A stretch of 37,532 nucleotides of DNA, taken from the IMG/VR virus record IMGVR_UViG_3300013233_000855, positions 1-37,532 of that record; one strand, 5' to 3'. The notes beneath the pieces were generated by a model. It worked only from the letters and a program-made list of their open reading frames with translations, made no database searches and was not told where the DNA came from. Both the position numbers and the translations under genes were made by a program. This DNA comes from a virus. This document shows, in pieces, positions 1 to 37,532 of the stretch. Position 1 is the first letter of the stretch, and each line of letters starts with the position of its first letter.

Positions 1-174
1 ACGACCACGGGCACGCTCAGGCAGAAGATAAACTTCCTCTTCCAGTACTTCCGCAACCGCCGCACGAACACCGCGACCACGCAGAAGCTGTACAAGGAGG
101 ACGGCACAACGCAGCTCGGCTCTGCCACTGTGAGCGACGACGGCACGACCTTTGACAAGGGAGAGATAAACTGA
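1..174 (+). CDS. C-terminal end of tail-appendage protein (5' truncated by contig start)
   Basis: This frame is open from the first base and stops with TGA at 172-174. It encodes about 57 residues that match the last 57 residues of the 300-residue protein at 36630-37532, except for its final two residues (IN here, MS at the right end). It is therefore the same gene read across the contig join, not a separate gene. The next gene starts at the ATG of 174, sharing one base with the stop. This tight coupling shows the gene belongs to the late tail-appendage series that ends at the terminator near 800. Confidence 0.85.
   Translation, partial: TTTGTLRQKINFLFQYFRNRRTNTATTQKLYKEDGTTQLGSATVSDDGTTFDKGEIN
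1..174. repeat. Direct terminal repeat, left copy
   Basis: Bases 1-167 are identical to 37359-37525. The following seven bases match apart from A-to-G changes at 168 and 170. The repeat lies inside one reading frame. It most likely marks the overlap of a circular or circularly permuted genome. The two end differences look like strain variation or an assembly edge. Confidence 0.9.
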
Positions 175-362
175 TGGCTGTCAACCGGATAGACTTCCCA
201 AACGCCCCGAGCGGCTCCGTGGACGCCGCACAACGGACGCAGCTCGGAATCGGCTACAGCGGGATAGCGATCACGGGACCCTCCGCGATCGTCGGCGCCG
301 TGACCTTTGCGGGCGTGACCTCGAGCACGGGCCGCCTCGCTAACGTAAGCGTACAGGAGTGA
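174..362 (+). CDS. Small late protein of unknown function
   Basis: A 62-residue protein begins at ATG 174, overlapping the upstream stop by one base, so it is probably translated by coupling. It is rich in Gly, Ala, Ser, Thr and Val, has no cysteine and shows no membrane segment, which suits a small beta-rich virion or appendage protein. It sits between the long appendage gene (wrapping from the right end) and the 130-residue gene at 366. No family is recognised, so the function is inferred only from position in the late operon. Confidence 0.65.
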   Translation: MAVNRIDFPNAPSGSVDAAQRTQLGIGYSGIAITGPSAIVGAVTFAGVTSSTGRLANVSVQE

Positions 363-365
363 CCA

Positions 366-758
366 ATGAACAAAAATTTAACCGTGCTCCCGGAGCCTGT
401 ATACGAAGGATCGACCAGAAAGATCCAGGCCACTCTGCAGGATGCGTCCGGCACGGCCGTACCCGCGTCCAGCCTGGCATCCCTAACCCTGACGCTATTC
501 GACGTTGCGTTGGGCTCGATAATCAACAGCCGCAACGCCCAGGACGTGCTCAACAAGAACGACGTCGCGGTCGACGGGAATGGACTGCTGACCTGGTCGA
601 TGCGCACGGCTGACAACGTGATCGTGGACGCAACTCTCGCCGCCGGCGCGTACGAGACGCACCGCGCCATGTTTATCTGGACGTACACCAGCGGTGGCAC
701 GACCGAGACCACTATCCACATCATCGAGTTTCGCGTGCTGAACCTGCTCAAGGTGTAA
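366..758 (+). CDS. Probable tail appendage or baseplate accessory protein
   Basis: A 130-residue protein with AGGAG at 355-359 correctly spaced before ATG 366. The opening half (EGSTRKIQATLQDASGTAVP) resembles an Ig-like or BppU-type N-terminal beta-sandwich seen in upper-baseplate and fibre proteins. The rest alternates short beta-like stretches with turns. There is no signal peptide or TM segment. It is the last gene before the terminator at 789-816, so it closes the late transcription unit. The assignment to virion appendages rests on position and a beta-rich look, not on a certain domain match. Confidence 0.65.
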   Translation: MNKNLTVLPEPVYEGSTRKIQATLQDASGTAVPASSLASLTLTLFDVALGSIINSRNAQDVLNKNDVAVDGNGLLTWSMRTADNVIVDATLAAGAYETHRAMFIWTYTSGGTTETTIHIIEFRVLNLLKV

Positions 759-788
759 TGCCTCTACCCCCCCCCATCCCCTCGATAC

Positions 789-816
789 TCCGGCCCTTCT
801 CGGGCCGGATTTTTTT
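789..816 (+). terminator. Rho-independent terminator of the late operon
   Basis: A perfect 8-bp stem TCCGGCCC/GGGCCGGA (789-796 with 802-809) encloses the loop TTCTC and is followed by seven T (810-816). It lies about 30 bases after the last late gene and about 20 bases before the promoter at 839. It cleanly separates the late unit from the next transcription unit. Confidence 0.93.
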
Positions 817-838
817 CGTCGAGTCCCCCAAAAAAACC

Positions 839-875
839 TTGACATTATTACCTAATAGGTATATAATATAGGTAA
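839..875 (+). promoter_or_regulatory. Consensus sigma70 promoter with operator-like dyads
   Basis: TTGACA at 839-844 and TATAAT at 862-867 are separated by exactly 17 bases, a perfect sigma70 consensus. The spacer contains the palindrome TACCTAATAGGTA (849-861). A wider dyad pairs TTACCT at 848-853 with AGGTAA at 870-875, straddling the -10 box. Such a strong promoter with dyads over its core is probably repressed by a DNA-binding protein. The half-site differs from the TAGAC half-site at the repressor promoter near 5660, so a different regulator may act here, possibly the HTH protein at 2456. Confidence 0.9.
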
Positions 876-909
876 GAGATAAGAGATAAACATCAAGGAG
901 GAGAGGACG

Positions 910-1170
910 ATGACAATCACGACCACAGAGAGCAGGCTAATCAGTCAGGCGGCGCAGACAGCGGGTATCAAGATAATTACCAGACACCCTCTCCCAGGCA
1001 CAGATAATAAGTACCTGGTGACGCTGGATGACGTGGGAGACCCGGCACAGGTGATGACGGCGTTCTTGGGGGCGCTGTTTGCGGCCGACCCTCAGGCCGT
1101 AGTAGCCGTAGGACGTGTTAAGGTAGATGCACAGACGTTTGCGGCCCGGATGCAGCAGACTAACCCTTAA
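910..1170 (+). CDS. Small protein of unknown function, first gene behind the strong promoter
   Basis: An 86-residue soluble protein. AAGGAGGAG at about 895 gives a very strong ribosome site for ATG 910. It begins with a Thr-rich stretch, followed by alternating hydrophobic and charged segments and no cysteine. It is the promoter-proximal gene of the unit driven from 839. No family is recognised. Small, highly expressed phage proteins in this position often act on host functions, but nothing in the sequence specifies which. Confidence 0.7.
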   Translation: MTITTTESRLISQAAQTAGIKIITRHPLPGTDNKYLVTLDDVGDPAQVMTAFLGALFAADPQAVVAVGRVKVDAQTFAARMQQTNP

Positions 1171-1266
1171 CCTTAACATTGTAGCTGTGGATTCTCGGGC
1201 CTGATATAACACACAACCCCCAAGCCCGGCGCTTGCACAGGCCGGGCACAAACGAGAGGAGATGCA

Positions 1267-1464
1267 ATGTATACACTAGCCAACACCTATCACAACACGA
1301 CGACCAAGACCAAGTACAGCCCTGACGAGAGAGAGCGCATCAACGAGGACATATATAACGGTGATGCGACGGACGCCGAGATACAGGCCCGGCGCAGAGC
1401 ACGGCGTGCCCTGTGCGGCATCACGGGTTGTACCTGCGGTAACGATTGGGGCGAGCGCGGCTAA
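1267..1464 (+). CDS. Small protein with C-terminal CxC-type cysteine cluster
   Basis: A 65-residue protein preceded by GAGAGGAG about six bases before ATG 1267. The first half is Thr/Asn/Tyr-rich and the middle is acidic then arginine-rich (QARRRARRALCG). The tail CGITGCTCGNDW has three cysteines within ten residues, suggesting metal binding or a disulphide. It is the second gene of the 839 unit. The 1171-1266 gap holds an imperfect CCCGGC/GCCGGG hairpin. No function is assigned. Confidence 0.65.
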   Translation: MYTLANTYHNTTTKTKYSPDERERINEDIYNGDATDAEIQARRRARRALCGITGCTCGNDWGERG

Positions 1465-1479
1465 GGAGCCCCCGCCGAA

Positions 1480-1498
1480 ACCGGGCCTCACGCCCGGT
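1480..1498 (+). other. Intercistronic hairpin
   Basis: ACCGGGC (1480-1486) and GCCCGGT (1492-1498) form a 7-bp stem with loop CTCAC. There is no T-tract, so it is more likely an mRNA-stabilising or processing hairpin than a terminator. It lies between the small genes at 1267 and 1562. Confidence 0.55.
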
Positions 1499-1561
1499 CT
1501 GCCGGAGATGGCCGCCCGGCACTGACGAGGCAGGCCGAGAACCTGAAAAAGGGAGGTAGAA

Positions 1562-1825
1562 ATGAAAAGCAAATACGCATGGATTACGGATTACGCCAGG
1601 GAGTTGGCCAGCGAGATAATCCCCGGTGAAATCACGTATCGGCGTTGTGCCCGCATGGGCGGACACCATGATAACCTTAGTGTTATCGTGTGTTATAAGG
1701 CCAATGATAACGGCCGCTGGAAATCACAAGGGGAGGTAGTATCGTTGATACCATCTTACATAGATACCCCTGATTTGTCGCGCGGGAGCATCCACAACAA
1801 AAGGGTTGCAGACATACCCAGATAA
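1562..1825 (+). CDS. Small protein of unknown function
   Basis: An 87-residue protein with GGGAGG positioned just before ATG 1562. It has two central cysteines (RRCARMGG and VIVCYKAND) and a pattern of short beta strands near residues 35-60. It has no TM segment or signal peptide. It lies in the same plus-strand series of well-initiated small genes as 910, 1267 and 1855. The function is not recognisable. Codon choice and ribosome site support it as a real gene. Confidence 0.65.
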   Translation: MKSKYAWITDYARELASEIIPGEITYRRCARMGGHHDNLSVIVCYKANDNGRWKSQGEVVSLIPSYIDTPDLSRGSIHNKRVADIPR

Positions 1826-1854
1826 CCCCTAACCTAACACGGAGGACGAGGACG

Positions 1855-2121
1855 ATGACAACTATAACGGCGTACAAAGTCACGACCACCAAAGCCTACA
1901 TGGCCGACGAGTGCGGCACGGGTTACAGCCTCACCCCGTGGGGACGCAATACTGCATATTATGAGGGCTACGACGAGCCCGTAACCGTAGAGCTCGCTGA
2001 CGACTGCGAGGTTGTGGACCACGATGGCATACCCATGATATCACGTCAGGGAGATGATTGCGTTATGTACCTGCGCGAGGCAATACTGATGGGATACGCT
2101 AAGGTGGTCGGCCATGAGTAA
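1855..2121 (+). CDS. Small acidic protein of unknown function
   Basis: An 88-residue acidic protein with CGGAGGACGAG ahead of ATG 1855. It is rich in Asp, Glu and Tyr and has four cysteines spread through the chain (ADECGTG, DDCEVVD, DDCVMYL). Its end overlaps the start of the next gene (ATG 2114) by eight bases, showing translational coupling. Small acidic phage proteins can mimic DNA or bind host regulators, but that is only a possibility here. No family is recognised. Confidence 0.65.
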   Translation: MTTITAYKVTTTKAYMADECGTGYSLTPWGRNTAYYEGYDEPVTVELADDCEVVDHDGIPMISRQGDDCVMYLREAILMGYAKVVGHE

Positions 2122-2419
2122 GCCCGTACTGACAATAGACCACCCCTCCAGTTCTTACGGCCTGCCCGTGCTCGTGATAGACGGGCAGGCATACGGACCG
2201 GCCGACGAGACCCCGCTCGGCCCGGCCGCCGAGGTGGTCCGCGCAACAAAGGGGCTGGACCCTGCGATGGTCGAGAGGTTTCTCGCCCCGCTGCCGCCCT
2301 ACCCGCCGGCGCGGCTCTGCTGCTACAGGTGCGGACACCGATGGCCGCCGCGTGGCGAGGACCGCCCACGGATCTGCCCCAAGTGTAAGAGCCCATACTG
2401 GGATCGGCCGAGGAAATGA
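2114..2419 (+). CDS. Small protein with C-terminal zinc ribbon
   Basis: A 101-residue protein. Residues 1-70 are Pro-rich and lack clear motifs. Residues about 75-97 form a zinc ribbon with CxxC knuckles: CCYRCGHRW followed by RICPKCKSPYWDRP. This is the rubredoxin-like knuckle arrangement common in small phage proteins that contact nucleic acid or RNA polymerase. It overlaps the upstream gene and is followed by the HTH gene at 2456, so it probably belongs to a regulatory pair. The exact role is unknown. Confidence 0.7.
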   Translation: MSKPVLTIDHPSSSYGLPVLVIDGQAYGPADETPLGPAAEVVRATKGLDPAMVERFLAPLPPYPPARLCCYRCGHRWPPRGEDRPRICPKCKSPYWDRPRK

Positions 2420-2455
2420 TTAAGCGAGCGGCCTCCATAACAAGGAGGACGGGTG

Positions 2456-2671
2456 ATGAGAACTAAAAAAACCGCCTATGTAGACATCTCCGATCGGCTC
2501 CGGTGGATCGAGGACCGCCTGTATGCGGGCAGTAAAATCAACTGCACGATAATCGCCAACGAGTTCGGGCTATCCATCAAAACGGCGCAGCGGAGCATCA
2601 ACCTGCTGCGCCGTTATTACGGCCTCAAAATCGAATACGACCCCGACACCAGGAGTTTTTTTCTCGCGTAG
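2456..2671 (+). CDS. Winged-helix/HTH regulator, possible excisionase-type or transcription factor
   Basis: A 71-residue protein that is almost entirely one DNA-binding domain: RLRWIEDRL, then CTIIANEFGLSIKTAQRSIN as a helix-turn-helix, then LLRRYYGLKIEYDPDTRSFFL as a wing. This is the HTH seen at the start of DeoR/WYL-type regulators, but without any effector domain. AAGGAGG at about 2440 favours ATG 2456 over GTG 2453. It lies immediately upstream of attP and the integrase, the usual place for a recombination directionality factor (Cox/Xis). It could equally be the regulator of the dyads at 849-875. Confidence 0.75.
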   Translation: MRTKKTAYVDISDRLRWIEDRLYAGSKINCTIIANEFGLSIKTAQRSINLLRRYYGLKIEYDPDTRSFFLA

Positions 2672-2694
2672 TCTATACAATAACCAAATCCAGT

Positions 2695-2723
2695 GCTTTC
2701 AGGTAGTGAAAGCGGCCGCTTTC
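2695..2723. repeat. Mutually exclusive palindromes near attP
   Basis: GAAAGCGGCCGCTTTC at 2708-2723 is a perfect 16-bp palindrome. Its left arm can also pair with GCTTTC at 2695-2700, giving an alternative hairpin with loop AGGTAGT. The element follows the HTH gene stop by about 25 bases and precedes the att region. It could be a weak terminator, a protein-binding site or an mRNA switch. The sequence does not decide between these. Confidence 0.7.
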
Positions 2724-2812
2724 CGCGAGCCTGGCATAGCCGGCAACCTACATAATACTTACACGGTTTTTATAACTATTTGTTTTTGCATCACAAAAGA
2801 GTCTCAAAACCG

Positions 2813-2859
2813 GACTCTTAATCAGCGGGCCGTAGGTTCGATCCCTACGCGGCCCACCA
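2813..2859 (+). other. attP: attP core: 3' half of tRNA-Lys(CTT)
   Basis: From GACTCTTAATC onward the sequence reads as the 3' part of a tRNA: anticodon loop CTCTTAA (anticodon CTT, Lys), 3' anticodon strand TCAGC, T-arm GTAGG/TTCGATC/CCTAC (2833-2849), acceptor strand GCGGCCC, discriminator A and CCA at 2857-2859. No D-arm or 5' acceptor strand exists upstream, and the bases before 2813 would break the anticodon stem. It is therefore not a functional tRNA but the identity segment that restores the host tRNA on integration. The integrase begins about 180 bases downstream. Confidence 0.9.
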
Positions 2860-2864
2860 AATTG

Positions 2865-2914
2865 AAAGCCCTTGATAGACATGATTATTCTTGTTTATCA
2901 AGGGCTTTTCTTTA
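2865..2914 (+). terminator. Terminator directly after the att core
   Basis: A 13-bp perfect stem AAAGCCCTTGATA (2865-2877) with TATCAAGGGCTTT (2896-2908) is followed by a T-rich run. It lies six bases after the tRNA CCA end. After integration it would serve as terminator for the rebuilt host tRNA gene. In the phage it insulates the integrase from upstream transcription. The A-rich left flank could allow bidirectional activity. Confidence 0.85.
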
Positions 2915-3036
2915 TTTAAATGCCGCTTGACCTTCTCCCGTAATTGCCCTATAATGCCCGCAAATACCCGCAGTAACACAGAAACAACTTACACTATACT
3001 TACATTCGCTCAAAAAATGTAAGTGGACCCCGGACA

Positions 3037-4110
3037 ATGGCATACATATACCGCAGAGGCAAGTACTGGTGGGTCGGGTTCACACAGGGTGGGCGGTGCA
3101 TACAGAAGTCCCTGAAGGTCACTTCCAAACCGGCCGCCCGGGTGCTGCTCGGAGAGTACCAGACGATCGAGGCGAGGTATTATAACCACTCTCATGCGCT
3201 CAGCATCAAGAAGAACATCGAGGAGATCGTCGAAGAGTACGCCGGGCTCAAGGCCCGGAAGAAGACTCAGAACTGGTACAAGTGGTGTGGCGGCAAGTTC
3301 GTGGACTTCTGCGAGGGGCTGGGCATAGAGAACATCGGCGACGTTTATGTCGATACGATAGACCGCTGGTATAACGAGTGCAAGAGAGCCGGCCGCGAGA
3401 GAGAGAAGAAGCTTCGGGAAGAAGACGAGGGGCGGCGGGTGCAGGCAGACCCGGGTGGCGCGGCATCCATGCTCCGAGGCATCAAGGCGATCTTCAACCA
3501 TGCCGTGAAGCGGCACTACATCACGGAGAGCCCGGCCCGGGACGTCAAGGCCGATAAGCCAACGAAGAAGATCTTCCGGGACCTCTCCTTTGAAGAGGTC
3601 GACAAGCTACTCGAAGAGGCCCGCAAGAAAGGCTCACCGTATTATGCGATGTTCGCTACGGCGTACTACGCCGGGCTCCGGGAGGGGGAGCTCATCTATC
3701 TTAAACCGGCCGACGTGGACTTTGAGCAGAACTACATCGATGTGAAGAGCAAGCCCGAGAACCTGATCAAGGACCACCAGGAGAGAAGGATCCCGCTGAA
3801 CGCCAAGCTAAAGAAGATATTAAAAAAACACAAGCCCGGAAGGAAGTGGATGTTCGAGACGTCGCCCGGGGCCCCGCGAAAGCATCACCTGACCCGTGAG
3901 CTCCGCAGGGCCGGGACCTGGGCTGAGATCGAGACGAGGGGGCTCAATATGAGGGTCCTGCGCGAGACCTTCGGCTCGCATCTCAGGCGCCGCGGCGTGG
4001 ACCTGGCGCTCATTAGCGAGTACATGGGGCACTCGTCGGTCGACGTGACGCGCCGGCACTACGCGCATATCCGGCTCGAGCAGACGCGCAAGGAGATTGA
4101 CAAGCTATAG
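3037..4110 (+). CDS. int: Tyrosine recombinase (phage integrase)
   Basis: A 357-residue site-specific recombinase catalysing attP x attB strand exchange through a 3'-phosphotyrosyl intermediate. Residues 1-60 form an AP2-like arm-binding domain (YRRGKYWWVGF). A core-binding SAM-like domain follows at about 60-170, and the catalytic domain occupies 180-357. Catalytic residues visible are R215 (AGLREGE), R309 (RVLRETF), H332 (MGHSS) and nucleophile Y342 (RRHYAH). The His of the usual HxxR box is replaced by R306. It sits beside the tRNA-type attP. Its stop abuts the convergent minus-strand stop at 4105, with CTATAG shared and no terminator between. Confidence 0.95.
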   Translation: MAYIYRRGKYWWVGFTQGGRCIQKSLKVTSKPAARVLLGEYQTIEARYYNHSHALSIKKNIEEIVEEYAGLKARKKTQNWYKWCGGKFVDFCEGLGIENIGDVYVDTIDRWYNECKRAGREREKKLREEDEGRRVQADPGGAASMLRGIKAIFNHAVKRHYITESPARDVKADKPTKKIFRDLSFEEVDKLLEEARKKGSPYYAMFATAYYAGLREGELIYLKPADVDFEQNYIDVKSKPENLIKDHQERRIPLNAKLKKILKKHKPGRKWMFETSPGAPRKHHLTRELRRAGTWAEIETRGLNMRVLRETFGSHLRRRGVDLALISEYMGHSSVDVTRRHYAHIRLEQTRKEIDKL

Positions 4111-4473
4111 ATCCCCCGGTCCGATCGTCCAGACCGTTATATACTCCTCGCGTTTTTTTATCGTGTAAAAGAGGCGGCCGAGGTAACGCTGGTCGCCCTC
4201 ATGCTCCATGATCAGGACGATGCCGGGCTTACGGCCGGTCTTGCGCGCGTAGTACATGGCCTGGCCGATAGCCTCCTGCCACTTCCTGGCGAAGTCGACC
4301 TCGACGGCGTACTCGTCGGTCAGGCAGTCCACGCGGGACCCGCCCGAGACGACGTGCTCGGTCACTCCTTTATGCTCCGCGCACCATGCGTTCTGGTAGA
4401 CTTTCTCCGGGTGTATCGTCTGGGCGTAGGCTGCAACAGGAAGAAGAAAAAAAATAAGCAGTAAGGTCCGCAC
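4105..4473 (-). CDS. Exported PD-(D/E)XK nuclease-like protein, probable lysogenic-conversion gene
   Basis: A 122-residue protein with a clear signal peptide (residues 2-17, LLLIFFLLPVAAYA, cleavage after A17). The mature part has a conserved-looking block: RVDCLT with D49, then VEVDFARKWQEAIGQA with E58, D60, K64 and Q71, then a strand GIVLIME. This spacing resembles the D...(E/D)xK...Q core of restriction-endonuclease-like folds. Start is GTG 4473 with GGAGGTGA upstream. It is last in the minus-strand repressor operon, so it would be made in lysogens and exported. A nuclease facing incoming DNA in the envelope is an attractive inference but unproven. A non-catalytic fold is possible. Confidence 0.75.
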   Translation of the reverse strand: MRTLLLIFFLLPVAAYAQTIHPEKVYQNAWCAEHKGVTEHVVSGGSRVDCLTDEYAVEVDFARKWQEAIGQAMYYARKTGRKPGIVLIMEHEGDQRYLGRLFYTIKKREEYITVWTIGPGDL

Positions 4474-4494
4474 GGTTCGCGCCGCTCACCTCCG

Positions 4495-4980
4495 TCAGGG
4501 CTTTAAAAAACTCTCCGATATCCATCCGCTTCGTCCCTTGTTTTTTGTCTCGATGAGGAAGAACCACCGGCCGCTCACGTAACGACTACCCTTTATCGAG
4601 ACCGGCGTGCCGCTCCCGATGTTGCCCGCAAGCCCCTGCCCCGGCAAGCCCCTGCCCCCCGGCTTCTTCCAGATGTTCGGCCTTGGGACCACGAGCTCGC
4701 CGTTTTCTTCGCCGGAGACGATGACCTTCTGGCCGACGTTATAGGGCGCGGTCGGAGGCTTTTTAGCGACGACCGGAGGAGGTGTTGCTGATGTTTCTGA
4801 CGGCCTATCGGTGAGCATCCCCAGCCCAGCAAACCCCACGATTAAGAGGATGATGATTACAAGCACGCCGGTGCTCGTCTTCCAAAAAGAGACCGTCGGC
4901 ACGCCTTTGGTGCAATATGGGCAGGTCGTTGCCTTGTGATGGATCTTCTTTCGGCAGTGTGGACAAGTTCTGTGCGCCAT
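4495..4980 (-). CDS. Zinc-ribbon / transmembrane / SH3-domain protein
   Basis: A 161-residue membrane protein. An N-terminal zinc ribbon (C6, C9, C20, C23: CPHC and CPYC) is followed by one TM segment at about 38-56 (GVLVIIILLIVGFAGLGM), a Pro-rich linker and a C-terminal bacterial SH3-like domain (about 78-160, ending RWFFLIETKNKGRSGWISE). The predicted topology puts the ribbon in the cytoplasm and the SH3 domain outside, where it may bind the cell wall. Start ATG 4980 has GGAGGTG five bases ahead. It lies 12 bases after the repressor gene, in its operon. A role in superinfection exclusion is inferred from context. Confidence 0.8.
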   Translation of the reverse strand: MAHRTCPHCRKKIHHKATTCPYCTKGVPTVSFWKTSTGVLVIIILLIVGFAGLGMLTDRPSETSATPPPVVAKKPPTAPYNVGQKVIVSGEENGELVVPRPNIWKKPGGRGLPGQGLAGNIGSGTPVSIKGSRYVSGRWFFLIETKNKGRSGWISESFLKP

Positions 4981-4992
4981 AGTTCACCTCCG

Positions 4993-5664
4993 TCAGGGGT
5001 TCTTCCTTATCTTCTTTCTGCTCCAGACGTCTATAACCTTGCCGACGATGCGGTAGTGTTCGTTAGGCTCGAAGGTCGGGTACTCCGGGTTGTCGCTTTT
5101 CAGGTACGGCTTGCCGTCTTTGACCACGTATCTCTTGATCATCGTGCGGCCGAACTCGTCGTTGATTACGACGATGTCGCCGGGTGTTACATCGGCGCGA
5201 TCGACGGGCAGGAAGACCACGTAATCGCCGTCCTTGATCTCCGGCGCCATGCTGGCCCCGTCGACGATCAGGGCGTAGGCGCCTTTGGGGGTGTCCGGCA
5301 GGCTGACGTACTCGCTGATGTCCTCTGAGGCCACGTCCTTGGGGAAGCCCGCCGGAACCCGGCCAAGGACCGGGGTGGGCTCGGCGGCCGCATACTCGAT
5401 GCGACGGCCCGTGAGGAGCCAGTCGAGGTCGCCGCTGCTGAGCTTGTTGCTGTACTTGCTCCACATGCGGGTAAGGAATTTGCTGTCAGGCGAGGTCTCG
5501 TCGTTTTCGTACCGTTCAAGAGTTTTCGCGGCAACCCCTAAATCCTCAACAAATTTTTCCCGAGATAAAAAGAGAGAATTTTCCCTTAGAAAACGCAATC
5601 TTACCCCAATGGTGTCCACCTCTTTAGACATAGGTGTATTTTTTTGCTTGACATACTTAGACAT
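4993..5664 (-). CDS. LexA/CI-like repressor with S24 self-cleavage domain
   Basis: A 223-residue prophage repressor. The N-terminal HTH (about 18-60: FVEDLGVAAKTLERYEND) binds operators. The C-terminal S24 domain has S138 in DGASMAP and K177 in MIKRYVV as the Ser-Lys dyad. The Ala-Gly pair A105-G106 (RVPAGF) is a plausible cleavage bond, so RecA-stimulated autocleavage is expected on DNA damage. The start may be ATG 5664 or ATG 5631 (residue 12); neither has a strong ribosome site, and the longer form would overlap the operator region. It is divergent from the early genes and heads the minus-strand conversion operon. Confidence 0.92.
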   Translation of the reverse strand: MSKYVKQKNTPMSKEVDTIGVRLRFLRENSLFLSREKFVEDLGVAAKTLERYENDETSPDSKFLTRMWSKYSNKLSSGDLDWLLTGRRIEYAAAEPTPVLGRVPAGFPKDVASEDISEYVSLPDTPKGAYALIVDGASMAPEIKDGDYVVFLPVDRADVTPGDIVVINDEFGRTMIKRYVVKDGKPYLKSDNPEYPTFEPNEHYRIVGKVIDVWSRKKIRKNP

Positions 5665-5677
5665 ATTCGTCTATTAT
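5624..5677 (+). promoter_or_regulatory. Early rightward promoter with repressor operators
   Basis: TTGACA at 5648-5653 and TATTAT at 5672-5677 are 18 bases apart, a good sigma70 promoter for the early genes. TAGAC at 5658-5662 and GTCTA at 5669-5673 form a dyad (TAGAC-N6-GTCTA) over the spacer and -10 box. The 9-mer TTAGACATA is repeated exactly at 5624-5632 and 5657-5665. The second copy lies inside the 5' end of the long form of the repressor gene, so the repressor could also control itself. Confidence 0.82.
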
Positions 5678-5706
5678 CTCACCCATCACATCACGGGGGT
5701 CTGCTG

Positions 5707-5880
5707 ATGCGCGCATTAAAAAACAGATTAAACGAGTTGAGCCGTCACGGGCAGAGATCGGCAGACCCGCTTTTCTATGCCCGGCTCGACGCAAGCGAAC
5801 GCCTCCCCCTCAACCTGGCATGGAGTGAGTACGGGGGGCGTTCGCTTTTGTATTTCGAGGGTAGCAGATGTGCCGGATAA
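5707..5880 (+). CDS. Possible small leader ORF at Cro position
   Basis: The first ORF after the early promoter, 57 residues from ATG 5707 (RALKNRLNELSRHGQRSADP). It has no good ribosome site and no recognisable HTH. Its 3' half is occupied by the long inverted repeat at 5793-5849. It stands where a Cro gene would be expected, but the sequence does not look like Cro. It may be a short coding leader, or the stretch may be untranslated RNA with a regulatory hairpin. Confidence 0.35.
   Translation: MRALKNRLNELSRHGQRSADPLFYARLDASERLPLNLAWSEYGGRSLLYFEGSRCAG
5793..5849 (+). other. Long-stem hairpin in early leader (attenuator candidate)
   Basis: AAGCGAACGCC (5793-5803) pairs perfectly with GGCGTTCGCTT (5837-5847). 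A C5 tract (5805-5809) can extend the pairing with the G-run at 5833-5836. A short TTTT overlaps the right arm (5846-5849). It lies about 115 bases after the early promoter and before the CII-like gene. The T-tract is short, so it could be a conditional terminator or an RNA structure bound by a regulator. Confidence 0.6.
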
Positions 5881-5887
5881 AATCAAC
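5861..5887 (+). repeat. 27-base imperfect repeat, early copy (partner at 17960-17986)
   Basis: This copy and 17960-17986 both begin GTAGCAG and end TAAAATCAAC, with the same 27-base length and about 20 matching positions. This one lies just after the leader hairpin and about 65 bases before the CII-like gene. The other lies just before the small-terminase start. A shared regulator or RNA-polymerase modification site for early and late genes is one explanation. Confidence 0.55.
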
Positions 5888-5952
5888 AGTTTAATCATAT
5901 GTGAACTTTAGCAGACCCTGACAGGGGGCACAAGGAAACACGGAGGGGCGCA

Positions 5953-6414
5953 TTGCCGAGACTAAAGCACGTCGAGTTCCAGTTCCTGCTCTACTCCAAG
6001 TTCATCTCCCCGCTCGGCGACGAGCCAAAGCACGACGCCGACCACGCGGCCAGGGAGATCGGCATCTCGCGGTCAACGCTCTACAACTACATCGAGGGCG
6101 AGTGCTACTGCCCGCCCGACCTCATCTCTCGCATCTATAACGCCACCGGCGACGTGGACTTTCTGAATTTTATCGTAAACCCCACGGACAAGCGCCTCGT
6201 CGACAAGGAGAGCGTGCGCGCAGAGAAGGGCCTGGTCGAGGAGGTGCTCGACGTGGCCGGTACGGCCGGAGGGCTCGTAAATATGGTCCGCGAGGCGCTC
6301 GCCGACGGACGGCTGAGCGCGCTGGAACAGCACCAGATACTGCGGGGCATCGAGGGTGTGCATAAGGAGCTCGAGGATTTGAAGGCGTGCATCGGAGGGG
6401 GCAAGGGCAAATGA
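5953..6414 (+). CDS. CII-like phage regulatory protein (HTH)
   Basis: A 153-residue protein starting at TTG 5953, with GGAGGGG at about 5942 deciding the start. Residues 30-60 (HAAREIGISRSTLYNYIEGE) form a helix-turn-helix, followed by PPDLISRIYNATGDVDFL, typical of the CII-type regulators of P2- and Mu-related phages. The C-terminal 60 residues are helical with heptad-like leucines and suggest oligomerisation. It is the first confident early gene, so it probably influences the lysis/lysogeny choice or early expression. Its stop overlaps the next start (ATGA). Confidence 0.8.
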   Translation: MPRLKHVEFQFLLYSKFISPLGDEPKHDADHAAREIGISRSTLYNYIEGECYCPPDLISRIYNATGDVDFLNFIVNPTDKRLVDKESVRAEKGLVEEVLDVAGTAGGLVNMVREALADGRLSALEQHQILRGIEGVHKELEDLKACIGGGKGK

Positions 6415-6611
6415 GAAAGGCCATGCCGGCGAAGATAGAAAAATTCTACACAAAAAAAGAGGCCGCAGAGATACTGAGGCGCTCGCCGAAGACCATATCT
6501 AACATGATCTCGGCCCGTCAGTTGACCGCGATCAAGGGGCGCCCGGTGCTCATCCCGGCCTCGGCCATAACCGAGTTTTTGGGGAAGAGAAAGGCCCGGG
6601 CTCTCGCATGA
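6411..6611 (+). CDS. Small HTH DNA-binding protein (AlpA/excisionase-type)
   Basis: A 66-residue protein containing one domain: YTKKEAAEILRRSPKTISNMISARQ as HTH and LTAIKGRPVLIPASAITEFL as wing. This is the helix_turn_helix_17/AlpA-like arrangement used by excisionases and small transcription regulators. Start ATG 6411 overlaps the preceding stop by four bases. It is a second candidate for the directionality factor, besides the HTH gene at 2456. Position in the early operon fits either role. Confidence 0.8.
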   Translation: MRKAMPAKIEKFYTKKEAAEILRRSPKTISNMISARQLTAIKGRPVLIPASAITEFLGKRKARALA

Positions 6612-6868
6612 GGGACTCGGCCGCATACCGCGCCCTGGTCCACCGGCTGTTTGCAAGAGAGATGTCGGGGCGTGAGTTGATAGAGAAGGCCGGGCTGATG
6701 ACGGCTCGGCAGGCGCGGCTACCGGGCATGTACCCGGGCAGGAGGCTCAAGGCGGGCCCTGCGCCGGAGAGTTCGCGCACCTCCTTGCGCGACCGTGCGG
6801 CCCCGGATAGCGGACCCCTTAGCGGGGGCGAGCGACAAGAGCGTATCCGCCGCTCTTCCGGGGCCTAA
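6608..6868 (+). CDS. Small basic early protein, unknown
   Basis: An 86-residue protein starting in the 4-base overlap with the preceding gene. Residues 1-40 look ordered and helical (LVHRLFAREMSGRELIEKAG). The rest is rich in Arg, Pro, Ser and Gly and probably disordered. No family is recognised. The coupled start supports translation, but the low-complexity tail leaves some doubt about its full length. Confidence 0.55.
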   Translation: MRDSAAYRALVHRLFAREMSGRELIEKAGLMTARQARLPGMYPGRRLKAGPAPESSRTSLRDRAAPDSGPLSGGERQERIRRSSGA

Positions 6869-6900
6869 ACTGCGGAACTCTGCGAACGGAGGTGGAGAAC

Positions 6901-7083
6901 ATGAGCATACGGACCATAGACGCCCCTGAGAGGGGCGAGTACAAGGGCACACCGACGCTCTCGATACCCACGGGCGAGAAGGGCTACGCGTTCACTTTCG
7001 GGGTTAAAAAAGCCCGGGCCATAGTCGCGCACATCGAGGCGATACGGGCGTTCGCCCAGGAGCACGAGGAGGTGGAGGCATGA
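6901..7083 (+). CDS. Small early protein, unknown
   Basis: A 60-residue protein. GGAGGTGG at 6889-6896 is best spaced for ATG 6901 rather than GTG 6892. The sequence has a short beta-hairpin region (TPTLSIPTGEKGYAFTFG) and then a charged helix (VKKARAIVAHIEAIRAFAQEHEE). It reads like a compact phage accessory protein. Its end overlaps the next ATG by four bases. No function is assigned. Confidence 0.65.
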   Translation: MSIRTIDAPERGEYKGTPTLSIPTGEKGYAFTFGVKKARAIVAHIEAIRAFAQEHEEVEA

Positions 7084-7298
7084 TAGTAACAAAGAAGGAA
7101 GCGTTCGAAAAATGGTGTCCTTTTGTGCGAGAGGAAACGAAGGGCGACATTTACGACCATGCTAACCCATATGGGTGTATAGCCAACCGCTGTATGGCCT
7201 GGAGGTGGTCCACGGTCCCGGACGACAGCCGCAAGCCGGCCACCGGGTACTGCGGCATGGCCGGCAGGCCCGTGCCGACCGACGAGGTGGCGCCGTGA
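7080..7298 (+). CDS. Small Cys-rich phage protein (KWCPF...CMAWRW type)
   Basis: A 72-residue protein with four cysteines in the order KWCPFV, GCIAN, RCMAWRW and GYCGMAGRP. This KWCP/CMAWRW/GYCG arrangement recurs in small proteins of many temperate phages, and the four cysteines are consistent with a bound metal or Fe-S centre. The start overlaps the preceding gene and the end overlaps the next. The role is unknown; cysteine conservation suggests a folded metal-binding module. Confidence 0.75.
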   Translation: MIVTKKEAFEKWCPFVREETKGDIYDHANPYGCIANRCMAWRWSTVPDDSRKPATGYCGMAGRPVPTDEVAP

Positions 7299-7441
7299 TA
7301 CGGCTCGGGAGCCAGGTTGAAGTCGAAGGCAAAAAAGGCCGGGTCGTGACTATCTACACGGACGGCCGCGACAAGGACCTCGGGGTCGAGCTCGACGACG
7401 GCCCCGAGGTAGCGGTATCGAGAGACGAGGTAGAGCGATGA
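7295..7441 (+). CDS. Small SH3-like/KOW-like beta protein
   Basis: A 48-residue protein from GTG 7295, overlapping the upstream stop by four bases. The run RLGSQVEVEGKKGRVVTIYT then DLGVELDDGPEVAVSRDEVE is typical of a small SH3- or KOW-like beta barrel. It has no cysteine or membrane segment. It is too small for firm assignment, and the next gene starts at 7438 within its stop region. Binding to nucleic acid or protein is possible. Confidence 0.65.
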   Translation: MIRLGSQVEVEGKKGRVVTIYTDGRDKDLGVELDDGPEVAVSRDEVER

Positions 7442-7551
7442 TAAGTCTTTGGCCGCTGGTGCTGGTGATATTTATTGCCTTGAGCGTCGGGGCGTCTCTC
7501 GGTCTGCTAACGGCCTGCCTCATCGTGGCCGCGCGCGAGCCGGATGTTTAG
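7438..7551 (+). CDS. Tiny single-pass membrane peptide
   Basis: A 37-residue peptide from ATG 7438 to TAG 7549-7551, beginning MISLWPLVLVIFIALSVG and continuing hydrophobic to about residue 30. It is nearly all one membrane segment with a short REPDV tail. It overlaps the preceding gene (ATGATAA) and the next start (ATG 7544), so it is well embedded in the operon. Small membrane peptides in early phage regions may act as holin-like, exclusion or host-takeover factors. No specific function is visible. Confidence 0.6.
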   Translation: MISLWPLVLVIFIALSVGASLGLLTACLIVAAREPDV

Positions 7552-7741
7552 CGATTTTACGGTCGGCTTTCTCGTGGGCGCGGTCGCGGGCGCGGGCTTT
7601 GTAGTTGTGGCCGTGCTCGCCTGGGAGCTGATAGACGTGCTCAGAGAGAGGGCCCTGCCCGCAGAGCCGGCGGGCCGCATACGCCTGGTGGGAGACGAGA
7701 CGCCCCCTCACACCGGCTCAAGCGCAAGGAGGATGCCGTGA
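7544..7741 (+). CDS. Small membrane protein
   Basis: A 65-residue protein with a TM segment at about 7-29 (VGFLVGAVAGAGFVVVAVLAWELI) and a basic, Pro-rich cytoplasmic-type tail. It directly follows another membrane peptide, overlapping it by eight bases, and the pair may act together. There is no recognised domain. It ends in a 4-base overlap with the GTG at 7738. Confidence 0.65.
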   Translation: MFSDFTVGFLVGAVAGAGFVVVAVLAWELIDVLRERALPAEPAGRIRLVGDETPPHTGSSARRMP

Positions 7742-7944
7742 AAAAAAAGATAGAGGACATGACGCCCGAGGAGGCCCGGCGGTTCACCCGGGTGATAAAA
7801 CTGGCTGCAGAGCTCGATGTCCCGGTCATGGTCTTTACTACACCCGAGCGCTGCCTGAGCGCATACAGGCACATGGAGCTCGGCGCAAAGGTCGCGTCCG
7901 GCGAGCTGGTCTATTATGAGCCGCGGCAGGAGTACAGGCAGTGA
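7738..7944 (+). CDS. Small soluble early protein, unknown
   Basis: A 68-residue protein from GTG 7738. It begins KKKIEDMTPEEARRFTRVIK, a charged helix, followed by DVPVMVFTTPERCLSAYRHM, which looks like a strand-helix unit. It has one cysteine. It lies between two membrane-protein genes with 4-base overlaps on both sides. No family is recognised. Confidence 0.6.
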   Translation: MKKKIEDMTPEEARRFTRVIKLAAELDVPVMVFTTPERCLSAYRHMELGAKVASGELVYYEPRQEYRQ

Positions 7945-8159
7945 GCGTCTTCGCCTGGCTGATGACGGCCCTGTCAATCGCCGGGACCGTGCTCGTGGTC
8001 AGGCGGCGGCCCAAGGGGTTTGCGCTCTGGGTCGTCTCTAACGTGGGCTGGGTGGTAATCGACTGGCGCGCGGGGCTGATCTCGCAGGCCGCGCTCTTTG
8101 TCGTCTACCTGGCGCTCTCGCTCTGGGGCATATGGGAGTGGAGGCGGGAGAGGCGCTGA
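7941..8159 (+). CDS. PnuC-like small membrane protein
   Basis: A 72-residue protein starting at GTG 7941 with three hydrophobic segments: LMTALSIAGTVLVVRRRP, GFALWVVSNVGWVVIDWRAG and ISQAALFVVYLALSLWGIWEW. The pattern R-x-P-K-G-F-A-L-W-x-x-S-N and the W-G-I-W-E-W end are typical of short phage proteins related to PnuC, the nicotinamide riboside/NMN carrier. It is much shorter than PnuC (about 230 residues), so it may oligomerise or act as a partial unit. A role in nicotinamide-nucleotide uptake is an inference. Confidence 0.7.
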   Translation: MSVFAWLMTALSIAGTVLVVRRRPKGFALWVVSNVGWVVIDWRAGLISQAALFVVYLALSLWGIWEWRRERR

Positions 8160-8890
8160 TGGAGGGATTGGAGCTTATCGAGTGCCGGCCGTACGAGGCA
8201 CGGATAACGGCCCGGGTGTGCGCACTGAGGCGCGTCAAGGCCGAGGAGGTCCGGGACCGTTACGGACTGCCGCCTGCAAGCGTACAGAAGTGCGTGGAGT
8301 GCCCGGACGCGCGCGAGCCGGAGCCGGGCTCTGTATGCGCCACAAGGGGTTGCCCCCGGCCGGCCACGCGCAAGGGCGGCCACTGCGGCAAGCACGGCGA
8401 CAGAGAGCGACACCTGGCCCGCATACTGGACGCGCGCGAGGGACGCGACGAAAGACGCAAGGTAAAGGAGGCGAAGGTGGCGAAAAAGACAAAGACGTGC
8501 ATCGCATGCAAGCGCAGTATCGGCCCCGAGGAGCGTGCATACGCAGGGAAGTGCCCCGACTGCCGGGCCCCGAAGGGCAAGGCGAAGAAGGCCGCGCTTG
8601 AGCCGGTCCGTCCGGCGACCGTGGACTCGGACAACGAGGCCGCGGCTGCCATCCGGGCCGAGTGCAGGGGCATAGAGGCGTTGCTCCTCGATAAGAACCG
8701 CAAGTATGGCAACTCGGCCCTTGAGCCTGTCCGGACGTTCTCGCGGGCCGACCCGATAGAGCAGCTGAACGTCCGCATAGACGACAAGCTCTCGCGCATA
8801 CAGAGCGGCCAGGCCGACGACGACGAGGACGTGGAGCTCGACCTGATAGGCTACCTGGTGCTCAGGAGGATAGCGAGGAGGAAGCCGTGA
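8159..8890 (+). CDS. Zinc-finger protein with C-terminal Nmad1 (DUF1599) domain
   Basis: A 243-residue protein; ATG 8159 overlaps the upstream TGA. The N-terminal half carries cysteine pairs (KCVECPD, CATRGCPRP, HCGKHG) and a second zinc ribbon (TCIACKRSIG...KCPDC, about residues 116-140). The C-terminal 80 residues match the nucleotide-modification-associated domain 1 pattern: LLDKNRKYGNSALEPVRTFS, DPIEQLNVRIDDKLSRI and ELDLIGYLVL. Nmad1 proteins occur with phage DNA-base modification systems and are thought to act on nucleotides. The zinc part may bind DNA. The fusion suggests recruitment of this activity to DNA. Confidence 0.8.
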   Translation: MEGLELIECRPYEARITARVCALRRVKAEEVRDRYGLPPASVQKCVECPDAREPEPGSVCATRGCPRPATRKGGHCGKHGDRERHLARILDAREGRDERRKVKEAKVAKKTKTCIACKRSIGPEERAYAGKCPDCRAPKGKAKKAALEPVRPATVDSDNEAAAAIRAECRGIEALLLDKNRKYGNSALEPVRTFSRADPIEQLNVRIDDKLSRIQSGQADDDEDVELDLIGYLVLRRIARRKP

Positions 8891-9108
8891 CGGAGCTCCA
8901 GAAGAGGCGCATCTCTTCTTATCTTGCAGGCGAATACGACACATACATGAGATTCGACCGTGACGACCTCGCAGGAGCCATCGAGCCCTTCTCCTTCCCC
9001 GACGAGGACAAGGGAGAACTCGTCGACAACGAGTATCAGAGGGGGCGGGTATCGGCGCTGGAAAAGATACTGTATGAGCATCTAAGGCGCGGAGAAAGCA
9101 GACCATGA
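8887..9108 (+). CDS. Small acidic early protein, unknown
   Basis: A 73-residue protein from GTG 8887, overlapping the Nmad1 gene stop. It is acidic and mostly helical (RISSYLAGEYDTYMRFDRDD, then DNEYQRGRVSALEKILYEHL). The end overlaps the next ATG at 9105. No domain is recognised. Constant coupling to neighbours supports it as real. Confidence 0.65.
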   Translation: MTELQKRRISSYLAGEYDTYMRFDRDDLAGAIEPFSFPDEDKGELVDNEYQRGRVSALEKILYEHLRRGESRP

Positions 9109-9392
9109 AAAGAAACCGGACATACCTGCGTTTCGAGTGCGGCGCGCGGCTACCGGAGAAAGGGTTTCTCGTAGAGCCTTACCGCGAGCACGCCCGCAAA
9201 ATATACCGCAGGGCCAGGAAGGACGGGAGATATAGGATTATAGTCTGGGGGCGAGGTCCTCGACGAGATATACGATATGATTTTCTCCAAGGAGCTCAGG
9301 ATACCGGAGGGGTTCACGAAGTGACGTGCAGGGCGTTCGTCATAATGTATAAGGAGTTCGTATGTATCAGGAGATCGATATCAAAAAGCTGA
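9105..9392 (+). CDS. Small protein with probable frameshift at a G5 run
   Basis: The open frame gives 95 residues, but its end runs 31 bases into the ParB gene and reads like non-coding sequence after residue 49. Removing one G from the run at 9247-9251 gives a continuous, natural-looking ending, GEVLDEIYDMIFSKELRIPEG, with a TGA at 9322-9324, before the ParB ribosome site. The ancestral gene was therefore probably 9105-9324, about 72 residues. The extra G is either a real mutation or a sequencing error. N-terminal part: RTYLRFECGARLPEKGFLVE. Function unknown. Confidence 0.6.
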   Translation: MKRNRTYLRFECGARLPEKGFLVEPYREHARKIYRRARKDGRYRIIVWGRGPRRDIRYDFLQGAQDTGGVHEVTCRAFVIMYKEFVCIRRSISKS

Positions 9393-11122
9393 GGCCCTCG
9401 GGGCTCAACTACAGGAAGAGCATGGACAAGCAGGCGCTCGAGGAGCTCACGGCCTCGGTCAGGGCAAAGGGGGTCTTGCAGCCGGTCCTTGTCAGGCCGC
9501 TGGGCGGCAAGGGCAAGGCCAAGGGCAAGGGTAAGGCCAACGGCCAGACGCACGAGATCGTGGCCGGGCACAGACGTTTTACCGCGGCCAGGGCCGCGGG
9601 GCTCAAGGTCCTGCCGGCCATCGTCAGGGACCTCGACGACGAGACGGCGCTCGAGATCCAGGTGATCGAGAACAGCCAGCGCGAAGACCCCAACCCCATG
9701 GACGAGGCCCACGGCTTCAAGCGGCTCATCAAGATGGGTAAACACACGCCCGAGACCCTGGCGCAGAAGATAGACCACTCGAAGCGCTACGTGCTCGAGC
9801 GGCTGCGGCTCCTCGACCTGCCGAAGGCCGCCCGCGAGAAGGTCGCCGCCGGGGATCTCCCGCTCGGCTCCGCCCTCCTCATAACGCGCATAAAAGGCGA
9901 AAAGGAGCAGGGCGAGTTCCTCGACCACGTGCTCCACGGCGAATACGGCAACGGCATGACGATCAAGGACGCGAGGCAGCTCCTGCGGCAGGACTACATC
10001 CTTGACCTCTCCAGCGCGCCCTTTTCCACATCGGGGTGCAATGCCTGCCCCCTTCGGTCCATAAACCAGATAGACCTCTTTCCCGAGCTGAAGGACAGCG
10101 ACGAGTGCACGGACAGGGATTGCTACAGGAAGAAGACGATCGAGTTCTACGAGGAGATGCTCGCCGAGAAGGCCAACGAAGGGTTCAAGATCGTAAGGAC
10201 CGCGCAGAAGGTCAGGAGCAACCAGAAGATATCGGCCACCACGGACTCCTGGGACGAGGTGAAGCCGAAGAGGTATAAGTCCGCATGCACGAAGTGCCTC
10301 GACAACCACGCCTGGTATTTCTATGAGGAATACGGAAGGATACACTTCGGCGAGATATGCCTGGACAAGAAGTGCCTGAACAAGATGAACGCGCCGAAGG
10401 GCAAGGCCGGGGAGGCCCATGGCGTCTCGAGCATGTCCCACCAGGACGCGGCGCTCGAGAAGATGCGCCGCGCCGAGCGGGCCTCGAAGTGCCGCGACAG
10501 GTGGCTGAGGCGCAAGCTCGCCCCGAGGGTCGCGTGCTCGGGCACGCTCCAGAGGAGGCTCGCGCTCCGGGCGATCATGCACGACACCTACCACTGCCGC
10601 GGGGCGGTCGTGAAGCTCCTCACCGACGAGAAGCTCCCGCTCGGCAGGTTCGAGAAGCAGGGAGAGGTGTACATTGGCGACGAGTACGAGCTGGCGTTGC
10701 TGGTCCCTGAGCTGCTGCTCGACAGGGCCATAAGAGCGGCCCTGGTCGCCTCAATCGAGCATCTCCACGGCGAAGACGTGCTCCTCAAGATGATGGACGA
10801 GGCCGGGCTCGACCCGGAGCGGGACTTCGAGCTCGACAGGGAATACGTAACCTCGCAGAGCTTCAGGACGAAGGGAGACCTCCAGGCGCTGGCCCGCGAG
10901 CTCGGCATCGACGGCGCGAGCACGCTCCCCAAGGACGCCCTCATCGACAAGATACTGGCGGGCCCCATCCTCGGGCGGATGCCCGGGGAGCTGAAGGCGG
11001 CGTTCAGTCCCGAGTGGCAGTGCCGCGTCTGCGGGGCCGAGGAGAAGGAGAAGTGCGTTTGCCATTACGCCCCCTGCCCCTCCTGTGGCGACGACCCGGA
11101 GATCTGCGGGTGCAAGCCGTGA
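9362..11122 (+). CDS. ParB-domain protein with zinc-binding C-terminal region
   Basis: A 586-residue protein; AAGGAG at 9350-9355 supports ATG 9362. Residues 1-110 are a ParB/Spo0J-type N-terminal domain with the arginine box AGHRRFTAA and the IVRDLDDETALEIQVIENSQRED segment, interrupted by a Lys/Gly repeat insert (GGKGKAKGKGKANGQ). An HTH-like region follows (TPETLAQKIDHSKRYVLERL). Cysteine groups occur in the middle (GCNACPL, CTDRDC, ACTKCLDN, CLDKKCL) and at the end (CRVCGAEEKEKCVC, CPSCGDDPEICGC). Roles in DNA partition or in handling phage DNA are both possible. No ParA partner is present. Confidence 0.85.
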   Translation: MYQEIDIKKLRPSGLNYRKSMDKQALEELTASVRAKGVLQPVLVRPLGGKGKAKGKGKANGQTHEIVAGHRRFTAARAAGLKVLPAIVRDLDDETALEIQVIENSQREDPNPMDEAHGFKRLIKMGKHTPETLAQKIDHSKRYVLERLRLLDLPKAAREKVAAGDLPLGSALLITRIKGEKEQGEFLDHVLHGEYGNGMTIKDARQLLRQDYILDLSSAPFSTSGCNACPLRSINQIDLFPELKDSDECTDRDCYRKKTIEFYEEMLAEKANEGFKIVRTAQKVRSNQKISATTDSWDEVKPKRYKSACTKCLDNHAWYFYEEYGRIHFGEICLDKKCLNKMNAPKGKAGEAHGVSSMSHQDAALEKMRRAERASKCRDRWLRRKLAPRVACSGTLQRRLALRAIMHDTYHCRGAVVKLLTDEKLPLGRFEKQGEVYIGDEYELALLVPELLLDRAIRAALVASIEHLHGEDVLLKMMDEAGLDPERDFELDREYVTSQSFRTKGDLQALARELGIDGASTLPKDALIDKILAGPILGRMPGELKAAFSPEWQCRVCGAEEKEKCVCHYAPCPSCGDDPEICGCKP

Positions 11123-11442
11123 GACTTGTCGACGAGATGAGGGCCGAGAGGGCACGGCAGATCGAGAAGTGGGGGCGGCAGAAGCTCTCGCTGAGGGTCT
11201 GGGCGTGGGTCTGGCTCGAGGAGGTCGGCGAGTACTGCGAGGCCAGGCTCGAGCTGAGGGCGGCCGAGAAGGAATTGAAGGCGCAACACGAGAGGTTGAG
11301 CCAATACGAGATTCGCGTGCTCTTCGGGCCGTCCGTGGACCAATGGCGCGCCCGCGCCCGCGAGGAGCTCGTGCAGGTCTTGACCGTCGTATGGGCCTTT
11401 GTGGCTGATTACCGCCCGTGGCACGGGCTATGGAGGGTGTGA
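11119..11442 (+). CDS. MazG-like nucleotide pyrophosphohydrolase
   Basis: A 107-residue protein from GTG 11119, overlapping the ParB stop. RAERARQIEKWG, VWLEEVGEYCEA and REELVQVLTVVWAFV give the MazG-like pattern, with the EExGE metal-binding helix and an (E)EL helix. Such all-alpha NTP pyrophosphatases hydrolyse (d)NTPs or related alarmones. The second acidic helix is E-E-L-V-Q rather than the classic E..D, so activity is likely but unproven. With the Nmad1 protein and methyltransferase it fits nucleotide-pool or DNA-modification functions. Confidence 0.75.
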   Translation: MRLVDEMRAERARQIEKWGRQKLSLRVWAWVWLEEVGEYCEARLELRAAEKELKAQHERLSQYEIRVLFGPSVDQWRARAREELVQVLTVVWAFVADYRPWHGLWRV

Positions 11443-12254
11443 TGTCATTTGAATACGAGCTGAGAGGGTTCGATAATCTCAAACGGCGGCTCAGCGACAT
11501 GGAAAAACGGCAGATACCTTTTGCCACGTCGCTGGCACTTAATAGTACCGCCAGGCTAATCAGGAAGGAGGCCGTCAAAGAGATGAAGAGCGTCTTTGAC
11601 CGCCCCACCAGGTGGACGCTGGCTAGCCTCCAGTTGAAAATGTCTACCAAGAAGAAGCTGGTGTCGAGAGTAGAATACAAGGCGCAAGCAGGCAGGTATC
11701 TCTCGCCGGAAGTATCAGGCGGGCCTCGCGAGCTCAAGCCATACGAAAAGGCGCTGTGGAGGTTCGGCGTTCTGCCGACCGGATACTACACCGTGCCCGG
11801 GGCCGGGGCGAAGATAAACAAGGCAGGCAACATGAGCCCCGGGCAGATCACGCAGATACTGACCGGGGTGAACTCGCTCCCGGGTATGTCCGATACCGAA
11901 TTCTACGGCAAGGTAGGCGGCTTCAGAAAGAGGTCTAAAAAGACAGCTAATTACTTCGTCGTCAAGAAGAAGCTCGGCGGCCTCGTGCCGGGTATCTATA
12001 TCAGACTCGCCCAGAAGAGGAAGGGCATACGGGGGCTTAAAGACCCGCGGGTGAAACAGAAGGGCCTAAAGCGGGGAAAGTTCTACTCCGTCATCCAGGG
12101 CCGCAGAGTTCGGCCCGTGTTGATATTTGTGAAGGGCCCCCCGCGCTACAAGAAGCGGCTGCCGTTCTTCGAGATAGCACGGAAGACCATAGACAAGTAT
12201 TACGCGCGGGAGTTCGACAAGGCCTTTGCGCACGCAATGAGGACGGCAAGGTGA
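11442..12254 (+). CDS. Minor tail protein Z-like protein, displaced from the tail operon
   Basis: A 270-residue protein; GGAGG at 11432 fixes ATG 11442, which overlaps the MazG-like stop. IPFATSLALNSTARLIRKEAV near residues 25-45 and the following helical, Lys/Arg-rich region match the prophage minor tail protein Z pattern, and the C-terminal part is beta-rich (YSVIQGRRVRPVLIFVKG). In lambda, gpZ acts at the head-proximal end of the tail. Here the gene sits among replication genes, 15 kb from the tail cluster. It is very basic, unlike its neighbours. An alternative is a DNA-binding role derived from the same fold. Confidence 0.7.
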   Translation: MSFEYELRGFDNLKRRLSDMEKRQIPFATSLALNSTARLIRKEAVKEMKSVFDRPTRWTLASLQLKMSTKKKLVSRVEYKAQAGRYLSPEVSGGPRELKPYEKALWRFGVLPTGYYTVPGAGAKINKAGNMSPGQITQILTGVNSLPGMSDTEFYGKVGGFRKRSKKTANYFVVKKKLGGLVPGIYIRLAQKRKGIRGLKDPRVKQKGLKRGKFYSVIQGRRVRPVLIFVKGPPRYKKRLPFFEIARKTIDKYYAREFDKAFAHAMRTAR

Positions 12255-12301
12255 TAGACAGCCAGGGGGACTCGTAGAACGGGCACACGGTGGCGTAAGC
12301 G

Positions 12302-12535
12302 GTGAACAGGCACGAACGTAAGCGACAGGCAAAGAAGGCCCGCAGGAGGGCACGAGAGCGCGCCAGGCGCAGGAAGCACAGGCGGCGGCCAAAGGAGACT
12401 GCAACGACCTGGGGAGGGTTGACGGCCGCAGAGATCATGGCCTCCCTCGCACACAGGACACTTGACCGGGCCGTCGAAGGCACGGCGCACCAGGAGGATC
12501 GTGAGCACAAGAACGAACAGAACGTCCGGAGTTAG
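12302..12535 (+). CDS. Small very basic protein, low confidence
   Basis: A 77-residue ORF from GTG 12302. The first 30 residues are nearly all Arg, Lys and Ala (HERKRQAKKARRRARERARR), followed by a short ordered part (WGGLTAAEIMASLAHRTLDRAV). It has no strong ribosome site. It could be a nucleic-acid binding peptide or a chance ORF in Arg-rich sequence. It stands between the gpZ-like gene and the non-coding region at 12536-12808. Confidence 0.4.
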   Translation: MNRHERKRQAKKARRRARERARRRKHRRRPKETATTWGGLTAAEIMASLAHRTLDRAVEGTAHQEDREHKNEQNVRS

Positions 12536-12808
12536 ATCTAACAGAGACGCCGGCGCCGTAAACGGCGCCGGCAACCTTATGGTCTCTTCTTCGGGTTACT
12601 CCCTATTTATTTTTTTTGCCCGGGGCCGCCCCCTCTCCCCCCTTAAATAAAATCAGGCCAGATATCCTGATGAGAGGGGCCATAGAGAGGCCATAGAGAG
12701 GCGGATAGACACCAAAACAAGGCGCGGGTCCTTCCCGGGCTCTATGCCGTGCGGGTAATTTAGCCCCCGAACTTTTTTTGCGACTCAAAATTTTTTAGGC
12801 GCGGAATA
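12536..12808. other. Non-coding region with hairpin and CATAGAG repeats
   Basis: About 270 bases without a credible gene. It holds a perfect 10-bp hairpin (12549-12572, GCCGGCGCCG with loop TAAA) lacking an adjacent T-tract and a T8 run near 12608. It also has the dyad ATCAGG/CCTGAT (about 12650-12671), a tandem 11-base unit GGCCATAGAGA at 12678-12699, and an inverted CTCTATG at 12740-12746. It separates the early genes from the replication genes and is likely a control region. No consensus promoter is obvious. Confidence 0.6.
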
Positions 12809-13264
12809 ATGGAACGAACCGAGCATTCAACAAGCGTTTTCGACGCAGGCACCCGGCCCGAGGCTCCTGCAAGGCCGGGGCACTTCGCCCCTTCGGACGC
12901 GGCCGGGGTGTTCTCGGCCGAGTTTCTCGACGAGGCGACTTGTCGCGCGTGGGTATTGCGTCGTCTTCACCCGGGCGATCCGCGCTGTCCGTCCTGCGCC
13001 GCGCTCATTGTCGACGCCACGACCTTGCGCAACTTCTGGTCTGGCCGGCGGTGCGTGTGCAAGAGTTGCGGTTCTTTTTTTACTGCGACGAGCGGCACGT
13101 TCTTGCAGGGTGTTCAGCTCGGCTACCGCAAGGTCTTTCTCCTCGCGGTCCTTGCCGACTTTATGGCCGCCGGACTCAACGTCCAGCGCCTGGCCGGCGT
13201 GCTCGGCGTATCACCCGACACGGTCCGCATCTGGATCCAGAAGTTCAAGGCAATAAATGACTGA
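12809..13264 (+). CDS. Transposase-derived zinc-ribbon/HTH protein (IS1595-like N-terminus, no nuclease)
   Basis: A 151-residue protein. After a variable first 35 residues comes a zinc ribbon of the IS1595/ISXO2 transposase N-terminal type: HPGDPRCPSC, then RRCVCKSC, then FFTATSGTFLQG. A helical HTH domain follows (LNVQRLAGVLGVSPDTVRIWIQKF). The DDE nuclease domain that would follow in a transposase is absent, and no inverted repeats flank the gene. It overlaps the helicase start by eight bases, so it is part of the replication operon. It was probably domesticated as a sequence-specific DNA-binding factor, perhaps for origin recognition. Confidence 0.8.
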   Translation: MERTEHSTSVFDAGTRPEAPARPGHFAPSDAAGVFSAEFLDEATCRAWVLRRLHPGDPRCPSCAALIVDATTLRNFWSGRRCVCKSCGSFFTATSGTFLQGVQLGYRKVFLLAVLADFMAAGLNVQRLAGVLGVSPDTVRIWIQKFKAIND

Positions 13265-14858
13265 CGAGCTTGACGAGACAACCGACATCAAGGCGGCCGT
13301 CGAGGCCCGCAAGAAGGCCGAGGCCGAAGAGCACCCGCCCGAGGACGGGGCCGACGGCATCACCCCGCAGTTCGTTCGCGAGTGTTTCGACGCCAGCCGC
13401 CTGGGCGACGGCACGCTCTTTGCCGCGCTCAACCGCGGCCACTACCTCAACAACCTGACCACAAAGGACGGCTGGCATTTTTGGACCGGCCACCACTGGC
13501 GGCTCGACGATCTCAACAAGCGCTACGCGGGCGTGGAGCTGGTTGTGGCCGAGTACGAGAGAGAGATGGAGAGGATAAAAGACGACATCCGCGAGGCATG
13601 GAAGAAGAACGCGAGGGAGCTTGCCGGCCGTCTTGAGAAGCGACGCGCCTCTATCCGCTCCCGCATAAAGAGCCTGCGCGACGACGGCGCGGACAAGTGC
13701 CTGACCTGGGCCACGCGCATCGAGGGCGGCCTGGGCGTGCGCGGTGAAGAGTTCGACCGCGAGCCCCTGTTGCTCGCCTGCAAGAACGGCGTCATCGAGC
13801 TCGAGACCGGGCGTTTCCGCGACGGCCGGCCAGAGGACCTGCTCACAAAGAGCGTGCCTCACGAGTGGCAGGGCATCGACGCCGAGGCCCCCACGTGGGA
13901 GCAGTTCCTCGACGACGTCTTTGCCGGCGACCGCGAGCTCATAGCCTACGTCCAGCGCGTCTTTGGTTACGGCATCACCGGCCTCACGATGGAGCATATC
14001 TTTCTCGTGCTCCTGGGCGAGGGCCGCAACGGCAAGGGCACGCTCGTCGAGACGATCAAGCACGTGCTCGGCGACCCGGCCCGCCCGATCCAGAGCGAGA
14101 TGCTTCTCGACCAGCGCTCGGCGCGTTCGAGCTCCGGGCCTTCGCCCGACATCATGGCGCTAAAGGGCCTGCGCATAGCCTTTGCATCTGAGACCGATGA
14201 AAACCGGCGCTTCTCGCCGGCCAAGGTCAAGTGGCTCTCTGGCGGCGACACGCTCGTCGGCCGCAACCCCAACGACAAGTACGAGACGGTCTTTGAGCCG
14301 ACCCACCTGTTGTGCCTGCTGACCAATCACCTGCCGCACGCCCCTTCAACAGATTTTGCGTTCTGGGCGCGCGTGCACCTGGTGCCGTTCGACCTGCGCT
14401 TTGTCGAATCTCCCACGGCCGAGAACGAGCGCCCCCGGGTCAAGGACCTGCCCGACAAGCTCAAGGCCGAGGCCCCGGGCATCCTCGCGTGGCTCGTGCG
14501 CGGTTGCATCGATTGGCACCAGCGCGGGCTCGACCCGCCGCGCAAGGTCATGGCCGCGACCGAGAAGGCCCGATTGAACGAAGACGTCATCGCCGAGTTC
14601 GTCGAGGCCGCGTGCGTCGAGGACCCGGACGAGCGCATAACCTACGGCGAGGTCTACAAGGCGTTCTGCGCCTGGTACGAGATAAACTACGGCGACCGTT
14701 TTCAGGTTAAGAAGAAAAAGTTCGGCGCTCTGCTCGAGCACCGTTTTCGCAAGGACAAGGTCGGTGGAACGGTGTACTTCTTCGGCCTGCGCACTATGAC
14801 CGAGCTCGAAAAGCTCTCGGCCGAGACGCCCGACGACGACCCGGGGGTAGGATTTTAG
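13257..14858 (+). CDS. SF3 (D5/P4-type) replicative helicase
   Basis: A 533-residue protein; ATG 13257 overlaps the preceding stop. Residues about 150-215 are a D5_N-like region (LACKNGVIELETGRF). The SF3 helicase core follows, with Walker A GEGRNGKGT at 254-262 (K260), then GLRIAFASETDENRRFSPAK and the region LLCLLTNHLPHAP. The C-terminal part (DVIAEFVEAACVEDPDERIT...) is the Pox D5/P4 C-terminal winged domain. It should unwind the phage origin as a hexamer. It lacks a primase or Toprim domain, which is encoded separately at 15133. The last bases of the gene already contain copies of the iteron AGGATTT. Confidence 0.9.
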   Translation: MTDELDETTDIKAAVEARKKAEAEEHPPEDGADGITPQFVRECFDASRLGDGTLFAALNRGHYLNNLTTKDGWHFWTGHHWRLDDLNKRYAGVELVVAEYEREMERIKDDIREAWKKNARELAGRLEKRRASIRSRIKSLRDDGADKCLTWATRIEGGLGVRGEEFDREPLLLACKNGVIELETGRFRDGRPEDLLTKSVPHEWQGIDAEAPTWEQFLDDVFAGDRELIAYVQRVFGYGITGLTMEHIFLVLLGEGRNGKGTLVETIKHVLGDPARPIQSEMLLDQRSARSSSGPSPDIMALKGLRIAFASETDENRRFSPAKVKWLSGGDTLVGRNPNDKYETVFEPTHLLCLLTNHLPHAPSTDFAFWARVHLVPFDLRFVESPTAENERPRVKDLPDKLKAEAPGILAWLVRGCIDWHQRGLDPPRKVMAATEKARLNEDVIAEFVEAACVEDPDERITYGEVYKAFCAWYEINYGDRFQVKKKKFGALLEHRFRKDKVGGTVYFFGLRTMTELEKLSAETPDDDPGVGF

Positions 14859-15114
14859 GATTTACGAAAAACGCGGGAATCTCGTTTATCCTGCAACCAA
14901 CGGCTTGATTTAAAAGGAGAAAACGGGCAAACAGGATTTTAGGACGTCAATTATACAAAGTCCACTCACGGAATAAAGAGGCGCTCTCGTGCGTATAGTA
15001 TACAGGATTTATATCCTGTTATCCTATGTGAGAGAAAAAGAATAAGAAATAAAAGAACTTAAGGCCCGTCCTGCCCAGGATTTACGAATCCACGACCCAG
15101 GACAGCAGGATAAA
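14849..15114. other. Iteron region, candidate origin of replication
   Basis: The motif (C)AGGAT(T/A) occurs repeatedly in both orientations: 14849, 14857, 14886-14893 (inverted), 14932, a perfect dyad ACAGGAT-TTAT-ATCCTGT at 15002-15019, about 15019-15025 (inverted), 15076 and 15106. AGGATTTACGAA is exactly repeated at 14857-14868 and 15077-15088. The stretch is strikingly AT-richer than its neighbours and lies between the helicase and primase genes. Clustered iterons beside an AT-rich segment are the hallmark of a theta origin. Binding by the helicase or the zinc-ribbon/HTH protein is an inference. Confidence 0.75.
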
Positions 15115-15132
15115 CAGACAAGGCCCTTGTAT

Positions 15133-16407
15133 ATGAACACTCTCGACATCGCTACATCTTGTGGTGTGGCCCCGAAGAAGGTGGCCGGGACCAACGGCGG
15201 CGAGTACGCCTCGGCCTGTCCGATCTGCGGCGGGACCGACCGCTTCCGTCTCTGGCCCGCCCAGGGCGAGCACGGCAAGTGGTGGTGCCGCGGCTGTGGC
15301 AAGGGCGGCGACGCCATACAGCTCCTGCGCGACGCCAAAGGCATGGGCTTCAAGGAGGCCTGCGACTACCTCGGCCACACTCCGGCCGCGAGGACCGTCG
15401 GCCGCACGCCCAGGTCCCCGCAGGCTCAAGGCGCCGACTGGAAGGCGAGAGAGACCCACGACCCGGTCGATACCTGGCAGGCGAAGGCCGCGGCCTTTGT
15501 CGAACACGCGCACAAGGCCCTGCTCTCCAACAAAGACCAACTCTCCATACTCGCCGAGCGCGGCATCCGCGAGGAGACGGTCCGGCGTTTCCGCCTTGGA
15601 TGGAACCCGAAGGACCTCTGGCGAGCCAGAAAGACCTGGGGGCTCGAGGAAGGAAAGAAGCTCTACTTCCCTGCCGGCCTCGTCATCCCGCATATCGTGG
15701 ACGCTGAAGTCCTGCGCATCCGCTTCCGTCGCGCAGAGCTCAAGAGACCCGGCGACGCTCGCTACATCGTCCTGGCCGGCTCGAACATGGCCGCCATGGT
15801 CATCCCACCTGTACCCTCTCCGCGGGGGGAGAGGGCACAGGTCGTCGTCGAGAGCGAGCTCGACGCCCTGCTGATCGCGCAGGACGCGGGGGACCTCGTC
15901 GGGGTAGTGAGCCTGGGCAACAGCACGGCCCGGCCGGACCGTGCGGCCCGTGAGGTCCTCGACCGCGCGGCGTGCATCCTCGTTGCGCTCGACTCGGACC
16001 CGGCCGGGGCAAAGGCGTGGACCTGGTGGACGACCCACTTCACTCAAGCCGACCGCTGGCCCGTGCCCCGGGGAAAAGACCCGGGCGAGTACCACAAGGC
16101 CGGTGGCAACATCCGCGAGTGGATCCTCGCCGGCCTGCCGCCGGGCCTCAAACCACAACCCGCCCGTCTAACAGAGGAGGCCCCGGGTCCTTGCCCGGGG
16201 CAGGCTCCAGCGACGCAATCCCCCGACGACGAGCTCACCCCCTACGTCAAAAGAGCGGACAAGTGCCCGTCCTGCGGCAAACGCCTCACAATCTACGAGC
16301 CGGCCGAGAGGCCTGCAGGCCCGGTCTCCTGCTTCGCCTGCCTGCCCGAGCCCGAGCCACCGCCCAAGCCTCAGCTCCGGCAACCGGCTCTGATTCAGGG
16401 GCCGTAA
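15133..16407 (+). CDS. DnaG-type primase with CHC2 zinc finger and Toprim domain
   Basis: A 424-residue protein from ATG 15133 (TTG 15127 is an alternative; only a weak AAGG precedes). Residues about 20-75 are a CHC2-type zinc finger: CPICGGTDRF, then WWCRGCGKGGDAIQLLRDAKG. A helical linker (ERGIREETVRRFRLGW) leads to a Toprim domain: VVVESELDALLIAQDAG with the catalytic Glu, and CILVALDSDPAGAKAW with the DxD. A C-terminal zinc knuckle (CPSCGKRL...CFAC) and a Pro-rich tail follow. It synthesises RNA primers. In P4-type phages primase and helicase are one protein; here they are split and in reversed order. Confidence 0.9.
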   Translation: MNTLDIATSCGVAPKKVAGTNGGEYASACPICGGTDRFRLWPAQGEHGKWWCRGCGKGGDAIQLLRDAKGMGFKEACDYLGHTPAARTVGRTPRSPQAQGADWKARETHDPVDTWQAKAAAFVEHAHKALLSNKDQLSILAERGIREETVRRFRLGWNPKDLWRARKTWGLEEGKKLYFPAGLVIPHIVDAEVLRIRFRRAELKRPGDARYIVLAGSNMAAMVIPPVPSPRGERAQVVVESELDALLIAQDAGDLVGVVSLGNSTARPDRAAREVLDRAACILVALDSDPAGAKAWTWWTTHFTQADRWPVPRGKDPGEYHKAGGNIREWILAGLPPGLKPQPARLTEEAPGPCPGQAPATQSPDDELTPYVKRADKCPSCGKRLTIYEPAERPAGPVSCFACLPEPEPPPKPQLRQPALIQGP

Positions 16408-16416
16408 AGCTGGCTG

Positions 16417-16483
16417 TAAATCAAAAACCAGATCAAACCCGGGCAGATAACTACCCGGAAACCCTTTAAAAACCTTTGATTTA
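16417..16483 (+). other. Nested inverted repeats ahead of methyltransferase
   Basis: TAAATCAAA (16417-16425) pairs with TTTGATTTA (16475-16483), and CCGGG (16439-16443) pairs with CCCGG (16454-16458) inside. The outer arm ends six bases before ATG 16489, which has no clear ribosome site. The structure may control translation of the methyltransferase. Confidence 0.5.
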
Positions 16484-16488
16484 AAACC

Positions 16489-17856
16489 ATGACAAAGCGA
16501 GGAAAAAAACAGACCATGAAACTCTCCGACCTGAAACCCGCCGAGTACAACCCGCGCAAGATGTCGCGCAAGCAACTCGAGAGGCTCCGCAAGTCCCTCG
16601 ACGAGTTCGGCGACCTCTCCGGCATCATCTACAACCGGCGCACGGGCAACCTTATCGGTGGGCACCAACGGGTCAAGGCCCTACCTCTCCATGCCGAGAT
16701 ATTGTGCGACCGGCTCGCCGGTCCCTCCAGGGCCGGCACGGTCTCGACCGGCGTCGTAACGGTCGAAGGCGAGACCTACTCCTACCGGGAGGTCGACTGG
16801 CCCGTAGAGCGTGAGAAGCTCGCCAACATCGCGGCGAACAAGCACACAGGCGAATGGGACGACGAGAAGCTGACTGAGATAATGGAGGAGCTCTCGGCCC
16901 TGCCGGACTTCGACCTTGACCTCACGGGCTTTACCGACCGGGAACTGGAGGCGCTACTTGATACGGTCATAGAGGACGACTTCGACGCGGAGAAGGAGTA
17001 CGGGAAGATAGTCGAGCCCCGCACCCGCCGCGGCGACGTCTACCAGCTCGGCCCGCATCGTCTCATGTGCGGCGACAGCAGGGCCGCGGCCGACGCCGCG
17101 GTACTGATGGGCGGAGAGAAGGCACGGCTCGTCTTCACCGACCCGCCCTACAACGTGGACTACAAAAGCCCGTCCAGCCTGAGTTACGACTCGAAGAAGT
17201 ACGGCGGCTCGGGCGGCAAGATATTCAACGACAATCTGAGCGACGACGAGTGCGTGAAGCTCTACACCGAGGTCCTCAGGAACCTCTACACTCACACCAT
17301 GGACGACGCGGCCATCTACTGGTGGTTCGCCTCCCGGAACCACCATCTGAACCACGCCGCCTTCGCGGCCGCGCGGTGGCACATGAGCCAGGTCATCATC
17401 TGGCTCAAGAACTCGATGATATTCGCGCGCGGCCAGGACTACCACAGGCAGTACGAACCCTGCATGGTGGGCTGGAAGAAGGGGAAGAGGCACTATACGA
17501 GCAGGCACATAAGGAACTACAAGGACGTCTTCAACCTGGACTTCGACGACTTCGTCGAGATGCTCGACGTCTGGTACGAGCGGAGGGACGCGACCACCGG
17601 ATACATGCACCCCACGCAGAAGCCCGTGAGGCTCGCCGAGCGGGCGCTCAAGAAGAACAGCGAGCCGGGCGACGTCGTTCTCGACCTCTTCGGTGGGTCG
17701 GGGTCCACCCTCATTGCGTGCGATCAGATGAGCCGGAGGGCGTGCCTCATGGAGCTCGACCCGAAGTACTGCGACGTCATCGTCACCAGGTACGTCAAAT
17801 TCACAGGCAACAAACAGATCGTCTTCAACGGGAAGAAGAAAAACTGGAGAATTTAA
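16489..17856 (+). CDS. ParB-domain fused to N4/N6 DNA methyltransferase
   Basis: A 455-residue protein. Residues about 10-120 form a ParB-like nuclease domain (LSDLKPAEYNPRKMSRKQ, then NLIGGHQRVKA). The rest is an amino-methyltransferase with catalytic motif DPPY at 218-221 followed later by the AdoMet motif FGGSGS at 401-406, the beta-class order. HPTQKPVRLAERAL is the usual flanking motif. It should methylate exocyclic N6-adenine or N4-cytosine on phage DNA. A second ATG at 16516 is possible. There is no restriction partner, so it is an orphan methylase, probably protective or regulatory. Confidence 0.92.
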   Translation: MTKRGKKQTMKLSDLKPAEYNPRKMSRKQLERLRKSLDEFGDLSGIIYNRRTGNLIGGHQRVKALPLHAEILCDRLAGPSRAGTVSTGVVTVEGETYSYREVDWPVEREKLANIAANKHTGEWDDEKLTEIMEELSALPDFDLDLTGFTDRELEALLDTVIEDDFDAEKEYGKIVEPRTRRGDVYQLGPHRLMCGDSRAAADAAVLMGGEKARLVFTDPPYNVDYKSPSSLSYDSKKYGGSGGKIFNDNLSDDECVKLYTEVLRNLYTHTMDDAAIYWWFASRNHHLNHAAFAAARWHMSQVIIWLKNSMIFARGQDYHRQYEPCMVGWKKGKRHYTSRHIRNYKDVFNLDFDDFVEMLDVWYERRDATTGYMHPTQKPVRLAERALKKNSEPGDVVLDLFGGSGSTLIACDQMSRRACLMELDPKYCDVIVTRYVKFTGNKQIVFNGKKKNWRI

Positions 17857-17895
17857 AAACAGCGGACAGCAGTCAAGGAGCACAACCTCCCCAAC

Positions 17896-17949
17896 CCTGC
17901 GCGGCAACGCAGGACGGACGGACCGCTACTGCCCGCACCCCGGCCGGGG
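17896..17949. other. Candidate packaging (cos) region upstream of terminase
   Basis: The 140-base gap before the small terminase has the dyad CCTGCG/CGCAGG (17896-17913), GGAC repeats around 17911-17922 and the perfect palindrome CCCCGGCCGGGG (17938-17949). GpA-type terminases cut at cos sites, which in lambda lie just upstream of the small-subunit gene. Position and a GC-rich dyad fit, but the cut site cannot be read from sequence alone. Confidence 0.4.
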
Positions 17950-17959
17950 CGGGTACATA

Positions 17960-17986
17960 GTAGCAGGGCTGTCCGGTAAAATCAAC
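17960..17986 (+). repeat. 27-base imperfect repeat, late copy (partner at 5861-5887)
   Basis: It begins GTAGCAG and ends TAAAATCAAC like the early copy, with identical spacing. It ends ten bases before the GTG start of the small terminase and therefore lies in its leader. Confidence 0.55.
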
Positions 17987-17996
17987 GGGGAGCACT

Positions 17997-18863
17997 GTGA
18001 TTGACATAGCCGCAAAGGTCGAGGGCCTGCTCGAAAAAGAGGATGCGCTTCTGGCGCGCGCCGTTGCCCAGACGATGAAGAGGTACCATGACGATCCGTC
18101 CGCAAAGAACCTGCGTGACATGGAGGCCGCACAAAAGGCGATGAAAAAAGCACAAGCCCAAAAACCCCCGAAGCCCAACGCGCACGAGAAGGCCCTGGCC
18201 TCTGCGCATCGCCGTGCGCTCGCGGCCGTAAAGAAGAGGGCGTCGGTCGAGAATATCAAGGCGGTTGAGGCGGCCGAGCGCGCTCTCTCCGACTACCGCG
18301 CGCGCCGGGCCGCCGCGGCCGGGGCCCCGGAGCGCCGCTTCAAGACCCTCAAGGAGGTCCTCTCGTACCTCAAGGACGAGGGCTGGAAGGTCGAGAAGTC
18401 GAAGCTCTATGCCGACAAGAACAAGATAGACCGGCAGAAGGACGGCTCGTACCTCGCCGCCGACGTGGACCGCTACGCGAAGCTCTGCCTCTCGCGCCTC
18501 GACGGCTCGGACGAAACGCCGGTGGACGCGGCCGAGAAGCTCAAGTGGGAGATAGAGTTCAACAAGCAGCGGGCCAAGAAGCTCGAACTCGAAAACGAGG
18601 TGGAGAAGGGGCGCTGGCTGCTCAGAAGCGAGGTCTCGCAGATGTTCGCGGCCAGGGCCGCGCTGCTCAAGGACGCCGTGGGCCCGGCCTTCATCCACCC
18701 GCGCGTGGCCGACGTGATAGAGCTCGTCGGCGGCGACCAGGCGAAGGCGCCGGAGCTCATAGCCTGGTGGCTCAGGGAGGTCGAGAAGCACATGGACCAA
18801 TACAGCCGGCCGCTCGAGTTCGCGGTGCCGGCGCAGACCAAAGGAGAGGAGGATACGAGGTGA
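17997..18863 (+). CDS. terS: Terminase small subunit (Nu1-like)
   Basis: A 288-residue protein from GTG 17997 (CGGGGAG upstream). The first 110 residues are Ala/Lys-rich helix with coiled-coil character. About 112-165 is an Nu1-like winged HTH (LKEVLSYLKDEGWKVEKSKLYADK, then GSYLAADVDRYA). The remaining helical part (EIEFNKQRAKKLELENEVEKGR) is the oligomerisation and TerL-contact region. It should recognise the packaging site and recruit the large subunit. It is longer than lambda Nu1 (181 residues) because of the N-terminal extension. It is two genes upstream of the large subunit. Confidence 0.8.
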   Translation: MIDIAAKVEGLLEKEDALLARAVAQTMKRYHDDPSAKNLRDMEAAQKAMKKAQAQKPPKPNAHEKALASAHRRALAAVKKRASVENIKAVEAAERALSDYRARRAAAAGAPERRFKTLKEVLSYLKDEGWKVEKSKLYADKNKIDRQKDGSYLAADVDRYAKLCLSRLDGSDETPVDAAEKLKWEIEFNKQRAKKLELENEVEKGRWLLRSEVSQMFAARAALLKDAVGPAFIHPRVADVIELVGGDQAKAPELIAWWLREVEKHMDQYSRPLEFAVPAQTKGEEDTR

Positions 18864-19018
18864 GAAAGATGCTGATCGGGACAATAACTGTCGTACTGAC
18901 TGTCGCGGCGACCTACGGTGCCTACTGGATTGCCAAGACCGTGAGCTATAAAGTCTTCTACAAAGACATGGTAAGGGAAACCATTCACGAGATGGTAAAG
19001 AAAAGCGCACTAAGATGA
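18860..19018 (+). CDS. Tiny membrane protein between terminase genes
   Basis: A 52-residue protein from GTG 18860, overlapping the small-terminase stop (ATG 18869 is an alternative). One TM segment is seen at about 4-24 (MLIGTITVVLTVAATYGAYWIA), followed by a charged helix (YKDMVRETIHEMVKKS). It overlaps the large-terminase start by four bases. A membrane peptide between terminase subunits is unusual. No function is assigned. Confidence 0.65.
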   Translation: MRKMLIGTITVVLTVAATYGAYWIAKTVSYKVFYKDMVRETIHEMVKKSALR

Positions 19019-20949
19019 ACACCGCCGAGCAGACATCCATGTTCACCACGGTCCGTTTCTTTCCGGAAGAGCGCGAGGTCTTCAGGAAGAAGGCGCGCCT
19101 CAGGGCCTCCGAGTGGGCCGAGGCTCGGCGCTGGGTAACCATGGGGGCGCACGTGGGCCCGTGGCGGAACGACATCTCGCCGCATCTGGTCTTCATCATG
19201 GACACCTTCGACCTGCCCCACGTGCGCGAGGGCGTCATCTGCGGCTCGCCGCAGACCGGAAAGACCGAGACGCCCTACAACCTGTTCGGGAAAGCGAAGG
19301 AGTACGACCCGTCGACCATGATGGCGATAATGCCGTCCCAGGCCAAGGCGCGCGCCGTCGCCGAGGACCGGCTGATACCCATGATCAGGCAGAGCCCGGG
19401 CCTCAGGCACCTCGTCTCCGACAACCCGGACGACACGGCCAAGCAGCGGGTGAAGCTCCGTAACGGCGCCATCCTGTACATGGCCTGGGCCAACTCGGCC
19501 GACGCGCTCGCCGGCTGGCCGATAAAATACCTGCTCTTCGACGAGTGCGACAAGTACCCTCCCACTGTTGGCAAGGAGACCGACCCGATAACCCTCGGTG
19601 AGAAACGCGTGAGGACGTTCCCGCACACACACAAGATATTCAAGGTCTCTACGCCGACGCGCGAGGATGGCCCGATATGGCAGGCCCTAAAACGCTGCGA
19701 CGTGGAGTACCACTACTTCGCCCGCTGTCCGTCGTGCGGCGAGGAGCAGGCCTTCAAGCTCGACCAGCTCAGGTTCGACGAGAAGGCCGCGCCCGAAACC
19801 ATACGCCGCGAGCACTCGGCCCGCTACGAGTGCGAGGAGTGCGGCGAGCTCTGGACCGACAGGGCGCGCGACCGCGCCGTGCGCGCCGGCCGATGGAAGA
19901 GGGTGCGCGGCAAGGACATCCTTCGCCCCAGGGCCGTGGGCTTCCACCTGCCGAGCTGGGTATCGAGCGACGTCTCGCTCTCCGAGATAGCCGCGGCCTG
20001 GGTGGTGGCGAAGAAGAACAAGGTCAAGCTCATCGACTTCTACAACGACTACCTGGCCGAGCCCTACATCGAGAGCGAGGAAGGCGAGAGCGTGGACTAC
20101 GAGGTCCTCTATGAACGCCGCTACAACTACGCCCCCGAGGACGCGGATTGGCAGGTGCCCATGGCCGCGTGCGTGCTCACGGCCGCCGCCGACATACAGA
20201 AGAACCGCATCGAGGCCGAGGTCGTGGCCTGGGGGCCGGGTCTCGAGTCCTGGGGCATAGAGCACCGCGTTTTTCCTGGCGACACTTCTTCTAAGGACAA
20301 CCCGGTGTGGAAGGACTTTGACGCATGGAGGCGGGGGAACGAGTGGACGCACGAGAGCGGCGTGCGCCTGAGGATCGTCACCTGCGGGATAGATTCCGGA
20401 TACCGCGCCCCGGAGGTGTATCGTTACGTGCGGGGTAAACAGGGGGCCCGGGTCTACGCGACGAAGGGGTCGAGCGCCAGGGGCAAGCCGCTCCTCTCGA
20501 TTCCTTCGGCGAAGGCCGCGAAGAAGGCGCTGAAGGACCGCTACCGCGTAGTGCTCATAACCATCGGGACCGAGGCCGCCAAGGATATGATCCACGAGTG
20601 GCTGCAACTGAAAGAGCCAGGGCCCGGGTACATGCACTATCACAAGGGTTACGGCCTCGACTATTTCAGGCAGTTGACGGCCGAGCACGCGATAACTAAG
20701 TACGACGCCAGGGGCCGCCCCTACCGCGTGTGGGAGCCGAAGCACCGTGACTCACGCAACGAGGCCCTCGACCTGCGCGTCGGGAACTACGCCATGGTCG
20801 AGCTCCTGAACCCGAATTTCGAGGTCCTCGCCGAGGGCCTCAGGAGACAGGCAGTGGAGAGAAAGGAGGCGCAGAAGGATGAAAAGGACGACAGGGCTGG
20901 GCGACGCGATAAGCCGCGCCGCAGAAAGGGATTTGTGCATGACTGGTAA
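19015..20949 (+). CDS. terL: Terminase large subunit, GpA family
   Basis: A 644-residue packaging motor and nuclease. The ATPase has Walker A GSPQTGKT at 77-84 (K83) and Walker B LLFDECD with D176-E177. A zinc ribbon (RCPSCGEEQ...YECEECGELW, about 238-280) interrupts the chain, as in lambda gpA relatives. The C-terminal nuclease region starts at TAAADIQKNRIEAEVVAWGPG. It docks on the portal and cuts at cos-type ends. A helical Lys/Arg tail (RRDKPRRRKGFVH) ends it. The length is typical of the family, and the order TerS-TerL-connector-portal-protease-capsid is lambda-like. Confidence 0.95.
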   Translation: MNTAEQTSMFTTVRFFPEEREVFRKKARLRASEWAEARRWVTMGAHVGPWRNDISPHLVFIMDTFDLPHVREGVICGSPQTGKTETPYNLFGKAKEYDPSTMMAIMPSQAKARAVAEDRLIPMIRQSPGLRHLVSDNPDDTAKQRVKLRNGAILYMAWANSADALAGWPIKYLLFDECDKYPPTVGKETDPITLGEKRVRTFPHTHKIFKVSTPTREDGPIWQALKRCDVEYHYFARCPSCGEEQAFKLDQLRFDEKAAPETIRREHSARYECEECGELWTDRARDRAVRAGRWKRVRGKDILRPRAVGFHLPSWVSSDVSLSEIAAAWVVAKKNKVKLIDFYNDYLAEPYIESEEGESVDYEVLYERRYNYAPEDADWQVPMAACVLTAAADIQKNRIEAEVVAWGPGLESWGIEHRVFPGDTSSKDNPVWKDFDAWRRGNEWTHESGVRLRIVTCGIDSGYRAPEVYRYVRGKQGARVYATKGSSARGKPLLSIPSAKAAKKALKDRYRVVLITIGTEAAKDMIHEWLQLKEPGPGYMHYHKGYGLDYFRQLTAEHAITKYDARGRPYRVWEPKHRDSRNEALDLRVGNYAMVELLNPNFEVLAEGLRRQAVERKEAQKDEKDDRAGRRDKPRRRKGFVHDW

Positions 20950-21163
20950 CTGGCGCGACAAGGAGTTGCTCCGCTTCGACGAGGTGATGAAGATCCTCAA
21001 CGTGAAGAGCAGGGACCCCATCTATAACCTGCTCCGCGACGGCAAGCTCCTGGCCCATCACCCCGCCGGTGCCCCCGGGACCAAGGGGGTGCGGATACTG
21101 ACATCCTCTCTCAAGAGATTCCTCGAAGAGGGCGTCGTGCCGCCGGAGAAGTGGACCGAGTAA
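20939..21163 (+). CDS. Small HTH (MerR/excisionase-fold) protein after terminase
   Basis: A 74-residue protein from ATG 20939 (AAAGGGA upstream; ATG 20879 would add 20 residues inside terL). It has the small winged-helix pattern LLRFDEVMKILNVKSRDPIYNLLRDGKLLAHH and GVRILTSSLKRFLEEGV. Such proteins are usually excisionases or DNA-binding regulators. Its place after terL, overlapping its end, suggests a packaging or late-gene regulatory role. The next gap (21164-21250) contains CGTCGGAATG twice in tandem. Confidence 0.7.
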   Translation: MTGNWRDKELLRFDEVMKILNVKSRDPIYNLLRDGKLLAHHPAGAPGTKGVRILTSSLKRFLEEGVVPPEKWTE

Positions 21164-21250
21164 ACTTCCCCTCCATTTTTTGTCCGTATTCGTCGGAATG
21201 CGTCGGAATGCGTACTTTTTCTTTTTTCCCGTGCCTGAAATAATAGGGGC

Positions 21251-21808
21251 ATGGTCGACATCCCCACCACCGAGCCTGCGGAGATAATCGCCGGCGACAC
21301 GCTCAAGTGGAAGCGCGAGGACCTCTCGGCTGATTACCCGGCGAGCTCGTGGACGCTCACTTATGAGCTCCGGGGGCCACAGCAGATAACCATCACCGCC
21401 ACGGCCGACGGCGACGACTTCAGCGTCAGTGTGGGGACCTCCACGACGGCAGGCTGGACGGCCGGCGACTACTGGTGGGCGGCCTACGTCTCGGACGGCA
21501 CGGACCGTTACCGGGTCGACGGCGGGACTCTCACCATAAAGCCCGACCTCGCGACCACGGGCGCCGTCTACGACGGGCGCTCGCACGCCAAGAAGGTCCT
21601 CGACGCAATAGAGGCGGTCATCGAGGGCCGCGCGAGCAAGGACCAGATGAGCTACACCATAGCCGGCCGGTCGCTCGCACGCACCCCGATAGCGGATCTT
21701 CTCAGGCTCCGGGATAGCTACAAGGCCGAATACAAGGCCGAGCAGAAGGCCGAGAAGATAGACCGCGGGGTCAAGACCGGCGACAAGATATTGACGAGGT
21801 TCGTATGA
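21251..21808 (+). CDS. Putative head-tail connector-type protein (gpW position)
   Basis: A 185-residue protein. The first 100 residues are an Ig-like/beta domain (DTLKWKREDLSADYPASSW to RVDGGTLTIKP). The C-terminal 80 are helical with the segment MSYTIAGRSLARTPIADLLRLRD, which resembles gpW-like head-completion sequences. It lies exactly between terminase and portal, where lambda has gpW, and overlaps the portal start by four bases. The helical part is taken as the connector, the beta part as an extra domain. Both assignments are moderate. Confidence 0.55.
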   Translation: MVDIPTTEPAEIIAGDTLKWKREDLSADYPASSWTLTYELRGPQQITITATADGDDFSVSVGTSTTAGWTAGDYWWAAYVSDGTDRYRVDGGTLTIKPDLATTGAVYDGRSHAKKVLDAIEAVIEGRASKDQMSYTIAGRSLARTPIADLLRLRDSYKAEYKAEQKAEKIDRGVKTGDKILTRFV

Positions 21809-23250
21809 GTCTGTTCCGGAGGATAATCGGCCGTAGGAGCCGTAGGACCAGGGCGCCACGCGCCAACTACGTCGGCGCGACAAAGGACCGTCTCACCGCG
21901 GACTGGCTCACCTCGAACAAGACCGCCGACGAGATACTCCGGATGCAGCTCCGCACGCTCCGGGAGCGGAGCCGCGACCTCGCGCGCAACAACGATTACG
22001 TCCGCAAGTTCATGCGCCTCCTCAAGGCGAACGTCGTCGGCCCCCGGGGGATACGGGTCCAGAACAGGGCCAGGCAGGAGGACGGGTCGTTCGACGTCGC
22101 AGCCAACGAGACGATCGAGAAGGCCTTCCGCGCGTGGAAGAAGAGGGGGAGCGCGTCGGTCTGCGGCAGGAAATCCTGGCTCGACATCCAGAACCTCGTA
22201 ATAGAGAGTGTCGCCCGCGACGGCGAGGCCCTCGTCTACGAGGCCCGGGGCAACAGGCACAACCGTTTCAGCTATGCGCTCCAGGTGCTTGAACCCGACC
22301 TCCTGAACGAGGACTACAACCGCGAGCTCCCGAGCGGCAACCGCATCAGGATGGGGATAGAGTTCGACTCCTACGACAGGGCCGTGGCCTTTCACCTCCT
22401 GACGAAGCACCCCGGCGAGTACTCCTACACCTGGTCCGGGCAGAGATACAGGACCATCCCGGCAAGCGACATCATACACGTCTATATCGAGGAGAGGGCG
22501 ACACAGTCGAGGGGCGTGCCATGGACCCACACGGCCATAATCAGGCTCCGGATGCTCGGCGGTTATGAGGAGGCTGAGCTCGTGGCATCAAGAATAGCGG
22601 CCTCGAAGATGGGTTTTTACCAACAGAGGGAAGGGGCGGCGGAATACACCGGCGACGGCAAGGACGCCGACGGGAACGTCATAACCGAGATCTCGCCCGG
22701 GGCGTGGGAGAAGCTCCCTCCCGGCTACGAGGTGGCGACCTTCGACCCGAGCCACCCTTCAGGCACGTTCGAGCACTTTGTCAAAGCCGTGCTCCGGGGC
22801 GCGAGCGCCGGCATGGGCCCTGGGTACAACACCCTGGCATCGGATCTGGAGGGAGTCAACTACTCGAGCCTCCGCCACGGCGCGCTCGAGGAGCGGGACT
22901 TCTACCGCACAATACAGGCGTGGTTCATCGAGGCCTTCTGCGAGAGGGTCTACGAGAGCTGGCTTTCGATGGCGCTTCTCACCGGCGCCGTGCCGTTAAG
23001 ATACGCGGACTTCGACAGGCTCCACGCCCCGAAGTTCGGCCCCAGGGGCTGGGATTGGGTGGACCCGCTGAAGGAAGTCAAGGCCGACATTGAGGCCGTC
23101 AACGCCGGGCTCTCGTCCAGGCAGCGGGTGCTCGACAAGCGCGGCTACGACTTTGAGGACATAGTCGATGAGCTGGCATATGAACAGCAGTATGCGCAGG
23201 AAAAAGGAGTAACCCTCTCTATTGATACAAAAAAACGGCAAGGAGGTTAA
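21805..23250 (+). CDS. Portal protein, lambda gpB family
   Basis: A 481-residue portal forming the dodecameric DNA channel at one head vertex. NNDYVRKFMRLLKANVVGPRG near residues 54-74 and the later VPWTHTAIIRLRMLGGYEEAELVASRIAASKMGF region are typical of lambda-type portals, as is NTLASDLEGVNYSSLRHGALEERD near 345-368. The length is close to lambda gpB (533). It is coupled to the gene before it and overlaps the protease-capsid start by one base. Confidence 0.93.
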   Translation: MSLFRRIIGRRSRRTRAPRANYVGATKDRLTADWLTSNKTADEILRMQLRTLRERSRDLARNNDYVRKFMRLLKANVVGPRGIRVQNRARQEDGSFDVAANETIEKAFRAWKKRGSASVCGRKSWLDIQNLVIESVARDGEALVYEARGNRHNRFSYALQVLEPDLLNEDYNRELPSGNRIRMGIEFDSYDRAVAFHLLTKHPGEYSYTWSGQRYRTIPASDIIHVYIEERATQSRGVPWTHTAIIRLRMLGGYEEAELVASRIAASKMGFYQQREGAAEYTGDGKDADGNVITEISPGAWEKLPPGYEVATFDPSHPSGTFEHFVKAVLRGASAGMGPGYNTLASDLEGVNYSSLRHGALEERDFYRTIQAWFIEAFCERVYESWLSMALLTGAVPLRYADFDRLHAPKFGPRGWDWVDPLKEVKADIEAVNAGLSSRQRVLDKRGYDFEDIVDELAYEQQYAQEKGVTLSIDTKKRQGG

Positions 23251-25400
23251 TGATGTTAATAAAGGCGGTCAGGGATAGATCCTGGTACAGGATACAGGCG
23301 AAAGGGACGAGCGAGGCTGATGTCTACATTTACGACGAGATAGGACTGTGGGGCATAAAGGCCGAGGAGTTCGTCAAGGACATCAACGCCCTCGCCGTCG
23401 ACCGGATAAACCTCAGGCTCAACACTCCCGGGGGGGGCGTATTCGACGGCTTCGCGATATACAACGCCCTCAGGTCGCACAGGGCCGAGGTCATAACCCA
23501 CATCGATGGCCTCGCCGCCTCCATCGGCAGCGTGGTAGCGCTTGCCGGCGACACTGTCAATATCGCGCAGAACGCATTCTTTATGATTCATAATCCGCAC
23601 GCCCTGGTGCTGGGTGAGTCGAAGGACATGCGGAAGATGGCCGACACCCTCGACAAGATAGCCGGCGCCATCGTCAGGACCTATGCCGACAAGTCCGGCA
23701 AGAGCGAAGAAGAGATACAGCAGATCATGAATAAGGAGACATGGTTCAATGCCGACGAGGCGAAGGAAGCGGGGTTTGCTGACAACGTAACAGAGACGCG
23801 CGAGGTGAAGGCGCGGTTCGATTTGAGCGCCTTTGCCCGCGTACCGAAGGAGCTCATCGAGAGCGTATCACACGACACGCCTACGGAGCGCGAGCTCGAG
23901 AGGACCCTGCGGGAGGCAGGGGGCTTGAGCCGCGCCGCCGCAAAGGCGGTCATGGCGAGGGGATACAAGGCCCTCTCCGGAGACCGGCGGGAGGCCGGCG
24001 CCGGGGGTCAGCGGGAGGCTGACGTCGGAGAAAACACAACAGCAAAAGGAGGAAAAAAAGAAATGAACAAATGTATACACTGCGGCACCGAACTGGCCGA
24101 AGGTGCGATTTGTCAGTGCGAAGGCGCGAGAGCGGCCAGAACTGCCGGACAGATAGACGTCAAAGCCGCAACGATAAAGGCCGCTGAGGAGGCCGGTAAA
24201 GCCGAGAGAGAGCGGGTTTCCGAGATAATGGCCATCGCCGAGGCGCACGACTGCGCCGAACTCGGCAGGCAGTATATCCAGGGCGGCCAGACCATGGACG
24301 AGTTCAGGGCCGCTGTCCTCGAGCAGAAGTATAAAGGGACCCCGGTCACACAGTCTCCCGAGATAGGGATGAGCGCGAAGGAGAAGAATCGGTTCTCGAT
24401 CGTGCGCGTGATAAACGCGATATCCGAATTCAAGCCGCTCGACGGGCTCGAGAAGGAGGCGTCCGACGCGGTGGCGAAGATCTGCGGCCGTCAGCCCAAG
24501 GGTTTTTTCATTCCGTACGATGTCATGACTTACGACATACGGGCCGACCTCTCGGCCGGAGATGCGACCAAGGGCGGTTACACCATCGGCACCGAAGTCC
24601 TTGCGGGCTCGATGATCGAGCTCCTGCGAAATAAGATGCTCATATCCCGGCTCGGGGCAACGCAGCTCGGCGGCCTCATAGGGAACATTACCATACCAAG
24701 GGTTACCGGCGGGGGCACGGCTTATTGGCTGCCTGAGACCGGTGCGGTCACCAAGAGTGACCAGGCCTTCGGGCAGCTCGGGCTCACGCCCCACAAGCTC
24801 GCGGCGGATACGGCCTACAGCAAGGAGCTCGTCATGCAGAGCTCGATAGACGTCGAGGCCTTCGTGCGTAACGACCTGATGAGGGTGCTTGCCATCGAAA
24901 AGGACCGTGCGGCCCTCGACGGATCCGGCTCGGCCGGCGAGCCTGTGGGCATACTCAACACCACAGGCATAAAGACCGTCACCTTCGGCGGCGCGGCCAC
25001 GTGGGCCAACGTCGTGGACTTCGAGACGCAGATCGCCGACGCCAACGCGGATGTCGATGCCATGAGTTACCTGACCACCCCCGCGGTCCGCGGCAAGTGG
25101 AAGACCGCGGTCAAGGTCACTAATCAGGCCGTATTCCTCTGGGAGAGGGGCTCCGAGAGGGGCGTCGGAGAGGTCAACGGCTATCCTGCCTACGCGACCA
25201 AGCAGGTCCCCTCGGACAAGGTCGTTTTTGGCAACTGGGCGGACTTGATAATCGCTGACTGGGCCGGGGTGGACGTGGTCGTGGACCCCTACTCGCTCAA
25301 GAAGAACGGGCAGATAGAGGTCACGATCAACATGTGGACCGACATAGGCGTTCGGCACGCCGTGAGTTTCTGCGCGTCCACGGACAGCGGAGCGCAGTAA
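23250..25400 (+). CDS. ClpP-like head-maturation protease fused to HK97-fold major capsid protein
   Basis: A 716-residue open frame (AGGAGG at 23241-23246 fits ATG 23253 better than 23250). Residues 1-185 are a ClpP/S14-type protease: S91 in GLAASIGS, H114 in MIHNPH, ending EAGFADN. Residues 190-270 are a charged linker. From M272 the chain has a zinc knuckle (CIHCGTELAEGAICQC), a helical delta-like segment, then from about 425 an HK97-fold capsid protein (GYTIGTEVLAGSMIELLRNK; ALDGSGSAGEPVGILNTTG). No stop separates the two. A strong ribosome site ahead of M272 would also make capsid alone. Autocleavage of the fusion is inferred. Confidence 0.9.
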   Translation: MMLIKAVRDRSWYRIQAKGTSEADVYIYDEIGLWGIKAEEFVKDINALAVDRINLRLNTPGGGVFDGFAIYNALRSHRAEVITHIDGLAASIGSVVALAGDTVNIAQNAFFMIHNPHALVLGESKDMRKMADTLDKIAGAIVRTYADKSGKSEEEIQQIMNKETWFNADEAKEAGFADNVTETREVKARFDLSAFARVPKELIESVSHDTPTERELERTLREAGGLSRAAAKAVMARGYKALSGDRREAGAGGQREADVGENTTAKGGKKEMNKCIHCGTELAEGAICQCEGARAARTAGQIDVKAATIKAAEEAGKAERERVSEIMAIAEAHDCAELGRQYIQGGQTMDEFRAAVLEQKYKGTPVTQSPEIGMSAKEKNRFSIVRVINAISEFKPLDGLEKEASDAVAKICGRQPKGFFIPYDVMTYDIRADLSAGDATKGGYTIGTEVLAGSMIELLRNKMLISRLGATQLGGLIGNITIPRVTGGGTAYWLPETGAVTKSDQAFGQLGLTPHKLAADTAYSKELVMQSSIDVEAFVRNDLMRVLAIEKDRAALDGSGSAGEPVGILNTTGIKTVTFGGAATWANVVDFETQIADANADVDAMSYLTTPAVRGKWKTAVKVTNQAVFLWERGSERGVGEVNGYPAYATKQVPSDKVVFGNWADLIIADWAGVDVVVDPYSLKKNGQIEVTINMWTDIGVRHAVSFCASTDSGAQ
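24047..24065 (+). promoter_or_regulatory. Internal ribosome binding site for separate capsid protein
   Basis: AGGAGG at 24047-24052 lies ten bases before an in-frame ATG at 24063-24065 (residue 272 of the fusion). The A-rich spacer keeps the site unstructured. Initiation here gives a 445-residue protein that starts with a zinc knuckle and contains the whole capsid domain. Confidence 0.8.
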
Positions 25401-25404
25401 GACA

Positions 25405-25587
25405 ATGAAGGTCCGGATACTCAAAAACACCTCGGTCAAGGGGGAGCCCTGCTCCCCCGGCGAGGTGAAGAATCTCGACGATGCCGACGCAGGGGTTCTC
25501 ATCTCGTATCAGATGGCCGAGCCCGTAGTGGTGGAGGAGCCGCCATCCATGGAGAAGACAACGCTAAAAAGAAAAAGGAGGAAATAG
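25405..25587 (+). CDS. Small head-associated protein
   Basis: A 60-residue protein starting five bases after the capsid stop. MKVRILKNTSVKGEPCSPGEVKNLDDADAG is the familiar beta-barrel-like pattern of small proteins encoded just after the capsid gene in many siphoviruses. The tail is Pro/Glu then Lys/Arg-rich. A head-completion or decoration accessory role is inferred from position and pattern. It has no good ribosome site and may be coupled to capsid translation. Confidence 0.65.
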   Translation: MKVRILKNTSVKGEPCSPGEVKNLDDADAGVLISYQMAEPVVVEEPPSMEKTTLKRKRRK

Positions 25588-25590
25588 ACG

Positions 25591-25971
25591 ATGGGCATGA
25601 TCATAGACCTTCAGAACGAGCTTAACGAGCTCAGCCTGCTCGCCGACACGTACACTGCGAGCGTGAACGGCAGCGGCGTGGACCTGCAGGGCTACCAGGG
25701 CAAGCTCAAGGTGATGCTGAACAGCGGCGCAGGCGGCGGCGCGGACCACTCTCTCGACGTCAAGCTCCAGGAGTCGGCCGACAACGCCGCGTGGAGCGAC
25801 ATAAGCGGCGCGGCCTTTACACAGGTCACCAACGCCGGGGCCTCGTTGCAGTCCTTGGCCGTGGACACGAGGGGCGTCAAGCGCTACATCCGCGCGGTGG
25901 CCACCATAGCCGGAACGTCGCCGAGCTTCGGCTTCGCCGTGACGGCCGTCGGACAGAAGCAGATAAGGTAG
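25591..25971 (+). CDS. Head decoration or stabilisation-type protein
   Basis: A 126-residue protein with GGAGG just before ATG 25591. The chain is beta-rich (LQGYQGKLKVMLNSG; HSLDVKLQESADNAAWSDISG; RYIRAVATIAGTSPSFGFAVTAV), a jelly-roll-like pattern common in proteins placed after the capsid gene. A decoration or minor-head role is likely from place and structure, but no exact family is named. Confidence 0.6.
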   Translation: MGMIIDLQNELNELSLLADTYTASVNGSGVDLQGYQGKLKVMLNSGAGGGADHSLDVKLQESADNAAWSDISGAAFTQVTNAGASLQSLAVDTRGVKRYIRAVATIAGTSPSFGFAVTAVGQKQIR

Positions 25972-25989
25972 GCAGATAAGACAGGGGAT

Positions 25990-26013
25990 GGGGAGGACCT
26001 CCGGGTCCTCCCC
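25990..26013 (+). other. Strong hairpin between head genes
   Basis: GGGGAGGACC (25990-25999) and GGTCCTCCCC (26004-26013) form a perfect 10-bp stem with the stable-type tetraloop TCCG. There is no T-tract. It lies in the 52-base gap before ATG 26024, which lacks a ribosome site. It may be an RNA-processing or stability element that sets the ratio of head to tail products. Confidence 0.7.
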
Positions 26014-26023
26014 ACTACAAACA

Positions 26024-26335
26024 ATGGCCTTCGATTACATAGCCGACCTCTCCGAGTTCATGGATGAGACTGATGGTTTCGGCGAGGCCGCCACGCTCAT
26101 CGACAAGGACAAGGCGATAACCACGATCAGCGTTATCTTCGACCCGGAGAACCTCTACGTCGACCCCGAGACCGGCGCGACCGAGAACGCGGGGCCGATA
26201 GCCTGGGCGAAGAGTGCGGACGTGGAGGATGCAAAGCATAAGGACATCCTTGAGATCGACGGCACGGAGTATGAGATCAAAGGAATCAAGCCCGACGGCT
26301 CGGGCCTGACAGCCCTGATACTCGGCAAAACATGA
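26024..26335 (+). CDS. Head-tail joining-type protein
   Basis: A 103-residue protein from ATG 26024; an earlier ATG at 25988 would translate through the hairpin and is less likely. It is acidic and beta-rich (TTISVIFDPENLYVDPETGA; GTEYEIKGIKPDGSGLTALIL), the pattern of gpFII-like head-tail joining proteins. It overlaps the next gene start (ATGA). The gene order capsid-small-decoration-this-terminator-tube supports the role. Confidence 0.65.
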   Translation: MAFDYIADLSEFMDETDGFGEAATLIDKDKAITTISVIFDPENLYVDPETGATENAGPIAWAKSADVEDAKHKDILEIDGTEYEIKGIKPDGSGLTALILGKT

Positions 26336-26763
26336 GCAATCTCGACACCATACAGGCGATAGAAGCGAACCTCAAGGCGATCCTCACGACGACGCTCGAC
26401 TGGGACCTCGAGGACCTCTCCGACAACCCGCTGGTAGACGACACTACCCGCACGTTCTGCGAGCTCGACTACGGCGGTGTTGCGGCCTTTGAGGACCTCT
26501 TTAACGAGCGCCCCTCGTACATCGAGGAGTCGTTCACGATCCGCGTCGTGGCCAACCGACCGACGCACGCCGCGCGCAACCTCGAGGCCCAGACGGCGAT
26601 CCATGCGCTCCGGGGCGCGCTAAACGTGGCCGCACTCAACGTAGGTGCGCTCTCCGCGTCAAAGCTCGTCTCGCGCGTGGCTCACCTCGGGGGCCAGGTC
26701 AACCAGGACGGCCCGTTGGTGTCCGTAGAGTACACCATCCGCGTGCGCTACCGCGAGTCATAG
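26332..26763 (+). CDS. Tail terminator/completion-type protein
   Basis: A 143-residue protein, coupled to the preceding gene by a 4-base overlap. The chain starts with helix LDTIQAIEANLKAILTTTL and continues with alternating strands (EESFTIRVVANRPTH; LVSVEYTIRVRYRES). This helix-then-sheet design and the position just before the tail tube fit tail-terminator (gpU-like) proteins. The assignment is moderately supported. Confidence 0.6.
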   Translation: MSNLDTIQAIEANLKAILTTTLDWDLEDLSDNPLVDDTTRTFCELDYGGVAAFEDLFNERPSYIEESFTIRVVANRPTHAARNLEAQTAIHALRGALNVAALNVGALSASKLVSRVAHLGGQVNQDGPLVSVEYTIRVRYRES

Positions 26764-26775
26764 GAGGTGTGAAAG

Positions 26776-26970
26776 GTGGAAGATAAGAAAGAGTACAAGA
26801 TGAAGCACTCGGGCCGCACGAGCGAGATCGGTGAGTTCGTCAAGGGGCAGGTGATACCCCTGCCCGCGCACATAGGCCGGGACGCGGTCAAGGCCGGCAT
26901 CGCCAGAGAGGTCCGGCCCGTAAAACCCAGAGACAAGAAAGGGGAGGTGAAGAGCGATGGGACTGAGTAA
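26776..26970 (+). CDS. Small basic tail-region protein
   Basis: A 64-residue protein from GTG 26776, with AGGAGG at 26762-26767. It is mainly Lys, Glu and Arg with a short centre (GEFVKGQVIPLPAHIGRDAVKAG) that resembles a small SH3-like beta element. It overlaps the tail tube start by 14 bases. No family is recognised. Strong initiation supports reality. Confidence 0.6.
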   Translation: MEDKKEYKMKHSGRTSEIGEFVKGQVIPLPAHIGRDAVKAGIAREVRPVKPRDKKGEVKSDGTE

Positions 26971-28054
26971 GGTATACCTCGGCATAGGAGAAGAGGCGGC
27001 CCGGGGAACAAAGGAGGTGACGAGCGTCGGCTGGATCCCCCTCCTGAATACGGGCCTGCCGAAGATGGAGTTCGACGAGAAGCCGCGCGAGGAGTACCGT
27101 GGGCAGGCCTCGCATAAGGGGGAGACGACCATCAGGCGCTACTCGCGCAAGTGGGCCTCTTCTCTCGAGACGCCCTTCTACACCGAGGCCGGCGGCGTGG
27201 CCGGCATGGTCGGCACGCTCATCAAGCACTTCTTTGGGCACGTATCGAGCGCGCAGAACGCCACGACCGGCCAGTACGCGCATATGTTCTCGTACCCGGA
27301 CGACCCGTTCGCCACGGCCAACCTCGGCGCAAAGGCCCTAACGCTCAACCACAACGTCAACGAGGGCGCTGTGATGAAGAACTGGCCGTTCGTCGGCGGC
27401 CGGGTCAAGTCCATTACGTTCGAGCAGGAGCCAGGCAGCCAGCTCAAGATGGTAGTCGAGGCCTTCGGGCAGTACCGCGACGCGGTCACGGCAGAGCTCG
27501 GCTCTCAGGTGTTCGTGGCCGAGAACCTCCGGTGCGACTACAACGCGCTGACCGTGCGCCAGGGCGCCGCGCCCACGCGGACCGGCACGGCCCCGGACTA
27601 CACCGACATCACGCTTGCGTCCGGCAACGTCATCAGCCCGGACAAGCTCAGCATCAAGATAGAGAACGGCTTCGAGGACGCGCTCCGGCTCGCGGGCAAG
27701 GACTACGCCGACAAGACGCGCGTGGCCGCGAAGCTCTCGGCCTCGATAGACATGACCTTCGACTGGGAGGACCCGGCCACGGGCTTCTCGTCCGTCTCGG
27801 ACTTCAACGCCTGGGTCGCGTCCTCGAGCGAGACGAACTTCCTCTTCACCTGGGACACGGGCACACAGGCCGGCACGGGCGACAACCACAGCCTCATCAT
27901 CGACGTGCCCCGCGCGCACCGCCAGGGCGGCGAGCCCGACTACGGCCTCGACAAAGACCCCATGGTCTCGCTCTCGTACAAGGCGCTCATGGACGACACC
28001 ACGACCCAGTACCTGCTCGGCCTGCTCCTGAAGAACACGGCCGCAACGGTCTAA
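26957..28054 (+). CDS. Major tail tube protein
   Basis: A 365-residue protein from ATG 26957 (GGGGAGG upstream). The start GLSKVYLGIGEEAARGTKEV is a typical tail-tube beginning. The beta-rich body includes GGRVKSITFEQEPGSQLKMVVEAFGQY, the strand pattern of tube subunits, and an end domain (FDWEDPATGFSSVSDFNAWVA; LIIDVPRAHRQ). Tubes of 300-370 residues occur in siphoviruses. It lies between the terminator-like gene and the frameshifted chaperone. Confidence 0.8.
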   Translation: MGLSKVYLGIGEEAARGTKEVTSVGWIPLLNTGLPKMEFDEKPREEYRGQASHKGETTIRRYSRKWASSLETPFYTEAGGVAGMVGTLIKHFFGHVSSAQNATTGQYAHMFSYPDDPFATANLGAKALTLNHNVNEGAVMKNWPFVGGRVKSITFEQEPGSQLKMVVEAFGQYRDAVTAELGSQVFVAENLRCDYNALTVRQGAAPTRTGTAPDYTDITLASGNVISPDKLSIKIENGFEDALRLAGKDYADKTRVAAKLSASIDMTFDWEDPATGFSSVSDFNAWVASSSETNFLFTWDTGTQAGTGDNHSLIIDVPRAHRQGGEPDYGLDKDPMVSLSYKALMDDTTTQYLLGLLLKNTAATV

Positions 28055-28061
28055 CCTTAAA

Positions 28062-28089
28062 CGTCATTCCCGCGCACGCGGGAATCCAG
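28062..28089. repeat. Bacterial interspersed palindromic repeat (CATTCCCGCG type)
   Basis: ATTCCCGC (28066-28073) and GCGGGAAT (28078-28085) form a perfect dyad within CGTCATTCCCGCG...GCGGGAATCCAG. Translated in another frame it gives VIPAHAGIQ, the well-known signature of a dispersed repeat of bacterial chromosomes. It lies in the only noticeable gap of the tail operon, six bases before an AGGAGG site. Only one copy is seen in the window. It suggests transfer from a host chromosome. Confidence 0.85.
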
Positions 28090-28105
28090 AGGAGGTTCTA
28101 CATCA

Positions 28106-28480
28106 ATGGCGATCATAGGCTTCGACCCGGACGAGATAATCGACTACGTGCCCGAGTTCGCGGGCAACCGCCAGAGCGACGAGCCGTGCGTGGTGCGTCT
28201 GAAGTTCGTCTCACACTCCAAGATCAACCGCTACGCCATGCTCATCACCGCGCGGTGCAAGGGCGTCACGTCGGAGAAGGAGCGCGAGCAGGTCGTGCTC
28301 TCGGTCCAGCGCCAGCAGTTCGTCGAGAACGTCGAGTCGATAAAAGGGTATTACGTTAAGGGCGAGGAGCGGACCGACCCGGAGCAGGTCTACAAGCACC
28401 TCGACAAGAGGCTCGTTGCCGAGATAATTCAGGCCATGGAGGACAGCCAGCGCCTCATGGAGGGCCAGGTAAAAAACTGA
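28106..28480 (+). CDS. Tail assembly chaperone, unshifted (gpG-like) product
   Basis: A 124-residue protein (AGAGGAGG upstream of ATG 28106), acidic with helical C-terminus (EIIQAMEDSQRLMEGQVKN). It precedes the tape measure gene, where lambda-like phages encode gpG. The codons GTA AAA AAC TGA end it, so the slippery A_AAA_AAC heptamer at 28471-28477 touches the stop. It should coat the tape measure before tube assembly. The -1 extended form is described separately. Confidence 0.85.
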   Translation: MAIIGFDPDEIIDYVPEFAGNRQSDEPCVVRLKFVSHSKINRYAMLITARCKGVTSEKEREQVVLSVQRQQFVENVESIKGYYVKGEERTDPEQVYKHLDKRLVAEIIQAMEDSQRLMEGQVKN

Positions 28481-28890
28481 CGGCGGGCTTCCGCCTGAGC
28501 CTGCTCGTCAGCAGGGACGGGAGCCCGTTCGATTGCGAGAGTTGTACCGAGCGTGACCGACAGGTCCGCAACTGCCGCAACCACCGCAGGCTCAGCGACG
28601 AGGCCCGCGCGGTCGAGAAATACACCTGGCCGATAGCGGCCGAGCACAGGGACAAGGGGGCAGGCAAGGTGTTCGTTCTCGGCCGTCTCCGGCTCTACGA
28701 GTGCCCTCTCACATACGTGGAGCCGTGGGCGCAGGAGGTCATAAGGCTCGTGCTTCGCATAGCGGACACAAACCGCCTTTTATTCCCCGGCGAGTGGGGA
28801 GACCAGCCCCACTGGCTCGTCGAGGCCTACGACATCTACCGGGCGGAGCAGGTCCGGGACATTAAGAAGAGAGAAAAACACGGTGATTAG
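28106..28890 (+). CDS. Tail assembly chaperone, -1 frameshift (gpGT-like) fusion
   Basis: Slipping back one base at A_AAA_AAC (28471-28477) continues as LTAGFRLSLLVSRDG and on to TAG 28888-28890, a 261-residue fusion. The extension from 28477 has no start codon until GTG 28669, yet is open and coding-like for 137 codons. It includes a cysteine set (FDCESCTERDRQVRNC) and an ordered helical end (WGDQPHWLVEAYDIYRAEQV). The T-like domain joins chaperone, tape measure and tube subunits. The extension overlaps the tape measure start by eight bases. Confidence 0.85.
28471..28477 (+). promoter_or_regulatory. -1 programmed ribosomal frameshift site A_AAA_AAC
   Basis: The in-frame heptamer is A AAA AAC followed immediately by TGA (28478-28480). 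Both lysine-type tRNA and its neighbour can re-pair in the -1 frame. GC-rich sequence follows and could form a stimulatory structure. The location matches lambda gpG-gpGT logic. Confidence 0.88.
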
Positions 28891-30922
28891 AGAAGAGCTC
28901 GCCATAGTCATGTCCGCAAAGGACGGCATCAGCCGTGTGATGAGCGCGGCCGAGAAGAGCGTCAACAGGTTCGGCGCCCGCGTCGATAAGGCCTTCGGGC
29001 GCGTACAGAAAAACTGGGTGGCCACGGCGGCCAAGCTCTACGCCCTCAAGAAGGCCTTTGACTTTGCCGACGAGGCCGCAAAGTTCCAGCAGATGGGGCA
29101 GGGGTTTGCCAACGTCGCGGCCTCGCACGGGGCGTCTGCCGACCAGATAATGGCCAGCCTTCGCCGGGTCTCCGCGTCCACCATATCGACGGCGAGTCTC
29201 ATGAAGAGTGCGGGCACGGCCATGGTCCTGGGCATCCCGGCAGACAAGCTCACCGAGATGATGGAGATCGCGCGGGCGTCGGCGCGCGTAACCGGGCAGA
29301 GCACCCAGCAGGCCTTCCACGACATAGCCCGAGGCATAGGCCGCCAGTCAAAGCTCATCCTCGACAATCTCGGCATCATCGTCGACGCAAAAGCGGCTTA
29401 CGAGACTTACGCGGACTCTGTCGGCAAGACCACGGCCGAGTTGACCGACCTCGAAAAAAAGCAGGCCTTTGCCAACGCCGCCATGGAGGCCGGCCGCGAC
29501 ATCGTCCGGCGCGTGGGCGTTGAGGGCATCACCGCCGCCGAGGGTATCTCTATTTTCAAGGCGAAAACCGCGGACCTCAAGGTCACGTTCGGTAAGGTGC
29601 TCATAGCAACGAGTGCGTTCATTACCGCGGGCCTAATGGGACTTTCATCGGCTTTTGCATCCACGGCCGCGACGATTGCGAAATTTCTGAGCAGGATCGT
29701 CGGCATCGGCGAGAAGCTCCCGTTCGTGGGCGAGAAGTTCGCCGGGGCCTCGGCCGCGCTCAAGGACTTCTCCGAATTCGAGTTCGGCGCCGCCAGGGAA
29801 GCGGCGAGGCTCTCCGAGGCCGCAAAGCGGGTCGGCAAGTCCATGTTCAAAAAGACCGAGGCCATAAAGGGCGCGATAGTGCCCACCGCTACTCTCGCCG
29901 CTGCGGATAGCAAGGCCGCAGCGGCCTCGGACAAGGTCGAGACCTCCATAGCCCGTGTCATCTCCCGGACCGCGAAGCTCGGCGCTTCTAAGACCGATCT
30001 CCTTACCCTGCAGGCCCAGGAGCTCGTCACCCTGGGCGCCAGCACGGACCAGCTCGTGCGCTACACGGCGGCCCTGCAGGCCATGAGCGACAAGGAGGAG
30101 CAGATCGCCGCGGCCAAGGCGGCCGCTGAGGCGGCGAAACGGGCCGCAGACGCTCGAGAGAGCGCCGCGGGCAAGCTCGCGGTGCTCGGGGCGGCCCCGG
30201 GCGCACCCACGCCCGAGGACGAGTTCAGCAAGGCGTGGATAGGATACCAGGCACAGCTCGACGCGCTCGAAGAGTTCAACACGCGCAAGATCGGGTTGAT
30301 GATTGCGGCAGGGGCCTCGCAAGACGAGATTGAGGCCGCGTATACGGCCATGACGCTCGACCGTGAAAAAAAGAAGCGGGACTTTCAGCTCACGGCCGCC
30401 TCGCAGACCTTCGGGGGCATGGCCAACCTGATGCAGAACCTCACTGTCCTGACCGGCAAGGAGGGGGGCGCGGCCTTCAAGGCCATGAAGGGCTTTGCCA
30501 TAGCGCAGGCGACGATCGACACGTACAAGGCCGCCACCGGAGCTTATGCAGCCCTTTCATGGATCCCCGGAGTCGGTCCCGCTCTTGGTGTTGCCGCTGC
30601 GGCCGCCGCCGTTGTGGCAGGCATGGCCCGTGTAAAGCAGATAGAGGCCATGCACCCCGGCGGGTCGGCCTCGGGCACGACGATCAGCGCGGCCGGCACG
30701 GCCAACCCGTCGTTCTCCGGCGGTGCGCCTTCGGCCTTTCCCATCCCGCAGAGGATACAACAGCAGGCCCCTGCGCCCATAAAAATAACGCTCACAGTCA
30801 ACACGCTCGACGGGCGCGATGTGAACTGGGAGCGCATCGTCGAGGACAATCTGGGCCCGGCGCTCGAGCGAATACACGGCGACGGCAACAGGCCGTTGAA
30901 CATTACTGTGGCGGAGGTATAA
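28883..30922 (+). CDS. Tape measure protein
   Basis: A 679-residue protein from GTG 28883, overlapping the chaperone extension. A helical N-terminal part with heptad-like repeats (VMSAAEKSVNRFGARVDKAFG; AAKFQQMGQGFANVAASHGAS) and the segment TGQSTQQAFHDIARGIGRQSK is typical of TMP_3-type tape measures. Hydrophobic stretches near 230-265 and 560-590 (GVAAAAAAVVAGM) could enter the membrane. It sets tail length; about 680 residues implies a tail near 100 nm. The C-terminal end is a beta-rich tail (PIKITLTVNTLDG). Confidence 0.9.
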   Translation: MIREELAIVMSAKDGISRVMSAAEKSVNRFGARVDKAFGRVQKNWVATAAKLYALKKAFDFADEAAKFQQMGQGFANVAASHGASADQIMASLRRVSASTISTASLMKSAGTAMVLGIPADKLTEMMEIARASARVTGQSTQQAFHDIARGIGRQSKLILDNLGIIVDAKAAYETYADSVGKTTAELTDLEKKQAFANAAMEAGRDIVRRVGVEGITAAEGISIFKAKTADLKVTFGKVLIATSAFITAGLMGLSSAFASTAATIAKFLSRIVGIGEKLPFVGEKFAGASAALKDFSEFEFGAAREAARLSEAAKRVGKSMFKKTEAIKGAIVPTATLAAADSKAAAASDKVETSIARVISRTAKLGASKTDLLTLQAQELVTLGASTDQLVRYTAALQAMSDKEEQIAAAKAAAEAAKRAADARESAAGKLAVLGAAPGAPTPEDEFSKAWIGYQAQLDALEEFNTRKIGLMIAAGASQDEIEAAYTAMTLDREKKKRDFQLTAASQTFGGMANLMQNLTVLTGKEGGAAFKAMKGFAIAQATIDTYKAATGAYAALSWIPGVGPALGVAAAAAAVVAGMARVKQIEAMHPGGSASGTTISAAGTANPSFSGGAPSAFPIPQRIQQQAPAPIKITLTVNTLDGRDVNWERIVEDNLGPALERIHGDGNRPLNITVAEV

Positions 30923-30923
30923 C

Positions 30924-31703
30924 GTGGCTTCCTGGGCAAAGATAAAGTTCTTCTGGTCAACCATGCTCGGCTCTGCGGGCTCGACGTTGACTGCGACCTC
31001 TACGGCCTCGGGCTACGACGTGGCGAACATCTACAACATGCTCGAGACGAACATGTGGAAGTCGGCGAGCGCGGCGGACCAGGCGGTCCACTACGACGCC
31101 GGTGCGGGCAACGCATTCAGCGCGGACTACCTCGTCATCCTCGGCCACAACCTCGGCACGATAGGCGCGTCGGTCCTCTTGCAGGCGTCGGCGACCGGGG
31201 CCTTTGCCGGGGAGCAGACCGACGTCGTCAACGAGGCGATAACCGCAGATACCGTCTATTTGAGGGAGTTCACATCTCCGGGTGCGCTCAGGTACTGGAG
31301 GTTAAGCCTGATCGGCATGAGCGCGGCCCCGTACATGACGCTCTGCATCTGGGGCGACAAGACCGAGCTCGACTACGCGTCCTCGTCCTTCGACCCGAAC
31401 GCCGAGGAGGTAAAGGCCGCTGTCAACCTGAGCCAGGGCGGGTACGTCACGGGCGTGCACACGCGCTACACCGAGCGGTCCATGCGGCTGCGCTTCAACG
31501 ACGCGGACTCGACACTCTACGCCAAGGTCAAGGCATGGTGGGACGGCTCGGGTCTGAAGAATTTCTTCGTAGCCTGGGAGAACGTAAACAATCAGAACGA
31601 TATTTTTCTGATGCGGCCGTCTGCCACGTTCAACAACCCGCTCGTGCGCGGCGGCGCGTACAGGGACATCACGATAAATCTCAAGGGGAGGAAGGCGACT
31701 TAG
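30924..31703 (+). CDS. Distal tail protein-type protein
   Basis: A 259-residue protein from GTG 30924 (GGAGG upstream). The chain is beta-rich with discoidin-like segments: HYDAGAGNAFSADYLVILGHNLG and LRYWRLSLIGMSAAPYMTLCIWG resemble carbohydrate-binding F5/8-type strands. It lies directly after the tape measure, the place of the distal tail (Dit/gpM-like) ring protein. A hub or distal-ring role is inferred from position and fold. Confidence 0.65.
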   Translation: MASWAKIKFFWSTMLGSAGSTLTATSTASGYDVANIYNMLETNMWKSASAADQAVHYDAGAGNAFSADYLVILGHNLGTIGASVLLQASATGAFAGEQTDVVNEAITADTVYLREFTSPGALRYWRLSLIGMSAAPYMTLCIWGDKTELDYASSSFDPNAEEVKAAVNLSQGGYVTGVHTRYTERSMRLRFNDADSTLYAKVKAWWDGSGLKNFFVAWENVNNQNDIFLMRPSATFNNPLVRGGAYRDITINLKGRKAT

Positions 31704-31792
31704 ACGACGACGGCGCACGACGCACCGGGCGGAACAAAAAGGTGTCGTCGACGACACAAAAAGGCGTCACCGGCAACCGGAATATAAAAAAA

Positions 31793-33445
31793 ATGGCCAT
31801 CACACTCACAACCGCATACCTCGCAGAGTTGAAGAAGAACGAGAACGCCCCGAACGTCATCCTCGAGGTGGCGCTCGACTCGGGCACCGTGAAGTGGGGC
31901 CAGAGCGCAGGCGGGTTCACGGACGTGCTCCCGGTCGTTACTTCGGTCGGCGCGCTCACGAACAGGCTCGACGAGAAGTCCGGGTACTCGACGCGCGGGT
32001 CTATCACGTTCGCAATAGCAGGGCGCGATAATTTTAAACAACTCATCCGCGACGAGTACCTCAAGAACCGCCGCGTCACTCGCAAGGACGGCTTCATCGC
32101 GCCCGGGTTTACCTACGCCGACTATGCGGCCACGTTCACGGGCATCATCACGGACTGGAAGCGCAAGGGCGACACGCTGACCATCACGGTGAGCGACGAT
32201 CTGCACAGGGCCAGGACAAAGATACCAATCGAGAACGCGACCAAGACCCAGACGCTCGACTACCGGAACATGAACCCGGTCGAGATCATGCTGGACCTGC
32301 TCGGCACCCGGCTCGGCATCTCTGCCTCGCTCATCGACACCGCGCAGTTTAACAGCGAGAAGGCCGCGTGGCTCGCCTCGTGGGTCTTCGACCGGGTGCT
32401 GACCACGCCCAGGAAGGCCGACGAGTACCTGAACGAGCTCCAGCGCGAGACCAACTCTTTCATTGTCCACGACGGCGAGTTGATCTCGTTCAAGGTCTTT
32501 GCCCCGCCCGTGCCCGGCTCTACGGTTGAGGAGTGGACGGACGCGAATAACATCCTCGAGAACTCGCTCTCGCAGGCCTCGGGCTACAGCGACGGCTTCT
32601 TCAACCGCATCGTGGTCCTCTACGACTACGACGAGTCGGGCTCTGACAGGGATGAGAACTTCGAGTCCTGGCAGATCTCGGGCGACGCGGCCAGCCAGGA
32701 CTCCACGCAGTGGAGCGAGGTCAAGACAAAGACGATCAGGAGCAAGTGGATACGCTCGCTGACCTACTCCTACACGTCGAACATCACGGGCCTCGTCGTC
32801 TACCACGCCTCGCGCAACAACGGCGCGGGCGCGGGCGCCATCAGCTTCACCTACGACGCCGGCGGCAAGCACACGCTCCAATACACGGCCCCTGGCGACT
32901 CCATAGGCCCTGCCGTGACCGTCTCAAAGGACGGCAAGTTCCAGCTCCTGAGCGCCGACGCCACGCGCTACATCCGCGTGGTCGTGACCCATGCGTCTCT
33001 GCCCGCGTCGGACGCCTCCGACACGCTCACCCTCACGGCCCTTGCCGGAGACACGCTCGCTGGTACGCTCGCCCAGAAGCTCCTTGCGCGCTTCCGCGAC
33101 CCGGCCTCGCGCGTGACGCTCGAGGTGGACATAAACAACGCGGCGTATAACTCGACCTTCATCAAGCCGACCGATCTAAAGGACCTGACCACGGACGAGG
33201 CCGCTGAAAAGGGCGAGATAAGCTGGAACAGAGAGCGCGTGATGATAACCTCGGTCCGCCCGGCGGGAGAGCGTGTGAAGGTCGAGGCCATAGAGACGAA
33301 GTTCTACCGCAGATACGGGTTCATCGCGCCTGCCGGGCAGGCCGACTACGTAGCGGCCACGGCCGCGGAGAGAGAGCGGGCGTACATAGGAGACGCCAAC
33401 AACAAGGTCAACGGGGGCGCGGAAGATGGATACTATATCTGGTAA
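31793..33445 (+). CDS. Tail tip/baseplate hub-type protein
   Basis: A 550-residue protein; ATG 31793 is preferred, although the frame is open upstream, because MAITLTTAYLAELKKNENAP begins the recognisable chain. The first 300 residues look like tail-hub (gp27/Tal-like) beta domains: VALDSGTVKWGQSAG, RTKIPIENATKTQTLDYRNM and LNELQRETNSFIVHDGELISF. The C-terminal half contains long beta segments (GLVVYHASRNNGAGAGAISF) of a carbohydrate-binding type. It follows the distal-tail protein and precedes the fibre, fitting a central tail-tip protein. Confidence 0.7.
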   Translation: MAITLTTAYLAELKKNENAPNVILEVALDSGTVKWGQSAGGFTDVLPVVTSVGALTNRLDEKSGYSTRGSITFAIAGRDNFKQLIRDEYLKNRRVTRKDGFIAPGFTYADYAATFTGIITDWKRKGDTLTITVSDDLHRARTKIPIENATKTQTLDYRNMNPVEIMLDLLGTRLGISASLIDTAQFNSEKAAWLASWVFDRVLTTPRKADEYLNELQRETNSFIVHDGELISFKVFAPPVPGSTVEEWTDANNILENSLSQASGYSDGFFNRIVVLYDYDESGSDRDENFESWQISGDAASQDSTQWSEVKTKTIRSKWIRSLTYSYTSNITGLVVYHASRNNGAGAGAISFTYDAGGKHTLQYTAPGDSIGPAVTVSKDGKFQLLSADATRYIRVVVTHASLPASDASDTLTLTALAGDTLAGTLAQKLLARFRDPASRVTLEVDINNAAYNSTFIKPTDLKDLTTDEAAEKGEISWNRERVMITSVRPAGERVKVEAIETKFYRRYGFIAPAGQADYVAATAAERERAYIGDANNKVNGGAEDGYYIW

Positions 33446-33674
33446 GCAAGTGGTCGAGTTCCTCGCCGACACGGTCGAGTGTCCCAGGTACAAGGCCGTA
33501 TGCTGTCACATCGAGGTGAGCCGGTGCAAGGAGTGCGAGCACCACAGGGGCGTCGTGAAGGTGACCGAGCTCAGGGGCGTTGAGATACGCGACGTGCTCT
33601 GCGGCCTGCCCGTTACAAAGCGCATAACGAGGGTGATAAGAGAGACAGGGGGGCAAGATGGGAGCACCGAGTAA
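33426..33674 (+). CDS. Small Cys-rich tail-region protein
   Basis: An 82-residue protein starting inside the end of the hub gene (20-base overlap). Cysteines lie at [21 protein letters not shown] and DVLCGL, a pattern that could bind a metal or an Fe-S cluster. In several siphoviruses a Cys-rich protein (lambda gpL-like) carries an Fe-S cluster at the tail tip. That parallel is possible but unproven, as this protein is shorter than gpL. It overlaps the next gene. Confidence 0.65.
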
Positions 33675-34389
33675 GGCATGGGTAACGATAGCGGACAGCC
33701 AGGTCGACGCGGACAGCCCGCTCGACACCACGCTGGTGACGGGTCTCAGAGACGACGTCGAGCACGTGCGCGAGACGGTCTATGACCCGGCCTCGCACAC
33801 GGCGGCCCTGGCGCACAACCACGACGGCATCAACAGCGCCGCGGTTACCGTCTTTGCCGGCGGGATTCAACTCTTCACATCATCGGGCTCTTTCACCGTC
33901 CCGGCCAATGTCACGAAGATCCTCGTCGAGATGGTAGGCGGCGGCGGAGGTGGAGGCCACGGAGGGAACGGGAACCCGCTCGGCGGCGGCGGAGGCGGAG
34001 GCGGTTTCTATAAGGGCATACTGACCGTGACTCCGGGGCAGGCCTATACGGTTACGGTCGGAGGCGGTGGCGCAGGAGGCACAATAGCCGGTATTGCTCC
34101 GGCAGGCGGCACTACGTCTTTCGGCACGCTCGCCTCTGTCGCGGGTGGAGCCGGAGGGCAGTCGGGCGGTGGTAATCCCGGCACAGGCGGCGCCGGCGGC
34201 GCGGCAGGAGGCACGCTCGGCAGGGCCGGCTCAAACGGAGGCACCGGGACATCATCCGCGCCGGGCGGAGGGGGTGACGGCGGCGGAGTAGGCGACTCGA
34301 CCGGCTACGGTGCGGGCGGCGCCGGTGGGTCGTCGGCATCGGCAAACGGCAGCGCCGGAGGCGCAGGGTCTTTGATCGTCTGGTGGTAA
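33658..34389 (+). CDS. Tail fibre with glycine-rich receptor-binding tip
   Basis: A 243-residue protein. The first 70 residues ([42 protein letters not shown]) attach to the tail. From [19 protein letters not shown] onward the chain is dominated by glycine tracts interrupted by short strands, ending SLIVWW. Poly-Gly segments of this kind form polyglycine-II bundles and hold variable loops in adhesins such as T4-like gp38 and S16 gp38. The tracts occupy about residues 95-240. It likely determines host range, and the loops between tracts would be the variable part. Confidence 0.85.
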
Positions 34390-34404
34390 AGGAGAGAGGG
34401 GCCC

Positions 34405-34680
34405 ATGCCCGAAGTCTCGGCCATAAACGTAGCGGTGACCATCTTGTCAACCTTCGTCCTCGCGCTCTTCGGCATCGTGGTCAACGGGCTGAGGGGCTCG
34501 ATCAAGAAGAACGCCGACGACATCTCGCTCTGCTTCGAGGAGCACAAGCAGGCCTACGTCTCAAAGGAGGTCTTCGACGTCTCGGTCGAGAACCTGAAGC
34601 AGGAGATGAGCGAGGTCAAGAAGCTGAGCCAGAAGACCCACGACGCGGTACTCACGCTCGTGGCAAGGGAGGAGAAATGA
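34405..34680 (+). CDS. Membrane/coiled-coil lysis-cassette protein
   Basis: A 91-residue protein with AAAGGAGAG before ATG 34405. A TM segment at about 7-27 (INVAVTILSTFVLALFGIVV) is followed by a coiled-coil (FDVSVENLKQEMSEVKKLSQ). This TM-plus-coil design resembles holin-associated XhlA-type or lysis accessory proteins. It overlaps the endolysin start by four bases, so it belongs to the lysis cassette. Confidence 0.7.
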   Translation: MPEVSAINVAVTILSTFVLALFGIVVNGLRGSIKKNADDISLCFEEHKQAYVSKEVFDVSVENLKQEMSEVKKLSQKTHDAVLTLVAREEK

Positions 34681-35105
34681 TCTGGGACCACGTCAGGGGA
34701 TTTACAGAGGCCGAGGCCTGGGGCGAGCCCGGGCGGATGAACGGGCTTCTGCTTATGCTTATGACCGCGCTCCGCGCCGAGTTCCGGTGCGAGGACCCCA
34801 CGGCGCAGTTCATCATCCACAACGGCTTCGCCACGTCCGGCCACTCGGAGAAGTCTCAGCACTACGTGGGCAACGCCACGGACTTTCACATCGTCTCGCG
34901 GGTCCCGTTCACCGAGCAGGTCGAGCTCGTCGAGGGGATATTAAAGGACCTCCAGGTCGCCCACGTCGTGGGCCTCGGCATCTACCCGACCTGGCGGCAC
35001 AGGGGCTTCCACCTCGACGTAAGGGGCAGGCACTCGCGATGGGGCTTTCTGGGCGAGCGCATGGTCTCGTTTACCGAGGCTCTCTATCATGCGAGGATGG
35101 ACTGA
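34677..35105 (+). CDS. Endolysin, M15-type peptidase
   Basis: A 142-residue protein; GGGAGGAG directly before ATG 34677 fixes the start. It carries the M15 zinc motif SQHYVGNATD with H62 and D69, and the later GFHLDVRG with H112 (third zinc ligand) and D114. These D,D/L,D-carboxypeptidase-like enzymes cleave peptidoglycan crosslinks or stems. No signal peptide exists, so release needs the holin at 35286. The single-domain size is normal for phages of Gram-negative hosts. Confidence 0.9.
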   Translation: MIWDHVRGFTEAEAWGEPGRMNGLLLMLMTALRAEFRCEDPTAQFIIHNGFATSGHSEKSQHYVGNATDFHIVSRVPFTEQVELVEGILKDLQVAHVVGLGIYPTWRHRGFHLDVRGRHSRWGFLGERMVSFTEALYHARMD

Positions 35106-35425
35106 TGTACGACGAGGCAAAGGCGATCGAAGAACTCAGCGCCATGAGCCGGGAGGCTCGTGACCACCTCGGCCACGTCATCCGCAACGCCATGCAGACC
35201 ATAGCCGGGGCCGTGGAGATGGACCAGGCCGACCACGTGCCCGCATACATCGAGCGCCTGAATACGGAACTGAGGAGGATGGCATATGAGTTGGATGGGC
35301 AAACTGATAGGCACGGCCACGGCCGCGGGCATCTCCGAGACGCTCGGAGGCGTGGGCGAGGCGGCCATAAAGATACGCTCGGCCATCACCGGGGAGATAA
35401 CGCCCGAGAAGAAGGCCGAACTTGA
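35105..35425 (+). CDS. Small helical ORF overlapping the holin
   Basis: A 106-residue frame from ATG 35105, sharing one base with the endolysin stop. The first 60 residues look ordinary and helical (AKAIEELSAMSREARDHLGH; MDQADHVPAYIERLNTELRR). From about 62 it runs in another frame of the holin gene for 140 bases and becomes Arg/His/Gly-rich, so the true gene may effectively end near 35290. Small overlapping genes in lysis cassettes can be spanin subunits or antiholins. No signal or lipobox is seen. Confidence 0.5.
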   Translation: MYDEAKAIEELSAMSREARDHLGHVIRNAMQTIAGAVEMDQADHVPAYIERLNTELRRMAYELDGQTDRHGHGRGHLRDARRRGRGGHKDTLGHHRGDNAREEGRT

Positions 35426-35708
35426 GCGGGCCGTCCTCGACCTTGAAGGCGCGGTAACAAAGGCCCGCTCCAACGTAATCATAGCCGAGGCAAAGGGCGC
35501 AAGCTGGCTCCAGCGCAACTGGCGGCCCATGCTCATGCTTACCATCATCGTCATAGTGGCGAACAACTACATCCTCTACCCGTACCTCTCGATATTCACG
35601 GATAAGGTTCACGTCCTCGAACTGCCGGACAAGCTGTGGGCCTTGATGGAGATAGGCGTGGGCGGGTACATACTCGGACGGACGGCAGAGAAAGTGAAAG
35701 GGGTATAG
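35286..35708 (+). CDS. Holin of the 3-TM (GTA-type) family
   Basis: A 140-residue protein from ATG 35286 (GGAGG at 35274-35278). An N-terminal Ala/Gly-rich amphipathic part (IGTATAAGISETLGGVGEAA) is followed by the family signature AKGASWLQRNWRPMLMLTII, a TM segment (LMLTIIVIVANNYILYPYL), and a C-terminal hydrophobic segment (LWALMEIGVGGYILGRTAEK). This is the GTA_holin_3TM pattern. It would open the inner membrane for the M15 endolysin. Confidence 0.88.
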   Translation: MSWMGKLIGTATAAGISETLGGVGEAAIKIRSAITGEITPEKKAELERAVLDLEGAVTKARSNVIIAEAKGASWLQRNWRPMLMLTIIVIVANNYILYPYLSIFTDKVHVLELPDKLWALMEIGVGGYILGRTAEKVKGV

Positions 35709-35710
35709 CA

Positions 35711-35977
35711 ATGCAAGTAATCTTCCCGGCAAACTGTACTACCGAGGCTTCAAGGCTCTCGTTTTGCTACAAGCTCGACGAGGCGCTGAGGCAGGAACAC
35801 AACGCAAAAGGAGCGGACTATCGTAATGGTGTTATCACAAAGGCCGAATGGGAGACGTATCTCACGACGGTCTTTGAGCCGAGGTCCAAGGCGATTCACG
35901 CGGAGATAGGTAAGGCAAGGGCGGCGGCAGGGACAGGAACATTCTGGACTCCTGACTTGACAACGGATATAGCGTAA
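35711..35977 (+). CDS. Small protein after lysis cassette, unknown
   Basis: An 88-residue protein from ATG 35711; an upstream in-frame extension to 35636 lies inside the holin gene and is less likely. AAAGGGG is just upstream. The chain is helical with a Trp near the middle (ITKAEWETYLTTVFEPRSKA) and looks like a small structural or chaperone-type protein. Its TAA overlaps the next ATG. No family is recognised. Confidence 0.65.
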   Translation: MQVIFPANCTTEASRLSFCYKLDEALRQEHNAKGADYRNGVITKAEWETYLTTVFEPRSKAIHAEIGKARAAAGTGTFWTPDLTTDIA

Positions 35978-36627
35978 TGGCGAACGAGAATTTTACTACA
36001 TATACAGAGACCGACCCGAACGCTCACATAAGTACAACCTCGACACGCGTTACGTTTGCGGGTTTGCATAGGGCCGAGACTGCATATTTATACACAGATA
36101 AGGGTGCGGCTCACTTCAGCGGGAACTTTACCCTTCTTGTAACCATCCACTGTGAAGGTGCTGTTGATAATGGCGCTGTAGGATTATGGGCGATAACCAA
36201 CGACCTTGATGATATAGGCAATCTTGACGCATCTTTATTGTCGCATTTCAGGGTTCAGTACAACGAAGGTTCGGCGAATCCTGGTACTTTAATACTGGTT
36301 GAGAATGATTCGGGGGGGCTATACGGTGATTCTGTTTTCGAAACAACACCGTTTACTCGATATTTAGCTATTACACGGGATGAGTCAATCGGAACTTATG
36401 GTACGTTGATTTGTAAGGTATATTCAGATTCCGCCCGCACTATCCTTGAAGGAACCATAAGCCTTACGCTCCATTCTTCGAAAAAGGATTTTAGATATAT
36501 TTTTGGAGTATCTTCAATCTCTGGTGGTACTTCGTCACAAATTTCTAACGGTTATATTGAGAACTTCGACCTTCAGGGGGCGGCCGTAACCGTCCCCTGG
36601 CATCTATTCTTTAACAGAGGAGCATAA
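35977..36627 (+). CDS. Concanavalin-like appendage protein with unusual base composition
   Basis: A 216-residue protein overlapping the previous stop by one base. Strand-rich sequence (GNFTLLVTIHCEGAVDNGAVGLWAI; RYLAITRDESIG) suggests a laminin-G/concanavalin-like lectin fold used for glycan binding. G+C is clearly lower than in flanking genes, with many TTA/ATT/TAT codons. This points to recent acquisition, as is common for receptor-binding modules. Confidence 0.65.
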   Translation: MANENFTTYTETDPNAHISTTSTRVTFAGLHRAETAYLYTDKGAAHFSGNFTLLVTIHCEGAVDNGAVGLWAITNDLDDIGNLDASLLSHFRVQYNEGSANPGTLILVENDSGGLYGDSVFETTPFTRYLAITRDESIGTYGTLICKVYSDSARTILEGTISLTLHSSKKDFRYIFGVSSISGGTSSQISNGYIENFDLQGAAVTVPWHLFFNRGA

Positions 36628-36629
36628 CA

Positions 36630-37532
36630 ATGGCAAGCAGAGGCACGAGTATTACGATAACATACGTTGCGTGGGACACCGGCGCAAACGCCGGCAAGAC
36701 CGGAGACGCGGCCAACCACACGCTGCGGGTGGTAAAAGACGGAGTATCCGCGGCCCCGACCAACGCCCCGGCAGAGGTCGACGCGACCAACGCCCCGGGC
36801 GTCTACAAGCTGACCCTGACCGCAACAGAGGCCACGGCAGACGTGGTGGTGCTCACAGGTGTGAGCGCGACCGCGAACGTCTCGATCATCCCTGTGACCG
36901 TGACCTTCGAGACGGTCATGCGCGGCACGGACAACGCGGCCCTTGCGAGTGTCGCGACCGAGGCGCGGCTCGCAGAGCTCGATGCGGCGAACATACCCAC
37001 AGACCTCGCCAACATCATCGCCTATGTCGACAGCCTTGAGACCCGCCTCACGGCCGCCCGCGCCGGGTATCTCGACAATCTCAACGGGCACACCCCGCAG
37101 ACGGGCGACAGCTACGCCCGCCTCGGAGCGCCGGCGGCGGCCTCTATCGCGGCAGACCTGCTCGCCATAGACAACTTCGTTGACGAGCTCGAGTCGAGGT
37201 TGACGGCCGTGAGGGCGGGCTACCTCGACAATCTCTCTGCGGGGGCCGTGGCCCAGGAGGCGACGGTGGCGGCCCTCAACGACGTGTCGTCCGCCGACGT
37301 GCAGACAGCCGTGGCCGCCGAGCTCGACGCCGCCGGGAGCGAGCTGGCCTCCATACCCACGACCACGGGCACGCTCAGGCAGAAGATAAACTTCCTCTTC
37401 CAGTACTTCCGCAACCGCCGCACGAACACCGCGACCACGCAGAAGCTGTACAAGGAGGACGGCACAACGCAGCTCGGCTCTGCCACTGTGAGCGACGACG
37501 GCACGACCTTTGACAAGGGAGAGATGAGCTGA
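36630..37532 (+). CDS. Tail appendage protein with repeated ARAGYLDNL units
   Basis: A 300-residue protein starting two bases after the preceding stop. The N-terminal 95 residues are an Ig-like beta domain (NHTLRVVKDGVSAAPTNAP; GVYKLTLTATEATADVVVL). The central part has two copies of RLTAxRAGYLDNL (about 37045-37083 and 37201-37235), a repeat known from phage shaft-like appendage proteins. The end (LRQKINFLFQYFRNRRTNTA) is a short charged motif with an oligomerisation look. The same ending recurs at 1-174, showing that the gene crosses the contig join. Confidence 0.75.
   Translation: MASRGTSITITYVAWDTGANAGKTGDAANHTLRVVKDGVSAAPTNAPAEVDATNAPGVYKLTLTATEATADVVVLTGVSATANVSIIPVTVTFETVMRGTDNAALASVATEARLAELDAANIPTDLANIIAYVDSLETRLTAARAGYLDNLNGHTPQTGDSYARLGAPAAASIAADLLAIDNFVDELESRLTAVRAGYLDNLSAGAVAQEATVAALNDVSSADVQTAVAAELDAAGSELASIPTTTGTLRQKINFLFQYFRNRRTNTATTQKLYKEDGTTQLGSATVSDDGTTFDKGEMS
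37359..37532. repeat. Direct terminal repeat, right copy
   Basis: Bases 37359-37525 are identical to 1-167. The last seven differ at 37526 and 37528 (G for A). The repeat is coding in the same frame at both ends, which argues for a genome join, not a duplicated domain. Confidence 0.9.

Follow-up and report, generated by a model that had tools for sequence, protein, structure and literature searches.

A candidate second translation start within a phage protease-capsid gene and its counterparts in other protease-capsid fusions

A phage that encodes its head protease and its major capsid protein in a single gene faces a problem, in that the prohead needs few proteases and not one for each shell subunit. 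Such a gene is present in the virus record IMGVR_UViG_3300013233_000855 of IMG/VR, a linear record of 37,532 bases that we analysed over its full length (the window), and the question is how it might deliver both products. An earlier note, made from the sequence alone, had proposed that a start inside the reading frame makes a second, protease-free form of the capsid protein.

The gene lies in a lambda-like head module, after terminase gpA (19015-20949), a head-tail joining protein (21251-21808) and a lambda-family portal (21805-23250), and ahead of an FII-like head-tail attachment protein (25988-26335). The gap between capsid and head-tail attachment genes holds two small ORFs (25405-25587 and 25591-25971) that belong to phrogs of unknown function, the second of which weakly matches a tail protein family; these could be head decoration or closure proteins. 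The record also carries an integrase (3037-4110) and looks temperate, and a ParB-domain protein with a Rho_N-like stretch (9362-11122) and an N6/N4 DNA methylase (16489-17856) adjoin its replication genes.

The fusion gene and its two candidate starts

The ORF at 23250..25400 (plus strand, 716 aa) has no internal stop and joins an S14 ClpP-like protease, a linker, a delta (scaffold) domain and an HK97-fold major capsid protein, confirming the earlier reading of protease and capsid in one frame. Pfam matches cover both ends: residues 10-183 match CLP_protease (PF00574, E 4e-34; protease domain at 23277..23798) and residues 442-708 match Phage_capsid (PF05065, E 1e-37). The protease is thus of the S14 family, and no S78 match was found in it; the capsid belongs to PF05065/phrog_617, not PF25209, and is homologous to the capsids of VP882, R4C and PPpW-3. 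Ser91 (23520-23522), His114 (23589-23591) and Glu163 (23736-23738) are invariant in 13 S14 relatives and form the putative catalytic triad by comparison with ClpP motifs. The protease C-terminal tail or linker (residues 217-271, 23898..24062) is without a conserved domain.

The full-length fusion has a Shine-Dalgarno (SD) sequence, AGGAGG, at 23241..23246. The earlier note had started the fusion at the ATG at 23250; the ORF stands, but the start is better placed 3 nt downstream at 23253, the likely initiation codon, with a 6-nt spacer and an SD duplex energy of -12.1 kcal/mol. A second AGGAGG, read from the sequence and found in the SD analysis, occurs after the protease at 24047..24052, followed by a run of seven A (24053..24059) and an in-frame ATG (24063..24065) that is Met272 of the fusion. 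This ribosome-binding site and start are as the note described them, except that the spacing, which it called ideal, is 10 nt and slightly longer than that. At -11.6 kcal/mol the internal SD is as strong as the upstream one.

Such sites are uncommon in the window, where 146 in-frame internal ATGs in 25 genes include 11 with an SD match of at least 5 nt and, leaving aside the one at 23253 that is likely the true fusion start, only one other with a 7-nt match. The internal site is also among the most open in the ORF: it ranks 6th of 710 positions, with a 60-nt minimum free energy (MFE) of -0.9 where the ORF averages -17.3, and has a GC content of 38% against 61%. We infer from the sequence that the window's phage uses this start, and the internal start is very probably functional; comparable starts stand just after the protease in the fusions described below.

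Relatives of the two halves and the A7 run

The position of the A7 run between the internal SD and the start raises the question of whether the fusion is genuine. If the run at 24053-24059 were really A6, or were A6 in the majority of the population, the protease would end at TGA 24064-24066 in an ATGA overlap, no fusion would be made, and the capsid would have its own gene, beginning at 24063 and translationally coupled to that of the protease. The protease would then be 270 aa long and end in KGGKKK exactly at the ATGA, and the S14 relative with the best E-value (L004) has just such an overlap with a PF05065 capsid (2667-2682). Among S14 protease relatives in viral contigs, which fall into several groups, about 40 loci keep the protease separate from the PF05065 capsid and nine are fused to PF25209; the nearest S14 relatives that adjoin PF05065 capsids are separate genes. 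In phage PAN70 the homologous protease-capsid gene (1011-3091) is annotated as disrupted by a homopolymer deletion; long protease-capsid ORFs are easily broken by indels.

The relatives of the capsid give a different picture from those of the protease. Of 94 loci of the capsid family, 84 carry the capsid as a fusion to an S78 protease, four have separate genes, four have no protease seen (two of these are cut by contig ends) and one, a distant case, has a separate S14 gene; the remaining locus is the window, alone in this set in joining S14 to a PF05065 capsid. The named S78 fusions are those of VP882, PPpW-3, Persinger, Murka, PT1, Mica and Alexa; R4C, RcCronus and S-CBS1 were assigned to S78 by a custom S78 profile only. 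We therefore rejected the argument that so rare a fusion must be an error. The earlier note had held that homologues with a stop between the two parts would mark this ORF as a read error, and S14 homologues beside PF05065 capsids do have such stops, but the capsid's own homologues are fused, so that separate S14 genes elsewhere do not make the window a read error. The closest comparison at the junction is an S78 fusion (L101), which is nearly the same there (GGGAGGAAAAAGAAATG) and has the same Cys-rich start (MHKCEHCKRDLQEGEVCSC) and an SD; it is fused with A5 instead of A7. The terminase and portal of the window's record match their Pfam models over the full length without a break, and in short-read assemblies a run of seven bases seldom carries an indel in the consensus, which, should this record be such an assembly, also weighs against an indel. 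No second copy of the window phage, in which the run could be compared, came up in a search for the exact junction pattern that allowed A-runs of any length, and no close relatives turned up when viral contigs were searched with just the capsid. Taken together, we consider an indel unlikely and the fusion probably genuine.

The run could also matter in another way. Ribosomal frameshifting or RNA polymerase slippage at A7 might set the product ratio, with slipped products giving free protease and unslipped ones the fusion: A_AAA_AAA lies in frame directly after the SD, and a +1 shift reaches TGA 24064. Programmed slippage is disfavoured because the run is not conserved, being A5 in L101 and lacking in a second fusion (L095), whereas the SD and the Met are. 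The SD is moreover nearly adjacent to the run, unlike the stimulator of the dnaX frameshift, an SD that is spaced from the slippery run. This explanation is highly improbable.

The two halves of the window's gene, as judged from their relatives, differ in history; it looks as though one protease module had replaced another ahead of a delta-capsid unit that stayed conserved. Two further PF05065 capsid ORFs, of 786 and 650 aa (L098:2439-4796 and L099:2808-4757), have N-terminal regions of about 200 aa that match no protease model; these may be diverged proteases, or proteases of another kind, joined to the same capsid.

The probable internal start in other protease-capsid fusions

The search for the same internal site in other fusions was positive, both in S78/PF05065 and in S14/PF25209 fusions, which are largely independent collections. 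The first set comprises 85 loci, with 40 representatives at 60% identity. An ATG occurs within about 60 codons after the protease in 39 of the 40 representatives, and the remaining one (L131), which lacks a linker ATG, has a GTG preceded by AAGGAG. The aligned internal Met is nearly invariant, although the surrounding linkers can hardly be aligned. An SD of at least 4 nt precedes a linker ATG in 29 of the 40 representatives, or 30 with the window, whereas synonymous shuffles of this set lead one to expect 19.1 +/- 2.5 such sites, with a maximum of 25 in 300 shuffles. The fixed 60-codon search range left out Met272 of the window, which has a longer protease tail; later analyses included it. Within the linkers, an SD stands before 33 of 64 ATGs compared with 316 of 2576 other codons (OR 7.6, p 9e-14), and outside the linkers of the same ORFs there is no association between SD and ATG (OR 1.17, p 0.32).

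The internal starts have further signs of initiation sites. Local RNA structure is weak there, with a mean MFE of -4.8 against an ORF mean of -10.7, and compared with other parts of the linker the sites fold 5.5 kcal more weakly (p 9e-10). The mean SD energy is -7.3 at internal starts and -6.1 at upstream ones, so that the internal SDs are the stronger on average (p 0.02, n 38), and both kinds of start are equally open. About a quarter of the S78 representatives have the Met and lack the SD; whether these come from phages that use SDs little was examined in their other genes, where the lower SD use (0.26 vs 0.42, p 0.17) is a trend only.

The second set, S14 fused to PF25209, comprises 89 loci and 17 representatives, and all 89 loci have an SD-ATG after the protease (at M220 in MD8 and M211 in mEp213), with an odds ratio of 9.4 in linkers and 0.97 elsewhere. 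In some of these fusions the SD coincides with codons for a conserved peptide motif, and for this reason we examined codon choice. The G of AGGA comes from a Glu or Gln codon, and in 35 of 35 non-redundant sequences this codon has G as its last base, against a background of 55%; Glu in the SD is encoded by GAG in 28 of 28 cases, against 39%. Relatedness makes the raw probabilities optimistic, and the bias still holds in 15 of 15 sequences at an 80% identity cut-off. By this comparison of codons, the SD is held by synonymous codon choice, a constraint at the nucleotide and not the protein level. In one group (L182-L254), Lys at codon -8 before the internal Met is encoded by AAA in 33 of 33 sequences, at the 99.7th percentile of synonymous conservation, and this codon is possibly a component of the initiation region. 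The notion that SD-like motifs are a by-product of Glu/Lys-rich linkers was ruled out by the comparison of ATG with non-ATG codons within linkers, by synonymous shuffling and by the codon constraint.

These results bear on the simplest reading of such genes, in which every capsid protein would be made as the 716-aa fusion, the protease would be present 1:1 with the shell and cleave itself off, and the internal SD and ATG would be a relic or due to chance. One continuous ORF with a strong upstream SD accords with this, as does the absence of an SD at the linker Met of some fusions such as that of S-CBS1, and annotators and the authors of the MD8 description (PMC8508860) treat such genes as having one product. 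Against it, the SD-ATG is conserved in linkers that otherwise cannot be aligned and is under synonymous constraint, and a relic would decay across fusions that are only 30-45% identical. Space in the prohead is a further consideration. The shell subunit number reported for R4C is 415 (PMC10276861), and in a rough crowding estimate, which takes an assumed inner radius, 415 full-length subunits would fill about two thirds of an HK97-sized T=7 prohead with protease and delta, compared with about a quarter for delta alone. The estimate favours a minority of fusions among the products. We consider a single product quite unlikely, and two products the better explanation.

Proposed products and comparison with known systems

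We think it likely that translation of this protease-scaffold-capsid ORF starts at two places, and that its products are the fusion and a delta-capsid, which co-assemble and are cleaved near residue 171 of the short form. The computed basis for this consists of the domains, the stop-free ORF, the internal site, the fact that related fusions conserve that site and constrain it at the nucleotide level, and how long the mature R4C chain is. Initiation at 23253 (or 23250) would give a protease-delta-capsid fusion of about 715 aa, and initiation at 24063 from the AGGAGG at 24047 a delta-capsid of 445 aa, the short form. The two would assemble together through their delta and capsid domains, so that a subset of shell subunits would carry the S14 protease covalently into the prohead. 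The protease would then cut near residue 171 of the short form, so that delta and the protease are both broken down and a shell subunit of about 275 aa remains. Of the earlier proposal, a second start making delta-capsid beside the fusion is supported by the comparison with relatives. Its statement that few fusions and many free capsids are probably made finds no such backing in the window, where the upstream and internal SDs are equal and the product ratio consequently cannot be read from the sequence.

The expected fate of the delta region (24063..24572, short-form residues 1-170, predicted to be mostly helical) rests on R4C. The R4C fusion has 629 aa, and its deposited mature chain (8gta) consists of residues 362-629 and aligns from short-form residue 171 of the window, consistent with a mature shell that lacks both protease and delta. 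The note's suggestion that the start of the capsid may be removed during maturation would fit this. An AlphaFold2 model of the short form has a helical region (residues 18-156), a low-confidence hinge and an HK97 fold, and its best structure match is 8gta (E 5e-22). The hinge, residues 158-180 (24534..24602), is predicted to be disordered and surrounds the expected cleavage point. The capsid core that follows (24573..25400) is the expected mature shell protein, on the Pfam match, the structure match and the R4C alignment. The short form begins with a Cys motif, CxxC-x9-CxC (24072..24119, residues 4-19), which had been called a zinc knuckle; the cysteines are there and the motif is zinc-ribbon-like, but the resemblance falls far below the Pfam cut-off (14.1 vs 25 bits). 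Such an N-terminus was found in 2 of about 94 capsids, the window and L101 (L101:3501-3560). It is possibly a transient zinc-binding assembly element, and it would be lost along with delta.

Single genes for protease, scaffold and capsid have been published (MD8 gp5), and what appears to be new is the conserved second start; the interest lies more in its conservation across unrelated fusions than in the window alone. None of the literature searched, mostly open-access papers, was found to describe an internal start for such fusions. Recurrence of the second start in distantly related phages suggests, from sequence comparison, a general way to put only some protease copies into each head. We regard it as reasonably probable that independently formed fusions (S78 with PF05065, S14 with PF25209, and the window's S14 with PF05065) all keep a start between protease and scaffold-capsid, that dual initiation is a general, selected way to load limited numbers of covalent proteases into proheads, and that the delta-capsid unit with its start is an exchangeable module that accepts different protease families. 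A conserved second start would explain why different proteases precede the same capsid, and would let a single gene solve the stoichiometric problem without a separate scaffold. Two proteins would then come from many genes now annotated as a single "major capsid protein", with the true start of the shell protein hidden inside.

HK97 has the same capsid fold as the window; its delta domain acts as scaffold, the protease lies inside the prohead, and delta is removed. The HK97 protease (gp4) and delta-capsid (gp5) are, however, separate genes, and the protease is packaged non-covalently. For lambda, Shaw and Murialdo (as cited in PMC8508860) reportedly described in 1980 (C/Nu3) an internal in-frame start in the head-protease gene that yields scaffold without protease for use in assembly. 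The window resembles lambda in having an internal in-frame start with a ribosome-binding site after the protease, and in the order of its head module, but the second product of lambda, Nu3, is scaffold alone, with the capsid protein gpE encoded by a separate gene, whereas that of the window would be scaffold plus capsid. A paper on an Stx2 phage proved to have no bearing on the question, as that phage has a P22-type capsid and no protease. In the S78 and PF05065 fusions (VP882, R4C, RcCronus, PPpW-3, Persinger, PT1, Alexa) the capsid is 33-40% identical to that of the window and likewise fused, with an aligned Met and often an SD; the S78 protease is unrelated in sequence to S14, and the same delta-capsid unit lies behind it. 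The paper on roseophage R4C does not mention a protease (PMC10276861). Pseudomonas phage MD8 gp5 is a single gene for protease, scaffold and capsid (PMC8508860), and its description does not mention an internal start. Like the window, MD8 gp5 and its counterparts in F10, JBD68 and coliphages mEp213 and mEp043 have an S14 protease, a scaffold and a capsid of HK97 type encoded by a single ORF that follows the portal, and the window too has a helical scaffold or delta between protease and capsid. The MD8 capsid is of PF25209 and that of the window of PF05065; judged by sequence, the window falls within a wider protease-scaffold-capsid architecture, yet is not homologous to MD8 gp5 throughout.
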